This document shows, one piece after another, positions 1-64,000 of a DNA stretch of 64,000 bases. The DNA comes from an uncultured Draconibacterium sp. Lineage in GTDB: Bacteria; Bacteroidota; Bacteroidia; Bacteroidales; Prolixibacteraceae. Both the position numbers and the translations under genes were made by a program. How positions within the stretch are numbered: position 1 is the first letter of the stretch; each line of letters begins with the position of its first letter. The stretch covers positions 227,001 to 291,000 of the forward strand of contig NZ_OY776414.1 of NCBI RefSeq assembly GCF_963675585.1, read 5' to 3'. Under the pieces are notes generated by a model. The model did not search any database, was not told the DNA's origin, and saw only the letters and a program-made list of their open reading frames with translations.

Positions 1-43
1 AGAAGATACCGGTGGCTTATTAAACAGTTTACTGGAAGGATAA
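1..43 (+). CDS. possible C-terminal tail of a truncated upstream gene
   Basis: The frame starting at base 2 reads about 13 codons (ending GGLLNSLLEG) and stops with TAA at 41-43. The Gly/Leu-rich ending looks like a real protein C-terminus cut by the window edge. It is too short to assign, and the other frames cannot be excluded. Confidence 0.3.
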   Translation, partial: EDTGGLLNSLLEG

Positions 44-179
44 ATCAGAATAAATATTGTTTTTCGAAGTAACTGCAAGACTGTAAAATCGGGCAGAATG
101 GAATACCCATGCCTTGTTTTGCGAAAAAAGAACACAAAAATAAAAACACATTAATTATTAATTTTTAAATAGTATTGAA

Positions 180-683
180 ATGAAAACTCTTTTAAAATCA
201 CTTTTAGCATTCGTCCTGTTTTTTGTAGTTGCCCAATCTCAGGCACAAATTAGTGTAGGTGGCGGTTTATGGTACGGTAGCGATATTAGCAGTATCGGTA
301 TTAGTGTAAACGGAAAATATGCATTTAACGAAAAATGGAGTGCAGCACCTGCCTTTACCTATTTTTTGGAAAAGGACTATGTAAAATGGTCGGCACTGGA
401 TTTTGATGCAAATTATGCAATAACCGATATTGAGAATGTTGGCTCGCTTTACGGCATTGGTGGACTAAGTGTTACTTTCTGGAAAGTAGATTTTGGGGAT
501 ACATTCGGCATGGGTGACTATGGAATTGATTTGGATGCTTCAGGATCTGATGTGGGCGTAAATCTTGGTCTGGGATTAAATGTAATGGCGTCAGAGAAAC
601 TGGCAATTGCCCCCGAAATAAAATATACCATCAGCGATGGTGGCTATTTACGAATCGGTGCCAAAATATTATTCGGATTGTAA
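180..683 (+). CDS. small outer-membrane beta-barrel protein
   Basis: This 167-residue protein has a clear signal peptide: a Lys near the start, a hydrophobic stretch LLAFVLFFVV, and cleavage near AQSQAQ. The mature part alternates aromatic and polar residues with many glycines and ends in a hydrophobic residue (KILFGL), as expected for an 8-strand OmpW/opacity-type barrel in the outer membrane. The ATG follows an AT-rich leader. A hairpin with 11-bp outer arms lies just downstream (699-740), so the gene is probably its own unit. No ligand or enzymatic role can be read from the sequence. The barrel assignment rests on composition and length, not on a named family. Confidence 0.7.
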   Translation: MKTLLKSLLAFVLFFVVAQSQAQISVGGGLWYGSDISSIGISVNGKYAFNEKWSAAPAFTYFLEKDYVKWSALDFDANYAITDIENVGSLYGIGGLSVTFWKVDFGDTFGMGDYGIDLDASGSDVGVNLGLGLNVMASEKLAIAPEIKYTISDGGYLRIGAKILFGL

Positions 684-698
684 AAAAATACTCAATCA

Positions 699-740
699 AT
701 TACGAAGAGAAGGTGCCTGGCTTGGCAGCCTCTTCGTAAT
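699..740 (+). terminator. hairpin downstream of the barrel gene
   Basis: ATTACGAAGAG and CTCTTCGTAAT form 11-bp outer arms, with further inner pairing (GGTGCC/GGCAGCC). The tail ATCTATTTTA is only weakly T-rich, so it may be a leaky terminator or a leader hairpin for the next gene. Confidence 0.55.
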
Positions 741-754
741 ATCTATTTTAATCA

Positions 755-1810
755 ATGGCTATGAAAAATCTTATTCTCATTTTATTGGTTACCCTGGGTT
801 TAAACTTACAAGCGCAGGAAGCAAAACGATACGCCCTTAAATCGGGTTACATAAAATACGAACTATCGGGGAGCACCAAAGGAACAAAAGAACTTTGGTG
901 GGACGATTACGGCAGAAAAACGTGCGAAGTGGAGAAATCAACCACTACCACAAAAATGTTTGGTATTAAAAACACGGAAGAAAAAAATACAAGCACTGTT
1001 CTTATCAAAGACAAATACTGGGTGGCCGATTATATCCAGAATTCCGGATCAACCGGAACTGTTCCTTACTACAACGAAGGTCAGGAATTTGTAAACGAAA
1101 TGACCGAGGAGGAACAAAAAGAATTTGCCGATGAGATTTTAGCTCAAATGGGAGGTAAAAAGGAAGGTACCGAAAATTTAAACGGTTACAGTTGCGATGT
1201 TATTAAAGTAATGGGAATTAAATCGTGGATACACAAAGGCCTTGTACTTAAAACCGAAGGGAAAATACTGGGAGTTGAAACCAATGAAATGTTTGTTGAG
1301 TTTAAACCAAATTCAAATGTTTCAGCCTCCAGATTTAATCCTCCTTCTGGTGTTAAGTTTGAGGATTTAAGCAGTGTTACTGGTGGTTTTATGGGAGCAC
1401 TGGGGGCTTTCGATGAGGAAATGGATGAAGAGGAAAACGAGGAAACAATCGCGATTGATTATTCGTTCGATAAGTTTAAGAAAATAGTAAATGCGTGCAA
1501 CATTGAAGGCTATCGTTGTGTGGCTGTAAATTCGTTTGAAGGAATGCACTCAGCTTCGTTTATGAAAGGAATGAACAGTGTAATGGTTATTGCCCAGTCG
1601 GATAAAAACATGGACAAAGACGAGGATCTGAACTCTTTTGATTCATTCAGACACAATGGCCACACTTGTCATTTTGGTGAAGAGGAAGAAGAGAATGGAT
1701 CGGCATTAATTGTAGAATATCCATCGGATGACATGATTGTTACGATTATGGCAATACCCGGAAAAAGTAAAGATGAATTGTTGAAAATAGACGATAAGTT
1801 ACAGTTTTAA
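755..1810 (+). CDS. exported DUF4412-like protein
   Basis: This 351-residue protein begins with a signal peptide (NLILILLVTLGLNLQAQ) and is predicted to be periplasmic or surface exposed. The mature part contains short beta-rich segments around the WWDDYGRK and YWVADYI regions. Its first half resembles the DUF4412 family of Bacteroidota exported proteins. An acidic linker (EEMDEEENEE) separates this from a second domain of about 120 residues. The start could be 755 or the in-frame ATG at 761, which gives a more typical signal peptide. A G+C-rich hairpin with a T run follows at 1834-1866. The function is unknown. Confidence 0.65.
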   Translation: MAMKNLILILLVTLGLNLQAQEAKRYALKSGYIKYELSGSTKGTKELWWDDYGRKTCEVEKSTTTTKMFGIKNTEEKNTSTVLIKDKYWVADYIQNSGSTGTVPYYNEGQEFVNEMTEEEQKEFADEILAQMGGKKEGTENLNGYSCDVIKVMGIKSWIHKGLVLKTEGKILGVETNEMFVEFKPNSNVSASRFNPPSGVKFEDLSSVTGGFMGALGAFDEEMDEEENEETIAIDYSFDKFKKIVNACNIEGYRCVAVNSFEGMHSASFMKGMNSVMVIAQSDKNMDKDEDLNSFDSFRHNGHTCHFGEEEEENGSALIVEYPSDDMIVTIMAIPGKSKDELLKIDDKLQF

Positions 1811-1833
1811 ATGCCTCTGAAATACCTTTAATT

Positions 1834-1866
1834 GCGGGCTGATTCTAAATTAGCCTGCTTTTTTTT
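1834..1866 (+). terminator. rho-independent terminator
   Basis: GCGGGCT pairs with AGCCTGC across a 10-nt loop (one G:T wobble), followed by eight Ts. It closes the DUF4412-like gene. Confidence 0.7.
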
Positions 1867-1899
1867 GTATTTGAAAACAAAACAAAAGACCATTTGTTT

Positions 1900-1907
1900 T
1901 ACTTTTG
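1900..1907 (+). promoter_or_regulatory. candidate -7 box TACTTTTG
   Basis: This matches the Bacteroidota TAnnTTTG -7 consensus, 46 nt upstream of the DUF3078 gene start at 1954 and after the preceding terminator. No convincing -33 TTTG is present at the standard spacing. Confidence 0.45.
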
Positions 1908-1953
1908 TTAAACGTTAAAATGTACAATCAACAAATAAAAACAAAAAACAGTC

Positions 1954-2820
1954 ATGAGAAAATTGTTAACTCTATTGCTACTATTCCCGTTAATTAGCTT
2001 TGCGCAAACAGAAGCTCCAAAAGATACACTTTGGACAACTACGGGAACTGCCACTCTGAACTTTTCGCAGGTTTCGTTAAGCAACTGGGCTGCCGGTGGA
2101 AAAAGCTCGATGTCGGGTGTGATGATTTTTAATTTAGCAGCCAATTATAAAAAAGATAAACTGAGTTGGGACAACACCTTCGATTTTCGTTACGGCTTTT
2201 TAAAAGAAGAAGATGTTGATTTGCGGAAATCGGACGATAACATAGACATCAGTTCAAAATTAGGATATCAGGCAAAAGGTAACTGGAATTACGCAGGAAT
2301 GCTAAATTTTAAATCGCAGTTTGCGCCTGGTTACAATTATCCCGATACCGACAACGCCATTTCAAAGTTTATGGCCCCCGGTTATTTAACACTTGGTTTA
2401 GGTATGGATTATAAAACCGATAATTTTTCTGCTTTACTGGCTCCCGTTTCGGGCAAATTTACGTTTGTTACCGACGATGCTCTTTCAGAAGCCGGTGCAT
2501 TTGGAGTTGATCCGGGAAGTAAAACACGCAGCGAATTGGGAGCAACGGTTAAGTTTGAGTACAAAACCGATATCATGAAAAATGTGGCATTTAATACCAA
2601 ACTCGATTTGTTCTCGAATTACCTGGATAAACCCGGTAACATTGATGTGGACTGGACGGCTAAAATCAATATGAAAGTAAATGATTATTTGTCGGCAAAT
2701 GTTGTTACACAATTGATTTACGACGACGATATTGATATTATTGATCCCGACACCGGCGAAGGTTCACCAAAAATTCAGTTTATGGAAATGTTTGGCGTTG
2801 GCTTAACATTTAAATTTTAG
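1954..2820 (+). CDS. DUF3078 family outer-membrane-associated protein
   Basis: This 288-residue protein has a signal peptide (LLTLLLLFPLISFAQ). The mature protein begins with WTTTGTATLNFSQVSLSNWA, a pattern characteristic of the DUF3078 family found across Bacteroidota. Repeated amphipathic strands and a terminal hydrophobic/aromatic strand (GVGLTFKF) indicate an outer-membrane beta-barrel. The family has no established biochemical role. The gene stands alone: a terminator precedes it (1834-1866), another follows (2846-2882), and a TAnnTTTG box lies upstream. Confidence 0.8.
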   Translation: MRKLLTLLLLFPLISFAQTEAPKDTLWTTTGTATLNFSQVSLSNWAAGGKSSMSGVMIFNLAANYKKDKLSWDNTFDFRYGFLKEEDVDLRKSDDNIDISSKLGYQAKGNWNYAGMLNFKSQFAPGYNYPDTDNAISKFMAPGYLTLGLGMDYKTDNFSALLAPVSGKFTFVTDDALSEAGAFGVDPGSKTRSELGATVKFEYKTDIMKNVAFNTKLDLFSNYLDKPGNIDVDWTAKINMKVNDYLSANVVTQLIYDDDIDIIDPDTGEGSPKIQFMEMFGVGLTFKF

Positions 2821-2845
2821 AAGTACAAAAGCATAAATAATTTCT

Positions 2846-2882
2846 GAACCGTTTCTTTGAAAAAAGGAGTGGTTCTTTTTTT
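2846..2882 (+). terminator. rho-independent terminator
   Basis: GAACCGTTTCTTT pairs with AAAGGAGTGGTTC (with G:T wobbles) around a short GAAA-type loop, followed by a run of about seven Ts. It terminates the DUF3078 gene. Confidence 0.8.
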
Positions 2883-3000
2883 ACGCATTCGCTTATTCTT
2901 TTCAAAATTGAAAATACCTTATTTGCTGACTCACAAGTAAATAAAGTTGGATTTTAATATTTATAGTAAAATTACATCGTTACACTAAAAAATAATTAGA

Positions 3001-3440
3001 CATGTAAACGATTTAAAATTGCTGCCGCAGGCCTTCATCCCGATTCAATCGGGACGAAGCAAAAAGTTCACGGCTGCTTTTGATCCTTACCTCCGTTTTC
3101 ATAATACCCAAATTCGGATGGGTGATCTCCTCGTATACTCGGAGCTTCCCGCTCTCATTAAGGTTTTATTTTAACTCCAGACAATGAACAAAAGAGGCCG
3201 TTCCACTGATGAAAGGACAGCAATCCAAAGACTTTGTTCGAAGCTTCGGCCTCGTCCGGTGAGCAGGAAAACAAGTGGTGTAGGCGTTAAAAAATTACTG
3301 CTGTTTGAGGAGGAACGACGAGTTTCAGGAATTTTAGCATACATCACGTAGCTTTTCCTAGTGAAGCGGGCGCAGCCTTGGTTTTTCTGTTTACTCTTTG
3401 GGCCAAGCCAAAGAGTAAAATCAGCCTGATAAGGCAAAGT
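3001..3440. repeat. non-coding repeat island with several hairpins
   Basis: The gap 2883-3531 has no credible gene. It contains an imperfect inverted repeat at 3031-3060 (core TCCCGAT/ATCGGGA), a GAGGCCG/CGGCCTC pair (3194-3200 with 3247-3253), and a perfect dyad TTTACTCTTTGG/CCAAAGAGTAAA at 3390-3419. A minus-strand ORF here (3171-3437) has an atypical composition and no recognisable family. The combination looks like the dispersed intergenic repeats seen in Bacteroidota genomes. The exact boundaries are a guess. Confidence 0.55.
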
Positions 3441-3531
3441 TGCATAATTCTAAGGTTGCAAGGAAGAACGATTGGACCAATTATATTCATTTTTCTTCTT
3501 GATTCTGATTTCAGGGAAACATGAATGTTTT

Positions 3532-4437
3532 TTACGAAAGCAAGGTTCCAAGTGTAATCAATAAAATTCCAACCAATATTCCAACAAGGTAAGCGCCTTT
3601 CTTTTTAAGGTTTTGTTCGCGAAAAATAAGCCCACCTATTACAAATGCTATTAAAACGCTTCCTCTTCGCAGAGCCGAAATAACGGAAATAAGTGAATCT
3701 TCGTAGCTGAGTGCATAAAAATAAAGGTAGTCGGCAATAATCAGAAAAAGTCCGATCAGTGGAATTGTCCAGCGCCATTCAAATCGAATGTTCTTTCTTT
3801 TTCTGATTTTTTCATTCAGTAAAACAAAAGGAAGTAAAATTACCACCTGGTAAACCGAAAACCATGCTTGCACTGCCACCCGATCAATTCTTCGGATAAT
3901 AAATTTGTCGTACAGACCGCTGCAGGCGCCCAGCAAAGTACCGGCAATTATAAAATAAATCCATTTGTTGCGCTTAAACTCAATGCCTTCAAGCTTTCCG
4001 GCGGTAGAGAAAAGGTAAAAGAAAGCAAGTGTGATGACAATACCTCCCCATTGATAAAGGTTTAGCCTTTCATGAAAAATTAAAAGTGCGCCTATTAATG
4101 TCCAAAGTGGGCCGGTTGCCCGAATGGGAGCTACAATGGTTATTGGCAGGTGTTTTAATGCAAAAAACGCAAGTACCCAACTCGAAACAACAATGGAGGA
4201 TTTAATGAGTACCTGAACATGTTCCAGCGGAGAAATTTGCGGAACAAACAGTCCGGTGCCTGTTAAAAGACCGGGCGATTTTACCGACAAAATAATAAAT
4301 GGAGAAAAGAAGGTTGCACTGGCCACTGTCGAAAAAAACAACACTGGCATAACCGCGTTGTTGTTTAACGATTGTTTTTTGAAAATATCATAGATACCCA
4401 AAAACAGCGCTGATGCTAATCCTAATATTGCCCACAT
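3532..4437 (-). CDS. EamA/DMT-family inner-membrane transporter
   Basis: This 301-residue, very hydrophobic protein has about ten predicted transmembrane helices arranged as two repeated halves, as in the drug/metabolite transporter superfamily with EamA domains. The first helix is WAILGLASALFLGIYDIF. The second half begins near WIYFIIAGTLLGACSGLYDKF, echoing the first. Substrates of this superfamily are very diverse (amino acids, nucleotides, purines, drugs) and cannot be inferred here. It is transcribed away from the thioredoxin cluster, and the two start regions face each other across 4438-4594. Confidence 0.8.
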   Translation of the reverse strand: MWAILGLASALFLGIYDIFKKQSLNNNAVMPVLFFSTVASATFFSPFIILSVKSPGLLTGTGLFVPQISPLEHVQVLIKSSIVVSSWVLAFFALKHLPITIVAPIRATGPLWTLIGALLIFHERLNLYQWGGIVITLAFFYLFSTAGKLEGIEFKRNKWIYFIIAGTLLGACSGLYDKFIIRRIDRVAVQAWFSVYQVVILLPFVLLNEKIRKRKNIRFEWRWTIPLIGLFLIIADYLYFYALSYEDSLISVISALRRGSVLIAFVIGGLIFREQNLKKKGAYLVGILVGILLITLGTLLS

Positions 4438-4594
4438 AATTTTTCTTAAGCGCGCAAATATAATCGATCGTAGTGTAAGTAATATTTCCTAAAGGTTATC
4501 AAATTCAACTATATCTATTCCCAATCGTTATTATCGATGAAGGTGCGAAAACCAAAAGAGATATTTATTGTTAGAAATAGGTACAAAACAGATT

Positions 4595-4819
4595 ATGGAA
4601 AAAATTAAACAAAAGCGGCTTGCTCTTATTTTTCTGGTGTTAGGCGCCATTGGCGGTTTTTTATACTGGAAATTTGTGGGTTGTACCAGTGGTACATGTG
4701 CCATTAAATCGGTGTGGTACTGGAGTACACTTTGGGGAGCTGCTGTTGGCTATTTGATAGGAGATTTTATTTCGGATATCATTAAGAAAATCAGAACGAA
4801 AAAGGAAGTACAACAATGA
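4595..4819 (+). CDS. DUF6132-like small membrane protein
   Basis: This is a 74-residue protein when started at the ATG at 4595. An upstream in-frame TTG at 4568 would add nine residues but is less likely. Two transmembrane helices are visible (LALIFLVLGAIGGFLYW and STLWGAAVGYLIGDFI), separated by a short loop with two cysteines (CTSGTC), followed by a basic tail. The layout matches DUF6132-type proteins of Bacteroidota. Its stop overlaps the ATG of the thioredoxin gene (ATGA), so the two are translationally coupled and the cysteine pair may be a redox partner. That link is an inference. Confidence 0.65.
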   Translation: MEKIKQKRLALIFLVLGAIGGFLYWKFVGCTSGTCAIKSVWYWSTLWGAAVGYLIGDFISDIIKKIRTKKEVQQ

Positions 4820-5124
4820 TGGCAAAGTTTAATAATGTAATTAATTCATCGCGCCCGGTATTGGTTGATTTTTATGCCGATTGGTGTGGCCCGTGCAAAC
4901 AAATGCCTGCCATTTTAAAACAGGTAAAAGATGAATTAAAAGAGCAGGTGCGAATTATTAAAGTGGATGTGGACAGAAATCCGCTAATTGCCACAAAATA
5001 CCAAATAAGAAGTATTCCAACGCTAATGCTTTTTAAAGAAGGAGAGCTGATCTGGACAGGAATGGGAGTGCGGTCGGCCAACGAAATTAAAAGGCTGGTA
5101 AAACAACAAATTGCTTCAACTTAA
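4816..5124 (+). CDS. thioredoxin
   Basis: This 102-residue thioredoxin-fold protein has the classical active site WCGPC at residues 23-27, preceded by VLVDFYAD and followed by the cis-proline region RSIPTLMLF. It has no signal peptide, so it acts in the cytoplasm as a dithiol reductant. Two ATG codons (4816 and 4819) are possible; the first overlaps the upstream stop in an ATGA junction. It lies between a two-cysteine membrane protein and a methyltransferase gene 6 nt downstream, and the three probably form one operon. The in vivo partner is unknown. Confidence 0.92.
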   Translation: MMAKFNNVINSSRPVLVDFYADWCGPCKQMPAILKQVKDELKEQVRIIKVDVDRNPLIATKYQIRSIPTLMLFKEGELIWTGMGVRSANEIKRLVKQQIAST

Positions 5125-5130
5125 CTTATT

Positions 5131-5913
5131 ATGGAAGACCTTCAGAACAAATTCTACTCCTCCATTTCTACCTTTTATTCCGAAATATTTCCGTATAATC
5201 CAATGCAGCTGAATTTTGTGCAGGCCTGCGTTGGAAAACTACACAATAAACATATTCTCGACATTGGTTGCGCTACCGGAGAACTGGCATTTCAACTGGC
5301 AAAAGCAGGATCGAATGTTATTGGTATCGATTTAAATGAAGACCTGTTAGCTAGTGTTGTCGGGTCAAGCGGAATCCAATCCGCTGATTCCTCTGCACGC
5401 GAACCGGAATTCGCGTTGCCTAATCCTAAATTCCAAAAGCGGAACATGCTTGAATTAAAACAAGATTTTCAAGGCGGGGAATTTGATGCAGTGTTGTGTT
5501 TTGGAAATACGCTTGTGCATTTAAATTCGGACGAAGAGGTTCTTGAAATGTTCGAAGGTGTGAAAACAGTAGTAAAACCCGGAGGGCAATTTTTAATTCA
5601 ACTATTGAACTACGATTATATTGTTGGAGAACAACGAAGTGAATTACCCCTGATTGATACGGAGAATATACGTTTTGTGCGGAAATACAAGTTCCCCGAA
5701 GATGGGGAACACATTCTTTTTCAAACCGATCTGGAAATAAAAGCGGAAAACAAAACGGTATCGAACGAAACCACTTTACTGGCACTAAAAAGTGCTAAGT
5801 TGACAGAACTTCTGGAAAGTGTCGGATTTAAAAACATTCAGCTTTTCGCCAACTTTAAACAGGAAGCTTTTGGTGGGAATCACATTCCATTGGTTGTAAG
5901 TTGCCAGAATTAG
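5131..5913 (+). CDS. class I SAM-dependent methyltransferase with in-frame repeat insert
   Basis: This 260-residue protein has the class I methyltransferase fold. Motif I is ILDIGCATGELAFQLAKAG (residues 50-68), the acidic end of strand 2 is VIGIDLNEDLL, and motif IV is FDAVLCFGNTLVHL. The substrate is unknown. Residues of about 78-100 do not fit the fold: where family members continue directly from the helix after strand 2 to strand 3, this protein has a Ser/Ala/Pro-rich stretch encoded by a palindromic repeat (5362-5430) that resembles the one just downstream of the gene (5923-5998). The insert is a multiple of three and preserves the frame. The insert lies in the loop before KFQKRNMLEL, where fold disruption would be limited. 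Confidence 0.85.
   Translation: MEDLQNKFYSSISTFYSEIFPYNPMQLNFVQACVGKLHNKHILDIGCATGELAFQLAKAGSNVIGIDLNEDLLASVVGSSGIQSADSSAREPEFALPNPKFQKRNMLELKQDFQGGEFDAVLCFGNTLVHLNSDEEVLEMFEGVKTVVKPGGQFLIQLLNYDYIVGEQRSELPLIDTENIRFVRKYKFPEDGEHILFQTDLEIKAENKTVSNETTLLALKSAKLTELLESVGFKNIQLFANFKQEAFGGNHIPLVVSCQN
5362..5430 (+). repeat. palindromic element inside the methyltransferase gene
   Basis: GGGTCAAGCGGAATCCAATC continues as CGCTGATT and aligns closely with GGGTCTTGCGGATTCTAATC at 5923. The second half, GCGAACCGGAATTCGCG, resembles the second arm of the downstream element. It contributes about 23 codons in frame. The boundaries are approximate. Confidence 0.65.
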
Positions 5914-5922
5914 CTCAATTAT

Positions 5923-5998
5923 GGGTCTTGCGGATTCTAATCCGCCATTTGTCCTTTTCTCTTAAGAAAAAAATCGCGGATTGGAATCCGCCAAACCC
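5923..5998. repeat. long inverted repeat / probable terminator
   Basis: Arms 5923-5945 and 5976-5998 are inverted copies of each other with about four mismatches. Each arm also contains its own palindrome: GCGGATT-CT-AATCCGC and GCGGATT-GG-AATCCGC. It sits between the convergent methyltransferase and PepSY genes and could terminate both. Confidence 0.75.
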
Positions 5999-6018
5999 AA
6001 AAGAATTTGATGACACAT

Positions 6019-7551
6019 CTACTTTCTCTTTTTTCTATAAACCAGCCACCAGATAAAAAAACCGCTTAGTAGCACCAGTAAAATACAAATGCCGGCAATG
6101 GGTACAAAAAGAATATAAAACATACCCAGCAGGTTTTCAAAAATTCTTCCGGTGTGAATTTCGAGCGATACGTTCCAAAGTGACATGGGAGCTGCCTTGC
6201 GCAATTCGTCCGGCATTTCCGGAAAAGTAAGTTTGTTTGTATCGGTATTCATTTCAATTGCACCACGGCTGTAATCGAACCACCAGCTTTTCCCGCCGGT
6301 TTGTACAAAACCAGCAACGGCATCAACGCCAATGGGGCGTGTCATTCCTTCGGGAGCCTGGCAGGCTTGTCCACTAAAAAAATCGCTCACCATTCCGTTC
6401 CTGATGTTCCACAAATACATGCCGCTAAACGATCCAACCATCAACTGGTTTTCGCCGACCGGTTCCAGAAGGTTACATCCCATTACGCTAACAGGAGGTT
6501 GCGACGGTGCCGGAACCAGTTTTTTTGTAAGCGTTTCATCTGCAAAATAAAATCCATCGGAAGTGGAAAACAGGTAGCGCCGGTTGCTGCTGTCCCAGTA
6601 AATGCGTCGTAATTTATCGAACCAGGGATTTGGGCTGTCGAGATGCGTACCCGGAATAATGCCAACTTGTTTACTGGCAATGGCAATTAAGAGTGGCGGG
6701 CGCAGGTGCATCCCCGAAAAGGTATTGATCACTAAAAAAAGTACAAATACATAACCTGCCACATTGTGCCAGTGCAGGTTTTTCTTTTTGAAAGAAACTG
6801 TATTTGTAACCGGTTTATTTTGTTTCTTTTTGCGCCTGATCCATTTGGGTAGAAAAAAATGGAGCAAACCTGTAACCGAGAGTAAAATAGTGACCAGCCC
6901 CAGTAAATCAACCAGTAGCTTGCCGGTTAAGCCAAACAATTCGCCACTGTGTAATTCCCAAAATGTATTAAAAAGTCCGGTTTCCCTTTTGTAATCAACA
7001 GGTTCGGGTAGCTGAATTTTTTCAAACTCAATTCCGTCGGAACTTTGTAAAAGGTAATGCCGGGTTAAAACCAGTAGCTGATTGTCTTTTAGTTCAATGT
7101 CTGTAATTCGTTCTTTTTCTACCGGAATATTTACTTTTTCCCAACGACCATTTGCAAGCGATCGTTTAAATAATCCCATGTGGGTTCCGGCAAATAGGGT
7201 GGACTTGAATTGTTTTACCGAATAAATCTTCCGGTTATCAATCCCCTTGGGAAAACCCTGGTTAAAATCTTCAAAAGTTTTAAGCTTGTCGTTTGATTTC
7301 CAAATGCCAATGTTGCCATAAATGAAACAGGCATCGCTTGTATTAAAAGAACCACGCACTCCTGCTAGATTCCAGTTGGAGTAGGTGTAATTTTCAGGGA
7401 GCAGGTTTCGTGAAATGTTAATTGACGAAAACGTTTGACGGTGGTTCATAACAATTCCCGAAGCGGCAAACAGAATGGCGATAACAGCAATAATAACTGC
7501 CAACCATTTATGAAATTTTTTGAAAAACTTTATGGCCCTGCTTTTTTTCAT
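6019..7551 (-). CDS. PepSY-associated transmembrane protein
   Basis: This 510-residue inner-membrane protein begins with a basic N-terminus and a helix (WLAVIIAVIAILFAASGIVM), as in PepSY-associated TM proteins. A beta-propeller-like periplasmic segment follows (short repeats such as GNIGIWKS and GTHMGLFKR). Next come a central pair of helices (LVDLLGLVTILLSVTGLLHF; HWHNVAGYVFVLFLVINTFS) with conserved His residues, a second periplasmic segment, and a last helix near the basic C-terminus. Related proteins are often tied to iron uptake or membrane redox reactions. The Crp/Fnr-like palindrome at 7602-7621 nearly matches the one upstream of nrfH, so co-regulation with nitrite ammonification is likely. 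The substrate is unknown. Confidence 0.75.
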   Translation of the reverse strand: MKKSRAIKFFKKFHKWLAVIIAVIAILFAASGIVMNHRQTFSSINISRNLLPENYTYSNWNLAGVRGSFNTSDACFIYGNIGIWKSNDKLKTFEDFNQGFPKGIDNRKIYSVKQFKSTLFAGTHMGLFKRSLANGRWEKVNIPVEKERITDIELKDNQLLVLTRHYLLQSSDGIEFEKIQLPEPVDYKRETGLFNTFWELHSGELFGLTGKLLVDLLGLVTILLSVTGLLHFFLPKWIRRKKKQNKPVTNTVSFKKKNLHWHNVAGYVFVLFLVINTFSGMHLRPPLLIAIASKQVGIIPGTHLDSPNPWFDKLRRIYWDSSNRRYLFSTSDGFYFADETLTKKLVPAPSQPPVSVMGCNLLEPVGENQLMVGSFSGMYLWNIRNGMVSDFFSGQACQAPEGMTRPIGVDAVAGFVQTGGKSWWFDYSRGAIEMNTDTNKLTFPEMPDELRKAAPMSLWNVSLEIHTGRIFENLLGMFYILFVPIAGICILLVLLSGFFIWWLVYRKKRK

Positions 7552-7601
7552 AATCTTCCGAGCTTATTCCGGTTCAAAGAAACTCAAACATAAAAAAATC
7601 C

Positions 7602-7621
7602 TTTGTAACAATTGATACAAA
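7602..7621 (-). promoter_or_regulatory. Crp/Fnr-family-like palindrome upstream of the PepSY gene
   Basis: TTTGTAAC-AATT-GATACAAA, 7 of 8 positions symmetric, centred about 60 bp upstream of the start codon at 7551. It shares the half-site TTTGTAAC and the 4-nt spacer with the site at 11181-11200. Confidence 0.65.
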
Positions 7622-7645
7622 CGACGGTATCTATTGTGCTAAACA

Positions 7646-7693
7646 AAATCACCGGTTGACTCAAATTACAAATTCGAAGTCAACCGGTGATTT
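7646..7693 (-). terminator. terminator hairpin after the porin gene
   Basis: A perfect 16-bp stem, AAATCACCGGTTGACT with AGTCAACCGGTGATTT, around a 16-nt loop, just past the porin stop at 7713. The T-tract is short (TTTTG), so termination may rely on stem strength. Confidence 0.7.
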
Positions 7694-7712
7694 ATGCAGT
7701 GAATTACTCTAT

Positions 7713-8936
7713 CTATTTTATAAAGTCGGGAGTTACCGAAAGCATGATATACGCCCATGCCTGCGTGGCAGAACTGTCGCCGCCTTTTAGCAGCTCCATC
7801 GAACTTCCGGCAAACAGGGTAGACAAGCCAATCGAGATTTTTGCCTGTGGTTGAACCAACCACGAAGCAGCCAAATCTAACTCGGTTCCCAGGTAATTAT
7901 CGGCACTTTCCGAAATGTTGGCCGCACTGGCAAAATAATGAAGGTGTGCATCAAAACCTGCTTTGTTTTTGCTGTAACCATATTTTAAATACACGTCGTT
8001 TAACCCAACTGAACCACCGTGGTTGCCAACATAAAAATAATCCATAAATCCGTTGAATTTGTGGTTGGTACCATAAAGTGGAGTAAACGATTTAAAATCA
8101 GTTTCGTCGTAATCGGTTCCCGAAAGGTATTCGTAACCCAGTGTAAATTTTTTAAGCGAAGCTTCCAGTAAAAAGTTGAGTGCACTTATTTCGCGACCTG
8201 ATGCATGTTCGCCTGTTTGATAATACAGGTTTGAAGCCAGTTTTACCGACTCAATGGCTGTGGTTACACGTCCTCCAATGGTTTGACTGTATTTTGTTTT
8301 TTGCTCGTTCTCCGTATTCACCGGAACACCATTGTTCAGCATGAGCAAACTTAAACCCAGGTTATCCCATTTGTTGTTAAACCATACAAACTGAAGGTCT
8401 TTGTATGCATCGGGTCCATCGTAGTTGCTATCGGTCAGGTCGCTGTTTTCGTTGTGGGCAATACCAAAATGTAGTTTAAATTCTTTTTCAATTTTAAATA
8501 GGGCAATGTCATGCGAGCGTGCCTGGTGCGCCCAACCCACATTACCGAAAATACGCGAATCGTCGTACACAAGTTCCTGGCGTCCGGCTTTTAACGAAAA
8601 ATCGGGAGTAAAAAGCACTTCGGCCCATGCCTGGTGGATAGAAACGGCATAATCCTGATTTTGTACCAGCTGCGCCTGGTTTCCCCACTGACGCACATCC
8701 TGCAATACCAAACCGGTTTTAATCCATTCGTTTGTAAAGCCAAAATTTAAACGGGTGCGCTGTGCCGTAATGGTTGAAACATCCTGGTTTTCGCCGGCCA
8801 GTGTTTTGTATCCGTGGCTAAATTCGGTTCTTGGTCTGAATTCTCCGGAAAGAGTAAATTGAGCCTTTGCCAATTGGGCAAAACAAGTTGCCAATACAAT
8901 CAAACTGATGTATTTTAATGTCTTCATTATTTTCAT
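7713..8936 (-). CDS. alginate-export-family porin linked to nrfHA
   Basis: This 407-residue outer-membrane barrel has a signal peptide (ISLIVLATCFAQLAKAQ). The mature part begins FTLSGEFRPRTEFSHGY, typical of the Alginate_exp porin family, and contains the family-like segment AGRQELVYDDSRIFGNVGW. Alternating strands run to the end. The alternative start three codons downstream is equally plausible. The gene follows nrfA in the same direction after a 77-nt gap with a hairpin (8953-8998). This suggests it transports a substrate or product of the nitrite pathway, or small ions. The name of the family should not be read as evidence of alginate transport. Confidence 0.8.
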   Translation of the reverse strand: MKIMKTLKYISLIVLATCFAQLAKAQFTLSGEFRPRTEFSHGYKTLAGENQDVSTITAQRTRLNFGFTNEWIKTGLVLQDVRQWGNQAQLVQNQDYAVSIHQAWAEVLFTPDFSLKAGRQELVYDDSRIFGNVGWAHQARSHDIALFKIEKEFKLHFGIAHNENSDLTDSNYDGPDAYKDLQFVWFNNKWDNLGLSLLMLNNGVPVNTENEQKTKYSQTIGGRVTTAIESVKLASNLYYQTGEHASGREISALNFLLEASLKKFTLGYEYLSGTDYDETDFKSFTPLYGTNHKFNGFMDYFYVGNHGGSVGLNDVYLKYGYSKNKAGFDAHLHYFASAANISESADNYLGTELDLAASWLVQPQAKISIGLSTLFAGSSMELLKGGDSSATQAWAYIMLSVTPDFIK

Positions 8937-8952
8937 TGTTAAGGTGAAAGAA

Positions 8953-8998
8953 ATTCAGCAGGTGACTGAATAAAACATTGGAAAATCATCTGCTGAAT
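8953..8998. repeat. hairpin between nrfA and the porin gene
   Basis: ATTCAGCAGGTGACT pairs imperfectly with ATCATCTGCTGAAT. The left arm is identical over 15 nt to the stem of the hairpin at 25635-25680. It may reduce read-through from nrfA into the porin gene. Confidence 0.65.
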
Positions 8999-9013
8999 GG
9001 TTGACTGAAAATT

Positions 9014-10528
9014 TTATTCGTTGGTAGAATAGATTTTATCGTAATTTTTTTCCCGCTCTTTTGCTTCTTTTTCCCATTCAGGAAGAACGGTTTTTATAAA
9101 TTCTTTTTTGTCATTATTAAGTTTATCCATATCTAAACCAATAAACTCCTGGGCTTTTTCTTTTGTTGCGATGTTGGGATAAGGCACTTCTTCGTTGTAG
9201 CCCAATTCGGCTAATAAACGAGCCAGTTTAATCCGGGTTTCCTGGGCAATTGTTATACCGCTGGAAATTACACGTCCGATTTCAACAGGCGAATGGAAAG
9301 AACCACCATGACTTGCTGCAGCATAATCCCAACGCCACTGTGCGTGCCTTATTCCCATTAAAATGTCTTTCATCTGGTCTTCAGTGGCGCCAACATCCCA
9401 CGCCTTTTTAGCTTCAACATGCGCACGTACAACCAGTTCCTCCAGTTTGTCGCGGTTCTCAATAATTTTATCCTGACGCTCGTATACATTTGCCATTAAA
9501 GTTCCGGCTTCTTCCCGGTGACAAACCTGACACGAATTGGCAATGTTGTTAAGTGGCGATTGCATTTTATGATCTGTAAATTTTTGTCCGCCTTCGCTTT
9601 TGTAAGGCATGTGGCAATCGGCACAAGATACGCCGCGTTGTGCATGAATTCCGGTCATATAGACTTCGTAACCCGGATGCTGTGCTTTTAACATGGGCGC
9701 CTTGCTAAGTGCATGTGTCCAATCCGAAAATTCTATGTTGTCGTAGTATTCTTCCATGGCTTCGGCCGAGTAACCGTTATCCCAGGGGAAAGTAAGATAG
9801 TTTGCACCTTCAACCGTTTTTTTATTGAAATAGTATTCAACATGGCATTGAGCACAAACCAGGCTGCGCATTTCCTGATGACTGGCTTTTGTAATGTCTT
9901 TCCCTTGTCGTTCAAAGGCTTCAACCAACGCTGGGCGAGAGATTCGAAGATTCATGGTTTTGGCATCGTGGCAGTCGGCACAGCCTATTGGATTCACAAC
10001 TTCAGGGCCCAGTTCCGCCCATTTTCCGGTGTAAAATTGAGCTACTCCGCGTTCATTCATCAATCGTGGAACATCCGGACTTTTGCAAGTCATACAGGTA
10101 GACGGCATCGGGCCATCGGTTTTGGATTTTGGTGCTCCGGTACGCAAAGTGTTCTGAACGTCACTAACAGCATAATAATGTCCTCGTCCCTGGTTGTAAT
10201 CTTTTGAGAAACCATATCCAGCCCACAGAACAACAAGGCGTGGATCCACTTCAAGCATATCAATCATAACATTTCCATTGTACTTACTCTGGAATGTTGT
10301 ATCGGCAGTGCCGTAATAAGACTGAAATTCGCGGGGGTAATTTTCTCCCCATACCTCATTCCGTGGGTCAAACTGGTTAAGTTCATTTTTGGGAACATTA
10401 ACATAAGCTGCTTCGGTTCTTCGTTCTAAAATGGATGAAGCCAAAAGCCCCAGTAAAAACACAACAATTACAGTTGCAATAAAAATTCCCCAGTTTAAAA
10501 AAAGTTTTTTTCCTGATTTTGTAGTCAT
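9014..10528 (-). CDS. nrfA: ammonia-forming cytochrome c nitrite reductase, catalytic subunit
   Basis: NrfA reduces nitrite to ammonium with six electrons in the periplasm. The 504-residue protein has an N-terminal membrane anchor/signal helix (FIATVIVVFLLGLLASSI). It carries five haem c motifs: the diagnostic lysine-ligated active-site motif CMTCK (145-149), then CADCH (183-187), CAQCH (225-229), CADCH (302-306) and CQVCH (333-337). Both motif order and length match the pentahaem NrfA family. nrfH lies 12 nt upstream and supplies quinol electrons. Expression is probably controlled by the palindrome at 11181-11200 upstream of nrfH. All haem motifs are intact. Confidence 0.97.
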   Translation of the reverse strand: MTTKSGKKLFLNWGIFIATVIVVFLLGLLASSILERRTEAAYVNVPKNELNQFDPRNEVWGENYPREFQSYYGTADTTFQSKYNGNVMIDMLEVDPRLVVLWAGYGFSKDYNQGRGHYYAVSDVQNTLRTGAPKSKTDGPMPSTCMTCKSPDVPRLMNERGVAQFYTGKWAELGPEVVNPIGCADCHDAKTMNLRISRPALVEAFERQGKDITKASHQEMRSLVCAQCHVEYYFNKKTVEGANYLTFPWDNGYSAEAMEEYYDNIEFSDWTHALSKAPMLKAQHPGYEVYMTGIHAQRGVSCADCHMPYKSEGGQKFTDHKMQSPLNNIANSCQVCHREEAGTLMANVYERQDKIIENRDKLEELVVRAHVEAKKAWDVGATEDQMKDILMGIRHAQWRWDYAAASHGGSFHSPVEIGRVISSGITIAQETRIKLARLLAELGYNEEVPYPNIATKEKAQEFIGLDMDKLNNDKKEFIKTVLPEWEKEAKEREKNYDKIYSTNE

Positions 10529-10540
10529 AGTATTCGGTAT

Positions 10541-11116
10541 TTAATTTTTGTTTACATATTTTTTAATCCAATCGGGTACAGGACTTTCAGGTAGTGGTAC
10601 CTGTGCATTGGGTACACTCGAAAGGCTGTTAACTCTTCCATGAGGTATCTCACGGTGGCATTCCCAACAGGGACGGTCTTGCATGTGTGCTTTGTGCGAA
10701 TCAACCGATGAAGCCAGTTTTGGATCAGTAATTTGTTTTTCATGGCATCGTATACAATTGTTGTGTACTACCTGCTGCCCGGCTTCGTGAATAAAAATTA
10801 CCTGAGGCTCCAAACGAAGTGTAAACATGGTCGCATGACGCAAACCATCTTTTGCTTTGAAATAGTATTTATTAAAAACATTGTTGTGTGGAACATGACA
10901 GTCGTTGCAGTGTGCAACTTCACGGTGAGAACTGTGTTGCCAGGTGGCATATTGTGGTGCCATAATGTGACAGTTGGTGCATGTTTCCGGATTGTCGGAC
11001 AAGTAGGAATGTGTTTTTGAAATGTAAAAGATGAAGAGGATGAGCCCGACAAGAATGCTCGTTATTATGAGTACCGGGAATCTCCATTTTAAAGGAGGTA
11101 GTAGTTTGTTCAGCAT
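10541..11116 (-). CDS. nrfH: cytochrome c nitrite reductase small subunit
   Basis: NrfH is a membrane-anchored tetrahaem cytochrome of the NapC/NirT family. It oxidises menaquinol and passes electrons to NrfA. The 191-residue protein has one N-terminal helix (PVLIITSILVGLILFIFYI) and four haem motifs: CTNCH (46-50), CNDCH (70-74), CIRCH (121-125) and CWECH (150-154). The first is followed by IM, matching the CxxCHxM haem 1 signature of NrfH. The nrfH-nrfA gap is 12 nt, so the genes form one operon. A Crp/Fnr-like palindrome lies about 75 bp upstream. Confidence 0.96.
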   Translation of the reverse strand: MLNKLLPPLKWRFPVLIITSILVGLILFIFYISKTHSYLSDNPETCTNCHIMAPQYATWQHSSHREVAHCNDCHVPHNNVFNKYYFKAKDGLRHATMFTLRLEPQVIFIHEAGQQVVHNNCIRCHEKQITDPKLASSVDSHKAHMQDRPCWECHREIPHGRVNSLSSVPNAQVPLPESPVPDWIKKYVNKN

Positions 11117-11180
11117 AATTAAAATCGGTTTTATTCAAATGTTAAATACAACACAAATTACCTTCTTTTTTACGTATGAT

Positions 11181-11200
11181 TTTGTAACAGTTGTTACAAA
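11181..11200 (-). promoter_or_regulatory. Crp/Fnr-family-like palindrome upstream of nrfHA
   Basis: TTTGTAAC-AGTT-GTTACAAA is a perfect 8+8 dyad centred about 75 bp upstream of the nrfH start. Sites of this architecture are bound by Crp/Fnr-superfamily regulators; HcpR-type regulators control nrf genes in other Bacteroidota. Which regulator acts here is not shown. Confidence 0.72.
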
Positions 11201-11372
11201 ATGTGCATAATTTGATGAGCAAAAATCTTTGTTTGTAATGGCTTTAAATAATAGGGGCCAGCAGTGTGGTTTAAGTTGAATAAACCGGTGTTAATGAGGA
11301 GGATGAAACAATGGTTTATTGAAATAAATTCTAAAACATGATATTTCTAATTGCATCTTATTGCCATTTTAA

Positions 11373-11380
11373 TACTTTTG
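11373..11380 (+). promoter_or_regulatory. candidate promoter of iorAB (TACTTTTG)
   Basis: TACTTTTG fits the TAnnTTTG -7 consensus, 23 nt before the iorA ATG. A TTGC at 11351-11354, 18 nt upstream, could be a weak -33 element. Confidence 0.5.
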
Positions 11381-11403
11381 TTCGCTTCGAAAAATAAACC
11401 AAA

Positions 11404-13032
11404 ATGCAAAAAAATCTATTTTTAGGTGTTGAAGCCATCGGGCAGGGTGCCATCGATGGTGGAATTTCGGGTGTTTATGCTTATCCGGGGACACCTTCAA
11501 CCGAAATAACGGAATTTATACAAGAAAGTGAATTGGCGGCTGAGTTGGGAATTCGCAGCAAATGGTCGTCGAATGAAAAAACGGCTTACGAAGCAGCTTT
11601 GGGAATGTCGTATGCAGGAAAACGTACCATGGTTTGTATGAAACATGTGGGATTAAATGTTGCTGCCGATGCCTTTGTTAATTCGGCGATTACAGGAATT
11701 AACGGAGGTATGATTTTGACCGTTGCTGACGACCCATCGATGCACTCGTCGCAAAACGAGCAGGACTCACGTTTTTATGCCAAGTTTGCTATGATTCCGG
11801 TGTTGGAGCCAAGCAACCAGCAGGAAGCTTACGACATGGTTCGCGAAGGATTTGCCTTGTCAGAAGAGTTGGGGGTGCCGGTAATGGTGCGTATTACAAC
11901 TCGTTTGGCACACTCGAGAGCCGGTGTTGAGCGCCGTGATGTTTTAAACCCGAATGAATTACAGCTGCCATCCGATCCAAGCCAGTTTGTATTGTTGCCT
12001 GCCATTGCGCGCCGCCGCTACAAAGGTTTGCTCGAAAAACAAAAGGACTTTGAGAAAGCCGCTAAAAAATCGAAATACAATTCAATTACAAAAGGTTCCG
12101 ACAGAAGTTTTGGAATTATAGCCTGTGGAATTGCCTACAACTATTTGCAGGAAAATTATCCAAACGGCGATTGTCCATACACTGTAATGAAGCTGACTCA
12201 GTATCCGATTCCGGAGAAAATGCTGGCTAAAATAGAAAAACATTGCGAAGAGGTTTTGATTCTGGAAGAAGGAGCACCCGTTGTTGAAGAAGCTGTAAAA
12301 GCAGCCTTCAAAAAAGACATAAAAGTATCGGGACGACTGAGTGGAGCACTTCCGCGCGACGGAGAACTTAATGCCGATTTGGTTGCCAAAGCTTTGGGAA
12401 AAGAAGTTTTGGAAGGAGCTGAAATTCCGGATGTTTTAGTTAATCGTCCGCCGGCACTTTGCCAGGGATGCGGACACCAGGATATGTACAAAGCGCTGAA
12501 TGAAGCTTTGGATACGTTTTCGAAGGGCCGCGTATTTTCTGATATTGGTTGTTACACTTTGGGAGCCTTGCCACCTTACAAAAGTATTTATTCGTGTGTC
12601 GACATGGGAGCTTCAATTACCATGGCAAAAGGTGCTTCCGATGCAGGTTTAATTCCGGCTGTAGCTGTAATCGGCGATTCCACATTTACGCACTCAGGAA
12701 TGACAGGTTTGCTGGATGCTGTGAACGACGGTTCAAATATTGTGGTGGTAATTTCCGACAATGAATCAGTGTCAATGACCGGAGGACAGGATTCTTCAGC
12801 TTTGGGAAAAGTGGAAAGTATTTGCCAGGGAGTGGGAGTGGATCCAAAACATATACGGGTGTTGGTGCCTCTGAAAAAATACCACGAACAAATGGTGGAA
12901 ACCTTTAACGAAGAGCTGGCATACAATGGTGTGTCGGTAATTGTATTCCGCCGCGAGTGCATTCAGGCGGCAGCAAAACGTATGCGAAAGGCAAAAAAAA
13001 TAAAAGACAATCCTAAAAAACAATATAGCTAA
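11404..13032 (+). CDS. iorA: indolepyruvate:ferredoxin oxidoreductase alpha subunit, lacking the usual ferredoxin domain
   Basis: IOR interconverts arylpyruvates (indole-, phenyl- and hydroxyphenylpyruvate) plus CoA with arylacetyl-CoA, CO2 and reduced ferredoxin. The 542-residue protein has the N-terminal pyrimidine-binding half (GVYAYPGTPSTEITEF near residue 25), a middle domain, and a C-terminal thiamine diphosphate half with LCQGCGHQDMY and GDSTFTHSGMTGLLDAV. Many family members continue for about 60 residues into two 4Fe-4S clusters. This one ends in a Lys-rich tail (KKIKDNPKKQYS) with no cysteine motif, so its electrons must leave by another route. iorB follows after 89 nt. A TAnnTTTG promoter precedes it. 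Confidence 0.92.
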   Translation: MQKNLFLGVEAIGQGAIDGGISGVYAYPGTPSTEITEFIQESELAAELGIRSKWSSNEKTAYEAALGMSYAGKRTMVCMKHVGLNVAADAFVNSAITGINGGMILTVADDPSMHSSQNEQDSRFYAKFAMIPVLEPSNQQEAYDMVREGFALSEELGVPVMVRITTRLAHSRAGVERRDVLNPNELQLPSDPSQFVLLPAIARRRYKGLLEKQKDFEKAAKKSKYNSITKGSDRSFGIIACGIAYNYLQENYPNGDCPYTVMKLTQYPIPEKMLAKIEKHCEEVLILEEGAPVVEEAVKAAFKKDIKVSGRLSGALPRDGELNADLVAKALGKEVLEGAEIPDVLVNRPPALCQGCGHQDMYKALNEALDTFSKGRVFSDIGCYTLGALPPYKSIYSCVDMGASITMAKGASDAGLIPAVAVIGDSTFTHSGMTGLLDAVNDGSNIVVVISDNESVSMTGGQDSSALGKVESICQGVGVDPKHIRVLVPLKKYHEQMVETFNEELAYNGVSVIVFRRECIQAAAKRMRKAKKIKDNPKKQYS

Positions 13033-13121
13033 ATCCTAAAGGAAGTAATTGACCAGGAGTGCAAAAGTAGCTGGTAGGCAAAATGGTTTCCGGCTTCGGG
13101 CTTCCAATTAATTTTAATAAA

Positions 13122-13703
13122 ATGAAAACAGATATCGTATTAGCAGGTGTTGGCGGACAAGGAATTTTATCCATTGCATCGATTTTAGGTGAGGCAGCAC
13201 TGCGCGAAAATTTATATTTAAAACAAGCCGAAACCCACGGAATGAGCCAGCGGGGAGGAGCAGTTGTATCGCATGTTCGTATTTCCGATGATGCAGTTGC
13301 GTCTGATTTAATTCCGGCAGGCACAGCAGATATTATTTTGTCGGTTGAACCGATGGAAGCTTTGCGTTACCTGCCATTTTTAAAAGCAGACGGTTACATT
13401 GTTACCAACACTACTCCGTTTAAGAACATTCCGAATTATCCAAATGAAGAGGAAATTTTGGCAGAATTGAAAAAGCAACCCCGATGTATTGCCATCGATG
13501 CCGATACCATTGCAAGCGAAATTGGTAATCGCCGTGCTTCGAATATGGTCATGTTGGGAGCGGCAACACCTTTTATTCAAATTGCTCCGGAAAAGATTGA
13601 AGCCGGTATTCAACGCGTATTTGGTAAAAAAGGGGAAGATGTTGTAAATTTAAATCTTGAAGCATTTAGAGCCGGACGGGAATTTGCTTTGGCGAATAAA
13701 TAG
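13122..13703 (+). CDS. iorB: indolepyruvate:ferredoxin oxidoreductase beta subunit
   Basis: This 193-residue gamma-type subunit of 2-oxoacid oxidoreductases partners IorA. The N-terminus has the family signature VLAGVGGQGILSIASILGEA, then AETHGMSQRGGAVVSHVR. The start was set at the ATG at 13122 because the signature then begins at residue 5, as usual. The in-frame ATG at 13083 would add 13 unrelated residues. A strong terminator (13726-13764) follows, so iorAB forms a two-gene transcript separate from the MFS gene. Confidence 0.92.
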   Translation: MKTDIVLAGVGGQGILSIASILGEAALRENLYLKQAETHGMSQRGGAVVSHVRISDDAVASDLIPAGTADIILSVEPMEALRYLPFLKADGYIVTNTTPFKNIPNYPNEEEILAELKKQPRCIAIDADTIASEIGNRRASNMVMLGAATPFIQIAPEKIEAGIQRVFGKKGEDVVNLNLEAFRAGREFALANK

Positions 13704-13725
13704 CAAGCGATTAAAATTCAATAAC

Positions 13726-13764
13726 AAAACCGTTTTTCTGCATAAGGTTGAAAAACGGTTTTTT
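13726..13764 (+). terminator. rho-independent terminator of iorAB
   Basis: AAAACCGTTTTTC and GAAAAACGGTTTT form a 13-bp stem around an 11-nt loop, then a T run. Confidence 0.85.
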
Positions 13765-13853
13765 TTATGGAAAGCTAAACCGTACTAACTTTTAAATAAA
13801 TTAACGAAAGTTCTTTATTTTCATCGACAAAGGATTACTTGCCAATGTTTTAA

Positions 13854-13861
13854 TAATTTTG
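13854..13861 (+). promoter_or_regulatory. candidate -7 box TAATTTTG
   Basis: This fits TAnnTTTG and ends 20 nt before the MFS gene ATG at 13882, a typical leader length for this phylum. Confidence 0.5.
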
Positions 13862-13881
13862 CGCGTCTTTGTAAAAATACT

Positions 13882-15075
13882 ATGTCAGAAAAAGTACCAC
13901 AAAAAAAAGAAAAACCGAAAAGGTCTACGAATAGGAAGCATACACGAATGGCCGTATCGATGGTCTATTTTAGTATGGGGTTGGGTTTTTCGTCGTGGGC
14001 AAGTCGTATCCCCGATATTAAAACTGCGCTTTTTTTAAACGATGCCATGTTTGGTAGTATCCTTTTTGCACTTCCGGTGGGGCAATTTTTAATGATGCCT
14101 TTTTCCGGGAAACTGGTAAATCGTTATGGAAGTCATAATGTTTTAAAATTTTCGCTACCGGCATACACCATTGCTTTGAGTACAATTGGATTGGTACAGC
14201 ACGGCTGGCAACTGGGTATTGCCTTGTTTTTGTTTGGCGTTTTCGGAAACATGTGTAATATTTCGGTGAATACACAAGGTGTTGCTGCCGAACAATTGTA
14301 CGGGCGGCCAATTATGGCTTCGTTTCATGGGGGTTGGAGTTTGGCCGGATTTACCGGAGCGCTTATTGGTTTAATTCTGATCAACTTTAAAGTCAGTCCC
14401 TTTTGGCATTTTGTACTGATAATAGCAGTGGTATGGATTATTGTTCGTATTACATATCCGTATTTACTAGACAGTGAGCTGGAAAAAAGAAGAACTCAGG
14501 GACGTCGTAAGTTTTTTGTGAAACCTGACAGCATCCTTTTACAACTTGGGGTGATAGGCTTTTTTAGTATGGCCAGCGAAGGTGCTATGTTCGATTGGAG
14601 CGGTGTTTACTTTAAGGATGTGGTTGATGCTCCGTCGTCGCTGGTAATTTTGGGTTATACTTCGTTTATGATAATGATGGCAGCAGGAAGATTTTTAGCA
14701 GATATTCTGATTTTAAAAATGGGCAGAAAACTGTTGATGCAAATTTCCGGAGCCATGATTTCGGGAGGACTTTTTACGGCAGTTTTATTTCCAGGATTAA
14801 TAAGCAGTACGCTCGGCTTTATGATGGTCGGTTTGGGTGTTTCAAGTATTGTCCCATCGGTTTATAGCAGTGCCGGGAAACATCCCACCATTCCTACCGG
14901 AATTGCTTTGGCTACTGTTTCCAGTGTAAGTTTTCTTGGCTTTTTAATGGGTCCGCCGCTAATCGGATTTATATCTGAGGCGTTTGGATTACGCTATTCA
15001 TTTGCTGTAATCGGAGTATTCGGAATTGGAATTACTTTAATGGTTGCAAAAGTTAAAGCCCTGGCAAGCGAATAA
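13882..15075 (+). CDS. MFS transporter
   Basis: This 397-residue protein has twelve predicted transmembrane helices, a Lys/Arg-rich cytoplasmic N-terminus of about 25 residues and a central basic loop (ELEKRRTQGRRKF) between the two six-helix bundles. The first-helix region GLGFSSWASRIPDIKTAL and HGGWSLAGFTGALIG resemble the YbjJ-like branch of the major facilitator superfamily. The substrate is not known. It lies between iorAB and the porin/paaK operon but has its own promoter box, so its membership in the aryl-acid island is only positional. Confidence 0.82.
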   Translation: MSEKVPQKKEKPKRSTNRKHTRMAVSMVYFSMGLGFSSWASRIPDIKTALFLNDAMFGSILFALPVGQFLMMPFSGKLVNRYGSHNVLKFSLPAYTIALSTIGLVQHGWQLGIALFLFGVFGNMCNISVNTQGVAAEQLYGRPIMASFHGGWSLAGFTGALIGLILINFKVSPFWHFVLIIAVVWIIVRITYPYLLDSELEKRRTQGRRKFFVKPDSILLQLGVIGFFSMASEGAMFDWSGVYFKDVVDAPSSLVILGYTSFMIMMAAGRFLADILILKMGRKLLMQISGAMISGGLFTAVLFPGLISSTLGFMMVGLGVSSIVPSVYSSAGKHPTIPTGIALATVSSVSFLGFLMGPPLIGFISEAFGLRYSFAVIGVFGIGITLMVAKVKALASE

Positions 15076-15229
15076 GTGACAAGTCCTTTTTTCTTTTTCT
15101 TTTCTGTCTGTTCAAATCAATTTTTACCTGCGTTATTTGATTCCATTTGGATAAAATTTCGATCCCTGTTTTATCCAAAAACGTTTAACGTAATATTTCT
15201 TGTTTGAAATCAGAATAAATAAGATGTCG

Positions 15230-15250
15230 GAACTTACAAATTACAAGTTC
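15230..15250 (+). promoter_or_regulatory. dyad, candidate operator of the porin-paaK operon
   Basis: GAACTT-ACAAATTAC-AAGTTC lies 26 nt upstream of the TATTTTTG box, where a regulator could touch RNA polymerase. This is seen once only; no second copy was found in the window. The rest of the 334-base gap 15076-15409 shows nothing gene-like. Confidence 0.35.
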
Positions 15251-15276
15251 TGAGCAAAAAAAGCTTCTAATTTTAT

Positions 15277-15284
15277 TATTTTTG
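15277..15284 (+). promoter_or_regulatory. candidate -7 box TATTTTTG
   Basis: This fits TAnnTTTG. It predicts a transcript leader of about 120 nt before the porin ATG at 15410, longer than for other genes here. Confidence 0.45.
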
Positions 15285-15409
15285 AGCTTCGTGTTACAGA
15301 CAGCAACATATTATAACCTTTTAGATTACTACTTTCTTTGCCCGGGGTGTTAATACTCATTCCGGGGCAATCAATTCTTTATTCAATCAAAAAAAAACCG
15401 AATTTTATA

Positions 15410-16699
15410 ATGAAAAAACTAACAATTTTAATGGGAATGATTTTCATTCTGAGCAGTGTAACTTTTGCTCAGGAGGAAAATAAAGTAACCGCAAAAAAAT
15501 CATCCATTCAGTTTTACGGATTTATTCGAAGTGAGTATTATTACGATTCTTACAAAGGACTAAATGCAGCACAAGATAATTTTTATCTTTTCCCTTTATA
15601 CAAAGGGCTTGACGCTGAAGGAAACCACCTCAATCAACAAGGTATCAGTGGTTTTACAGCTATGGCTACGCGTTTTGGAATGAACATAAGCGGACCAGAA
15701 ATTTTGGGAGCAAAAACATCGGCTAATATCGAAACCGATTTTGCCGGAATTGTGAATGTGTATCCTGAAGTTCTCCGTTTGCGTAAAGCTTACGTAAAAC
15801 TCGACTGGGAGAAATCATCGTTATTGGTAGGCCAAACCTGGCACCCTTTGTGGAACGGAAGTGGAGCATTTTTTCCGCAGGTAGGCGGCTTGAACACTGG
15901 TAGCCCTTACAATCCGTTTAATCGTTCGCCACAAATCGATTTTGATTATAAATTAGGCAAAAATGTTACTCTGTCACTTACTGCTTTGTACGAACAGCAA
16001 TACGCTTCGAAAGGATTTTATCCTACTTCAAATACAAACACTTCGAACCTGGCAAAACGTAATGCCGGGATTCCGGAGCTTGTGGCAGGATTGTATTACA
16101 ACTCTGGAGGTATAAGTTTAGGAGTTGCCGGTCAGTTTAACGCCATTAAACCCATCGACATTACCGAAGGTACCGGTGGTAAATACCAAAGTGATGAGTT
16201 GAATACCAGCTATGCAGTTATGACATACGTTGGCTACAAAAAAGATAAATGGTTCTTTTTGTTAAAAGAGATGGTTGGCCAGAATTTGGCAAATATGTTA
16301 ATGATTGGCGGCTATGGCGTAAAAACATACGATGCGGTAACCGGAGGAATGACTTACACCAATTACACCACAGCCAACACATTGGTTAACATTGTTTACG
16401 GTACAACATTTCAAGCGGGATTATTTGCAGGTATTTCCAATAATTACGGAACTACTGATGCTTTGTGTGAGGTGGACGGAGCCGCAAAAACTGCCGGATT
16501 AATGCCGACCATGAAACAGACTTACCGTGTAGCACCTTATTTTGCTTACAATTATAAAAATTTACGTTTTGTTGCCGAATATGAAATGGATTCTGCCGAC
16601 TATGGAACCGGTAATTTCGATTTTTCAGATGGTTTATACGACGATACTGTTAACGCAACCAACCACAGAATTTTATTGATGTTGACGTACAATTTTTAG
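15410..16699 (+). CDS. outer-membrane porin of the aryl-acid island
   Basis: This is a 429-residue barrel when started at the ATG at 15410, which gives a clean signal peptide (LTILMGMIFILSSVTFAQ); longer in-frame starts would bury it. The mature protein opens with SIQFYGFIRSEYYYDSY and contains RLRKAYVKLDW and LLVGQTWHPLW, features of DcaP-like or phosphate-selective-like porins, and ends with MLTYNF. paaK follows only 3 nt later, so they are co-transcribed. An entry role for aromatic acids across the outer membrane is a reasonable inference from this coupling, but the sequence does not prove it. Confidence 0.78.
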   Translation: MKKLTILMGMIFILSSVTFAQEENKVTAKKSSIQFYGFIRSEYYYDSYKGLNAAQDNFYLFPLYKGLDAEGNHLNQQGISGFTAMATRFGMNISGPEILGAKTSANIETDFAGIVNVYPEVLRLRKAYVKLDWEKSSLLVGQTWHPLWNGSGAFFPQVGGLNTGSPYNPFNRSPQIDFDYKLGKNVTLSLTALYEQQYASKGFYPTSNTNTSNLAKRNAGIPELVAGLYYNSGGISLGVAGQFNAIKPIDITEGTGGKYQSDELNTSYAVMTYVGYKKDKWFFLLKEMVGQNLANMLMIGGYGVKTYDAVTGGMTYTNYTTANTLVNIVYGTTFQAGLFAGISNNYGTTDALCEVDGAAKTAGLMPTMKQTYRVAPYFAYNYKNLRFVAEYEMDSADYGTGNFDFSDGLYDDTVNATNHRILLMLTYNF

Positions 16700-16702
16700 A
16701 GG

Positions 16703-18040
16703 ATGAGGAAAGAATTTTGGCAGGAGGATTTTGAAGTTTTAGGAAAGAATGACCTTAAAAGATTACAGGTAGAACGATTAAATGCGACAATTGAGCATGC
16801 TGCTCGTTCTCCTTATTACAAAGCACTTTTTCAACAAAAAAAAATACAGGCAGGCGATATAAAAGATATTGCTCAGATTCGGGATTTACCGTTTACCACA
16901 AAACAGGATTTGCGCGAGAATTTTCCATATGGCTTTTTAACACTGCCCAAAAAGGAAATTATTCGGCTGCACAGTTCCAGTGGAACGACCGGTAATCCGA
17001 CAGTGATTTTTCACAACCGTCACGATTTAAATTCATGGGCCAACTTAATGGCACGGTCGCTGTTTTGTGCCGGAGTTCGCGATACCGATGTTTTTCAGAA
17101 TATTTGTGGTTATGGCCTTTTTACAGGAGGTTTGGGTTTTCAGTATGGTATTGAAACCCTGGGTGCTTTGAGTATTCCGGCAGGTGCTGGTAATAGTTTA
17201 CGTCAGATTAAATTGATGCAGGACTACGGAACTACCGCCGCCCACGCCATTCCAAGTTATTTAGGTCGTTTGTACGAAGTTTTTCAATCGGCCGGACTTG
17301 ATCCGAAAAAAGATACAAAACTAAAAACACTGGTGATTGGAGCCGAGCCGCACACCGATGAACAGCGCAAACGTATTGAAGAAATGTTTGGGGTACGTGC
17401 ATTTAACTCGTTTGGTTTGTCGGAAATGAATGGCCCGGGTGTGGCTTTTGAATGCGAATACCAGAACGGTTTGCACATATGGGAAGATGCCTATGTGGTT
17501 GAAATTGTAAATCCTGATACGCTGGAACCGGTTGCTGACGGAGAATACGGAGAGTTGGTAATGACAACTTTAGACCGTCAGTCGATGCCGCTGATTCGCT
17601 ACCGCACACGCGATATCACCCGAATTATTCCCGGGGAATGTGAATGTGGCCGGACTCACCGCCGTATTGACCGGATTACCGGACGTTCGGATGACATGTT
17701 TATTATAAAAGGCTGCAACGTATTCCCGATGCAAATTGAAGGAGTGTTAATGAAAATCCCGGAAGTGGGTTCCGACTACCTGATTACACTTGTAACGCTA
17801 AACGGTACCGATGAAATGGTAGTGGAAGTGGAAGTAAAAAAGGAGTGGTTTAAAGGAGATATTCGTCGCCTGGATAATTTAACCAAAATGATTACGGCCC
17901 AAATTCGCGACGAGGTGCTGGCCAAACCCATTGTAAAACTGGTAGAACCCGGTTATATTCCAAAGTCGGAAGGAAAGGCAGTGCGGGTTGTGGATAACCG
18001 GACAAATGGAGTGAAGAAAGAAAATATTAGTTGCAGCTGA
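16703..18040 (+). CDS. paaK: phenylacetate-CoA ligase family protein (first copy)
   Basis: PaaK-type ligases convert an arylacetate, ATP and CoA to arylacetyl-CoA and AMP in the cytoplasm. The 445-residue length and architecture fit. The P-loop is SSSGTTGNPT (91-100), the adenylation core is SFGLSEMNGPG, the hinge RYRTRDI is present, and the C-terminal lysine lies in KSEGKAVRVV. The P-loop has Asn98 where most members, including the second copy here, have Lys; this may change activity or specificity. It begins 3 nt after the porin gene, and a tandem-ACT gene follows. The exact aryl substrate (phenyl-, indole- or hydroxyphenylacetate) is not determined. Confidence 0.9.
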   Translation: MRKEFWQEDFEVLGKNDLKRLQVERLNATIEHAARSPYYKALFQQKKIQAGDIKDIAQIRDLPFTTKQDLRENFPYGFLTLPKKEIIRLHSSSGTTGNPTVIFHNRHDLNSWANLMARSLFCAGVRDTDVFQNICGYGLFTGGLGFQYGIETLGALSIPAGAGNSLRQIKLMQDYGTTAAHAIPSYLGRLYEVFQSAGLDPKKDTKLKTLVIGAEPHTDEQRKRIEEMFGVRAFNSFGLSEMNGPGVAFECEYQNGLHIWEDAYVVEIVNPDTLEPVADGEYGELVMTTLDRQSMPLIRYRTRDITRIIPGECECGRTHRRIDRITGRSDDMFIIKGCNVFPMQIEGVLMKIPEVGSDYLITLVTLNGTDEMVVEVEVKKEWFKGDIRRLDNLTKMITAQIRDEVLAKPIVKLVEPGYIPKSEGKAVRVVDNRTNGVKKENISCS

Positions 18041-18115
18041 TACAAGAAACAAGGAGTAAATCTTTGTGACAATTGAACTGCAGGCATAAATAAAGAACTT
18101 AAACTTAGAATTAAA

Positions 18116-18550
18116 ATGGCATACGAAGTCTCCATATTTCTTGAAAATAAAATTGGCCATTTCGAGAGAATAACCAATGTTTTAAAAGAGACAGAAATTA
18201 ACATTCGGTCCATGGCGATCAACGACACAGTTAACGGTTGGGGAATTCTCAACTTGCTGGTGGATGATCCTGAAAAAGCATACGAGGCACTTTCTGAGAA
18301 AGGAATTTCGGTAGCTCTCAGAAAAGTTATTGCACTCGAAATGAAAGACGAAGCAGGTGGATTGGACGATTTACTAATGCAGGTTGCCCAGGCCAATGTC
18401 AATTTCAACAATGCGCTGGGACGCACCATTAAAGAAACAAATACTGCAATTCTTGTGCTGAATGTGGATGATTATGAAGAATCCATTGGCAAGTTAAATG
18501 CAAAAGGAATAAAAATTCTGGAAGATCAGAAAGTTTACGGAAACCAATAA
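18116..18550 (+). CDS. tandem ACT-domain protein (copy 1)
   Basis: This 144-residue protein consists of two ACT-type ligand-binding domains. The first starts at VSIFLENKIGHFERITNVL with a typical beta-alpha-beta pattern; the second starts near ALEMKDEAGGLDDLLMQVA. There is no catalytic or DNA-binding domain. ACT domains bind amino acids at interfaces, and stand-alone tandem ACT proteins are often encoded next to paaK. It is about 75 nt after paaK and upstream of the symporter pair. The likely role is sensing an aromatic amino acid and controlling the ligase or transporter, which is an inference from context. Two paralogues lie within 5 kb. Confidence 0.85.
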   Translation: MAYEVSIFLENKIGHFERITNVLKETEINIRSMAINDTVNGWGILNLLVDDPEKAYEALSEKGISVALRKVIALEMKDEAGGLDDLLMQVAQANVNFNNALGRTIKETNTAILVLNVDDYEESIGKLNAKGIKILEDQKVYGNQ

Positions 18551-18562
18551 AAATCAAATAAT

Positions 18563-18742
18563 ATGCTTGGAATACACGATCCCGGGATCTATCTCGGATA
18601 CCTTTTTTCAATACTTGGATTAATTGCCTGTATTGTGTACGGAATACTAAATTGGAACAAAGGTAGAGAAACTGATATTGACGAAATTCAGAAAGACCTG
18701 GAATGGGAGAGTAAGGATGAACAAACCAAAAGTGAAATTTAA
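18563..18742 (+). CDS. small accessory membrane protein of the symporter
   Basis: This 59-residue ORF runs from ATG 18563 to TAA 18742, between the ACT gene (12-nt gap) and the symporter gene (12-nt gap). It encodes a short N-terminus (MLGIHDPGIYLGYLF), one transmembrane helix (SILGLIACIVYGIL), then a charged cytoplasmic tail rich in Asp, Glu and Lys (DIDEIQKDLEWESKDEQ). Small single-helix proteins of this design are known as accessory subunits of sodium:solute symporters. The tight spacing, membrane topology and clean codon pattern support a real gene that length-limited ORF calling would miss. Confidence 0.82.
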   Translation: MLGIHDPGIYLGYLFSILGLIACIVYGILNWNKGRETDIDEIQKDLEWESKDEQTKSEI

Positions 18743-18754
18743 TAAAGAACGATT

Positions 18755-20341
18755 ATGAATACATTTGTTTTAGGATTGGTAGTTGTTGTTTATTTACTGG
18801 CTATCGCTTTTCTCGGATATCGTGGTTACAAGCAAACCAAAAGTGCAAAAGATTATTTACTGGCAGGTCGCGATATTCATCCCTTTGTAATGGCCATGTC
18901 GTATGGTGCTACTTTTATTTCAACTTCAGCGATTATCGGATTTGGAGGAATTGCCGGAGTTTATGGAATGGGACTTATCTGGCTGACTGCCTTAAACATC
19001 ATTGTGGGGGTTTTTATTGCTTTTATCTTTTTTGGGCGCGTAACCCGAAAAATGGGGCATAATTTGGATGCACACACATTCCCTGAATTTTTAGGAAACC
19101 GTTTTCAATCCAAGAAAATACAAATAATAAGTGGTGCAATAATATTTATTTCGATGCCGCTTTATGCTGCGGTTGTTTTAATTGGCGGGGCCCGCTTTAT
19201 CGAAAGTATTTTTGAGATCGATTTCTCGCTGGCACTTACATTTTTCTCAATTATTATTGCGGCTTATGTAATTGCCGGAGGTTTAAAAGGCGTAATGTAC
19301 ACCGATGCGTTGCAGGGATCAATCATGTTTTTGAGTCTCTTCTTTTTGCTGATTGTAACCTATGTAAAACTGGGCGGTGTTTCTGCTGCGCACGAGGCAC
19401 TTACCAATATGGTTAACCTGGTACCTGAAAGTTTAACGGCCAAAGGACACGAAGGATGGACTGTTTTTCCAAAAATGAATTCGGCCTGGTGGTGGGCGCT
19501 AACTACTAATATTATTTTAGGAGTTGGAATTGGTGTACTGGCACAGCCTCAGTTGGTGGTGCGTTTTATGACCGTTAAAAGTAACCGCGAATTAAACCGG
19601 GCGGTTCTAATCGGAGGTATATTTATTTTTGTAGCCACCGGATTTATTTTTACAGTGGGTGCTTTAACCAACCTTTTCTTTTACAACGAATCGGGGCAGT
19701 TGGCAATCCAGGTTGCACAAGGAAACGTCGATTTAATTATTCCTGAATACATAAGTGCGGCAATGCCCGAATGGTTTGTGTACCTGTTTATGCTTGCACT
19801 GCTTTCGGCAGGAATGTCAACTTTAAGTTCTCAATTTCATACCATGGGAACCTCGCTGGGGCGCGATTTTATCGAAAACGTATTCCCGAATAAAAAGATT
19901 GATTCCATGATGATCTCGAAAATAGGAATTATTGTGGCCATTCTCATTAGTATAATTATCGGTTACAAATTGCCCGGAAGTATTATTGCGCGCGGAACAG
20001 CCATCTTTTTTGGCATTTGTGCAGCCACATTTTTGCCTGTTTATTTTGGTGCCCTATACTGGAAACGGGTAACAAAAACGGCAGCGCTATGGAGTATTCT
20101 TACCGGTTTAATTGCAAGTGCATTTTCTCTTGCATTTATGCATGTAAAAGAATCGGAACCACTGGGAATTTGTCAGGCTATTTTTGGCAAACCAACACTG
20201 GCCAGCGATTTTCCCTGGATGATTGTCGATCCGATTTTAATTGCAATGCCAATTTCAATTGTTGTTTTGATCGTTGTTTCCTTAACAACTCAAAAAACGT
20301 CCGACGAACATCTGGCAGCTTGTTACAAGGGAATAAAATAG
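18755..20341 (+). CDS. sodium:solute symporter (SSS family)
   Basis: This 528-residue inner-membrane protein has about 13 helices and the SSS fold. The N-terminal block is KSAKDYLLAGRDIHPFVMAM, followed by GATFISTSAIIGFGG (sodium-site region), AYVIAGGLKGVMYTDALQG in the middle and SAGMSTLSSQFHTMGTSLGRD near residue 350. The family couples solute uptake to Na+. Its position between ACT proteins and two aryl-CoA ligases suggests uptake of an aryl acid such as phenylacetate, but SSS substrates cannot be read from sequence. It is co-transcribed with the 59-residue accessory protein and ACT copy 1. Confidence 0.9.
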   Translation: MNTFVLGLVVVVYLLAIAFLGYRGYKQTKSAKDYLLAGRDIHPFVMAMSYGATFISTSAIIGFGGIAGVYGMGLIWLTALNIIVGVFIAFIFFGRVTRKMGHNLDAHTFPEFLGNRFQSKKIQIISGAIIFISMPLYAAVVLIGGARFIESIFEIDFSLALTFFSIIIAAYVIAGGLKGVMYTDALQGSIMFLSLFFLLIVTYVKLGGVSAAHEALTNMVNLVPESLTAKGHEGWTVFPKMNSAWWWALTTNIILGVGIGVLAQPQLVVRFMTVKSNRELNRAVLIGGIFIFVATGFIFTVGALTNLFFYNESGQLAIQVAQGNVDLIIPEYISAAMPEWFVYLFMLALLSAGMSTLSSQFHTMGTSLGRDFIENVFPNKKIDSMMISKIGIIVAILISIIIGYKLPGSIIARGTAIFFGICAATFLPVYFGALYWKRVTKTAALWSILTGLIASAFSLAFMHVKESEPLGICQAIFGKPTLASDFPWMIVDPILIAMPISIVVLIVVSLTTQKTSDEHLAACYKGIK

Positions 20342-20433
20342 CAATTTATAATATGAGTTCTGTTATGCCTTTTTTAAAAGAATACTTTTAAATTTACCTA
20401 TGGCATTTATTTCTCATCAGTAAAACTAAAATT

Positions 20434-20865
20434 ATGGCATTTGAAATTTCCATTTTTCTCGAAAACAAAATATCCCATTTCGAATCGGTTACCGGGCTTT
20501 TGAAAAAAGAATCAATCAACATCCGCTCATTAACCTTAAACAATATGGCGCATGGTTGGGGAGTGTTAAACCTTTTGGTCGATCAACCCGAAAAAGCTTA
20601 CAAAGTGCTGGCTGAAAAAGGAAACTCGGTTACCATGCACGAAGTAATTGCACTCGAAATGAAAGATGAAACCGGAGGACTGGACGAATTGCTTGTAAAA
20701 ATTGCACGTTCCGGAATTCACATCGACAGTGCATACACACGATTGATTTCGGAAACGCACATGGCCATTTTATTACTCGAAGTTCCCGATGTACTCGAAG
20801 CAATCAGAAGGCTGGAAGTGAATCATGTCCATATTTTAGATGATAAAACCGTTTACGGAAAATAA
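20434..20865 (+). CDS. tandem ACT-domain protein (copy 2)
   Basis: This 143-residue paralogue of the gene at 18116 starts AFEISIFLENKISHFESVTG, and its second domain starts at ALEMKDETGGLDELLVK. The strong similarity of both halves shows a local duplication. The surface of the second domain differs (for example IHIDSAYTRLISETHMAI), which could give a different ligand. It follows the symporter by 92 nt and precedes a decayed repeat and the second ligase. The proposed role as an aromatic amino acid sensor is an inference from domain type and neighbourhood. Confidence 0.85.
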   Translation: MAFEISIFLENKISHFESVTGLLKKESINIRSLTLNNMAHGWGVLNLLVDQPEKAYKVLAEKGNSVTMHEVIALEMKDETGGLDELLVKIARSGIHIDSAYTRLISETHMAILLLEVPDVLEAIRRLEVNHVHILDDKTVYGK

Positions 20866-20872
20866 AAGAAAG

Positions 20873-20957
20873 AATTCACTCGGATTACCCGGATTACGCG
20901 AATAGCATAGATAATACTGTTTGAATTTAGCGTTAATCTGCGAAATCAGCGAGAAGC
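20873..20957. repeat. decayed intergenic repeat
   Basis: ACTCGGATTACCCGGATTAC and GCGTTAATCTGCGAAATCAG resemble the widespread Bacteroidota intergenic repeat built on GGATTA / TTAATCTGCGAAATCTGCGAGA. It sits between ACT copy 2 and the second paaK, inside the operon-like run. Confidence 0.55.
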
Positions 20958-20979
20958 AAAATTAAATCAACATATACTT

Positions 20980-22278
20980 ATGATTTGGAACGAAAAAATT
21001 GAATGTGCCTCGCGTGACGAAATGGCGGCCATTCAAGGCGAAAGACTAATACAAACTGTTCAGCGTATTTACCACAATATTCCCAGTTACCGCTCAAAAA
21101 TGCAGGAAATTGGCATGTTGCCGGGCGATGTGCGTTCAATTGATGATCTGAAAAAATTACCATTTACAAATAAAACCGATCTGCGCGATAACTATCCCTT
21201 CGGAATGTTTACGGTTCCCATGAGTGAAATTGTGCGTGTGCATGCCAGCTCAGGAACAACCGGAAAACCGACAGTTGTGGGTTACACCCGAAACGACCTG
21301 AATATGTGGGCCGATGTGGTAACACGTACGCTATGTATGGCTGGAGTTAGCCGCAACGACATTGTTCAGGTAGCGTACGGTTACGGTTTGTTTACCGGAG
21401 GATTGGGTATGCATTACGGAACTGAAAACCTCGGAGCTACCGTAATCCCGATTTCGGGGGGAAATACACAAAAACAAATTCAGCTGATGCAGGATTTTGG
21501 AACTTCGGTAATTGCTTGTACGCCTTCGTACGCGCTCTTTTTATCCGAAGTGATGAACGATATGGGAATTGATCCGGCAGATTTGAATTTACGTGTTGGT
21601 ATTTTTGGTGCCGAGCCCTGGAGCGAAAGTATGCGTAAAGAAATTGAGGCGAAACTTAAGTTGAAAGCAATTGATATTTATGGTTTAAGTGAAGTAATTG
21701 GGCCGGGTGTTTCGTGCGAGTGCGAACACCAGGTTGGAATGCACATTAACGAAGACCATTTTGTACCTGAAATCATTAATCCGGATACGTTTGAACCCGT
21801 TGAGCCTGGCGAAGTGGGAGAGTTGGTATTTTCAACGGTTACCAAAGAAGGTATCCCGATTCTGCGTTACCGCACCCGCGATTTAACACGGCTTATTTAC
21901 GATGAATGTGAGTGCGGACGTACGTTGGTTCGAATGGAAAAATGCAAAGGACGTTCCGACGATATGTTGATTATTCGTGGTGTAAATGTATTCCCGTCGC
22001 AAATTGAAACCGTACTGCTCGAAATGAGTGAGACCGAACCGCATTACTTATTAATTGTTGAGCGCGAAGGTACGCTGGATGTACTGAAGTTGATGGTGGA
22101 GGTGCAGGAACAGTTTTTCTCGGATGAAATCCGTCAGTTGGAGGGATTAAAGAAAAAAATCAAACACAATATTCAAAGTTTGTTGGGCATTTCGGTTGAT
22201 GTAAAACTGGTTGAGCCCAAAACAATTGAGCGCACCGCAGGTAAAGCAAAACGTGTAATTGATAACCGCAAAATTTAA
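20980..22278 (+). CDS. paaK: phenylacetate-CoA ligase family protein (second copy)
   Basis: This 432-residue ligase catalyses ATP-dependent CoA thioester formation with an arylacetate. It has the standard P-loop [12 protein letters not shown] (Lys96), the adenylation core [19 protein letters not shown], the [10 protein letters not shown] hinge and the C-terminal lysine in [14 protein letters not shown]. It aligns along its full length with the copy at 16703 but keeps the canonical P-loop lysine, so it is the more certain active enzyme. A third ACT gene begins 4 nt after its stop. The pair PaaK-ACT is thus repeated twice in this island. Confidence 0.92.
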
Positions 22279-22282
22279 AGCC

Positions 22283-22711
22283 ATGATCATAAAACAAGTA
22301 TCTGTATTTCTTGAAAATAAATCGGGAAGGTTAAACGAAGTCACAAAAATATTGAGTGACGTTGACATAAATATTTCAGCATTTACAATTGCCGATACAT
22401 CTGACTTTGGGATTTTGAGGATGATTGTATCCGATCCTGATAGAGCCTGTGAAACTCTAAAACAAAATGAGTTTTCGGTACAAACCACCGAAGTTGTTTT
22501 GGCGAAAACACCAAATAAGGCGGGTAGCCTGTCCAAACTTTTGGATATTCTACAGAAAGAGGAAGTGTTTATAGAATACATGTATGCGTTCTCGATGAAT
22601 GACGACGGAGCAGTGACTGTAATTCGTCCGACCAGAATTGAACGTTGTGTTGAAATGCTCCAAAAACACAAGACGGAACTTGTTCGGGCAAGCGAACTTT
22701 ATAGCCTATAA
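22283..22711 (+). CDS. tandem ACT-domain protein (copy 3)
   Basis: This 142-residue protein was started at the ATG at 22283; an in-frame start at 22259 would overlap paaK. ACT domain 1 begins KQVSVFLENKSGRLNEVTKI and domain 2 begins near LAKTPNKAGSLSKLLDIL. It is more distant from copies 1 and 2 and resembles the ACT proteins commonly paired with PaaK and IOR in other anaerobes. It is 4 nt from paaK, hence surely co-expressed. It lacks any other domain. Amino acid sensing is inferred from the family. Confidence 0.87.
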   Translation: MIIKQVSVFLENKSGRLNEVTKILSDVDINISAFTIADTSDFGILRMIVSDPDRACETLKQNEFSVQTTEVVLAKTPNKAGSLSKLLDILQKEEVFIEYMYAFSMNDDGAVTVIRPTRIERCVEMLQKHKTELVRASELYSL

Positions 22712-22765
22712 TTTTAAATTTATCTTCAATACCAGGCAAAACCCGTAATCTAAACTCATAATTTA

Positions 22766-22773
22766 TATCTTTG
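22766..22773 (+). promoter_or_regulatory. candidate -7 box TATCTTTG
   Basis: A good TAnnTTTG match ending 19 nt before the pheA ATG, suggesting pheA starts a new transcript. Confidence 0.55.
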
Positions 22774-22792
22774 GGTTTAGTTAATAATTTAT

Positions 22793-23623
22793 ATGAAACG
22801 GATAGCAATACAGGGAATCGCAGGCTCTTTTCATGAAGATGCGGCCCAAAGATATTTTGAGGATGAGGTTGAGGTAGTTGAATGTAAGTCATTTACCACT
22901 GTTTGTGAATTTATCGATGCCGATAAAGTTGATTTTGCTGTAATGGCTATAGAAAACTCAATTGCAGGTAGTTTATTAAACAATTACCAGTTAATTCGCG
23001 ATTATCATTTACGTATTATAGGTGAGATTTACATCCATATTTCGATGAATTTGCTTGTAAACGATGGTGTGGAAGCAAAAGACATTGGACACATTCATTC
23101 GCACCCGATAGCATTGCAGCAATGTATGGAATACATTGAGCAGTTTTATCCGAATGCACAGCTGCATGAAAAGCTGGATACTGCTGCTTCATCGAAGTTG
23201 ATCGCTGCTGAGAAGTTGACAAATGCCGCTTCAATTGCAAACTTGCGTTCTGCCGATTTATATGGATTAAAAATTCTGGATACCGGAATTGAAACCAACA
23301 AAAAAAATTACACACGTTTTCTTATTCTTTCTAAGCATGGAAATCCTACGGTTGGAACAAATAAGGCTTCTGTGTGTTTTGAAGTTGGGCACTTTTATGG
23401 CGCCTTGGCAAGGGTGTTAAATACATTTGCCGAAAACGAAATTAACCTGACTAAAATTCAGTCGGTGCCAAAAATTGGAAAGCCCAACGAATATACCTTT
23501 CATGTTGATATTGAATGGGATAAACCTGAAAATTACGACAGAGCAATTCATCAGGTTTTAAAAAGTGCTTCCAGTCTTTCAATATTGGGAGAGTACACAA
23601 AAGGAAATTTACATAATCAGTAA
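22793..23623 (+). CDS. pheA: prephenate dehydratase
   Basis: The enzyme converts prephenate to phenylpyruvate, water and CO2 in phenylalanine biosynthesis. The 276-residue protein starts with IAIQGIAGSFHEDAAQRYF and has AIENSIAGSLLNNYQLI and the catalytic TRF motif in NYTRFLIL near residue 180. A C-terminal ACT domain follows, beginning at ASVCFEVGHFYGALARVL, and senses phenylalanine in this family; the usual ESRP motif is replaced by QSVP. There is no chorismate mutase fusion. Phenylpyruvate is also the IOR substrate or product, so this enzyme connects the chorismate route with the aryl-acid route next door. Confidence 0.93.
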   Translation: MKRIAIQGIAGSFHEDAAQRYFEDEVEVVECKSFTTVCEFIDADKVDFAVMAIENSIAGSLLNNYQLIRDYHLRIIGEIYIHISMNLLVNDGVEAKDIGHIHSHPIALQQCMEYIEQFYPNAQLHEKLDTAASSKLIAAEKLTNAASIANLRSADLYGLKILDTGIETNKKNYTRFLILSKHGNPTVGTNKASVCFEVGHFYGALARVLNTFAENEINLTKIQSVPKIGKPNEYTFHVDIEWDKPENYDRAIHQVLKSASSLSILGEYTKGNLHNQ

Positions 23624-23641
23624 CAATTTAAACTGTTAGAG

Positions 23642-24166
23642 ATGAGCAAAATAGCAATTTTTTATGGCCCTGTTGGCGGTGCAGTAAACCGCGTAGCCGA
23701 TATGATTAAGGCAAAAATTGGCGAAGATAAAGTTGACCTGGTAGAAGTTAAAGGAGCTACAGCAGACGATCTGAACAAATACGACAAAATTATATTCGGC
23801 CTTTCAACCGTTGGAAAAGATACCTGGGATTCGGATTTCTCAACCAACGACTGGGGAAAATTTATGCCCGAAATTTCAAAAGCTGATTACAGCGAAAAAA
23901 CTGTGGCTGTTTACGGTTTAGGCGACCATGTAACTTATGCACATGCTTTTGTAGATCACATTGGTTTACTGGGCAAAGAGCTGATGAATAACGGTGCGGT
24001 ACTGGTTGGCCCGGTTGACACTGAAGGTTATGTTTTTGACGAATCGGATGCAGTAGTTGACGGTAAATTTATTGGTCTTCCGCTGGATGAAGATTTCGAA
24101 CCTGAATTAACGGAAGAACGTGTGGAAGCATGGCTTGAAGTTCTTAAACCTGATTTCGGATTTTAA
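23642..24166 (+). CDS. flavodoxin-like protein with unusual phosphate loop
   Basis: This 174-residue, acidic protein has a flavodoxin fold: strand 1 KIAIFYGP, the later DKIIFGLSTVGKDTWDSDF and VAVYGLGDHVTYAHAF. The segments GLSTVGKDTWDSDF and GLGDHVTYAHAF match the isoalloxazine-binding loops of long-chain flavodoxins. The FMN phosphate loop, normally T/S-x-T-G-x-T, reads GPVGGAVN here. It may bind FMN differently or not at all. Placed between pheA and the aminotransferase, and near an IorA without ferredoxin domains, it could be the electron carrier for the oxidoreductases. That role is inferred. Confidence 0.82.
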   Translation: MSKIAIFYGPVGGAVNRVADMIKAKIGEDKVDLVEVKGATADDLNKYDKIIFGLSTVGKDTWDSDFSTNDWGKFMPEISKADYSEKTVAVYGLGDHVTYAHAFVDHIGLLGKELMNNGAVLVGPVDTEGYVFDESDAVVDGKFIGLPLDEDFEPELTEERVEAWLEVLKPDFGF

Positions 24167-24188
24167 TAGATTAAGTTAAAATATTTCT

Positions 24189-24265
24189 GTCATTTCGAAT
24201 GAGAGATACGAACGAGAAATCTGTATTTTGAAACGGATTTCTCCTCATACTTCGTCGAAATAACA
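24189..24265. repeat. palindromic intergenic repeat
   Basis: GTCATTTCGAATGAGAGATA and its decayed inverse (…ACTTCGTCGAAATAACA) form long arms around a short loop; the inner pair is GAGAAATCTG/CGGATTTCTC. This type of element is common in intergenic spaces of Bacteroidota. It separates the flavodoxin-like and aminotransferase genes. Confidence 0.65.
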
Positions 24266-24317
24266 ATAAGTTTAGAGGCGATTTCAACTCTGAACTTTCA
24301 ATTCTGAAATTTTTAAA

Positions 24318-25631
24318 ATGAACAATTCTCCTCTCGATAAAAATCTGGTAGAACAGAAAATACAGGAACTACGTATTCCCGATGTGGGTAAAGCTTCTAT
24401 TCGCGAAATTGTTGCTTTGGTAAATGCCGTTGAAGAAGCAACGGATTTTAAATACGTCCGAATGGAAATGGGGGTGCCGGGTTTACCACCGGCTAAGGTT
24501 GGTGTTGATGCTGAAAAAGAGGCACTTGATAAAGGTGTTGCAGCCATTTATCCTATGGTCGACGGCATTAAACCATTAAAAACAGAAGCTTCAAAATTTA
24601 TAAAAAACTTTTTGAACATTGATTTGGCAGCTGCAGGTTGTATTCCAACAACCGGATCGATGCAGGGAACTTACGCTGCTTTTATGGCTGCCGGACATGT
24701 GGATAAAAAGAAAGATACTTTGTTGTTTATCGATCCCGGATTTCCGGTGCAAAAACAACAAATGATGGTACTTGGTTTAAAGTACGATACTTTTGATGTA
24801 TTTAACTTCCGAGGAGAAAAATTAAGGGCAAAACTGGAAGGTATTCTTGAAAAAGGCAACATCAATTCAATTGTTTATTCGAATCCGAACAACCCTTCAT
24901 GGATTTGTTTTAACGACGAAGAATTAAAGATAATTGGTGAACTGGCAAGTAAATACGATGTAATTGTAATGGAAGACCTGGCTTATTTTGGCATGGATTT
25001 CCGTACCGATTTTTCAAAACCCGGAGAAGCACCTTATCAACCCACAGTTGCCAATTATACCGACAATTATGTGTTGTTTGTATCCAGCTCAAAAATATTC
25101 TCGTATGCGGGTCAGCGTATTGGAATTATGGCTATTTCTGATACACTTTTTAAACGGGATTATCCCGATTTGCAGGAGCGTTTTAAGGGGACAACTTTTG
25201 GTGCAACCATAACATTACGATTGTTGTACTCACTTTCTTCAGGTACCAGTCACTCGGCACAGTATGCTCTTACGGCCATGTTAAAGGCAGTTAACGAGGG
25301 TACATTTAATTTTGTTGAGGGCGTAAAAGACTATGGCGAAAGAGCGAAACAAATGAAAGCACTCTTTTTAAAGAATGGTTTTGATATTGTTTACAAAAAG
25401 GATTTGGATGTACCAATTGCCGATGGTTTTTATTTTACCATCAATTATCCGGGAATGACAGGAAACGAACTGGTTGCCAATTTGTTGTTTTATGGTGTAA
25501 GTGCCATTGCACTTGATAATACCGGTAGCGACGAAGAAGGAATCAGGGCTTGTGTTTCTTTTGTTCAGCACAATCAGTTTGCAGCGCTCGACGAAAGGTT
25601 GAGCTTGTTTAACAAAAACTTTAGTAAATAA
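24318..25631 (+). CDS. PLP-dependent aminotransferase (class I/II)
   Basis: This 437-residue fold-type I aminotransferase has the substrate/PLP motif YSNPNNPSWICF, the PLP-phosphate and Asp region MEDLAYFGMDFR, and the Schiff-base lysine in VSSSSKIFSYAGQRIG. The expected reaction is reversible transamination of an amino acid with 2-oxoglutarate. Because it follows pheA and the flavodoxin-like gene, an aromatic amino acid/arylpyruvate specificity is plausible, which would link Phe or Tyr to IOR. Aspartate or broad specificity cannot be excluded. A perfect 15-bp hairpin terminates it at 25635-25680. Confidence 0.88.
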   Translation: MNNSPLDKNLVEQKIQELRIPDVGKASIREIVALVNAVEEATDFKYVRMEMGVPGLPPAKVGVDAEKEALDKGVAAIYPMVDGIKPLKTEASKFIKNFLNIDLAAAGCIPTTGSMQGTYAAFMAAGHVDKKKDTLLFIDPGFPVQKQQMMVLGLKYDTFDVFNFRGEKLRAKLEGILEKGNINSIVYSNPNNPSWICFNDEELKIIGELASKYDVIVMEDLAYFGMDFRTDFSKPGEAPYQPTVANYTDNYVLFVSSSKIFSYAGQRIGIMAISDTLFKRDYPDLQERFKGTTFGATITLRLLYSLSSGTSHSAQYALTAMLKAVNEGTFNFVEGVKDYGERAKQMKALFLKNGFDIVYKKDLDVPIADGFYFTINYPGMTGNELVANLLFYGVSAIALDNTGSDEEGIRACVSFVQHNQFAALDERLSLFNKNFSK

Positions 25632-25634
25632 ATA

Positions 25635-25680
25635 ATTCAGCAGGTGACTGCTTCAATAATTTGAAAGTCACCTGCTGAAT
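25635..25680 (+). terminator. perfect 15-bp hairpin after the aminotransferase gene
   Basis: ATTCAGCAGGTGACT / AGTCACCTGCTGAAT around a 16-nt loop; the stem matches the left arm at 8953-8967. The T tract is poor (ACTTCCTTATT). Confidence 0.7.
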
Positions 25681-25691
25681 ACTTCCTTATT

Positions 25692-26258
25692 ATGGACCAA
25701 AAGAAAATAATTTCACGTTTTGAGCATACCCTTGAGTTAATTGATGTTTTTAAGCTTAAAAACGAGCCGGCGGTATTACGTAAAGGGGAGTTATTTATCG
25801 ATTATGGTGAAAAGAACAATAAAATAGGCATACTGATGGATGGCCTTTTATACGCCTCCTATCTTTCTGATAATGGAACCGAATGGGTTTCGCGGTTCTT
25901 CTTTCCACCAAATAACTTTATTGTTAGTAGTCACCGTGGTTTTGTGCTGGGAAAGAACTCTTCCGAGTCAATCCGGGCTTACGAAGATTCAAAACTGATT
26001 TATATTGAAAAGGATGAGTTTAAGAACTTGCTTGACACGAATCACAAATTTGAACGTACTGTGCGAATTCTGGCAGAAGAAAGTTACATACAAGCAATGG
26101 ACAGAATCCATTCCTTTCAATCGTTAAACGCCGAACAACGTATTCGCAAATTTTTAGAAGAACATCAAGATCTGGCCCAGAAACTTCAGCGTCAGCACAT
26201 TGCCTCTTACCTCGGAATTCACCGAAACATTCTTACCCGGATACTGTACAAATTGTAA
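25692..26258 (+). CDS. Crp/Fnr-family transcriptional regulator
   Basis: This 188-residue protein has an N-terminal cyclic-nucleotide-binding-like barrel (VLRKGELFIDYGEKNNKIGI, then DGLLYASYLSDNGTEWVSRF), a long dimer helix (NLLDTNHKFERTVRILAEES) and a C-terminal helix-turn-helix (LQRQHIASYLGIHRNILTRI). It has no cysteine, so it cannot hold an Fnr-type Fe-S cluster. The arginine and glutamate that bind cAMP in Crp are not evident, so another ligand or none is likely. It lies 11 nt after the hairpin. It is one candidate for the palindromes at 7602 and 11181, but nothing links them directly. Confidence 0.87.
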   Translation: MDQKKIISRFEHTLELIDVFKLKNEPAVLRKGELFIDYGEKNNKIGILMDGLLYASYLSDNGTEWVSRFFFPPNNFIVSSHRGFVLGKNSSESIRAYEDSKLIYIEKDEFKNLLDTNHKFERTVRILAEESYIQAMDRIHSFQSLNAEQRIRKFLEEHQDLAQKLQRQHIASYLGIHRNILTRILYKL

Positions 26259-26636
26259 AATCAGTCTGTTAAGACAAACTGTTTAAAATTACAACAATTT
26301 TATATTGATCTTTCACCTGATCTTATACTGTTCTAGGCTGGTCTTTTGGCTAAGGCAGAATAAAGAGGAGCCTCTTCATTCATTGAATTTTCAACTATTT
26401 CAAATAAATAGTCCATAATTCGCAACAATAGTTGCACACTTTTTATGTTGTAAAAAATAGTTTTGTCTTAAGTATAAAATTTCAAAATTTTTTATTGCAA
26501 TAAAATTGGAATCTGAAAGTAAAAATCACGTTTCGGTTATGAACTTAAACCCCGGAATATAAAAGTCTAAGAACCTGATTTTTATAGGTTTTTTACTTGG
26601 CTCAGATTGTTAATTTTGTTAGAAAATCTACTAAAT
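26259..26636. other. 378-base intergenic region upstream of the 2-oxoacid oxidoreductase operon
   Basis: No gene is visible. Two small dyads are present, AAGAGG/CCTCTT at 26363-26376 and GCAAC-AATA-GTTGC at 26422-26435, neither with a T tract. The strongest signal is the promoter box at 26611-26618. Confidence 0.5.
26611..26618 (+). promoter_or_regulatory. candidate -7 box TAATTTTG
   Basis: A TAnnTTTG match 18 nt upstream of the delta-subunit ATG at 26637. It also argues against the upstream TTG start at 26607, which would overlap the promoter. Confidence 0.55.
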
Positions 26637-26864
26637 ATGGCAAAGTTTAAAGGAGCAGTTGTTGTTGATAAGGAAGGATGCAAAGGATGCAGCCTGTGTG
26701 TTGAAGCTTGTCCACAAAAGGTATTGGCACTTCATAAAGAGGTAAACAGCAAAGGATATCATTATTCGTACATGGAAGATGCCGACGCATGTATTGGCTG
26801 TGCTAATTGTGGTGTGGTTTGTCCCGATACTTGTATCACAATTTATCGCGTGAAAGCCAGCTAG
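26637..26864 (+). CDS. korD: 2-oxoacid:ferredoxin oxidoreductase delta (ferredoxin) subunit
   Basis: This 75-residue protein consists almost entirely of two 4Fe-4S clusters: CKGCSLCVEACP (residues 14-25) and CIGCANCGVVCP (52-63). It passes electrons from the thiamine diphosphate site to ferredoxin. The ATG at 26637 gives the typical short start AKFKGAVVVDKEGC. The gene heads a four-subunit operon in the order delta, alpha, beta, gamma. Members of this subfamily act on 2-oxoglutarate or branched-chain 2-oxoacids; the sequence does not separate these. Confidence 0.92.
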   Translation: MAKFKGAVVVDKEGCKGCSLCVEACPQKVLALHKEVNSKGYHYSYMEDADACIGCANCGVVCPDTCITIYRVKAS

Positions 26865-27025
26865 TTCAAAGATTATAAATTTTCTATTCCTTATTTCTTA
26901 TTCTGCGGATACAAATAAGAGTGTAAGAACAAATCACAATTTTTTTGAAGAGTATTGATACTGCAAGAATAAATAAAGAGAATAAGAAATAAACAGTAAG
27001 AACAACGAACAAGAAACGAAATAAC

Positions 27026-28147
27026 ATGGGAGAAGTAAGATTAATGAAAGGAAACGAGGTGCTGGCTGAAGCTGCTATCCGCTGCGGATGCGACGGCTAT
27101 TTTGGCTATCCCATTACACCTCAGTCGGAAGTTATGGAAACACTTATGGCCCGCCAACCCTGGAACGAAACAGGAATGGTTGTTTTGCAGGCAGAAAGTG
27201 AAGTTGCATCAATAAACATGGTTTATGGTGCTGCAGGAAGCGGCAAAAAGGTGATGACCTCTTCTTCCAGTCCGGGCGTAAGTTTAATGGCCGAAGGTAT
27301 TTCATACATTGCCGGTGCTGAATTGCCTTGTTTATTGGTAAATGTACAACGTGGAGGACCCGGTTTGGGTACCATTCAACCATCGCAGGCAGACTATTTT
27401 CAAACCGTAAAAGGAGGTGGCCATGGCGATTATAAACTTATCGTATTGGCTCCGGCTTCCGTTCAGGAAATGAACGACTTTGTTGACCTTGGTTTTGAGC
27501 TTGCTTTTAAATACCGGAATCCGGCAATGATTCTTGCCGATGGTGCGATAGGTCAAATGATGGAAAAGGTTGAATTAGCCGATCAGAAGCCGCGCAGAAC
27601 AAAAGAAGAAATTGAAGAATTGTGTGGCGATTGGGCAACTCTTGGAAAACCAAAATCACGTAAAAAGAACATTGTTACTTCGCTCGAAATGGACTCGGAT
27701 ATTATGGAAGCAAATAATATTCGCTTTCAGGAAAAATACAGAAAGATTGAAGAAGAAGAAGTGCGTTACGAAGCCATTCAGTGCGACGACGCTGATTTTA
27801 TTCTTGTAGCTTTTGGAACATCATCGCGCGTGTGCCAAAAGGCGGTAGAAATTGCCCGCGAGAAAGGATTAAAAGTGGGTTTGCTGCGTCCGATTACTTT
27901 GTTTCCTTTCCCGAATAAGGTGATTGGAGAATTGGCTAGAAAGGCCAAAGGTTTTTTATCGGTAGAAATGAGTGCCGGGCAAATGGTGGAAGATATAAAA
28001 CTGGCGGTATACGAAGCCGGTAGCAATGCACGAGTAAACCACTTTGGTCGTATGGGAGGAATTATTCCTACACCAACCGAAGTAGTTGCTGCCATAGAAG
28101 AGAAGTTTTCGTGGGAATTAAGTTATGGAGTTAAAAGAGGTTACTAA
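27026..28147 (+). CDS. korA: 2-oxoacid:ferredoxin oxidoreductase alpha subunit (VorB/KorA type)
   Basis: This 373-residue subunit carries the pyrimidine-binding domain (EVLAEAAIRCGCDGYFGYPI, then TPQSEVMETL) and a C-terminal transketolase-like domain (AFGTSSRVCQKAVEIAREKG, then LRPITLFPFP). Bacterial homologues are named VorB or KorA. The reaction is oxidation of a 2-oxoacid with CoA to acyl-CoA and CO2, reversible in anaerobes. It overlaps the beta-subunit frame slightly if the beta gene starts at 28125. A 161-nt spacer separates it from the delta gene, with no obvious terminator. Confidence 0.92.
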   Translation: MGEVRLMKGNEVLAEAAIRCGCDGYFGYPITPQSEVMETLMARQPWNETGMVVLQAESEVASINMVYGAAGSGKKVMTSSSSPGVSLMAEGISYIAGAELPCLLVNVQRGGPGLGTIQPSQADYFQTVKGGGHGDYKLIVLAPASVQEMNDFVDLGFELAFKYRNPAMILADGAIGQMMEKVELADQKPRRTKEEIEELCGDWATLGKPKSRKKNIVTSLEMDSDIMEANNIRFQEKYRKIEEEEVRYEAIQCDDADFILVAFGTSSRVCQKAVEIAREKGLKVGLLRPITLFPFPNKVIGELARKAKGFLSVEMSAGQMVEDIKLAVYEAGSNARVNHFGRMGGIIPTPTEVVAAIEEKFSWELSYGVKRGY

Positions 28148-28157
28148 ACGGGATATT

Positions 28158-28943
28158 ATGGATATAAATGAAATTATAAAACCGGAAAACCTGGTTTACG
28201 ATAAATCAGTCTTGTTAAATGACGATGTGATGCATTATTGCCCGGGATGTACCCACGGTGTAGTGCACAAAATACTTGCCGAGTTAATTGATGAAATGGG
28301 ATTACAGGAAAAAACTGTTGGAATTGCACCGGTGGGTTGTGCTGTATTTGCCTACAATTACATCGACGTTGACTGGCAGGAAGCAGCTCACGGCAGGGCA
28401 CCAGCAGTAGCTACCGGCGTAGCCCGTTTAAATCCCGATAATTTTGTATTTACCTATCAGGGTGATGGCGATTTGGCTTCCATCGGAACAGCTGAAATTA
28501 TGCATGCCTGTAACCGTGGCGAAAACATTCTTGTAATTTTTATAAACAATGGAATTTACGGAATGACTGGTGGACAAATGGCGCCAACTACTTTGGAGGG
28601 GATGGTTACATCGACAACACCAACCGGTCGGAATGTTGATTTGAATGGTTATCCGATGAGGATTACCAACCTGATCGCACAATTGCCGGGTACATCGTAT
28701 GTAACCCGTCAGGCTGCTCATACTGCAAACGCTGCCCGTAAACTAAAACGTTCAATGAAAAAAGCAATTCAGAATGTTTTGGATAAAAAAGGAACTTCGT
28801 TTGTTGAGGTGGTTTCTACCTGTAATTCGGGTTGGAAAATGACTCCGGTGGCAGCCAATAACTGGATGACAGAAAATATGCTTCCGTATTACCCGCTTGG
28901 CGATATGAAAGACAGTGTAAAAGGTGAACATTCGGAAAATTAA
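28158..28943 (+). CDS. korB: 2-oxoacid:ferredoxin oxidoreductase beta subunit
   Basis: This 261-residue thiamine diphosphate-binding subunit has the cysteine motif YCPGCTHG near residue 30 (a 4Fe-4S ligand and TPP region), then GIAPVGCAVFAYNYIDVDW. The Mg-TPP motif is GDGDLASIGTAEIMHACNRG with NNGIYGMTGGQM. The start at 28158 gives the standard MDINEIIKPENLVYD; the alternative ATG at 28125 would add 11 residues and overlap korA by 23 nt. The gamma gene follows after 12 nt. Confidence 0.93.
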   Translation: MDINEIIKPENLVYDKSVLLNDDVMHYCPGCTHGVVHKILAELIDEMGLQEKTVGIAPVGCAVFAYNYIDVDWQEAAHGRAPAVATGVARLNPDNFVFTYQGDGDLASIGTAEIMHACNRGENILVIFINNGIYGMTGGQMAPTTLEGMVTSTTPTGRNVDLNGYPMRITNLIAQLPGTSYVTRQAAHTANAARKLKRSMKKAIQNVLDKKGTSFVEVVSTCNSGWKMTPVAANNWMTENMLPYYPLGDMKDSVKGEHSEN

Positions 28944-28955
28944 AAATTTGAAGCT

Positions 28956-29507
28956 ATGACTGAAGAAATGATAATTGCCGGATTTGGCGGACAAGGAGTA
29001 CTTTCGATGGGTAAGATTTTAGCTTACTCGGGTATTATGGAAGACAAAGAGGTAACGTGGTTTCCATCGTACGGACCTGAAATGCGCGGGGGGACAGCCA
29101 ATGTTACTGTTATTATTAGCGATACACGTATTAGTTCGCCCATTTTACAGGAATTCGATACCGCCATTATTCTGAATCAGCAGAGTATGGATAAATTTGA
29201 AGATTCGGTAAAACCGGGAGGAACACTTTTATACGATCCGAATGGAATTGTGCATCCGCCTACGCGAAAAGACATTAACATTTACAAGGTGGAAGGAACT
29301 AAAACCGCTGTGGAAATGGGAAACCCAAAAGTGTTTAATATGATCGTTTTTGGAAGTTACCTTAAAGTGCGTCCTATACTTACCCTCGACAATGTTGAAA
29401 AGGGATTGGAGAAATCACTTCCGGAACGGTATCATAAACTAATTCCGCTAAACCTCGATGCCATTAAAAAAGGACAGGAAATTGTGGAAGATGTACAATT
29501 GGTATAG
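28956..29507 (+). CDS. korC: 2-oxoacid:ferredoxin oxidoreductase gamma subunit
   Basis: This 183-residue subunit carries the family signature IAGFGGQGVLSMGKILAYSG at residues 7-26, then SYGPEMRGGTANVTVIIS. It completes the delta-alpha-beta-gamma complex. It is homologous to IorB (13122), which carries the matching motif GGQGILS, so the window encodes two relatives of this subunit. A strong terminator at 29529-29571 ends the operon. Confidence 0.93.
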   Translation: MTEEMIIAGFGGQGVLSMGKILAYSGIMEDKEVTWFPSYGPEMRGGTANVTVIISDTRISSPILQEFDTAIILNQQSMDKFEDSVKPGGTLLYDPNGIVHPPTRKDINIYKVEGTKTAVEMGNPKVFNMIVFGSYLKVRPILTLDNVEKGLEKSLPERYHKLIPLNLDAIKKGQEIVEDVQLV

Positions 29508-29528
29508 AATCAGCAATTCAAACTATAT

Positions 29529-29571
29529 AAAAGCCTCTTATTGGTCAGTTGACAAATAGGAGGCTTTTTTT
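29529..29571 (+). terminator. rho-independent terminator of the kor operon
   Basis: AAAAGCCTCTTATT pairs with AAATAGGAGGCTTTT around a loop of about 15 nt, then a T run. Confidence 0.85.
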
Positions 29572-29694
29572 ACATCCGTACCTTTTAATTTTTGGTTACA
29601 GATGATCGGATTATTATTTGTGCCTTTGCGAAATTGAACCGCGCACGGATCAGAAGTAGATAAAACAGTCGACCAACCGTAAATTCCTCTTTAC

Positions 29695-29742
29695 AAACCA
29701 GAGTTTGGAGAAAATTTCTTTTTTTCTCCAGACTCTGGTTTA
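29695..29742 (-). terminator. terminator hairpin of the barrel-type gene
   Basis: A 20-bp stem (AAACCAGAGTTTGGAGAAAA against its near-perfect inverse, one G:T) lies 8 nt beyond the stop of the gene at 29750. Confidence 0.75.
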
Positions 29743-29749
29743 TAATAAA

Positions 29750-30946
29750 TTAAAGTTTTATTCCTATTGAAAAATTAATAGACGTTGTACGTGATTTAAA
29801 ATCTGCGTGCGTTTCATTACCTCCGGTGGCTAATGTGCGCCAAACATTGTAATGCTCGCCACCCAAATACTCTCCCCGAACCATAAAAAAGATCCGACTA
29901 TCTGAAAAAATGTTGAATTCGGTACCAATTCCGCCAACTACTCCAGCTTGCAATCTGCCTTTTTCAATACAGTTTGTATCTTCTAAAATACCTGTATTTT
30001 TTAAGTTCAACATGTTATTAATTATTAATCCAAACATAAAAACAGGAGATATTTTTTGTTCGGGAACAGCGTATCTTATTGCTAATGGTATTACTTTTAA
30101 ACTAGTATAACTGATGTCAACAGCATCGGCGGTAAATTTATTTTTTTCGAATGAAGCTTCTCCGTACAACGAAATTTTTTCGCTAATTTGAGGATCTGCT
30201 ACTGTTATAAATGCACCAAAGTTTAATGGTGTTGTTGAAGTAAGATCATCATTTAGATCTTCCATCAATTTTAAATGTTTAAATGATAATTTAGGTATTG
30301 AAACACCAGCGATGACTCCGTAGTTAAACAGTAATTTCGATTTGTTTTTGGAATACACAATACAACTTTTGTCATCGCATACTTCATTGTGATAGTCTTT
30401 GGTAATTCGAATGAGTTGATTTTGATAAAAAGAAACATCTTCTACCTCGTCGAGTATTTCCGGACAGTCTTTAAAAGTGTTTTTTAAGATACCGACATAT
30501 TGTTTTGTGTTATAGGCAAACTGGTTCCCGTTTTTATAAACTGGTTTATATTCGTTTGTCATTTCTACTAAGCTCTCATTTTCTTTTTGAATTAGGTAAT
30601 GTTCACCTTTGCTATCGCAGTAAAAGAAAAGATCAACAATACCATCAATTAAATATTCTAAAAAAATATTTGCGGAGTCATTCGAATGAAGTTTATGGGA
30701 AACATAGTATTTACTTCCAGTGAAGCGATACGCCAGAATATCGTTGGCAGAATATTTTTGCGATTCGGAATGGATGTCCTTTTTGAATTCACATTCGAAG
30801 GTATTTTTGTTGTTGGACCGGTAATTTATATAACCGTTAATTGAATCGTTCTGATTGGTAATAATATACCCTGGCTTAAAATGCGACTGAGAAAAAGCCT
30901 GAGCAGACATAATTAGAACTATAAATGCAACGCAGAATTGTTTCAT
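29750..30946 (-). CDS. exported beta-barrel protein of unknown function
   Basis: This 398-residue protein has a signal peptide (CVAFIVLIMSAQAFSQ). The N-terminal third has the pattern GYIITNQNDSINGYINYRS, then SANDILAYRFTGSKYYVSH, as seen in a large group of Bacteroidota secreted proteins of unknown role. The C-terminal 200 residues (from LFNYGVIAGVSIPKL) look like an outer-membrane beta-barrel of the PorT/OMP_b-brl type, ending INFSIGIKL. It is a single-gene unit pointing away from nifJ's terminator, with no functional context. Confidence 0.68.
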   Translation of the reverse strand: MKQFCVAFIVLIMSAQAFSQSHFKPGYIITNQNDSINGYINYRSNNKNTFECEFKKDIHSESQKYSANDILAYRFTGSKYYVSHKLHSNDSANIFLEYLIDGIVDLFFYCDSKGEHYLIQKENESLVEMTNEYKPVYKNGNQFAYNTKQYVGILKNTFKDCPEILDEVEDVSFYQNQLIRITKDYHNEVCDDKSCIVYSKNKSKLLFNYGVIAGVSIPKLSFKHLKLMEDLNDDLTSTTPLNFGAFITVADPQISEKISLYGEASFEKNKFTADAVDISYTSLKVIPLAIRYAVPEQKISPVFMFGLIINNMLNLKNTGILEDTNCIEKGRLQAGVVGGIGTEFNIFSDSRIFFMVRGEYLGGEHYNVWRTLATGGNETHADFKSRTTSINFSIGIKL

Positions 30947-31283
30947 AAGAGATACAAGTATTTGTGAGTTATTTACTATAATATTCTTGAGTATTACTTG
31001 TGTTTATGGAGTAATAATTTACGAATGTTGGCAAATTTAGTTAAATTATGTAAGATACCAATATAGAGGTGGGATATTATTTAATCCTGTAATTCGATTG
31101 CAACTACTTTAGTTTCTAAAAATGTATGTGTGAAATTTATTAGTACAAAGAGCGCCAAGGAACAAAGTTTCTGAAATGAAAGCCGGAGTTTTCTTTGTAA
31201 AATTCGTGGCTTTGTGGTGATATAATGCTCATCACGAAGTTCTAATGCTTATACCGGGATCTCATTGTATTTGAAGGCATAAA
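30947..31283. other. intergenic region with decayed repeat
   Basis: About 340 bases without a gene. Bases 31145-31222 (AAAGAGCGCCAAGGAACAAA and TTCTTTGTAAAATTCGTGGC) resemble a dispersed Bacteroidota intergenic repeat built on phrases like CTTTGTGG and GCGCCAAGG. Nothing else was recognised. Confidence 0.45.
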
Positions 31284-31316
31284 AAAAGCCGCTTCATTAA
31301 AAACGAAGCGGCTTTT
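31284..31316 (-). terminator. rho-independent terminator of nifJ
   Basis: AAAAGCCGCTTC / GAAGCGGCTTTT, a 12-bp stem with a 9-nt loop; on the minus strand it is followed by seven Ts. Confidence 0.88.
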
Positions 31317-31335
31317 AGAGTTTATAGAGTAGTTT

Positions 31336-34300
31336 TTATTCCTCTGATTTTGAATAGTCCATGGCAGCCATTCTTTCGTAAGAATTGTAGCGCCATTTTG
31401 CATTCTCTTCAGCAGCTTTGAATAATTCGTCAGCTTCTGCCGGGAATGTTTTCTTCAATGAAGTATAACGAACTTCACCATTCAGGAATTCCTGGAATTT
31501 ACCCCAGTCAGGTGCTTTCGAATCCAACTGGAATGGGTTTTTGCCTTCGTCTTCCATAAGTGGATTGAAACGGAACAATGACCAGTAACCTGCTTCTACT
31601 GCTTTTTTCTCTTCTTCCTGCGATTTACCCATGCTTGCACGCAAACCGTGGCTAATACAAGGAGAATAAGCAATAATCAGTGATGGACCAGGGAAAGCCT
31701 CAGCTTCTTTTAATGCTTTGAAATACTGCGACTGGTTTGCTCCCATTGCAACTTGTGCAACATAAACATAACCATAGCTCATCATCATTGCACCGAGGTC
31801 TTTTTTACGGATCTTTTTACCCGAAGCGGCAAATTTTGCAACTGCTCCAACCGGAGTAGATTTTGAAGACTGACCACCAGTATTTGAGTAGATCTCAGTA
31901 TCCATAACCAAAACGTTAATGTCCTGGCCACTTGCCAATACGTGATCTAAACCACCAAAACCAATGTCGTACGCCCAACCGTCGCCACCAAATACCCATG
32001 TTGATTTTTTAACCAGGTATTGTTTTAGTTTAACGATTTCTTTTGCATCTGCACTTTCGCTGGTAGTAATTACATCCAACACTTTTTTCGATGCAACCAC
32101 CGAACCGTCAGCATTGTCTTTTTTCTCAATCCATTCAGCGTAAACCTCTTTTTCGGCATCAGTAGCGCCATTGCTGATGGCAGCTTGCATAATAGCCTCA
32201 ATACGATCGCGCTGAGCCTGGATACCTTCTGTGAAACCAAAACCATATTCGGCGTTGTCTTCGAACAGTGAGTTTGCCCAGGCTGGTCCGTGACCTGAAT
32301 CTTTGTGTTTACAATATGGTGTTGCAGGAGCCGAACCACCATAAATTGAAGAACATCCGGTTGCATTGGCTACCATCATACGTTCTCCATACAATTGAGT
32401 AATTAATTTTATGTATGGCGTTTCACCACAACCAGCACAAGCTCCCGAGAACTCGAATAATGGTTGAGCAAACTGCGAGTTTTTAACCGATTTGGTTTTG
32501 TCAACTACGTTTTCTTTTAAGGCAACTTCGTCAACCATATAATCCCAACGTGCAATCTCGGCCTGTTGTGTACCCAGTGGTTTCATTACCAACGATTTTT
32601 CTTTCGATGGACAAACATCAGCACAGTTTCCACAACCTGTACAGTCTAATGCACTTACCTGAATTCTGAAACTTAACCCACCAAATACTTTCGATGGAGT
32701 AGCTGTTTTTACTTCAGTTCCTTCAGGTGCTTTTTCAACTTCTTCTTCGGTTAATAAGAATGGGCGAATAGCAGCGTGAGGACAAACGTAAGAACATTGG
32801 TTACACTGAATACAGTTATCAGCTTGCCATTCGGGTACGTTTACAGCAACACCACGTTTTTCGTACGCAGCTGTTCCTTGTGGGAAAGTACCATCTTCTG
32901 CACCAATAAATGTAGAAACAGGAAGATCGTCGCCACGTTGGCCGTTAATTACGTCAACAACGTTTTTAATGTATTCCGGACGTTTTGCATCTACTACAAC
33001 TTTGCCAACTTTAATGCTTTTCCATTCAGCAGGAACATCAACCGCAACTACATTTAAACCACCTGCTTCAACCGCAGCATAGTTCATTTTTACAATGTGT
33101 TCTCCTTTGTTACCATACGATTTTACAATGGCCGCTTTCATTTGGTCAACTGCCATTTCGTAAGGAATAACACCTGTAATTTTAAAGAAAGCCGACTGCA
33201 TGATTGTATTGGTACGAGTACCTAAACCTAAATCTTCACCCAACTTGGTTCCGTTGATGATGTAGAATTTGATTTCGTTCTCGGCCATGTACTTTTTCAT
33301 TGAATCGGGCAAGTTGGCTTTTGTTTCTTCTGCATCCCAAATAGAGTTCAGCAAGAAAGATCCACCTTTTTTCAGACCTTTTAGTACATCGTACATGTGT
33401 AAATACGCAGGTACGTGACATGCTACAAAGTCAGGAGTTGTAACCAGGTATGTCGAGCGAATAGCTTTGTCACCAAAACGAAGGTGAGAACAAGTAAAAC
33501 CACCCGATTTTTTTGAATCGTATTGGAAATATCCCTGACAAGATTTGTCGGTTGCATCACCAATAATTTTAATAGAGTTTTTATTTGCACCAACAGTACC
33601 ATCAGAACCCAAACCATAGAATTTAGCCTGGTAAGTTCCTTTTGGAGTCATGTCGATTTCTTCTTTTAATGGAAGAGATTTGAATGTAACGTCATCAACG
33701 ATACCTACAGTGAAATCAGCTTTTGGCTCGCTCAACTCAAGGTTTTCGTAAATAGAAACAATTTGAGATGGAGTAGTGTCTTTTGAACCTAAACCATAAC
33801 GACCACCTACAATAACAGGAGCGTTTTCTTTTCCGTAGAAATGAGAACGGATATCGAGGAACAATGGCTCGCCACCTGCTCCCGGCTCTTTAGCACGGTC
33901 AAGAACAGCAATACGTTTTACCGATGCAGGAAGTGCTTCAACAAAGTGTTTTGCCGAGAAAGGACGGAAAAGGTGTACCGAAACTAAACCTACCTTTTTA
34001 CCCTGAGCAGTTAAATAATCAATTGTTTCTTTGATGGTTTCAGTAACAGAACCCATTGCAATAATGATGTTTTCTGCATCTGGCGCACCATAATAAGTGA
34101 ACGGACGGTATTTTCTTCCTGTAATTTTGCTGATTTCATCCATGTAATCGGCAACAATATCAGGCACTGAATCGATAAATTTATTGCCGGCTTCTTTTGC
34201 CTGGAAGAAAATATCAGGGTTTTGAGCTGTACCACGAGTTACAGGATTTTCAGGATTGATTGCGCGATTGCGGAATTCCTGAAGAGCTTCCTGGTCAACC

Positions 34301-34887
34301 AATGGAACAATATCTTCCATTTGAATGGCTTCAATTTTTTGAATTTCGTGCGAAGTGCGGAAACCGTCGAAGAAAGCTAAGAAAGGAACTCTTGATTTAA
34401 GAGTAGCAAGGTGAGCAACACCTGCAAGGTCCATTTCTTCCTGTACCGAACCTGCTCCTAACATGGCAAAACCAGTTTGGCGTGCAGCGTAAATATCACT
34501 GTGGTCGCCAAAAATTGATAATGCATGACCTGCCAAAGCACGGGCACTTACGTGGAATACGGTTGGAAGTAATTCTCCTGCAATTTTATACATGTTAGGA
34601 ATCATCAACAACAATCCCTGCGATGCAGTGTAAGTAGAAGTTAATGCTCCCGATTGAAGCGCACCGTGTACTGCACCGGCAGCACCTCCTTCACTTTGCA
34701 TTTCTGCTAAGCGAACCGGACGTCCAAACATATTTTTCTTGCCAAATGCAGCCCACTCGTCAACATATTCCGCCATCGTTGAAGATGGTGTAATAGGGTA
34801 GATACAGGCTACTTCACTAAACATGTAACTCATATACGCGGCTGCGTAATTACCGTCACATGTGATGAATTTTTTTTCTTTTGCCAT
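31336..34887 (-). CDS. nifJ: pyruvate:ferredoxin (flavodoxin) oxidoreductase
   Basis: PFOR oxidises pyruvate with CoA to acetyl-CoA, CO2 and reduced ferredoxin or flavodoxin. The 1183-residue single-chain form contains all domains in order: pyrimidine domain ([20 protein letters not shown]), transketolase C-terminal domain, gamma domain ([20 protein letters not shown]), a domain with two 4Fe-4S clusters ([12 protein letters not shown] and [12 protein letters not shown]), and the thiamine diphosphate domain ([40 protein letters not shown]). The length fits the family and no motif is broken. It has its own terminator and stands alone on the minus strand. Confidence 0.97.
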   Translation of the reverse strand: [1183 protein letters not shown]

Positions 34888-34928
34888 TTTTATTCGTTTT
34901 TGAATTTATTTTGATTTTCGATTGATTG

Positions 34929-36110
34929 CTAGTATAAAAAGCCAAATAACCACAACGGAATTTTATTCCCTTCTCCGAGTTCAATTACGTCTGAAGCGGC
35001 GTAAATATCTTTTGCAGGCTCTAATTTACGTCCGCCAACAAAAAATTTGTATTTCCCATTCACACAAAAATCGGCTTTTGGCGAACTGGCCACTGCACAT
35101 TTATAACTAACCTGATTGTAAAAAAATGTTTGACGAACCGTACTCTTTTCGTTGTTATTTGGTGCAATTGCGTGTAACAAATTTGTGTTTTGCATATAAA
35201 CCATGTCCGGCTTTTTAAGTTGGTCATCGCTACCGCCACCGTTGGAATACAACAAGTTTATCAGCTTTGCATTTTTTAAATACTTCAGGTAATTCATTAT
35301 TGTAGCACGCGATGTTTCAACCGAACTTGCTAATTTACTAACATTTGGTGTAAAAGGCGTTTCGGAAGCTATAATGTGCAACAGCTTTCTGAGTTTTGTT
35401 AGGTATTTAAATTCAATCTGATTAATGTAAGGAACATCAATTTCCAGAGCCAGGTTAATGTTCTTCAGTAATTTGTTTATGTAGAAATTCGGATCGTCCA
35501 TGTAATATGGAAAATAACCGTGTTTCAGGTAATCGTCGAAATAGGCCAGCGGGCGAACCTCAGCAATAACTTCCTGGGCAATTTCCACATGGTTTTTAAT
35601 AATTTCTTCGAAAGTGTATGTTCTAAAATTACTTCCGGCCTGGTGATTTAAATATTCTCTGAACGAAAGTCCTTCGAGGTGGTAAATGCTTGCTATTCCA
35701 TCCAGGTCAGGATTTCCTTCGCCAATACGTAATACAGGTGAAGAAGTGAATATTATTTTAATTTCCGGAATTTCGTCGATGCATTTTCGCAGGTCTTCCG
35801 ACCATTCAGGATATTTCTGTATTTGGTCGAGAACAAGAACTTTTCCTCCACGTTTGGCAAATTCATCAGCAAACGAACTTATTTTGCGTTTTGTGAAATA
35901 GAAATTATTTAAATTGAGATAGAGTATTTCGTTGCTTTCCGGAAATTTTTCCTTTATGTAATCGAGCAAAAATGCAGTCTTTCCAACGCCACGGAATCCT
36001 TTAATACAAATCAGTCGCGCATCCCAGTCAATACTATCCATCAACTCACGTTTGATGGTATCTTTTGTACTTTTTAGTAATGACCTATGATTTTGTTGAA
36101 AAAATTCCAA
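34929..36110 (-). CDS. AAA-type ATPase with DUF4143 domain
   Basis: This 393-residue protein has a Walker A motif GFRGVGKTAFLL near residue 39, Walker B KVLVLDQIQKYPEW near residue 90, a sensor-like IIFTSSPVLRI and a C-terminal winged-helix/DUF4143-like half (SKLASSVETSRATIMNYLKY, then LINLLYSN). Such AAA_14/DUF4143 proteins are common orphan ATPases in anaerobic bacteria, with no clear role, sometimes mobile. It is upstream of nifJ on the same strand (41-nt gap), but that neighbourhood suggests no function. The start is at the first ATG. Confidence 0.82.
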   Translation of the reverse strand: MEFFQQNHRSLLKSTKDTIKRELMDSIDWDARLICIKGFRGVGKTAFLLDYIKEKFPESNEILYLNLNNFYFTKRKISSFADEFAKRGGKVLVLDQIQKYPEWSEDLRKCIDEIPEIKIIFTSSPVLRIGEGNPDLDGIASIYHLEGLSFREYLNHQAGSNFRTYTFEEIIKNHVEIAQEVIAEVRPLAYFDDYLKHGYFPYYMDDPNFYINKLLKNINLALEIDVPYINQIEFKYLTKLRKLLHIIASETPFTPNVSKLASSVETSRATIMNYLKYLKNAKLINLLYSNGGGSDDQLKKPDMVYMQNTNLLHAIAPNNNEKSTVRQTFFYNQVSYKCAVASSPKADFCVNGKYKFFVGGRKLEPAKDIYAASDVIELGEGNKIPLWLFGFLY

Positions 36111-36245
36111 TGTTCGCGTTTTTTAGTAAGAAGATTGAGTATAAGCAGAATTGCTATCTGCACATAACAAATTTAGTAAATTTCTGCTACATCTATTTCT
36201 ATCTTTTTAAAGTCATCCGAAAAATGATAAATCATTAATGTTGGG

Positions 36246-36818
36246 TTAAACTAATCCCGAGAATCCCATAAATGCCATTGCCAGAATGCCTGCAGCAATT
36301 AAAGCAATAGGAGTGCCTTTTAATCCTTTTGGCACATTTTGTAAATCGAGGTGTTCGCGAATACCCGAGAATATAACCAGTGCAAGTCCAAAACCAATTG
36401 CATTTGACGTTGCAAAAATTACTCCTTCCAAAAGATTAAATTCTTTTTGAACGGTTAAAATGGCAACACCTAAAATGGCACAGTTGGTTGTAATAAGTGG
36501 TAAAAATATTCCTAGTGCCTGGTAAAGTGGAGGACTTACTTTTTTAAGAATGATCTCAACCATTTGTACCAGGGCTGCAATAATCAGAATAAAAACGATG
36601 GTTTGCAGATAAGCCAGCCCAAATGTTTCGAGAATGTAATTTTGAATGAGGTAGGTTACAATGGTTGCCAAAATCATTACGAAGGCAACTGCGCCGGTCA
36701 TTCCAATTCCTGTAGAAACCTTTTTGGAAACACCCAGAAAAGGGCAGATTCCCAAAAATTGCATTAAAACAATGTTGTTTACTAATATGGCGCCTATTAC
36801 AATTACTAAATAGTTCAT
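36246..36818 (-). CDS. rnfA: Rnf complex subunit A
   Basis: RnfA is an integral membrane subunit of the ferredoxin:NAD oxidoreductase that pumps Na+ or H+. The 190-residue protein has six helices, starting YLVIVIGAILVNNIVLMQFL and containing GICPFLGVSKK with the conserved Cys that, with RnfE, holds a membrane iron-sulfur site in the family. It is the last gene of the rseC-rnfBCDGEA operon; rnfE ends 11 nt upstream. It is homologous to RnfE in inverted topology. Confidence 0.95.
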   Translation of the reverse strand: MNYLVIVIGAILVNNIVLMQFLGICPFLGVSKKVSTGIGMTGAVAFVMILATIVTYLIQNYILETFGLAYLQTIVFILIIAALVQMVEIILKKVSPPLYQALGIFLPLITTNCAILGVAILTVQKEFNLLEGVIFATSNAIGFGLALVIFSGIREHLDLQNVPKGLKGTPIALIAAGILAMAFMGFSGLV

Positions 36819-36829
36819 TTCTTATCCTC

Positions 36830-37414
36830 CTAATTTTTTTTCATCCGGTTGATTAATGCAATTAAATAGCCCAGTACAAGGAATGCACCAGGAGAAAGCA
36901 CAAACACCAGCGTAACATAGTTTTCGGGGTAAATGGTCATGTCGAAAAATTTTCCGCTGCCCAGTATTTCACGAATACCACCCAGTAAAGTCAGTGCAAA
37001 ACTGAATCCCAGTCCAATTCCCAGTCCGTCAATACCCGAAGAAATTACATTGTTTTTCGATGCAAATGCTTCAGCTCGTCCCAATACAATACAGTTTACT
37101 ACAATAAGCGGGATAAATAATCCGAGGCTTTTAAACAAGGATGGCAAATAGGCTTGCATGGCAAGCTGAACCACGGTTACAAAAGCTGCTATAATTACAA
37201 TAAAACTAGGAATACGTACTTTATCCGGAATAAAACCTTTTACCATTGAAATTACCATATTCGACATAAACAACACGAACGTTGTTGCCAGACCCATTCC
37301 GAGGCCGTTAATTGCCGATGAGGTAACTCCTAAAGTAGGACACATTCCTAAAAGCAGAACAAATACCGGGTTTTCTTTTAAAAATCCTTTAGAAAAATTT
37401 TTCCACTGATTCAT
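36830..37414 (-). CDS. rnfE: Rnf complex subunit E
   Basis: This 194-residue membrane subunit has six helices and the conserved N-terminal motif NPVFVLLLGMCPTLGVTSSA with the membrane cysteine, paired with that in RnfA. The family member NqrD is homologous. It contains LSPGAFLVLGYLIALINR at the C-terminus. It lies 12 nt after rnfG, as expected for an operon. Confidence 0.95.
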   Translation of the reverse strand: MNQWKNFSKGFLKENPVFVLLLGMCPTLGVTSSAINGLGMGLATTFVLFMSNMVISMVKGFIPDKVRIPSFIVIIAAFVTVVQLAMQAYLPSLFKSLGLFIPLIVVNCIVLGRAEAFASKNNVISSGIDGLGIGLGFSFALTLLGGIREILGSGKFFDMTIYPENYVTLVFVLSPGAFLVLGYLIALINRMKKN

Positions 37415-37426
37415 ATCTCAATATTT

Positions 37427-38038
37427 TTAGTTTCCGGCTGTTCCGGAAGTTGCGTCGTTTTTACTGTAAGTAGTATAAGCGCGATTTAGCGCATCCAAAA
37501 AGGCACGGGAAGTTATGGTTGACGCAGTTATTGCATCAATTTCGCCACCATCTTTTGTTACCTTAAACTTGGTAGTTGAAGGATTTTTTCCAATAACGTT
37601 TTGCTTGCTTTTTGCCGGATCGGGATTTTTAAACCACTCTGCCATTTTCGATCCCAAACCAGGTGTTTCGGCATGTTCCAATACCGAGTATCCTGAAAAG
37701 TTACCATCTTTATCGATTCCGGCCATTATTGAAAAGAAACCGCTAAATCCTTTTTTAGTATATGTTTTTATTGCAGTACCTACCAGTTCTCCGCCTTTGT
37801 ATGCCGGAAAAAATTCGAGACTGTCGCCACCTTCTTCTGCGAGAGTTTTAAACGATTCGCCCAATTCATCAAATTCAGGAAGAACCTGGGTAATCGCTTC
37901 AGTTTGTGCTTTTAATTTTGCAGCCTCAATTGGCCCTTTGGTTGCGTCGTAAACAAAACCAAGTATTGCAGCTGCAACTCCGGTTACTACAACCAGTGTA
38001 GCCACCATGTTTATAAAATTCGATTCAACTTTTGCCAT
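37427..38038 (-). CDS. rnfG: Rnf complex subunit G (flavoprotein)
   Basis: This 203-residue subunit is anchored by one N-terminal helix (INMVATLVVVTGVAAAILGFV), with the rest periplasmic. It carries a covalent FMN on a threonine; the site is in ITASTITSRAFLDAL near residue 170 (family motif SGATxT, here diverged to TASTIT). The FMN-domain core GFSGFFSIMAGIDKDGNFSG and HAETPGLG fit the family. It is between rnfD (2-nt gap) and rnfE. Confidence 0.94.
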   Translation of the reverse strand: MAKVESNFINMVATLVVVTGVAAAILGFVYDATKGPIEAAKLKAQTEAITQVLPEFDELGESFKTLAEEGGDSLEFFPAYKGGELVGTAIKTYTKKGFSGFFSIMAGIDKDGNFSGYSVLEHAETPGLGSKMAEWFKNPDPAKSKQNVIGKNPSTTKFKVTKDGGEIDAITASTITSRAFLDALNRAYTTYSKNDATSGTAGN

Positions 38039-38040
38039 CG

Positions 38041-39019
38041 CTATTTTCCTCCGAATCGTTTAGGTTTAATATACATGTTCAGCAAAGGAGTAACGGCATT
38101 CATTATTAAAATTGCAAACGAAATTCCTTCAGGGTAAGCGCCAAACATTCGAATACTCACGGTGATCAAACCAATTCCAACACCATAAATCAGTTGTCCT
38201 TTTCCGGTCATTGGAGAAGTTACCATGTCGGTAGCCATAAAAATAGCGCCAAGCATTAAACCTCCGGTAAACATATGAATGAGTGGATTAATATACATTT
38301 CAGGATCAATTATCCAGAATATACCTGAAACCACCAGTACGGTTAATATGATAGAAACCGGAATTTGCCAGGTAATTACTTTTTTTCCAGATCATATAAA
38401 GTCCGCCAAGAATAAGCAGTAGCGCCGAAATCTCGCCAAGCGAACCTCCACTTGTTCCCAGTAACATATCACTAATCTGAGGCAATCCCTGTATTTCCGA
38501 AACCGGAATACCGTTGGCAATTCCTTCTTTAATTAATCCGAGTGGTGTTGCAGCTGTAACTGTATCAACTTCTGCGAATCTGCTAACCGGCCACGAGGTC
38601 ATTTGTACAGGAAATGAAATCAACAGAAATACCCTGCCAACCAAAGCCGGATTAAAAATGTTGCTTCCCAAACCTCCAAACGAAAGTTTACCTACTCCCA
38701 TGGCAGCAATAGCTCCAATTACAATAATCCACCATGGAATGTTCGACGGAACATTAAAGGCCAGTAAAATTCCTGTAATCAATGCCGATCCATCTGTAAT
38801 TGTTGGATTTACCTTCATCAGGTATTTCTGTATTACATATTCAATGGCCAGACAGGAAATAATTGCTATTAATCCAACACGCACGGCATCCAGCCCGAAC
38901 ATGTAAATTCCCCACGCCATTGCCGGTATCATTGCATAAACAACCCGAAGCATGATCTTTTGGGTTGAGTCGCTGGAATGAACGTGTGGCGACGGTGAAA
39001 CTGTTAATAATTTACTCAT
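38041..39019 (-). pseudogene. rnfD: Rnf complex subunit D, interrupted by a one-base frameshift
   Basis: The intact product would be about 325 residues with multiple membrane helices and a covalently bound FMN (site VDTVTAATPL). The first part (39019 to about 38380) starts SKLLTVSPSPHVHSSDS and reads correctly to LYMIWKK. Skipping one base in the run of seven As (plus-strand Ts 38380-38386) continues as VITWQIPVSIILTVLVVSG and joins the in-frame remainder ending IKPKRFGGK. All other rnf genes are intact, so this may be a sequencing or assembly homopolymer error, transcript slippage, or a true inactivating mutation. The start is the ATG at 39019; a longer ORF to 39100 reads through a repeat. 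Confidence 0.85.
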
Positions 39020-39052
39020 TATGCTGCTGTTTGTTTTATTCTTGTTTGAAAC

Positions 39053-39112
39053 GTCATGCTGAACTTGTTTCAGCATCTGTTTAAAAAGATCCTGAAACAA
39101 GTTCAGGATGAC
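39053..39112. repeat. palindromic repeat between rnfC and rnfD
   Basis: GTCATGCTGAACTTGTTTCA (arm 39053-39077) pairs with GATCCTGAAACAAGTTCAGG (arm 39088-39112) around a 10-nt loop; the core is CTGAAACAAGTTCAG. This is a widespread Bacteroidota intergenic element. It lies inside an operon. Confidence 0.8.
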
Positions 39113-39127
39113 GCCCTTTAGTTTATT

Positions 39128-40459
39128 CTATTTTTTTCTGGAACGCATTATGGCACCCACTTTCCCTTTTCCAAAACGTATGTAATCGAGTAGTGGACGA
39201 TTTGACGGGCAGGTGTAACTGCACGAACCACATTCTATACAATCCATTATTCGCTCGTTTTCTGCCCGGTCGAATATTTGTTTTTCTCCAAGTGTCATTA
39301 AAAGATAAGGTTCCAGTCCCATTGGACAAACCGATGTACAACGCGAGCAACGTATACAGCTGATGCATTCGCCGCGGTTGGCTTCTTCTTCTTTCATTAA
39401 AAGAATTCCGGAAGTACCTTTTGTAACCGGAACATCAAGTGTACGGATGGCACGTCCCATCATTGGTCCACCGCTGATAATTTTTCCGGTGTTCTCGGGC
39501 AAACCACCAGCCGCTTCAACCAATTCGGTGGTTGCAGTACCAATCCGAACCATAAAATTCGATGGTTTTTCAACACCTTTACCGGTTACGGTAACTACGC
39601 GTTCAACCAATGGTTTATTTTTTTGGATTGCTTCGTAAACTGCAAATGCAGTACCTACGTTACTAACCACTGCACCTACGGCAATTGGTAATCCGCCCGA
39701 AGGAACTTCTTTTCCGGTAACGGCATTTATCAGTTGTTTTTCACCTCCCTGCGGATACTGAACTTTTAAAGCCACAACACTTACGCCCTGATACGCTTTG
39801 CATTTTTCGTTCAGTAATTTAATCGCGTCGGGTTTGTTGTTTTCAATGCCAATTACGGCTTTATCCACATTCATGGCTTTCATTAAAAGCTGAGTTCCCA
39901 CCAGAATTTCTTCTGTTTTTTCCAACATCAGACGATGATCGGAAGTGAGGTAAGGTTCGCACTCAACGCCATTAATTAAAAGCACTTCTGCTTTCATTCC
40001 TTTTGGCGGAACAAGTTTTACATGTGTTGGAAAAGTTGCACCTCCCAAACCAACAACTCCGGCTTCCTGAATCTTTTTAATGATTTCGGCACCATCATTT
40101 GAAACTTCTTTAACCAAATCAAGCGAGCGGTCAATTTCTTCCAGCCACTCGTCACCTTCCACATCGATAAAAATACCTTGTTTCGGATAACCTGAACTGT
40201 CGGCCGAGAAATCAACTTTTTTCACTTTTCCTGAAACAGAAGAGTGAATGTTTGTTGAAACAAAACTGCTGCTTTTGGCAATTATCTGTCCTACTTTTAC
40301 TTCGTCGCCTTTTTTTACTACCGGCGCTGCTGGAGCACCAATGTGCTGAGCTACCGGAATAAATACTGTTTTTGGAAGTGGCAGGACTTCAATCGTTTTA
40401 TCTTTCGATAATTTATTTTCGGGAGGATGTACTCCGCCAAGTTTGAACGTTTTTAACAT
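39128..40459 (-). CDS. rnfC: Rnf complex subunit C
   Basis: This 443-residue peripheral subunit receives electrons from ferredoxin (via RnfB) and reduces NAD. An N-terminal domain (PPENKLSKDKTIEVLPLP) is followed by a Rossmann-like FMN/NAD part, including GVVGLGGATFPTHVKL, GVECEPYLTSDHRLML and GGPMMGRAI. Two 4Fe-4S clusters come next: CISCIRCSRCTSVCP and CIECGSCSYTCP. The C-terminus KVGAIMRSRKK is short, without the long repeats of proteobacterial RnfC. It is located between rnfB and the repeat before rnfD. Confidence 0.96.
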   Translation of the reverse strand: MLKTFKLGGVHPPENKLSKDKTIEVLPLPKTVFIPVAQHIGAPAAPVVKKGDEVKVGQIIAKSSSFVSTNIHSSVSGKVKKVDFSADSSGYPKQGIFIDVEGDEWLEEIDRSLDLVKEVSNDGAEIIKKIQEAGVVGLGGATFPTHVKLVPPKGMKAEVLLINGVECEPYLTSDHRLMLEKTEEILVGTQLLMKAMNVDKAVIGIENNKPDAIKLLNEKCKAYQGVSVVALKVQYPQGGEKQLINAVTGKEVPSGGLPIAVGAVVSNVGTAFAVYEAIQKNKPLVERVVTVTGKGVEKPSNFMVRIGTATTELVEAAGGLPENTGKIISGGPMMGRAIRTLDVPVTKGTSGILLMKEEEANRGECISCIRCSRCTSVCPMGLEPYLLMTLGEKQIFDRAENERIMDCIECGSCSYTCPSNRPLLDYIRFGKGKVGAIMRSRKK

Positions 40460-40465
40460 CCTGAT

Positions 40466-41332
40466 TTATTTAGCTGTACTACTTTCTTTTTCAACTTCTG
40501 GTTTTACTTTCCTGGGTGGAAAGTTTTCCTCAATAATTGCGTTTGTTGGACAAACAGCAACACATTTGCGGCACAATTTACATTTGTCTGAATCGATAAA
40601 TGCAAGATTGTTTTCAACGGTAATGGCATCAAACGGACATTCTTTCATACATTTTCCGCAACCAATACAAGCCACACTACAGGCTTTTCGAGCCACACCA
40701 CCTTTTTCCGTGTTGCGGCACGAAACCACTACTTTACGGTTTTTAGGCATTTTTTTACGTAGCTCAATTAAGCCTTTCGGACAAGCATCAACACAGGCTC
40801 CACAGGCCACACATTTATCGTCGATAATTTGAGGAACTCCCAATTCAGAGCGAAGATCAATGGCGTCGAAATCGCAGGCTGTTACACAGTCGCCAAAACC
40901 CAAACAGCCAAACTGGCAATCGGATTCGCCACTGTACACCGAAGATGCAATAGAGCAAGTTGTAGCTCCATCGAAATTACTGGTTTTAGGACGATTGTCG
41001 CAGGTTCCGTTACAACGAATGTAAGCTACTCTCGGATCTTTTTTAACGGCTTCCAAACCAAGTAAGGAAGCAACATTGTTCATGGTATCGTTTCCACCCA
41101 CGGGGCAGTTTAAATCGCCAAGATTGCTGGCTTTTACACAGGCTTCGGCAAAAGCACGGCAACCGGCAAAACCACAACCTCCGCAATTGGCTCCAGGAAG
41201 AGCTTCATCTACCTCGTCGATACGCGGATCTTCATGAACTTTGAATTTCTGTGCCACAAAGTAAAGGATAACAGCTGCGGCTGCTCCAATTACTGCCAGG
41301 GTGACAATGGTATATACAACAGTGATGCTCAT
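40466..41332 (-). CDS. rnfB: Rnf complex subunit B (multi-cluster ferredoxin)
   Basis: This 288-residue subunit has one N-terminal helix (VVYTIVTLAVIGAAAAVILYF) and the diagnostic RnfB motif ALPGANCGGCGFAGCRAFAE. Several ferredoxin cluster sites follow: CQFGCLGFGDCVTACDF, CVACGACVDACP, CIGCGKCMKECP and CKLCRKCVAVCP. It is thought to be the entry point for ferredoxin electrons. The length and number of clusters fit Bacteroidota and clostridial RnfB. It starts 3 nt after rseC. Confidence 0.96.
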   Translation of the reverse strand: MSITVVYTIVTLAVIGAAAAVILYFVAQKFKVHEDPRIDEVDEALPGANCGGCGFAGCRAFAEACVKASNLGDLNCPVGGNDTMNNVASLLGLEAVKKDPRVAYIRCNGTCDNRPKTSNFDGATTCSIASSVYSGESDCQFGCLGFGDCVTACDFDAIDLRSELGVPQIIDDKCVACGACVDACPKGLIELRKKMPKNRKVVVSCRNTEKGGVARKACSVACIGCGKCMKECPFDAITVENNLAFIDSDKCKLCRKCVAVCPTNAIIEENFPPRKVKPEVEKESSTAK

Positions 41333-41335
41333 TAT

Positions 41336-41731
41336 TTAAACAATTTCTTCAAGTTCGAATTTGAACACTTTTTTTAAAAGATGTCGAAAAAAATATAATG
41401 TTATATAATAGGGAATTAGCACAAGTAATGATGCAAGGCCCGCGTAGAGTTCGTTGCCGGTAATTTCAAGAGCAACAATCAGCGTTCCCAGTACCAGAAA
41501 AAACGGAATAACATATCCCCAGATGACTGCGGCAAAACCTTTCGATTGTTTAAAAACAACATTTACCTGTTGTCCAACCTTGTATTCTCCGCTTACATCG
41601 TTTATTTCAATCACTTTATCCTGAAAGTCGGATACGGTGCAGGCACCTTGTGCATGACATGTTGAACATGCCGATTGACTTACGATGTTCACCAGTAACG
41701 AAGTGCCTTTTACTTCGGTTACAAAGCCCAT
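41336..41731 (-). CDS. rseC: SoxR-reducing system RseC-family protein
   Basis: This 131-residue membrane protein has a cysteine cluster CSTCHAQGACTVSDF near residues 22-36 and two helices (AAVIWGYVIPFFLVLGTLIV; LYAGLASLLVLIPYYITLYF). RseC-family proteins accompany Rnf/Rsx operons, where they help keep the complex or SoxR reduced. It is the first gene of the operon, with rnfB directly following. A spacer of about 150 bp separates it from the Kef-type antiporter. Confidence 0.85.
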   Translation of the reverse strand: MGFVTEVKGTSLLVNIVSQSACSTCHAQGACTVSDFQDKVIEINDVSGEYKVGQQVNVVFKQSKGFAAVIWGYVIPFFLVLGTLIVALEITGNELYAGLASLLVLIPYYITLYFFRHLLKKVFKFELEEIV

Positions 41732-41883
41732 ATGTTTAATGTCTGATTCCGTAATTGCCTGTTTTTGCTATTTCGAGATTGCAAAACTAGATAAATATTC
41801 GAATCTCGATGTGCCAGAAAATCACTTTTTCTGAAAATGGTTCAATTTAGAAGTAGTCTAATTTAGTATATCGAACCTTTGTT

Positions 41884-43791
41884 TTATTTGTTCGATTCCG
41901 ACCGTGCTTCTTCTTTTATTGAATCAACATCCCACGCACAATCCGTATCGTGAATGGAGTAGTTCTTTTCGGCTTGTAGGGTATCTGAAACCTGTTCAGA
42001 GAAACGACGTGTTTCCTGAATAAATTTACCAGAATCTTCGAGCCAGTGCTTGTATAACTCCTGGGTAATTTGTTCTTCGTGGTGTTTAAATGTACGTGTG
42101 GCCCGGTAGGCTTCGTATTTCGAATACCCCAGTTCGGCCAAAGCCTGTTCTCCCAGTTCGCTTGCTGAATCAAACATTTCGCGGCGAACCGATTTTACAT
42201 TAATAGTGTAGTATTCAAAAGTGTGAAAAATGTCCCTGGCACGTGCCAGTATTTTTACCTCAGGATATTTTTCGCGCACATATTTGGCCACTTTTAAAGC
42301 GTTATCGTGTTCGGCCATGCTCAAAATCAGCATTCGGGCATTTTTAATTCCTGCTTTTTCGAGTAACTGAGGGCGGGTAACATCACCGTAGTACAATTTA
42401 AATCCGTATTTCCGAAGTGTTTCAACATTGCTCGGATTGCTGTCGAGAATGGTTACTTTAAAACCGTTGGCCAGTAAAATCCGTCCAATTGCCAGACCAA
42501 AACGTCCAAAACCTGCCAGAATCACCGGATTTTCTTCCTCTTCAATTTCGTCGTATTCCAGTTTGTTTTGCCAGCGTGCCAGAATAGGGCTTACCATTTT
42601 GTCATTAAAGATGAGAAGCAGGGGCGAAATGGCCATTGATAAGGTTACTATTAATAGTAATATCGAAGCTGTTTCTTCGTCGAATAACTGATTTTGTTTC
42701 GAGAAAGAGATTAATACAAAACTAAACTCGCTGGATTGTGCCAATAAAAAAGCAAACAAAAATTCATATCCTTTTTTTAGTTTAAATGCCCGACCCAAAA
42801 TTAAAAGCACTATAAATTTTATCAGAATAAGTAGCACTACAAACTGAATGATAATTAGTGGTTTTGAAACAAAAAGCTGAAAGTTGATGCTGGCGCCCAC
42901 CGATATAAAAAAGAGGCCAAGTAGTAATCCTTTAAACGGGTCGATGGTGGTTTCAAGTTCGTGCCGGTATTCGCTGTCGGCTAAAACCACGCCGGCAATA
43001 AAGGTTCCGAGTGCAGGCGATAGGCCAATTGCATCCATCGCCAGTGCAATTCCAATTACCAGTAAAAGTGCCAGGGCAACAAACACCTCGTGTAATCCGG
43101 TTTCGGCAACCAGACGAAAAATGTGTTGCGCCGCAAAACGGCCAATAATAACGATTGTAGTCATGGCACCAATAATAATTAACAATTGCAACCAGCCCGG
43201 CAAGGCCGGAACGCCCGTAATGTTATTCAAAGCACTTTCTGATAAGTTGGCAGGAAGGCCGAGTGTTGCGAGTAAAGGAATAACGGCTAAAATGGGGATA
43301 ACGGCCATATCCTGAAACAAAAGAACCGAAAAGGCAGAACGTCCTGCAATGTTGCGCATTAAACCTTTTTCGCTTAAGGTTTGCAATACGATTGCTGTGG
43401 ATGAAAGTGCCAGAATGAGTCCAATGGCAATGGCCCGGTGAATCTGGAAATTTAAAAACGAAGCCACCAGTCCAATAATCACAGCTGTAATAATTACCTG
43501 CATGCCACCAAGCCCAAAAATCGATCGTCGCATTTTCCAGAGTAAGGCAGGTTCCAGCTCCAATCCAATAATAAACAGCATCAGAACAACACCAAATTCG
43601 GCAAAATGCATTACTTCACCGGCTTCGGTTCCAACCAAACCCAAAACAAAAGGGCCAATTAAAATTCCGGCCAGCAAGTAGCCCAATACTGAGCCAAGCC
43701 CCAGTTTTTTTGCGATAGGAACAGATATAACCGAAGCTCCCAGATAGATTAAAGCGTTTAAAAAGAAATCCTGATTATGCATGCTGTTCAA
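41884..43791 (-). CDS. Kef-type monovalent cation:proton antiporter (CPA2)
   Basis: This 635-residue protein has an N-terminal CPA2 antiporter domain of about 12 helices (LGLGSVLGYLLAGILIGPFV; ALSSTAIVLQTLSEKGL, the conserved family segment) and a cytoplasmic TrkA-N/RCK nucleotide domain starting near residue 415 (VILAGFGRFGLAIGRILLAN, then TILDSNPSNVETL). This is the architecture of KefB/KefC and YbaL. The expected role is K+ (or Na+) efflux in exchange for H+, gated by nucleotides. A quinone-reductase-like protein overlaps it by 17 nt upstream, as KefF/KefG accompany Kef in other bacteria. Confidence 0.9.
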   Translation of the reverse strand: MNSMHNQDFFLNALIYLGASVISVPIAKKLGLGSVLGYLLAGILIGPFVLGLVGTEAGEVMHFAEFGVVLMLFIIGLELEPALLWKMRRSIFGLGGMQVIITAVIIGLVASFLNFQIHRAIAIGLILALSSTAIVLQTLSEKGLMRNIAGRSAFSVLLFQDMAVIPILAVIPLLATLGLPANLSESALNNITGVPALPGWLQLLIIIGAMTTIVIIGRFAAQHIFRLVAETGLHEVFVALALLLVIGIALAMDAIGLSPALGTFIAGVVLADSEYRHELETTIDPFKGLLLGLFFISVGASINFQLFVSKPLIIIQFVVLLILIKFIVLLILGRAFKLKKGYEFLFAFLLAQSSEFSFVLISFSKQNQLFDEETASILLLIVTLSMAISPLLLIFNDKMVSPILARWQNKLEYDEIEEEENPVILAGFGRFGLAIGRILLANGFKVTILDSNPSNVETLRKYGFKLYYGDVTRPQLLEKAGIKNARMLILSMAEHDNALKVAKYVREKYPEVKILARARDIFHTFEYYTINVKSVRREMFDSASELGEQALAELGYSKYEAYRATRTFKHHEEQITQELYKHWLEDSGKFIQETRRFSEQVSDTLQAEKNYSIHDTDCAWDVDSIKEEARSESNK

Positions 43792-44371
43792 TTATACTGT
43801 TTATGTATTCTATGTTACTGAAGTCTTTTTCCTGGCAGGTTTCATCGCGAAGCGAAAGCATCAACTTATGGTAATCGGAGCTGTGTTTTTTTAAATCGGC
43901 TTGCGAAAGTGTGTGCGACCCATGAACCACAAAAGGGGGTAAGTATTTCATCCGACACAAAGTTGCAGACCTGTTAAAAGGTGCGAGAAACTGATTTACC
44001 GTAAACTGGTTGCTCCCGGTAGCGCAGTAAATTTCTTTTCTTCCGCCCGTTGAAACCACCGAAAGTGCCCATTTCCCTTGTAAAGCTTTTCCCGCAGCAC
44101 CGTAAGCAAAACCGTGTTCCAAAACCAAATCCATCCACTCTTTAATAATGGCCGGCGCACTGTACCAGTAAAACGGGTGGTGCCATACAATTACATCGTG
44201 TTCGAGCAATAATTTTTGTTCTGCTTTTACATCGATAAAAAAATCGGGATACTTCTCATATAAATTATTGAGCGTAATTCCCTCCATGTCTTTTATCGAA
44301 TTTATCAGTGCTTTATTTATTCGTGATTTATGAAAAGCAGGATGTGCAAATAGGATGAGTATTTTTTTCAT
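43775..44371 (-). CDS. NAD(P)H-dependent oxidoreductase, KefF/KefG-like
   Basis: This 198-residue flavodoxin-fold protein belongs to the NAD(P)H quinone oxidoreductase family. Signature segments are KKILILFAHPAFHKSRIN, HDVIVWHHPFYWYSAPAIIK, and the following EWMDLVLEHGFAYG. It was started at the ATG at 44371 (MKKILIL); an upstream ATG at 44395 would overlap the divergent alpha-2-macroglobulin region. Its stop overlaps the antiporter start by 17 nt, so it is likely to act as the activating subunit, as KefF and KefG do. Confidence 0.87.
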   Translation of the reverse strand: MKKILILFAHPAFHKSRINKALINSIKDMEGITLNNLYEKYPDFFIDVKAEQKLLLEHDVIVWHHPFYWYSAPAIIKEWMDLVLEHGFAYGAAGKALQGKWALSVVSTGGRKEIYCATGSNQFTVNQFLAPFNRSATLCRMKYLPPFVVHGSHTLSQADLKKHSSDYHKLMLSLRDETCQEKDFSNIEYINSIIEQHA

Positions 44372-44464
44372 GAACAAATGGCTTTTAAAGTGCAAAAGTT
44401 AATCAATGCTGTTAACTACTATGTCTTAAAAGTAATAGTTTTGGAATCGAAAATTACTATTTTT

Positions 44465-47400
44465 ATGTTTCTTTATAAAAATCATAAAACCCAAAAAGTG
44501 AAAAAGTTTATTATCCCCGTTACTTTTTTTTTGATGGCTTTGTTCGGCTGTCAATCCGAAAAATCGAAAACCGTTGAAACCGATCTTGGATTTAGCAAAT
44601 ATGTGCAGGCATACACGGCCGGAACAATTTCTAAAAATGCTTCTGTTTCGGTGTATTTGACTCAGCCGGTTAGTGCGTATAACAACGAACCTGTTTTTTC
44701 GTTTTCGCCTGAAATAAAAGGTAAAACCGTGTTGGTTGGCGACCGCATATTTGAATTTCGGCCGGAAGAAAGTATGAAGTCAGGGACAAATTATAAGGCA
44801 GAATTTCATTTGGGTAAAGTACTAAAAGTTGACAAAGCGTTTGAAAAGATGCCTTTTCAGTTTTCAACCATGCAGCAGGCTTTTTCGCTTACCGTTGAGG
44901 GACTAAAAAATTACGAAGGAATGCGCTCTTCGCAAATGCAACTCACCGGTTATGTGTTAACGGCCGATGTTGCCGATGTAATGGAAGTGGAACAAACCTT
45001 AACTGCCGAATATTTAAACAAAGAGTTGGCTGTTTCGTGGACACACGATCCGGGGCAGCGCAAACATTTTTTTACGGTTGACAGTATTTCCAGAAATCAA
45101 AACGAAACGCAAAATTTAATGTTGGACTGGGATGCGAAGGCTTTAAATGTAGATGATTCGGGAAGTAAACAAATTGAGGTGCCGCCTTTAAATGCATTTA
45201 AAATAATCGAAACCAATGTGGTGCAGCAGCCCGAACAATGTATTCAGATTCGTTTTTCCGATCCTTTGTTGAAAGGTCAGGACCTGGAAGGTTTGGTGGT
45301 TTTGGATAGTGATGCCGAATTGCGTTTGGAGATAGACGGGAATGTGTTAAAAGCCTGGACTTCGGAACGTGTGTCGGGCGATATAAATCTGACTATTTAT
45401 AAAGGAATTAAAAGTGAAAATTATGCGAGTTTAAAAGAGTCGGCAAACTTTTTATTGCAGTTTACAAGTGCCGAGCCAAACGTTCGCTTAATTGGTAAAG
45501 GTGTGATTGTGCCACAAAGCAAAACTCTGGAAATTCCGTTTGAAGCCATTAGCTTAAATGCAGTTGACCTGCGAATAATTGAAATTTACAGGAATAATAT
45601 TTTGCAGTTTTTTCAGGAAAACAGAATTGATGGGCGGTCGGAATTGAGAAGAGTGGGGCGTTTGGTATACGAAGGGAAAGTGGATCTGAAATCTTCGGAG
45701 CCGGTTAATTACAACCAGTGGAATACGTTTAAAGTTGATTTAGCCGATTTGATAAACATTGAGCAAGGGGCTATTTATCGTGTCGAGTTTCAGTTTAAAA
45801 AGGAGTATTCGATGTACAAATGTTCTGCAGACGAAGACGATGGAATGACTGATAATTCCATGATCTCTTCGCCTGAAAATTATAAAACAAGCTGGGACTC
45901 TCCGGGTTGGTACAGCAATTACTTTTACCCCGAAGGTTACGACTGGCGCGAACGCGATAATCCATGTCATGTTTCGTACTACAATTCCGACCGTTTTGTA
46001 AGCCGGAATATTTTTGCATCGGAGTTGGGTATTACTGCCAAAGAAGGACGAAATCATACCATGCTTTTTGCAGTTTCAAATCTGCTAACTACTGAGCCGC
46101 TGGCAGGCGTTGAACTTAAATTGCTGAATTTTCAGAATCGGTTGATTGATGTGGTTCAAACCGATGTGAATGGCTTTGCAAAAGTTGATTTGGAAAAGAA
46201 ACCGTTTTTGTTGGTGGCCCAGCGTGGTGTGCAGTTTGGGTATTTACGACTCGACGACGGAACTTCGTTGTCTGTAAGTAATTTTAATGTGTCGGGACAA
46301 GAAGTTGTAGATGGAATGAAGGGATTTATTTATGGCGAACGCGATGTTTGGCGCCCCGGCGATACTTTGTTTCTGAATTTTATTTTAGATGCCGAATTTG
46401 AACTGGAAGAAAATCATCCGGTATTTTTTAGCCTCATCAATCCGAAAAACCAGTTGGTGGAGAAAAGGGTAATTAGTACCAATACAAATGGATTTTATTT
46501 GTTGACCAGTAAAACTGAAACGGATGCACCTACAGGAAACTGGCGCGCCGAAGTACAAGTTGGGAATACAGTTTTTTCAAAAAAAATAAAGATAGAAACC
46601 ATAAAACCCAACCGCCTAAAAATTGAGTTGGATTTGCCGGCCGACAAATTAATCGGACAAAATACGAGTACTTTGCCCATAAAATCATCGTGGTTACATG
46701 GTACTCCTGCAAAATCGTTAAAAGCCAAAGTTGAGGTGCTTTTCTCAAAAAGTCAGACGCAATTCGAGAATTTTAAAAATTACACTTTTACCGATCCTGC
46801 AACCCGATTTACAAGCAAAGAAGAAACCATATTCGAGGGCAAATTAGATGAGAAAGGCGAAGGAACCATTCCGCTGAAACTTGAAGGATTAAATAATGCT
46901 CCGGGCATGTTAAATGTTTGGTTTACTTCAAGGGTGTTCGAAACAGGTGGCGATTTTAGCACCTCAATTACCAAAGCAAAATATTCACCCTTCGAATCGT
47001 TTGTGGGAGTGCGGATGCCCGAATCGGAAGATAACTGGTACCAAACCGACACGGATTATCAGCCTGAAATCGTGCTTGTGGACAAATACGGGAAACCGGT
47101 TTCGGGGAACGACATTGAAGCCAAATTGTACAAAGTAGATTGGCGTTGGTGGTGGGAGTCAGGTGCCGAAAACCTGGCGCACTATGTTTCGGGGAGTTAT
47201 TACAAACCGGTAAAAACCTGGTTGGTGACGGATGCTAAACACAAATCGCAGTTAAAATTAAATGTAAAATACAACAACTGGCAAGACAATGGCCGCTATT
47301 TCCTTTGGGTAAAAGATCTTAGTTCCGGGCATTCAACCGGTATTACTTTTTACATGTCGGAATGGGGCAGCTGGCGTTCGGATGGAATGGACGAAGGAGC

Positions 47401-50005
47401 AACTTTGCTAAGTGTGCGAACCGACAAAGAAAAATACAAAGTTGGCGACGATATTGAAGTTACCATTCCGTCGTCGAAAACAGGAAAAGCACTGGTGAGT
47501 CTTGAAAACGGAACTGAAGTGCTTGATATGTTTTGGGTAGAAACCAGTGATAAACAAACCAAATTCAAGATAAAAGCGAAAGCTGAAATGGCGCCCAACT
47601 TTTACGTGCATGTGAGTTTGATTCAGGCATACGGACAAACAGAAAACGATGCACCTTTGCGTTTGTATGGAATTACGCCGGTAAATGTTGAAAATCCGGA
47701 AACAATTTTGAACCCGGAGATTAAAGCACCTGAAGAGATAAAACCAGAAACTTCGTATTCTGTAGAAATATCGGAAGCCAAAAACAAAAAAATGACCTAT
47801 ACACTGGCCATTGTTGACGAAGGTTTGCTGGGATTAACCAATTATTCAACACCAAATCCACATCATACATTTTACAGCCGCGAGGCACTGGGCGTAAAAA
47901 CCTGGGATTTGTACGATTATGTGGCCGGTGCATATGGCGCCCGTTTGGAAAAGGCATTTGCCGTGGGTGGTGATGGTGAAATGATAGACTCAGACAAAAA
48001 GGAAGCGAACCGTTTTAAACCCGTTGTACAATTTGCCGGACCATTTACATTGGAAGCCGGTAAAACGCAAAAACACGAATTTGTAATGCCAAATTACATT
48101 GGTGCAGTGCGAATGATGGTTGTTGCCGGAAATAAGGGAGCATACGGAATAAAAGAAAAAAGTGTTCCGGTTCGAAAAGGATTGATGTTGCTTGCAACGG
48201 TTCCAAGAATGTTGGCTCCGCTGGAAACATTCGAATTGCCCGTTACTGTTTTTGCAATGAAAGACAATGTGAAAAATGTGTCGGTGCGCGTAAAAACCAA
48301 TGATGTTATCGAAGTCTCGGGTGAATCAAAAAATAGTCTGCAGTTTACAGAGATGGGTGAGAAAATGACCTACTTTAAGCTGAAAGTAAAAGGGAAAACC
48401 GGAATTGGAAAAATAACAGTTGAAGCCGAATCGGGCAATGAAAAAGCCAGTTACGAAGTGGAGCTGGATGTTCGGAATCCGAATTTACCGGTTACAGTTC
48501 AGCAGTCGAAATTGGTGAATGGGAATGAGAAATGGAACACGGAATTACAATCACCGGGAGAGGCTGCAACGAATGTGTCCTGGATTGAGGTTTCAGGATT
48601 TCCTCCTCTGAATTTGGCGAAACACATTGATGACCTGATTCAATATCCACACGGTTGTGTTGAGCAGCTTACCTCATCGGTTTTTCCACAGTTGTTTTTG
48701 GCCGATTTAACCGAAGTAACAGCCGATCAGAAAGCCTCAATAGAAAATAATGTCAGAAAAGCACTGTTGAAATTGCAGTCGTACCAGCTGGCAAGTGGTG
48801 GGTTTAGTTATTGGCCGGGATCAAACATGGTTAACGAATGGGGAACAAATTATGCCGGGCATTTTATTATAAATGCTGAAAAGGCCGGTTATTCGCTGCC
48901 ATTTGGAATGAAAGACAAGTGGCTGAATTATCAGAAATCGGCAGCCCGAAACTGGAAAGAGGTAACTGCTGTTCGTTATCGCAATTACGATTTTTCACAG
49001 GCATACCGTTTGTACACGCTTGCTTTGGCCGGTACTCCCGATATTGGTGCGATGAATCGTTTGCGTGAGAAAAAGGAAAAATCGGGTACGGTGGCCTGGC
49101 GACTGGCAGCCGCTTATGTTTTGGCCGGAAAAACGGAAGCAGCCAATAAATTAATTGAAGGAATATCAACGGAAGTGGCGGAGTACAACGAGTTCGGTGG
49201 CACCTTTGGATCGTCGCTGCGTGACAAAGCCATGATTTTGGAATCGCTGGTTTTAATGGGCGACAAAGAAAATGCATTTGAAATCTTACAAAACATATCG
49301 GAAGAAATAAATAAACGCGACTGGTTGAGTACACAAACAGCATCGTGGTGTTTAATTGCTGCCGCCCGCTTCTCTGCTGAGTTTTTTACGGGCGACAACG
49401 AAACTAATTTTACTCTTATTGCCAATGGATATAAAACGCAAATGCGTACCAAAATTCCGGTGGTTAAAGTTCCGGTAGCTTCGAAAGGCGATAAAAATTT
49501 AAAAGTTGAATTCGAAAACCAGGGAGGCAATGCCACTTTCGTTCGTGTTTTGAGTCGTGGAATTCCAACCGGAGTAGATTCTACTTCTTCGTTGAATAAT
49601 TTGCTTTTGGAAGTGGTTTATCTCGATGCTGCAGGAGTAAAAATCGATCCTTCAAAAATTAAACAGGGAACAGATTTTAGAATGGAAGTGAAAGTAAAAC
49701 ATCCCGGCAAACGAGTGGATTACGATGAAATGGTTTTATCCACTGTTTTCCCCTCGGGATGGGAAATTATAAATAAAAGAATGGGCGGTTTGCCAACAGA
49801 TGAGGCGGCATTTGAATACCAGGATATCAGAGACGATAGGATTTATACCTATTTTGATTTGGAAATGAGCAAACAAAAAACCTTTGTTTTTTATTTAAAT
49901 GCTGCTTACAAAGGAAATTACTATTATGCTCCGGTAAGTTGCGAAGCGATGTACGATAATAGTGTTCGCGTTCAAAAAGCAGGCAGAATGGTTGAAGTGG
50001 AGTAG
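44465..50005 (+). CDS. alpha-2-macroglobulin-family lipoprotein with thioester
   Basis: This protein of about 1846 residues resembles bacterial protease-trapping macroglobulins (YfhM type). The lipobox LMALFGC gives a lipidated cysteine; a GTG at 44498 would make a shorter signal peptide, and an ATG at 44378 is much longer. MG domains carry motifs such as YGERDVWRPGDTLFLNFI (bait-side) and, later, MRMMVVAGNKGAYGIKEKSV-type strands. The thioester motif is HGCVEQLTS with GCVEQ near residue 1397, so the trap is of the covalent type. A helical thioester domain (YQLASGGFSYWPGSNMVNEW) follows. The pbpC gene lies 22 nt downstream, the arrangement known in many bacteria for coupled defence and cell-wall repair. 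Confidence 0.93.
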   Translation: MFLYKNHKTQKVKKFIIPVTFFLMALFGCQSEKSKTVETDLGFSKYVQAYTAGTISKNASVSVYLTQPVSAYNNEPVFSFSPEIKGKTVLVGDRIFEFRPEESMKSGTNYKAEFHLGKVLKVDKAFEKMPFQFSTMQQAFSLTVEGLKNYEGMRSSQMQLTGYVLTADVADVMEVEQTLTAEYLNKELAVSWTHDPGQRKHFFTVDSISRNQNETQNLMLDWDAKALNVDDSGSKQIEVPPLNAFKIIETNVVQQPEQCIQIRFSDPLLKGQDLEGLVVLDSDAELRLEIDGNVLKAWTSERVSGDINLTIYKGIKSENYASLKESANFLLQFTSAEPNVRLIGKGVIVPQSKTLEIPFEAISLNAVDLRIIEIYRNNILQFFQENRIDGRSELRRVGRLVYEGKVDLKSSEPVNYNQWNTFKVDLADLINIEQGAIYRVEFQFKKEYSMYKCSADEDDGMTDNSMISSPENYKTSWDSPGWYSNYFYPEGYDWRERDNPCHVSYYNSDRFVSRNIFASELGITAKEGRNHTMLFAVSNLLTTEPLAGVELKLLNFQNRLIDVVQTDVNGFAKVDLEKKPFLLVAQRGVQFGYLRLDDGTSLSVSNFNVSGQEVVDGMKGFIYGERDVWRPGDTLFLNFILDAEFELEENHPVFFSLINPKNQLVEKRVISTNTNGFYLLTSKTETDAPTGNWRAEVQVGNTVFSKKIKIETIKPNRLKIELDLPADKLIGQNTSTLPIKSSWLHGTPAKSLKAKVEVLFSKSQTQFENFKNYTFTDPATRFTSKEETIFEGKLDEKGEGTIPLKLEGLNNAPGMLNVWFTSRVFETGGDFSTSITKAKYSPFESFVGVRMPESEDNWYQTDTDYQPEIVLVDKYGKPVSGNDIEAKLYKVDWRWWWESGAENLAHYVSGSYYKPVKTWLVTDAKHKSQLKLNVKYNNWQDNGRYFLWVKDLSSGHSTGITFYMSEWGSWRSDGMDEGATLLSVRTDKEKYKVGDDIEVTIPSSKTGKALVSLENGTEVLDMFWVETSDKQTKFKIKAKAEMAPNFYVHVSLIQAYGQTENDAPLRLYGITPVNVENPETILNPEIKAPEEIKPETSYSVEISEAKNKKMTYTLAIVDEGLLGLTNYSTPNPHHTFYSREALGVKTWDLYDYVAGAYGARLEKAFAVGGDGEMIDSDKKEANRFKPVVQFAGPFTLEAGKTQKHEFVMPNYIGAVRMMVVAGNKGAYGIKEKSVPVRKGLMLLATVPRMLAPLETFELPVTVFAMKDNVKNVSVRVKTNDVIEVSGESKNSLQFTEMGEKMTYFKLKVKGKTGIGKITVEAESGNEKASYEVELDVRNPNLPVTVQQSKLVNGNEKWNTELQSPGEAATNVSWIEVSGFPPLNLAKHIDDLIQYPHGCVEQLTSSVFPQLFLADLTEVTADQKASIENNVRKALLKLQSYQLASGGFSYWPGSNMVNEWGTNYAGHFIINAEKAGYSLPFGMKDKWLNYQKSAARNWKEVTAVRYRNYDFSQAYRLYTLALAGTPDIGAMNRLREKKEKSGTVAWRLAAAYVLAGKTEAANKLIEGISTEVAEYNEFGGTFGSSLRDKAMILESLVLMGDKENAFEILQNISEEINKRDWLSTQTASWCLIAAARFSAEFFTGDNETNFTLIANGYKTQMRTKIPVVKVPVASKGDKNLKVEFENQGGNATFVRVLSRGIPTGVDSTSSLNNLLLEVVYLDAAGVKIDPSKIKQGTDFRMEVKVKHPGKRVDYDEMVLSTVFPSGWEIINKRMGGLPTDEAAFEYQDIRDDRIYTYFDLEMSKQKTFVFYLNAAYKGNYYYAPVSCEAMYDNSVRVQKAGRMVEVE

Positions 50006-50027
50006 GGAGGATTAATTTTTGGTGATA

Positions 50028-52406
50028 ATGAAAAGCACGATTAGAATGAGTAAAATGAAAAAGCGATTAATAATTGCTCCGGTTATTTTACTGATTCTGT
50101 TTCTTTTGAGTGGAATTTTTTTACCCAAACCTTTGTTTCGTTCTGCTTATTCTACCGTTTTGGAAAGCAATAACGGACAACTGCTTGGAGCGCGAATTGC
50201 GGCAGATGAGCAATGGCGTTTCCCAGCAGTTGATTCTGTTCCTTTTAAATACGAGCGCTGTGTACTAAACTTCGAAGACAGCTATTTTTACCAACATCCG
50301 GGTATAAATTTGTTTTCAATTGCACGTGCTTTTGTTCAGAATATAAAAGCCGGTAGAATTGTTAGTGGCGGCAGTACAATTACGATGCAAGTATGTAGAT
50401 TGGCCCGTGGACAAAAGTCACGAACTGTTAAAAACAAACTGGTGGAAATGGTTTGGGCTCTTCATTTGGAGTTGCGTATGTCCAAAAGGGAAATTTTAAA
50501 ATTGTATGCATCCCATGCTCCGTTTGGTGGTAATGTTGTAGGTTTGGATGCTGCAGCATGGCGCTATTTCGGACGCGACAGTCACCAGCTTTCATGGGCC
50601 GAATCGGCTACTTTAGCTGTTCTTCCCAATGCTCCGTCGTTAATTTATCCCGGTCGTTTAGATCAGAAACTAAAACTCAAGCGAGATGGCCTTTTAAAAA
50701 AGCTACTGCTCAGGAATGAGATTGACAGTTTAACCTACGATTTGGCAGTAATGGAACCTCTTCCCGAAAAAGTGAATGCTTTGCCCAATATGGCCTATCA
50801 CCTGGTGCAAAAGGCCGTAGCTGAGGAAAAGGGGAAACGAATTCGATCGACTATTGATGTGGTTTTGCAGGAACGAGTAAATGCAATTGTGCAAAAACAT
50901 CATTCCATACAAAAAGGAAATCACGTGAATAATATGGCCGTAATCGTAGCCGAAATCTCAACTAAAAAAGTGCGAGCTTATGTTGGGAATGTAATCGGTA
51001 ACGACAGTTTACTGCATGGAAATCTGGTAGATGTAATTCAGGCAGAACGGAGTTCAGGAAGTATTCTTAAGCCGTTTTTGTATTGTAAAATGCTCGACGA
51101 GGGAGTGCTGACACCCAAAATGCTTATCCCTGACATTCCCATTCGGTTTGGTGGCTTTACTCCCATGAACTTCGATCGGGAATACAACGGTGCAGTTCCT
51201 GCCGAAGAGGCTTTGGCACGATCCCTTAACATTCCGGCAGTTCATTTATTGCGCGAATTTGGTGTGGCACCTTTCCATTCATTTCTAAAAAAAACAGGAA
51301 TGAGCACTTTGTCGAATCATCCCGATTATTACGGGCTTTCGTTAATATTGGGTGGTGCAGAAGTAAAATTGTGGGATTTGGCCGGTATGTACACTTCTTT
51401 AGCAGCAATTTTAAAAACGTATAACGATGAGGATGGTCTGTATAATTCAGATCCGTTTGCTGAACTGGTTTGGAAAGAAAACATCCGGCAGGTGGATGAG
51501 AAGTTGGCTTTAAATCAACCAATGATTCGGGCAGCTTCTGTGTATTCTACGCTCGATGCATTGTTAAAAGTAAAACGCCCCGAATCGGAAGCCGGCTGGG
51601 AAAATTTTGCTGCATCGAAAAAAATCGCCTGGAAAACAGGTACGAGTTTTGGATTTCGCGATGCCTGGGCAGTTGGTGTCTCATCTGAATATGTAGTTGG
51701 TGTTTGGGTTGGCAATGCCGATGGAGAAGGGCGTCCCGGCTTAACAGGTGTTAGCTCAGCCGCTCCTGTTTTATTCGATGTGTTTTCATGTTTACCCACA
51801 AGCAACTGGTTTGCAATTCCTGAAGATGAAATGGATGAGATTGAAGTTTGTGCCCAGAGTGGCTATCGTCCGGGTGAAAATTGTAATGAACGTAAAACGG
51901 TGCTGGTTCCCGGTGGAAACAAAGTTGGAATTTGTCCCTGGCATAAAACAGTTCATTTAAATGAAGATGGTTTTTACAGGGTTAATGCCAGTTGCTATCC
52001 GGTTGCAAAAATGCAGTATCGTAATTATTTTATTCTTCCTCCGGCAATCGAATATTACTACAAACGTAATAATGTTTTTTATTCAACCTTGCCACCTCTT
52101 TTACCCGGGTGTATGGAGACGGAGCAACAAATGGAGTTTATTTATCCGCGTGAGTGGAATAAACTTTTTATTCCGGTTGATTTGGACGGAACACCCGGAA
52201 AATTAATATTCGATTTGGCACACCGCCAGAATGCAGTTCGTGTATATTGGTATCTCGACGAAAAATATCTGGGGAATACAAATGGCATTCATCAGCTGGA
52301 AATCAGACCGGAAGCAGGCTGGCATAAGATTACCGTAAACGATAATTTGGGGAATTCAATCGTGAAAAAATTTATGGTGGTAAACAAACGTGAATTACAG
52401 GAGTAA
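50028..52406 (+). CDS. pbpC: penicillin-binding protein 1C
   Basis: PBP1C is a bifunctional peptidoglycan synthase. The 792-residue protein has an N-terminal membrane helix (LIIAPVILLILFLLSGIFL), a GT51 glycosyltransferase domain (CVLNFEDSYFYQHPGINLFS, then SGGSTITMQVCRL), a transpeptidase with SxxK (SSGSILKPFLY), SLN and KTG (AWKTGTSFGF) boxes, and a C-terminal BiPBP_C domain. Starts at 50028 or 50049 (MSKMKKRL) are both possible. The pairing with the macroglobulin is the usual one. PBP1C is thought to repair wall damage when the envelope is attacked. Confidence 0.94.
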   Translation: MKSTIRMSKMKKRLIIAPVILLILFLLSGIFLPKPLFRSAYSTVLESNNGQLLGARIAADEQWRFPAVDSVPFKYERCVLNFEDSYFYQHPGINLFSIARAFVQNIKAGRIVSGGSTITMQVCRLARGQKSRTVKNKLVEMVWALHLELRMSKREILKLYASHAPFGGNVVGLDAAAWRYFGRDSHQLSWAESATLAVLPNAPSLIYPGRLDQKLKLKRDGLLKKLLLRNEIDSLTYDLAVMEPLPEKVNALPNMAYHLVQKAVAEEKGKRIRSTIDVVLQERVNAIVQKHHSIQKGNHVNNMAVIVAEISTKKVRAYVGNVIGNDSLLHGNLVDVIQAERSSGSILKPFLYCKMLDEGVLTPKMLIPDIPIRFGGFTPMNFDREYNGAVPAEEALARSLNIPAVHLLREFGVAPFHSFLKKTGMSTLSNHPDYYGLSLILGGAEVKLWDLAGMYTSLAAILKTYNDEDGLYNSDPFAELVWKENIRQVDEKLALNQPMIRAASVYSTLDALLKVKRPESEAGWENFAASKKIAWKTGTSFGFRDAWAVGVSSEYVVGVWVGNADGEGRPGLTGVSSAAPVLFDVFSCLPTSNWFAIPEDEMDEIEVCAQSGYRPGENCNERKTVLVPGGNKVGICPWHKTVHLNEDGFYRVNASCYPVAKMQYRNYFILPPAIEYYYKRNNVFYSTLPPLLPGCMETEQQMEFIYPREWNKLFIPVDLDGTPGKLIFDLAHRQNAVRVYWYLDEKYLGNTNGIHQLEIRPEAGWHKITVNDNLGNSIVKKFMVVNKRELQE

Positions 52407-52500
52407 GGCAATATTTCAAATATTGGGTAAAGTCATCTTTATCATGCTCTACAAAACCTATACTTTTTGCATATTTTTTAAACGAAGTCATAAAAGTTTG

Positions 52501-52508
52501 TAATTTTG
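52501..52508 (+). promoter_or_regulatory. candidate -7 box TAATTTTG
   Basis: A TAnnTTTG match 21 nt upstream of the ribBA ATG. No FMN riboswitch-like structure could be recognised in the short gap. Confidence 0.5.
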
Positions 52509-52529
52509 CGCCTGACTTAAAAGGTAAAC

Positions 52530-53756
52530 ATGACAGACATAAGGCTAAATACCATTCCTGAAGCCATTGCAGCCATTAAAAATGGTGAAATGGTTATTGT
52601 GGTAGATGATGAAGACAGAGAAAACGAAGGAGATTTAATTATTGCTTCAGAATTAATTACACCTGAAATTGTAAATTTTATGGCGCTTAAAGCACGCGGG
52701 CTAATTTGTGTTGCTTTAACCGAAGAACGCTGTAATGAATTGGATTTGGAAGTAATGGTAGGTAAAAATACCTCGTCGAACGAAACAGCTTTTACAGTTT
52801 CGGTTGACGCCATTCATCCTGAAGTTACAACCGGAATTTCTGCCGGTGACCGTGCCATTACCATTCAAATGTTGGTAAACGATAAAACCAGACCCGAACA
52901 ATTGGGACGTCCAGGTCATATTTTCCCCTTAAAAGCGAAAAGCAGAGGTGTGCTTCGAAGAAGTGGACATACTGAAGCTGCTGTCGATTTAGCGCGTTTG
53001 GCCGGATTAAAACCATCTGGTGTGTTGGTTGAAATTATGAATGAAGATGGTACAATGGCGCGTCTTCCTCAGTTGTGCGAATTTGCAGAGGAACATCAGC
53101 TTAAAATTGTAACCATTAAAGATCTGATTTCTTTTCTGTTTCAAAGCGAAAGTTTGATTGACAGAGGTGAAGAAGTGATGCTTCCAACTCATTTTGGAGA
53201 GTTCAGAATTGTTCCTTTTCGTCAGAAATCAAACGGAGCAGAGCATGTTGCTTTAATAAAAGGCGAATGGAAACCAAACGAGCCGATTCTTACACGCGTT
53301 CATTCATCTTGTATGACCGGTGATATTTTTGGTTCTCTTCGTTGCGAGTGTGGCGATCAGTTGCACAAATCGATGGAGATGATTGAGAAAGCCGGAAAAG
53401 GTGTAATTGTTTACATGATGCAGGAAGGCCGTGGAATTGGCTTGCTAAATAAAATTGCCGCCTATAAATTGCAGGATGAAGGTCTGGATACCGTAGAAGC
53501 CAATCTTCATTTGGGTTTTAAAGCCGATGAGCGCGATTATGGTGTTGGTGCACAAATTCTGTCGAACCTTGGTGTCACAAAAATGAAACTTCTAACCAAT
53601 AATCCGGTTAAACGGGTTGGTCTTGAAGGATATGGATTGGAAGTTACAGAAATAATCTCGATGGAAGTAGAGCCAAATGAGCACAACCAGCGTTACATGA
53701 AAACAAAACGAGACAGAATGGGGCATCATCTAAAAGGCTTTAATTACGACTTGTAA
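52530..53756 (+). CDS. ribBA: bifunctional 3,4-dihydroxy-2-butanone-4-phosphate synthase / GTP cyclohydrolase II
   Basis: This 408-residue fusion catalyses the first steps of both branches of riboflavin synthesis. The N-terminal half (about 1-200) has [20 protein letters not shown] and ATGIS-type [16 protein letters not shown], with the metal and substrate residues of RibB. The C-terminal half is RibA, with the zinc cysteines in [20 protein letters not shown] and [15 protein letters not shown]. Both halves look complete. It stands alone, followed by the sulfatase gene after about 95 nt with its own promoter. Flavins are needed by the covalent FMN proteins RnfD and RnfG. Confidence 0.96.
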
Positions 53757-53826
53757 ATTTTTATATTCTCAGTATTCTCTTTTTAATAATATTAAAAAGG
53801 TGTAGTTGTTTGTTTTGAATTATCAT

Positions 53827-53834
53827 TAGCTTTG
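53827..53834 (+). promoter_or_regulatory. candidate -7 box TAGCTTTG
   Basis: A TAnnTTTG match 17 nt before the sulfatase ATG; TTG at 53806-53808, 18 nt upstream, could be a -33 element. Confidence 0.55.
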
Positions 53835-53851
53835 CAGCTAAATGTTTATTT

Positions 53852-55396
53852 ATGAAGCGAATAATTCTCCTATTGTCAGCAGTTCTTAGTTGTACTTTTC
53901 TGTTTGGGCAGAAAAGCATTTCAAAGCCAAATATCATTTTTATTATTACCGACCAGCAGCGTTCTGATGCATTGGGTTGCATGGGGAATAAAACGGTCAT
54001 TTCTCCAAATATTGATAAAATTGCGGAAGAAGGAGTAATCTTTGTTAATGGATATTCGGCAGTACCCAGTTGTACTCCGGCACGTGCCGGATTGTTAACC
54101 GGAATGTCCCCGTGGCACCATGGAATGTTAGGATACGGAAAATTAGCGCGAAAATACAAATATGAAATGCCTCAAATGATGAGAGAGGCAGGTTACTATA
54201 CTTTTGGAATTGGTAAAATGCACTGGTTTCCTCAAAAGGCTTTACACGGATTTAATGGCACTTTAACCGATGAGAGCGGGCGTGTGGAGCAGGATGGTTA
54301 CGTTAGCGATTATCGCGATTGGTTTAAACTAAATGCTCCCGGCGAAGATCCGGATAAAACCGGGATTGGATGGAATGATAATAAATCAGGCGTTTATCAG
54401 CTTGACGAAAAATTGCATCCCACATATTGGACAGGGAAAACCGCCGTTGAATTAATTGAAAACTACGATCAGGAAAAACCTCTTTTTTTAAAGGTGTCTT
54501 TTGCCCGGCCACATAGCCCTTACGATCCTCCACAGCGTTTTCTCGATATATACGAGGATAGAAAAATACCCGAGCCGGTTATTGGAGAGTGGTCTCATTA
54601 TTTAGATGGTGTTAAAGGCAACGAAAGTGCCGCTTTTGGAGACTTTGGCACTGAATACGCCATTAAAAGTCGCAGGCATTATTACGCCAACATTACGTTT
54701 ATTGATGAAATGGTTGGCCAAATTGTTCAGGTATTAAAAGACACGGGAATGTATGAAAATTCCATTATTTGTTTTACTTCCGATCATGGCGATATGTTGG
54801 GCGATCATCATCATTGGCGAAAAACATACGCGTATGAAGGTTCTTCAAATATTCCGTTCCTGTTTAAATGGCCCGAAAATACCAATGCAAAACTTAGAAG
54901 AGGATCTGTTCTTGAAAATCCTACAGAACTAAGGGATTTTTTACCGACCTTTTTAGATGCTGCCGGTGCAGAAATTCCGGATGAGCTGGACGGAGAGTCT
55001 TTGTTGAAACTTGTGAAAAATCCTCAGGCAAGCTGGCGCTCTTACATCGATTTAGAACATGCAACCTGTTACAGCCCCGAAAACTACTGGTGTGCTCTTA
55101 CTGATGGAAACTGGAAATACATTTGGTTTTTGAGAACAGGAAAGGAACAGCTTTTTAATCTGAAAACTGATCCGGTAGAAATTGTCAACTTATCGGAAAG
55201 CAATAAGCCGGAGCTGGAAAAATGGAGGGAAAGAATGGTAGATCACCTAAGTGAAAGAGGTGAAGGTTTTGTAAAGAATGGAAAACTTGTTCGGCGAGAA
55301 GAAACCATGTTGTACAGTCCAAATTTTCCGGAAGATAACAGAACAGAAAATGAGCGGGTAAATGACTGGCACAACATTTACAAAGGTATTGACTAA
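53852..55396 (+). CDS. sulfatase (formylglycine type)
   Basis: This 514-residue exported enzyme has a signal peptide (IILLLSAVLSCTFLFGQ) and hydrolyses a sulfate ester. The N-terminal metal site is IIFIITDQQRSDALG. The active site is SCTPARAGLLTG, with Cys74 to be oxidised to formylglycine. Later motifs include GIGKMHWFP, RPHSPYDPP and CFTSDHGDMLGDHH. The overall layout fits S1 family sulfatases, most of which act on sugars or glycosaminoglycans. No anaerobic sulfatase-maturing enzyme, SusCD pair or glycosidase lies nearby, so the substrate cannot be inferred. Confidence 0.9.
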   Translation: MKRIILLLSAVLSCTFLFGQKSISKPNIIFIITDQQRSDALGCMGNKTVISPNIDKIAEEGVIFVNGYSAVPSCTPARAGLLTGMSPWHHGMLGYGKLARKYKYEMPQMMREAGYYTFGIGKMHWFPQKALHGFNGTLTDESGRVEQDGYVSDYRDWFKLNAPGEDPDKTGIGWNDNKSGVYQLDEKLHPTYWTGKTAVELIENYDQEKPLFLKVSFARPHSPYDPPQRFLDIYEDRKIPEPVIGEWSHYLDGVKGNESAAFGDFGTEYAIKSRRHYYANITFIDEMVGQIVQVLKDTGMYENSIICFTSDHGDMLGDHHHWRKTYAYEGSSNIPFLFKWPENTNAKLRRGSVLENPTELRDFLPTFLDAAGAEIPDELDGESLLKLVKNPQASWRSYIDLEHATCYSPENYWCALTDGNWKYIWFLRTGKEQLFNLKTDPVEIVNLSESNKPELEKWRERMVDHLSERGEGFVKNGKLVRREETMLYSPNFPEDNRTENERVNDWHNIYKGID

Positions 55397-55670
55397 AATA
55401 GAAGTCAGCAGAAGATTGTCAATCCTAGAGTTCACCAAAATTTTCGGCATAATTAGGTATGGTCAGATTAGATGCCGATTTCATCGATTGGCGGATGGTA
55501 TGACTTGTCAGGTAAGCATTTAATAATGAATATTTTGTACTTATTCGTGTAATTTTTTGTAGGACAGTAGTTGTAATCTCAGAATTAGAAAGTGGTAAAA
55601 AATGTATTCAAACTTTTGTTAAATAAAGTTTTTAATGCGTAAATTGGTGAAAACTTTAATACGCAAAAAA

Positions 55671-55961
55671 ATGGATGGAAAAACAAAAGCAATTGTAGCT
55701 CATATTACCTGGATTGGTTGGGTAATTGCACTCGTACTTAATTCAAGTGAAAAAGATGAAATTACGAGTTTTTATATTCGTCAGCTTCTTGGGCTTTACC
55801 TTTTTTCAATAGTTATAACCTTTATTCCTGTAGTAAATATCTTTGGATGGATAATTACTTTGGTTTTTTGGATCATTAGCTTGATAGGTGCCATTAACGA
55901 AGAACAAAAAGAAATTCCTTTGGTTGGAAAATTATTCCAGGATTGGTTTAAAGCATTGTAA
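55671..55961 (+). CDS. DUF4870-like small membrane protein
   Basis: This protein of about 96 residues was started at the ATG at 55671 (MDGKTKAIVAH); an upstream start at 55635 would add a basic tail of 12 residues. Three hydrophobic stretches (ITWIGWVIALVLN, LLGLYLFSIVITFIPVVNIF and FGWIITLVFWIISLIGAI) are visible, with the SFYIRQLLGLYLFSI segment of the DUF4870 type. The role is unknown. It ends before a bidirectional terminator and converges with the stress-type operon on the other strand. Confidence 0.68.
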   Translation: MDGKTKAIVAHITWIGWVIALVLNSSEKDEITSFYIRQLLGLYLFSIVITFIPVVNIFGWIITLVFWIISLIGAINEEQKEIPLVGKLFQDWFKAL

Positions 55962-55980
55962 GAGTAAAAAAAAAGAATAA

Positions 55981-56011
55981 AAAAAGACAGGTTTAAAGCC
56001 TGTCTTTTTTT
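55981..56011. terminator. bidirectional terminator
   Basis: AAAAAGACAGG-TTTAAAG-CCTGTCTTTTTTT between the convergent DUF4870-like and Spy-like genes; it has a T run on each strand. Confidence 0.85.
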
Positions 56012-56026
56012 GTGGTATATTTTAAG

Positions 56027-56506
56027 TTACGGACGTTCGCCCTCTTTTCGTCGCTGATCGCGGAATTTTTTAAACATGTGCATTCTAAAGTCATTTTCAA
56101 CCTGGTAAAGTTTTAAAACTTTTTGAGGAGGTAAAATAGTCAGAAACTTTTCATTGTACTTCGAACTAAGTTTTCCTTCCTCTTCCATTGATCCTGCAAA
56201 TTCGCGGGTAAGTTTTATAATTTCCTTATCGCTTAGTTTTGTTTCCGTGTCGTTGATTTTTTGTTCCAGTTCGCGTCGCATTTTTTGTGCTTCTGATCTT
56301 TCTTTTTCCATTTGATTGTAAACCGGCCAAAATTTTTGAGCTTCTTCAGGTGTTAAATCAAGGTTTGTGGTAATAAAAGCAACCTTTTCCGCACGGTATC
56401 TTTCCCATCTGTCGTTATGATCCTGATCGCCTGCACATGACTCGAAAGCATACGATTGACCAATAAGAAAGATGCTTAATGTAAATAGGATTATTATTTT
56501 TTTCAT
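56027..56506 (-). CDS. exported Spy/CpxP-like helical protein
   Basis: This 159-residue protein was started at the ATG at 56506 (MKKIIILF), which gives a signal peptide ending near QSYAFES. An upstream start at 56560 would overlap the preceding gene. The mature part is charged and helical, with the pattern LDLTPEEAQKFWPVYNQMEK (LTxxQ-like) followed by a long coiled region and a basic C-terminus (KKFRDQRRKEGERP). This resembles periplasmic Spy/CpxP chaperones and the sensors encoded after ECF sigma factors in Bacteroidota. It is the third gene of the sigma operon. Confidence 0.75.
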   Translation of the reverse strand: MKKIIILFTLSIFLIGQSYAFESCAGDQDHNDRWERYRAEKVAFITTNLDLTPEEAQKFWPVYNQMEKERSEAQKMRRELEQKINDTETKLSDKEIIKLTREFAGSMEEEGKLSSKYNEKFLTILPPQKVLKLYQVENDFRMHMFKKFRDQRRKEGERP

Positions 56507-56513
56507 GATTGTT

Positions 56514-56981
56514 TTAATTTTTTGTGATTTCAAAAATCTCATAATCTGTAAAATTGGCACTTACGTATAAAACCAGGTCGTCGTTGGTAAATTCATCGCT
56601 GGTTTCTGGTTCATCAAGCAAAGCGAAAAAGGAACTTTCGTCCATCCCTTCCAAAATATTTAGTATTTCAGAATCTGAAGTGCCAGTTTCCGTTGAGGAA
56701 GCAAGTTCTGTAATCTCGGGTTTTACAAAAGTTTTAATTGGAACATACACCAATAAAAAGATAAGAGCAAAACTTGCTGCCATTCCAAAAAATGGTTTTA
56801 GCAGATGTATAATTTTGGTTTTTTGCTCTGGCACTTTTTCCGCCTGTTTTTCCATTTCCATGCGCACTTGCATACGCGCAGAAAAATCATCAAAATAGTT
56901 TTTAGGAGTGCGGAAAGGCACTTCTTTTTCCAATTTTGATAACTCAGGTGCTATGTTTTTTAATTCATCCATTTCTGCCAT
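56514..56981 (-). CDS. probable membrane regulator/anti-sigma-like protein
   Basis: This 155-residue protein has a single helix in the middle (FFGMAASFALIFLLVYVPI). The N-terminal cytoplasmic part (LEKEVPFRTPKNYFDDFSAR) is of a type seen in Bacteroidota proteins between an ECF sigma factor and a Spy-like protein. The outer part is acidic (GMDESSFFALLDEPETSDEF). It has no zinc-binding anti-sigma motif (HxxxCxxC), so the anti-sigma role is inferred from position: the sigma gene ends 47 nt upstream and the Spy-like gene begins 8 nt downstream. Confidence 0.6.
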   Translation of the reverse strand: MAEMDELKNIAPELSKLEKEVPFRTPKNYFDDFSARMQVRMEMEKQAEKVPEQKTKIIHLLKPFFGMAASFALIFLLVYVPIKTFVKPEITELASSTETGTSDSEILNILEGMDESSFFALLDEPETSDEFTNDDLVLYVSANFTDYEIFEITKN

Positions 56982-57027
56982 TTTTATAATTGACTATTAA
57001 AATCAAAAAAGGTTTAAATTCAAATAG

Positions 57028-57576
57028 TTAATCTGTATTTTTTAAATATTCTTCCACTTTCTTAGCTGCATGATGATAGGATGCTTTAAGTGCTCCAACC
57101 GATGTGTCGAGCACCTTCGCCATATCATCGTATTTCATTTCGTCAAAGTATTTCATATTAAATACGATACGTTGTTTTTCGGGTAAGCGAATGATTGCCT
57201 GTTGTAGTTTTATCTGAATTTCGTCGCCGGAAAAATAAGGATCAGACATTAGGTTATCCATTAAATATTCGCTGACATCATTCAGTGCCATCATGTTCTT
57301 TTTCTTTTTCGAATTTAAAAAGGTAATTGATTCGTTGGTTGCAATTCGATACAACCAGGTGTACAAACTCGACTCTTCACGAAATTTATCGATACTTCGC
57401 CATACTTTTAAAAATGTATTCTGAAGCACATCATCCGTATCGTCGTGGTTCATTACAATTTTTCGAATATGCCAATACAAGCGTTCCTGGTAGGTTGTTA
57501 CCAACATATGAAAAGCAAGGTCTCTCTTGTTTTCATCTTTTAAATCGGCAATGATATTTTGATCGGTATCCGGCAT
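57028..57576 (-). CDS. ECF-family RNA polymerase sigma factor
   Basis: This 182-residue protein has only regions 2 and 4. Region 2 includes YQERLYWHIRKIVMNHDDTD, then DVLQNTFLKVWRSIDKFREE, and region 4 includes RLPEKQRIVFNMKYFDEMKY and LDTSVGALKASYHHAAKKVE (helix-turn-helix). No extension is present. It heads the operon with the membrane protein and the Spy-like protein, which argues for an envelope-stress response that feeds back on itself. Confidence 0.93.
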   Translation of the reverse strand: MPDTDQNIIADLKDENKRDLAFHMLVTTYQERLYWHIRKIVMNHDDTDDVLQNTFLKVWRSIDKFREESSLYTWLYRIATNESITFLNSKKKKNMMALNDVSEYLMDNLMSDPYFSGDEIQIKLQQAIIRLPEKQRIVFNMKYFDEMKYDDMAKVLDTSVGALKASYHHAAKKVEEYLKNTD

Positions 57577-57624
57577 AAAACTTACAGTAAGACACTGCTT
57601 GCCGACAAAGGTTTAATTTTATTT

Positions 57625-58371
57625 TCAGATTCTAAAATTTAATCCTTCTTCTTTTAGATGATTGTATATTTCAACATCGAACGAATAAAGTTTTGCCGCC
57701 CGGTGTGCTACATTAGTCTGCTTTTCGTTCGTATCAATCAACAAATCCATGTTTTGAATTTTCTTCCTGAAATTACGGGTATCCAGACTTTTGCCTAATA
57801 TAACTTCGTACAATGTTTGTAGTTGTGTTAAGGTAAATTTATCGGGTAACAAATGAAATCCCAGCGGATGATACTGTACCTCTTCCCGTAATTTTTTTAA
57901 AGCTCTGTGAATAATCTCTTTTGAGTCGAAAATAAGTTCCGGAAGTTTGTCGATTTCAAACCACTTTACCGATTTTGCAATTGACGAAAGTTCCAGGTTG
58001 TGGTATTCGGGATTAATTAAGGCGTAATATGCAACCGTTAAAACCCGGTAGTGCGGCACACGGTCTTTGCTTCCGAAGGTTTGAAATTGTTTTAGAAATA
58101 TATCTTTTAGCCCGGTGGCTACCTGAAGAATTTTTTTTGCATAATCATCCAAATCTTCATCGGTAGGAAGGTGGGTACCAATTAATCCCCAATATTGATC
58201 GGACTTTAAGGCCGGGTTTTTTTCAAAAATCTCTTTTGATTCTTCGTATTCCTGGGTTGTTGTTAGAAACTTCTCCAAAAGGCCCGGATCAGCCTGCCAG
58301 AGTAAAACATTTATTTTGTTGTTCTGAAAACCAAAAATCACACAATCGACCGAAATGCTCTTTAGTATCAT
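57625..58371 (-). CDS. NrtR-type regulator with degenerate Nudix domain
   Basis: This 248-residue protein was started at the ATG at 58371 (MILKSISVDCVIFGFQ); the longer start at 58455 adds a hydrophobic stretch that does not fit the family. The N-terminal half is a Nudix fold, but the Nudix box, normally GX5EX7REUXEEXGU, reads GTHLPTDEDLDDYAKKILQV with ATGLKD following; the catalytic REXXEE is lost. The C-terminal half is a winged helix (HPLGFHLLPDKFTLTQLQTL). This matches NrtR/AraR-like regulators in which the dead Nudix domain senses a sugar or nucleotide metabolite. The target genes are unknown. It is divergent from ychF. Confidence 0.8.
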   Translation of the reverse strand: MILKSISVDCVIFGFQNNKINVLLWQADPGLLEKFLTTTQEYEESKEIFEKNPALKSDQYWGLIGTHLPTDEDLDDYAKKILQVATGLKDIFLKQFQTFGSKDRVPHYRVLTVAYYALINPEYHNLELSSIAKSVKWFEIDKLPELIFDSKEIIHRALKKLREEVQYHPLGFHLLPDKFTLTQLQTLYEVILGKSLDTRNFRKKIQNMDLLIDTNEKQTNVAHRAAKLYSFDVEIYNHLKEEGLNFRI

Positions 58372-58525
58372 AAGTTTGCGTATAGATATTACAAATGTAT
58401 AAAGACTACACAATTTTTCAATAAAAAGTTTTAAGAAATTATGTATAAAGTACAATAAGTCAAAGCGTATTCGTTAAGTTTTATGTTTCCCAAATTTATA
58501 ACACCGATTTAAAGTCAAAAAAAAT

Positions 58526-58533
58526 TACCTTTG
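58526..58533 (+). promoter_or_regulatory. candidate -7 box TACCTTTG
   Basis: A strong TAnnTTTG match 24 nt before the ychF ATG. Confidence 0.6.
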
Positions 58534-58557
58534 CACCGCAATTTTTAAAAATGTAAG

Positions 58558-59658
58558 ATGGCTTTAAAATGTGGAATTGTGGGTTTGCCAAATGTTGGTA
58601 AATCAACTCTTTTTAACTGTTTGTCGAGTGCGAAAGCGCAATCGGCAAATTTTCCTTTTTGTACGATTGAACCCAATGTTGGTGTAATTACCGTTCCCGA
58701 TGAACGTTTAACCAAGTTGGAAGAGTTGGTTAAACCACAACGAGTATTACCAACCACTGTTGAAATTGTTGATATTGCAGGTCTGGTAAAAGGAGCCAGC
58801 AAAGGTGAAGGTTTGGGAAATAAGTTTTTGGGAAATATTCGTGAAACCGATGCAATTATTCATGTGTTGCGTTGTTTCGAAAATGAGAATATCACACATG
58901 TTGATGAAACCATTAATCCGGTTCGCGACAAAGAAACCATCGACATTGAACTACAGTTAAAAGATCTTGAAACTGTTGAAAGCCGGATTGCCAAAGTTGA
59001 AAAACAAGCACGTACCGGAGGCGACCCTGAAGCCAAACGTTTGTTCCGTATTTTATCGAAGTACAAAGAAGTGCTGCTGGAAGGTAAATCGGCACGTACG
59101 GTTGAGGTTGATCCATCGGATGCTAAAACAGTTGCCGGATTGCAGTTGCTTACAAATAAACCAATTTTATATGTTTGTAATGTAGACGAGCCTGCAGTAA
59201 TTAGCGGAAACGCGCATGTTGAAGCAGTAAAAGAAGCCATAAAAAACGAAAATGCAGAAATGCTGATGATTGCTGCTGCAACTGAAGCCGACATTGCTGA
59301 GTTGGACGATTACGAAGAGCGTCAGATGTTTTTAGAGGACCTAGGTTTGAAAGAATCGGGTGTAAATAAACTGATAAAAACAGCATATAAATTACTAAAT
59401 CTGGAAACCTATTTTACTGCCGGAGTGAAGGAAGTAAGAGCCTGGACTTATCCAAAAGGTTTTAAAGCGCCACAGGCTGCCGGCGTTATTCATTCCGATT
59501 TTGAAAAGGGATTTATTCGTGCTGAAGTAATAAAGTATAATGATTTTATTACACTTGGATCGGAGCAGGCATGTAAAGAAGCCGGTAAAATGGCGATCGA
59601 AGGAAAAGAATACCTGGTTCAGGATGGAGATATTATGCACTTTAGATTTAACGTGTAG
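58558..59658 (+). CDS. ychF: YchF/OLA1 family translation-associated ATPase
   Basis: This 366-residue Obg-related P-loop protein, highly conserved, binds ribosomes and hydrolyses ATP rather than GTP. The G1 loop is GLPNVGKSTLFN (8-19), G3 is DIAGLVKGASKGEGLGNKFL, and the altered G4 region is YVCNVDEP. It has a central coiled-coil helix pair and a C-terminal TGS domain (FTAGVKEVRAWTYPKGFKAP, then HSDFEKGFIRAEVI). The length fits the family and the start is the first ATG after a clear promoter box. Confidence 0.96.
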   Translation: MALKCGIVGLPNVGKSTLFNCLSSAKAQSANFPFCTIEPNVGVITVPDERLTKLEELVKPQRVLPTTVEIVDIAGLVKGASKGEGLGNKFLGNIRETDAIIHVLRCFENENITHVDETINPVRDKETIDIELQLKDLETVESRIAKVEKQARTGGDPEAKRLFRILSKYKEVLLEGKSARTVEVDPSDAKTVAGLQLLTNKPILYVCNVDEPAVISGNAHVEAVKEAIKNENAEMLMIAAATEADIAELDDYEERQMFLEDLGLKESGVNKLIKTAYKLLNLETYFTAGVKEVRAWTYPKGFKAPQAAGVIHSDFEKGFIRAEVIKYNDFITLGSEQACKEAGKMAIEGKEYLVQDGDIMHFRFNV

Positions 59659-59686
59659 AGAAGCGGAAAGTCTGAAGTTTGAAGAT

Positions 59687-59726
59687 AAAAAAAGGGTTGA
59701 TCAATTAAATTGGTCAACCCTTTTTT
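59687..59726. terminator. bidirectional terminator between ychF and yajC
   Basis: AAAAAAGGGTTGATCAATT / AATTGGTCAACCCTTTTTT, one mismatch, with A and T runs on the sides. Confidence 0.85.
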
Positions 59727-59743
59727 CGTTATAAATAAACAGT

Positions 59744-60064
59744 CTATTTCTGTTGAGCATCGCTCATATCTTTAATAATACCGTTTTTGTCAACTTTAAT
59801 TACAACGTCTTTTGCAATTTCAAGGTGGATGATCGATTCTTTAATTTCTGAGATTTTACCATAAATACCACCGGTGGTAACTACTTTGTCGCCCTTTTTC
59901 AAACTTTCGCGAAATTGACGCGTTTCTTTTTGACGTTTCATCTGAGGACGAATCATAAAAAAGTAGAAAACTACAATAATCAGCAACAATGGTAAAAAGC
60001 TCATTAAAGGATTGCTTTCTGCTCCTTCCTGAGGTTGCATCATCAATAAAATACTATTCAACAT
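59744..60064 (-). CDS. yajC: preprotein translocase accessory subunit YajC
   Basis: This 106-residue inner-membrane protein has one helix (LMSFLPLLLIIVVFYFFMI) followed by RPQMKRQKETRQFRESLKKG and GDKVVTTGGIYGKISEIKES, the standard YajC pattern. It works with SecDF at the Sec translocon. It lies 11 nt after the DUF1573 gene in the nusB-DUF1573-yajC operon. Confidence 0.95.
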   Translation of the reverse strand: MLNSILLMMQPQEGAESNPLMSFLPLLLIIVVFYFFMIRPQMKRQKETRQFRESLKKGDKVVTTGGIYGKISEIKESIIHLEIAKDVVIKVDKNGIIKDMSDAQQK

Positions 60065-60075
60065 GATTATAATTT

Positions 60076-60501
60076 TTAATATTTAATATCTAAAATTTCG
60101 TTTTTAACTTCAGCAAAAATAGCTAAATGTTTTAATTCTGTACTATTTCCGTCAATTTCAATTGATTTGTACTCCTTTCCAACCAGTCCGGATGTATCGA
60201 ATTCTACTTCAATAACCCCGGTCTCTCCGGGTTTAACCGGAGTTTTGGAAAAATTGGTACTTACACATCCGCAATCGGTATGAATGTTTTCAATTTTGAA
60301 ATCGGCATTTCCGGTGTTTGTAAATTCAAAGGTATAAAGCACAATCTCGCCGGCTTTAAGCTGGCCAAAATCATGCATCTTTTCATTGAATTTAATACTT
60401 GTTTTTTCGCTTGTAAAATCAGTATTACTTGTTTCTTTCCCGGCTTTTTGTCCGCAGGCAAATAGAAGGAGGAATGAAAATGTAATAAGGATGTTGCGCA
60501 T
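60076..60501 (-). CDS. DUF1573 lipoprotein
   Basis: This 141-residue protein has a lipoprotein signal (LITFSFLLLFACGQ). One DUF1573 (HYDIN/Ig-like) domain follows, with FNEKMHDFGQLKAGEIVLY, the conserved CGCVSTNFSKTPVKPGETG and GYI-like IEVEFDTSGLVGKEYKS segments. The gene overlaps the nusB stop by one base (TAATG). The family is ubiquitous in Bacteroidota and its exact role is unknown. Confidence 0.9.
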   Translation of the reverse strand: MRNILITFSFLLLFACGQKAGKETSNTDFTSEKTSIKFNEKMHDFGQLKAGEIVLYTFEFTNTGNADFKIENIHTDCGCVSTNFSKTPVKPGETGVIEVEFDTSGLVGKEYKSIEIDGNSTELKHLAIFAEVKNEILDIKY

Positions 60502-61448
60502 TATTCTCCAATTAAACCACGACCTTCTTTATTCACCTGATCGGATTGTTTCAGGTCTTTTAGCGTTTTGTCCAGAATCCCATTTATAAAATTCCGGCTT
60601 TTTTCGGTGCTGTAAAACTTCGATAGTTCGATGTATTCGTTAAGCGAAACTTTGGTTGGGATGGTTGGGAAATACAGAAATTCGGTAATTGCAAGCTGCA
60701 TGATTAGAATATCCATAAACGCAATTCGCTCCATGTCCCAGTTTTTGGAATGTACCTGAATTAAATCGCGCAGTTCCTTGTGGTTCAGAATTGATTTACG
60801 AATCAGATTTTTGGTAAAATCTCGGTCCTCCTCGTCTTTAAACAAGGGCATCAGACTTTGATCTGAGCCAGACAATTCGTTGAAACGTTTTAAGGTTTTG
60901 GTAATCATAGAAATCACAAATTCAACATCGTCGTTCCAGTAGATACTCATTTCTTCCAGGGCAATATATAAATCTTCAGAAACCAGTATTGTTTTGGTAA
61001 ATAGTTTTTCAATAAATTTACGATCATCAAGATACGAACGGGTATCATCATCCATGTAAGCTTTGTACGATTCCGATTCGATCATCAAAAGGTACAACTC
61101 TTTAACAAGTTCAGGATGTTCTTTCCAACTTAATTTTTTTTGTTCCTGATATACACTTAACTGCTTATTAAAACGGAGTTGGCGAATTACCTGGTTGGTA
61201 ATAAACTTGGTATTCGGATGTAATTCTTCGAAAGTAGGTTGATGTTTGTTCCTTTTAATTTCGATCCTGTTTTCGGCATAATCAGCAATTTCAATTACCA
61301 GCGAAAACAGGTAATGATACAGGTCGTATGCTTTGTGGATGCAGAAAAAGAGTTCTTTTTCGGTGTTATTAATAGACTTCTCGTCTGAAGAGTAATAGGC
61401 GTATAAAACTTGCAACACCTTTGTACGGATAATCCTTCTGCTAATCAT
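60501..61448 (-). CDS. nusB: transcription antitermination factor NusB (extended)
   Basis: NusB acts with NusE in rRNA antitermination. The 315-residue protein is about twice the length of E. coli NusB, as is usual in Bacteroidota. The N-terminus is SRRIIRTKVLQVLYAYYSSD and the C-terminal NusB core is MERIAFMDILIMQLAITEFL, then TIPTKVSLNEYIELSKFYST and SRNFINGILDKTLKDL. The middle 150 residues are the helical insertion. It is the first gene of the nusB operon, with the following gene overlapping by one base. Confidence 0.94.
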   Translation of the reverse strand: MISRRIIRTKVLQVLYAYYSSDEKSINNTEKELFFCIHKAYDLYHYLFSLVIEIADYAENRIEIKRNKHQPTFEELHPNTKFITNQVIRQLRFNKQLSVYQEQKKLSWKEHPELVKELYLLMIESESYKAYMDDDTRSYLDDRKFIEKLFTKTILVSEDLYIALEEMSIYWNDDVEFVISMITKTLKRFNELSGSDQSLMPLFKDEEDRDFTKNLIRKSILNHKELRDLIQVHSKNWDMERIAFMDILIMQLAITEFLYFPTIPTKVSLNEYIELSKFYSTEKSRNFINGILDKTLKDLKQSDQVNKEGRGLIGE

Positions 61449-61570
61449 TTCTAATGAACTTCGTGTAATAAATTATGCTGCAAAAGTACATCTTTTTTTG
61501 AATTGCAATGCGAAAAAAAAAGCAATTGTAATAAGTTAATGGAATGTGAAATTTAGTGTATTCTCACCAG

Positions 61571-61644
61571 CGATGGATGAAGATAGGTAGAGATTGATTA
61601 AAGATTGACGGAGATTGAAAAGAGATGGATGAAGATTGGCAGAG
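61571..61644. repeat. tandem array of 10-11 bp (GATTGATGGA-like)
   Basis: Units such as AGATTGATTA, AAGATTGACGG, AGATTGAAAAG, AGATGGATGA and AGATTGGCAG follow one another with a period near one helical turn. Confidence 0.7.
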
Positions 61645-61718
61645 TAAAAAACAATATCCGCTGGTGGCGTTAAGCTTTCTGCTGCTAAAAACCAAGCATC
61701 CTCGCACCCCAAAAACCC

Positions 61719-61810
61719 GTCCACCGACGAAAAAACCTGTCCGCCAACGGTAAAATGCGCTCCTTGATCGAAAAGTAAACGTCCACCGACGGTAAAACTA
61801 GGTCCTCGGT
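61719..61810. repeat. degenerate tandem array of 20-21 bp
   Basis: GTCC-type unit starts fall at 61719, 61739, 61760 (diverged), 61781 and 61802, the clearest units being GTCCACCGACGAAAAAACCT and GTCCACCGACGGTAAAACTA. Confidence 0.6.
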
Positions 61811-61961
61811 TACATTTATCTTGTTCTCTGGGTTAAGGACGAGATATTTGTAACAAAGGAAGGCTAAATGCAGTCAAATATTATCATTTTGTGGCAAATG
61901 TTAAGCATGCGTGCAATTAGTTTTTGTGTTTCTCTGCATATAAATGTTCAGACAGGAATGA

Positions 61962-62003
61962 AAGAGATTGATGGAGATTGAAAAAAGATTGATGACGATT
62001 GAG
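61962..62003. repeat. second 10-12 bp tandem array
   Basis: AGAGATTGATGG, AGATTGAAAAA, AGATTGATGA and CGATTGAG in series, the same motif as at 61571, next to the stop of the rhomboid gene. Confidence 0.65.
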
Positions 62004-62005
62004 AA

Positions 62006-62815
62006 TTAAAACAGATCAGTTCTGCTTTCGTTTTCTTTTGGAAATTCATTCTGTAATTCAGAACCCTTTTGTGATTGTTCTGAAAACGGCGACAGCAACT
62101 GATTACTGTGACTTTCTTCCTCTTCTTGTTCTTCAACCGGTAACTGCGACTGATTACTGTGACTTTCTTCCTCCTCCTCTTCTTCAGTTTCCCAATCGAA
62201 TTTCTCGCGGCGGATGAGGTACTTTCGATAATAAAATGCGAGTACCACTCCCGAAACAGCTCCCCACAAATGTCCTTCCCACGAAATGTCCGGATTTATT
62301 GGAAACATTCCCCATATCATGCCGCCATAAAGAAAAACAACAACTGTGGATAGAGTGAGCAAGCGCACATCATTTCGAATTATTCCGCTTACAAAATGAA
62401 AAGCGGCCATGGCATAAACTACACCGCTGGCTCCTATGTGCCAGGCTTCTCGTCCAACCAGCCAAACACAAATGCCGGCCCAAAAATACATCTGAAAAAA
62501 TATACGGTACGAAATACGCCGGTAAAAATATACGAGCATAAAGAGCAAAATAAAAAACGGAAGCGAATTGGAAATCAGGTGGTTAAAGTTGGAGTGGATA
62601 AATGGAGAAAAGAGAACACCCTGTAAACCATTTATATGACGTGGATAAACGCCAAATTTCACAAAACTTAAATCAGTTGTTTGCTCAATAATTTCAACTA
62701 TCCAAAACGCAAGCACAAAAACAAGCGAAAACAGAAGGCTGTGGATAAAAATCCGCTTCTCCATTTCCGGATCAAGTTTTTTTGGATTGCTTGGATAGTA
62801 TTTAAACAGGCTCAT
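62006..62815 (-). CDS. rhomboid family intramembrane serine protease
   Basis: This 269-residue membrane protease has six helices. The catalytic serine is in HIGASGVVYA (Ser130) and the catalytic histidine in WEGHLWGAVSG (His182). The usual HSNFNHLISN segment is near residue 74. The C-terminal tail (from about residue 205) is acidic and polar, with Glu runs and a duplicated ESHSNQ motif encoded by two 24-nt direct repeats (62099-62122 and 62150-62173). The tail is likely to be disordered and cytoplasmic. The substrate is unknown. Confidence 0.9.
   Translation of the reverse strand: MSLFKYYPSNPKKLDPEMEKRIFIHSLLFSLVFVLAFWIVEIIEQTTDLSFVKFGVYPRHINGLQGVLFSPFIHSNFNHLISNSLPFFILLFMLVYFYRRISYRIFFQMYFWAGICVWLVGREAWHIGASGVVYAMAAFHFVSGIIRNDVRLLTLSTVVVFLYGGMIWGMFPINPDISWEGHLWGAVSGVVLAFYYRKYLIRREKFDWETEEEEEEESHSNQSQLPVEEQEEEESHSNQLLSPFSEQSQKGSELQNEFPKENESRTDLF
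62099..62173. repeat. 51-bp-period direct repeat in the rhomboid tail
   Basis: CTGATTACTGTGACTTTCTT plus CCTC occurs at 62099-62122 and again at 62150-62173; the offset of 51 nt (17 codons) keeps the frame. Confidence 0.8.
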
Positions 62816-63037
62816 AATTTATGTACTTTATTAATTGTTGAAGCCAAGTTACAAATATGTGGCAATAAACAAATCGCAAATATTTAATGAATGGAGCGTT
62901 AACGAGAATAATTCCAAATAATGAATAACTATTTGATTTCATGGTTTTCCGTGAATTGTGCAAAAAATATTTATGTCAAATTGCACTAGATAAAAACAAA
63001 GGTAATCTCAAATTTTATAATAATAAAAAGCTGAGTT

Positions 63038-63190
63038 ATGAGAAATTACATGTTAATCCTGATAACACTACCACTAAGCTCGTGTGAAAATTCGAATGCC
63101 CCAGAAAAGTTAGTAGAACAATACAACAATAGTTTTATTAATGAAAATACAGAGCAGGATGAGTATTTCGCTGTTCAACATGCAATATAA
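63038..63190 (+). CDS. very small putative lipoprotein
   Basis: This 50-residue ORF runs from ATG 63038 to TAA 63188-63190. The N-terminus RNYMLILITLPLSSC is a short lipoprotein signal with a lipobox-like LSSC, then an acidic, Asn/Gln-rich tail (EQYNNSFINENTEQDEYF). It has no recognised family. It could be a real short lipoprotein or a truncated remnant: the sequence just after the stop (about 63210-63262) has a different character, with GC-richer phrases and no continuation. Confidence 0.45.
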   Translation: MRNYMLILITLPLSSCENSNAPEKLVEQYNNSFINENTEQDEYFAVQHAI

Positions 63191-63292
63191 GATAATTTAA
63201 TATATCAAATACAATGTGGAGCCTGCACCACAGTAATAAACGGGGCGATACCGAAAGGCCATATGAGTAGGAGAATAAAAAAAAACAAAAAC

Positions 63293-63745
63293 ATGAGTAC
63301 TATTCTAGGGAAAGACGAGCAAAAGATTAAAGAGGCGACATTTACAGCAAACCTTATTTTATTTTGGCTAAAGGCTGATTATATGTTAACCAATAAAAGA
63401 GTAACAGGTCATACTCCCAACACTCTATTGGGGATAATTCCATTAGGAAAAGCACAAATTGCTCAGCCGTTAAAAACAATTGCATCAGTATCAAGTTCAA
63501 CCAAATTTTCATTTATGAGATTATTAATTGGTTTGGTACTTGTTATTGCTGGGTTTGCACTTATAACATCATTTGGTATTTTTCTTTTACTTTTTGGTGC
63601 CATTAATGTTCTTAACTGTTATACAGCGACTTTTGTGATTACTAATAATGCGGGACAAAGTGTTGGATATGAAATTTCAATTCTCGAAAAATCGAAAGTA
63701 GTAGAATTTGTAAATGAAGTAAATACTGTGATTGCAGATTTGTAA
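63293..63745 (+). CDS. membrane protein with PH-like domain
   Basis: This 150-residue protein was started at the ATG at 63293 (STILGKDEQKI); a start at 63263 adds a Lys-rich leader of ten residues. The N-terminal part (LKADYMLTNKRVTGHTPNTL) resembles bacterial PH-like domains. A hydrophobic hairpin follows (LLIGLVLVIAGFALITSFGI; FLLLFGAINVL), then a soluble tail with VITNNAGQSVGYEISILEKS. No specific function can be assigned and no operon partner is evident. Confidence 0.6.
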   Translation: MSTILGKDEQKIKEATFTANLILFWLKADYMLTNKRVTGHTPNTLLGIIPLGKAQIAQPLKTIASVSSSTKFSFMRLLIGLVLVIAGFALITSFGIFLLLFGAINVLNCYTATFVITNNAGQSVGYEISILEKSKVVEFVNEVNTVIADL

Positions 63746-63980
63746 TCTTCTCTATTTTGGAATTGATTTTCATAATGATTGTTAATGTTTCAGTGGTGCA
63801 TAGTATATCTTGATCAGTTTTAATTGTATTGAAGGATTTATAAATATTTGAAACGATTAAAATGTGAGTTTTCGAAGGATGAAATTGCTGATGAGGAAAT
63901 AATAAGAATTTATCGAAATCATTACAGTAACCGGATAATTTTTAAGTAAACCTCCATTCATTTCGTATTTAAAGTTTTAA

Positions 63981-64000
63981 AGCCCTGAATTGTCAGGGCT
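63981..64000. terminator. hairpin at the window edge
   Basis: AGCCCTG-AATTGT-CAGGGCT, a 7-bp perfect stem ending at the window boundary. The downstream T run, if any, lies outside. The 255 bases 63746-64000 before it show no convincing gene. Confidence 0.55.

Follow-up and report, generated by a model that had tools for sequence, protein, structure and literature searches.

A REP-like palindromic pair lies in frame within a methyltransferase gene of Draconibacterium and belongs to a repeat family associated with RAYT genes

The window, meaning the whole 64,000-nucleotide stretch of DNA that was analysed (positions 227,001 to 291,000 of contig NZ_OY776414.1, uncultured Draconibacterium sp.), carries a methyltransferase gene whose reading frame is occupied over 20 codons by a pair of hairpins, and a second repeat of the same family lies just past the stop codon of this gene. 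The features are as follows.

5131..5913, + strand: SAM-dependent class I methyltransferase, 260 amino acids, host of the insert (open reading frame, Pfam, model fold)
5362..5421, + strand: in-frame REP-pair element, 60 nt or 20 codons, encoding residues 78-97 (GSSGIQSADSSAREPEFALP) (covariance model R3, E = 1.2e-7; R2, E = 2.3e-8)
5362..5365, + strand: left foot, GGGT (sequence)
5368..5385, + strand: hairpin 1, AGCGGA/TCCGCT (sequence, fold)
5398..5415, + strand: hairpin 2, CGCGAA/TTCGCG (fold; in relatives, both partners of pairs have changed)
5418..5421, + strand: right foot, GCCT, degenerate (the other six carriers have ACCC)
5923..5998, + strand: second family copy, intergenic, 9 nt past the methyltransferase stop and ahead of a convergent gene (R3, E = 5.2e-15)

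The two hairpins of the in-gene element are separated by a 12-nt spacer, and the element folds better than shuffled versions of the same strand (z = -3.1; 4 of 300 shuffles were as low). The initial annotation had drawn the palindrome as a 23-codon segment (5362-5430), of which the first 20 codons are indeed the element, but the final 9 nt, at 5422-5430, belong to the host gene. It had also described a close DNA match between this segment and the downstream repeat. While the two copies share a common plan and fall into the same family (R2 and R3), their full-length identity is only 58%, so neither looks recently copied from the other.

The host protein has all the marks of a methyltransferase. 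A Pfam search of the 5131-5913 product returned methyltransferase domains above the cut-off (PF13847, PF13649, and others), and these models align across the insert in a frame that runs uninterrupted through 5362-5421. In a structure model comparison, the predicted fold matches solved methyltransferases. The model, based on an alignment of seven sequences, has a mean pLDDT of 79.9, with residues 70-97 below 50 and the remainder confident, and it places residues 70-97 in the segment that links the helix following strand 2 to the strand beyond, in agreement with the position first proposed for the insert. The element thus probably adds a floppy loop to the enzyme, and the open frame suggests that residues 78-97 are translated. 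No relatives of the methyltransferase were found among viral contigs, and no phage records resembling window positions 5300-5480 were found.

The element is one member of a dispersed repeat family. When up to two mismatches were allowed, GCGGATTNNAATCCGC occurred four times in the window against 0.26 expected, a count that none of 100 shuffles reached, and the pattern was found 37 times genome-wide on the forward strand versus twice for a reversed-pattern control. By blastn, the 69-nt segment matched only itself in its own genome, and the downstream element (E ≤ 10) matched 15 places, mostly as fragments. Since the arms vary, sequence search alone misses the family, and covariance models were therefore used, the E-values of which are rough. 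The training set of the first model, R1, includes the in-gene copies of the window's genome (G000) and of G069, so R1 provides no independent evidence for those two inserts. R2 was built from 13 rows without methyltransferase copies; these rows include two copies located within the broken RAYT gene of G010 or between its fragments, one of which entered the model in both orientations. R3, built from nine copies that all lie outside open reading frames of at least 100 amino acids, served as a clean test in its place.

At the methyltransferase site, R3 recovered the inserts of G072 (1.6e-18), G069 (7.4e-12), G073 (4.2e-11), G079 (2.4e-10), the window's genome, and G082 (2.1e-5), and it missed the decayed copy at the same site in G080. 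R2 picked the same six inserts, with E-values from 1.6e-17 to 5.8e-5 for the other five. Further copies, the existence of which the initial annotation had made a point to be checked, are present in both the own and related genomes: R1 matched 18 distinct places in the own genome at E ≤ 1, and R2 had matches at E ≤ 1e-6 in 14 of the 37 genus genomes. These 14 comprise eight genomes plus six of the seven carriers (all but G082), although the matching rows may include the in-gene copies themselves. Most family copies have a GGGT/ACCC foot, with GGGA/TCCC in some relatives. The claim that a palindromic repeat lies in frame inside the methyltransferase is therefore borne out by the open reading frame, the covariance-model matches, and the Pfam models that span the element.

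We also observed REP pairs immediately beyond the 3' end of the gene, as at window 5923-5998, in G010 (L014 2284-2340; R3, E = 1.6e-6), in G076 (L217 1440-1495; 1.9e-9), and, more weakly, in G068 (L214 2235-2290; 7.5e-4). In these three genomes, the methyltransferase has the downstream pair but no internal copy.

The methyltransferase gene was detected in 32 of 37 genus genomes (E ≤ 1e-40). Of the 30 loci retrieved, 26 were readable at the site (G091 and G081 were not extracted, and G042 and G074 were cut short): seven carry the element, 18 lack it, and one (G088) has a different short insertion. The seven carriers are G000, G069, G072, G073, G079, G080, and G082. Judged by length only, the matches of G091, G081, G042, G074, G078, and G063 (729 to 735 nt) are as expected for empty genes. 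In a family-wide set of 35 rows, which includes some genes in duplicate and from which L029 was left out, the insert is confined to the window and L004; the latter, from a Draconibacterium MAG, is by its length and position the same contig as G069:C47. Four genomes (G010, G064, G081, and G085) have R2 matches elsewhere and a methyltransferase without the insert, G081 by match length only. The initial expectation that orthologues would lack the 23 residues thus held insofar as most are empty, but the net gain over empty orthologues is 14 residues rather than 23, since ~6 host codons next to the insert are lacking. For the same reason, a clean insertion is not seen.

The ends of the inserts are partly conserved among the carriers. 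Six carriers have ACCC as their right foot, and G000 has GCCT; at the left end, five have GGGT, G069 has AGGT, and G082 has lost the foot, a pattern which implies that the ancestral insert probably had both feet. In six of the seven carriers, the right junction is the same, with the element followed by codons for N/T-P and K/Q-F; G082 differs. The left junctions differ in G073 and G080.

All of the in-gene copies outside the decayed G082 are open and have lengths that are multiples of three (60, 60, 60, 72, 81, and 72 nt; 6 of 6). Elsewhere, this was true of 14 of 57 copies, or 12 of 53 when four copies touching a RAYT gene or a doubtful reading frame were set aside, and ~15% of random insertions of the 57 copies would remain open and in frame. 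The in-gene lengths are not independent observations if the seven copies descend from one insertion; even in that case, later length changes still kept the frame.

The family is associated with RAYT genes. The own genome encodes a RAYT at G000:C4:3468948-3469814 (L061/L081) that scored 87.6 bits against NF047646 (cut-off, 80) and 81.5 bits in a second search, and family repeats flank this gene on both sides and also sit inside it. Its product has 289 residues, ~70 more than its insert-free relatives L086 (218) and L102 (219), and the extra part is repeat encoded. The repeats nearest to the gene (CCGGATT.. and GCCGATT..) are related to, though not identical with, the methyltransferase copy. Six of the 13 RAYT loci scanned contain in-frame REPs (L081 from the own genome, L085, L087, L090, L093, and L094), five do not, and L082 and L083 are unclear; the scan left out L092 and L104, which were aligned, and L084 and L088 (stop in gene) were unaligned. 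In other genera, the same linker of related RAYT genes also contains in-frame repeats, which in each case resemble those flanking the gene concerned. Within the genus, the RAYT of G073 (L184 10843-11577; 76.9 bits, just below the cut-off of 80) has one REP inside, and G010 has a broken RAYT gene that is both flanked and interrupted by the same repeat family. As a separate observation, the G073 gene ends within the REP at 10816-10873 of L184, which provides its last codons and stop. PF01797 proved a poor route to these genes, as it finds IS200-type transposases with other palindromes; NF047646 finds the RAYT of interest.

Other RAYT-like genes of the own genome, which score under the family cut-off, also contain palindromes. 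In L285 (1145-1172; G000:C4 about 393644-393671), a perfect GTAGAGACGCAATGCATTGCGTCTCTAC palindrome of the GTAG...CTAC form lies in frame between the HuH and Y motifs of a gene that scored 55.6 bits, below the family cut-off; this placement is as described for subclass 2.4 in PMC6006769. In L286 (1197-1235; G000:C1 about 41696-41734), a third RAYT-like gene has an in-frame palindrome with an 18-bp stem and similar palindromes on both flanks.

Most family copies lie outside genes. Of the 18 R1 places in the own genome, 17 were inspected: one is in the methyltransferase, three are in the RAYT gene, two are in doubtful reading frames (L118 and L130), and 11 are in no open reading frame of at least 100 amino acids. 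A survey of 67 places in six other genus genomes, which omits the weaker matches of L170 and L184 (E > 1e-6), assigned three to methyltransferase genes, one to a RAYT gene with an open frame, and five to short reading frames of a repeat cluster, leaving 58 in no reading frame of at least 100 amino acids. Among these 58, two are in or between matched parts of the broken G010 RAYT gene and one overlaps the end of the G073 RAYT gene. The reading frames of 101 to 141 amino acids around the L153 REPs, the 131-amino-acid frame of L118, and the 256-amino-acid frame at the weak match L130 are regarded as spurious or doubtful. Among the best matches drawn from 21 genomes, only two host gene families were hit, the methyltransferase and RAYT.

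We consider it highly probable that a REP pair was inserted into a tolerant loop of the methyltransferase and kept in frame, most likely moved by a RAYT, with its hairpin arms later changing together in part. On this reading, a REP pair with GGGT/ACCC feet would have entered the loop region in the REP-bearing part of the genus, and a RAYT of the G000:C4:3468948-3469814 type would most likely have moved it as single-stranded DNA, as the association of such genes with the repeats suggests. Part of the later change would have affected both arms jointly, with one arm serving as template for correcting the other or with other REPs as replacements. The insert would have been kept because it happened to be open, a multiple of three in length, and located in a tolerant loop, and its effect on the enzyme may well be near neutral.

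Whether the loop received REP sequence once or several times is a question on which the evidence divides. Template switching copies a mutation in one hairpin arm to the other during replication, and a single ancestral insertion that was inherited, spread or lost by gene exchange, and altered by such arm-to-arm copying with no fresh insertion strikes us as quite plausible, if a little short of an even chance. The right junction shared by six of the seven carriers favours it, as does the PFOR tree, in which the six carriers represented fall into one supported part of the genus; in addition, the G077 methyltransferase groups with other genomes than its PFOR does, which suggests gene exchange. However, neither the methyltransferase tree (AU P = 0.03) nor the PFOR tree, built by a quick method from 34 genomes without G069, which had no PFOR match (P = 1.5e-38), unites the carriers as a clade, and in the latter they are interleaved with the empty genomes G010, G077, G085, G071, G068, and G076. 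Loss by simple excision is an unlikely explanation for this pattern, because the empty genes among the carriers retain the full ancestral loop length, and the differing left junctions of G073 and G080 also count against a single event. The interleaving instead favours the possibility, which we hold more tentatively, that REP sequence reached the same loop repeatedly, through insertion or because other REPs of the genome replaced what was there. Consistent with this, the in-gene arm types differ (GAATCGGAATTC versus GGTTCGGAAACC), and both types also occur in copies outside the gene; moreover, the best match of five of the seven in-gene copies is a copy from elsewhere rather than another in-gene copy, in a test that used 16 hand-picked copies in both orientations and so favours outside matches. 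Yet independent hits would not readily give the common right junction unless they were site specific, and no target motif was identified in the empty genes. A stronger form of repeated arrival, in which the loop is a live docking site where RAYT-mobilised REPs repeatedly replace each other, leaving species-specific hairpins that preserve pairing, so that the REP system acts as a source of variable loops, kept in frame, for host genes and transposase genes alike, seems to us unlikely.

Selection on the hairpins as an mRNA device (pausing or stability), or on a useful peptide, is still less probable, despite the behaviour of hairpin 2. Every cell of this hairpin is a standard pair (100%), and three of its six pairs are changed on both sides among four distinct rows, a level that only 8 of 500 shuffles attained; this count was made without G080 and G082, in which the hairpins are decayed, and without hairpin 1, which has insertions in G073 and G079. 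A measure based on further pair types was nevertheless reached by 121 of 500 shuffles. The fold is clearly better than shuffles in G072, G069, G000, and G073 (z = -5.5 to -2.9), but only weakly so in G079 (z = -1.7) and G082 (z = -1.2), and it is absent in G080 (z = 1.3); the hairpins of G080 and G082 have decayed while the gene stayed open. Across six carriers, each of the 15 pairwise comparisons gave lower similarity for the insert peptide than for the remainder of the protein, and with the low-confidence structure prediction this leaves the earlier description of the segment as exapted into protein unsupported. Ordinary variation in loop length that is palindromic by chance can hardly account for the element. 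Loop lengths do vary in the wider family, as in L013, which has six extra residues and no apparent REP-like element, but the R3 search contradicts this explanation, with independent model matches down to 1.6e-18, and the feet are retained in relatives.

In-frame REPs in host genes and in RAYT genes are already known, and the proposal that elements entering genes in this way are a new kind is not supported. Di Nocera 2013 (PMC3733652) lists REPs within genes of several species, the CGTC repeats in R. conorii genes being identified there with RPE-4 and RPE-6, and Quentin 2018 (PMC6006769) describes REPs in frame within tnpA-REP genes of subclass 2.4, which is abundant in Cyanobacteria and Bacteroidetes. 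The present family resembles REP/RAYT systems in its dispersed short palindromes, which are mostly intergenic and flank RAYT genes, although its 18 places in the own genome are fewer than the 100 or more usual for REPs, and its foot is GGGT/ACCC rather than GTAG (GT[AG]G) or CGTC; for E. coli TnpA-REP, PMC8266576 describes GTAG-guided cutting. By motifs only, the transposase resembles subclass 2.4 of PMC6006769 in being a Y1/HuH enzyme of Bacteroidetes with NHVH- and YxxNNP-like motifs. The palindromes are likewise short, arranged here in inverted pairs with feet at both ends, and REPs also lie in frame inside the transposase gene. In the present RAYT group, however, the in-frame insertions precede the HuH motif, whereas those of subclass 2.4 generally lie between HuH and Y, according to that paper.

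The intragenic GTAG/CGTC REPs of PMC3733652 are also in-frame REP pairs of ~20 to 30 codons in ordinary genes, possibly forming flexible loops. They have another tetranucleotide tag, and here one site is filled in seven genomes by differing REPs. That paper reports no association of the CGTC repeats (including RPE-4 and RPE-6) with a transposase gene, in contrast to the association of the GGGT-footed family with RAYT. The likeness in principle to Rickettsia palindromic elements that was first suggested is fair, in that a palindromic repeat lies in frame in unrelated genes, although only two host gene families were found here. Nothing on intragenic REPs of Bacteroidota was found in the available parts of PMC12306157 or PMC2817692, and no paper on Draconibacterium palindromic elements or a GGGT-footed family was found in the open-licence PMC literature. 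Two features are new: the feet read GGGT/ACCC instead of GTAG or CGTC, and a single gene site holds REP sequences that vary among carriers that are not monophyletic, some base pairs differing in both partners. These observations add to the Bacteroidota a REP-like family with GGGT feet and RAYT genes, together with one host-gene site where related genomes allow the empty, filled, and decayed states to be compared, making it a practical case for studying how REPs enter genes and how hairpins stay paired inside an open reading frame.

Finally, another inverted repeat, AATTCAGCAGGTGACT...TGCTGAATT, occurs at window positions 8952-8998 and 25634-25680, where the two copies are 83% identical, and a palindrome resembling it lies at L085 2418-2448.
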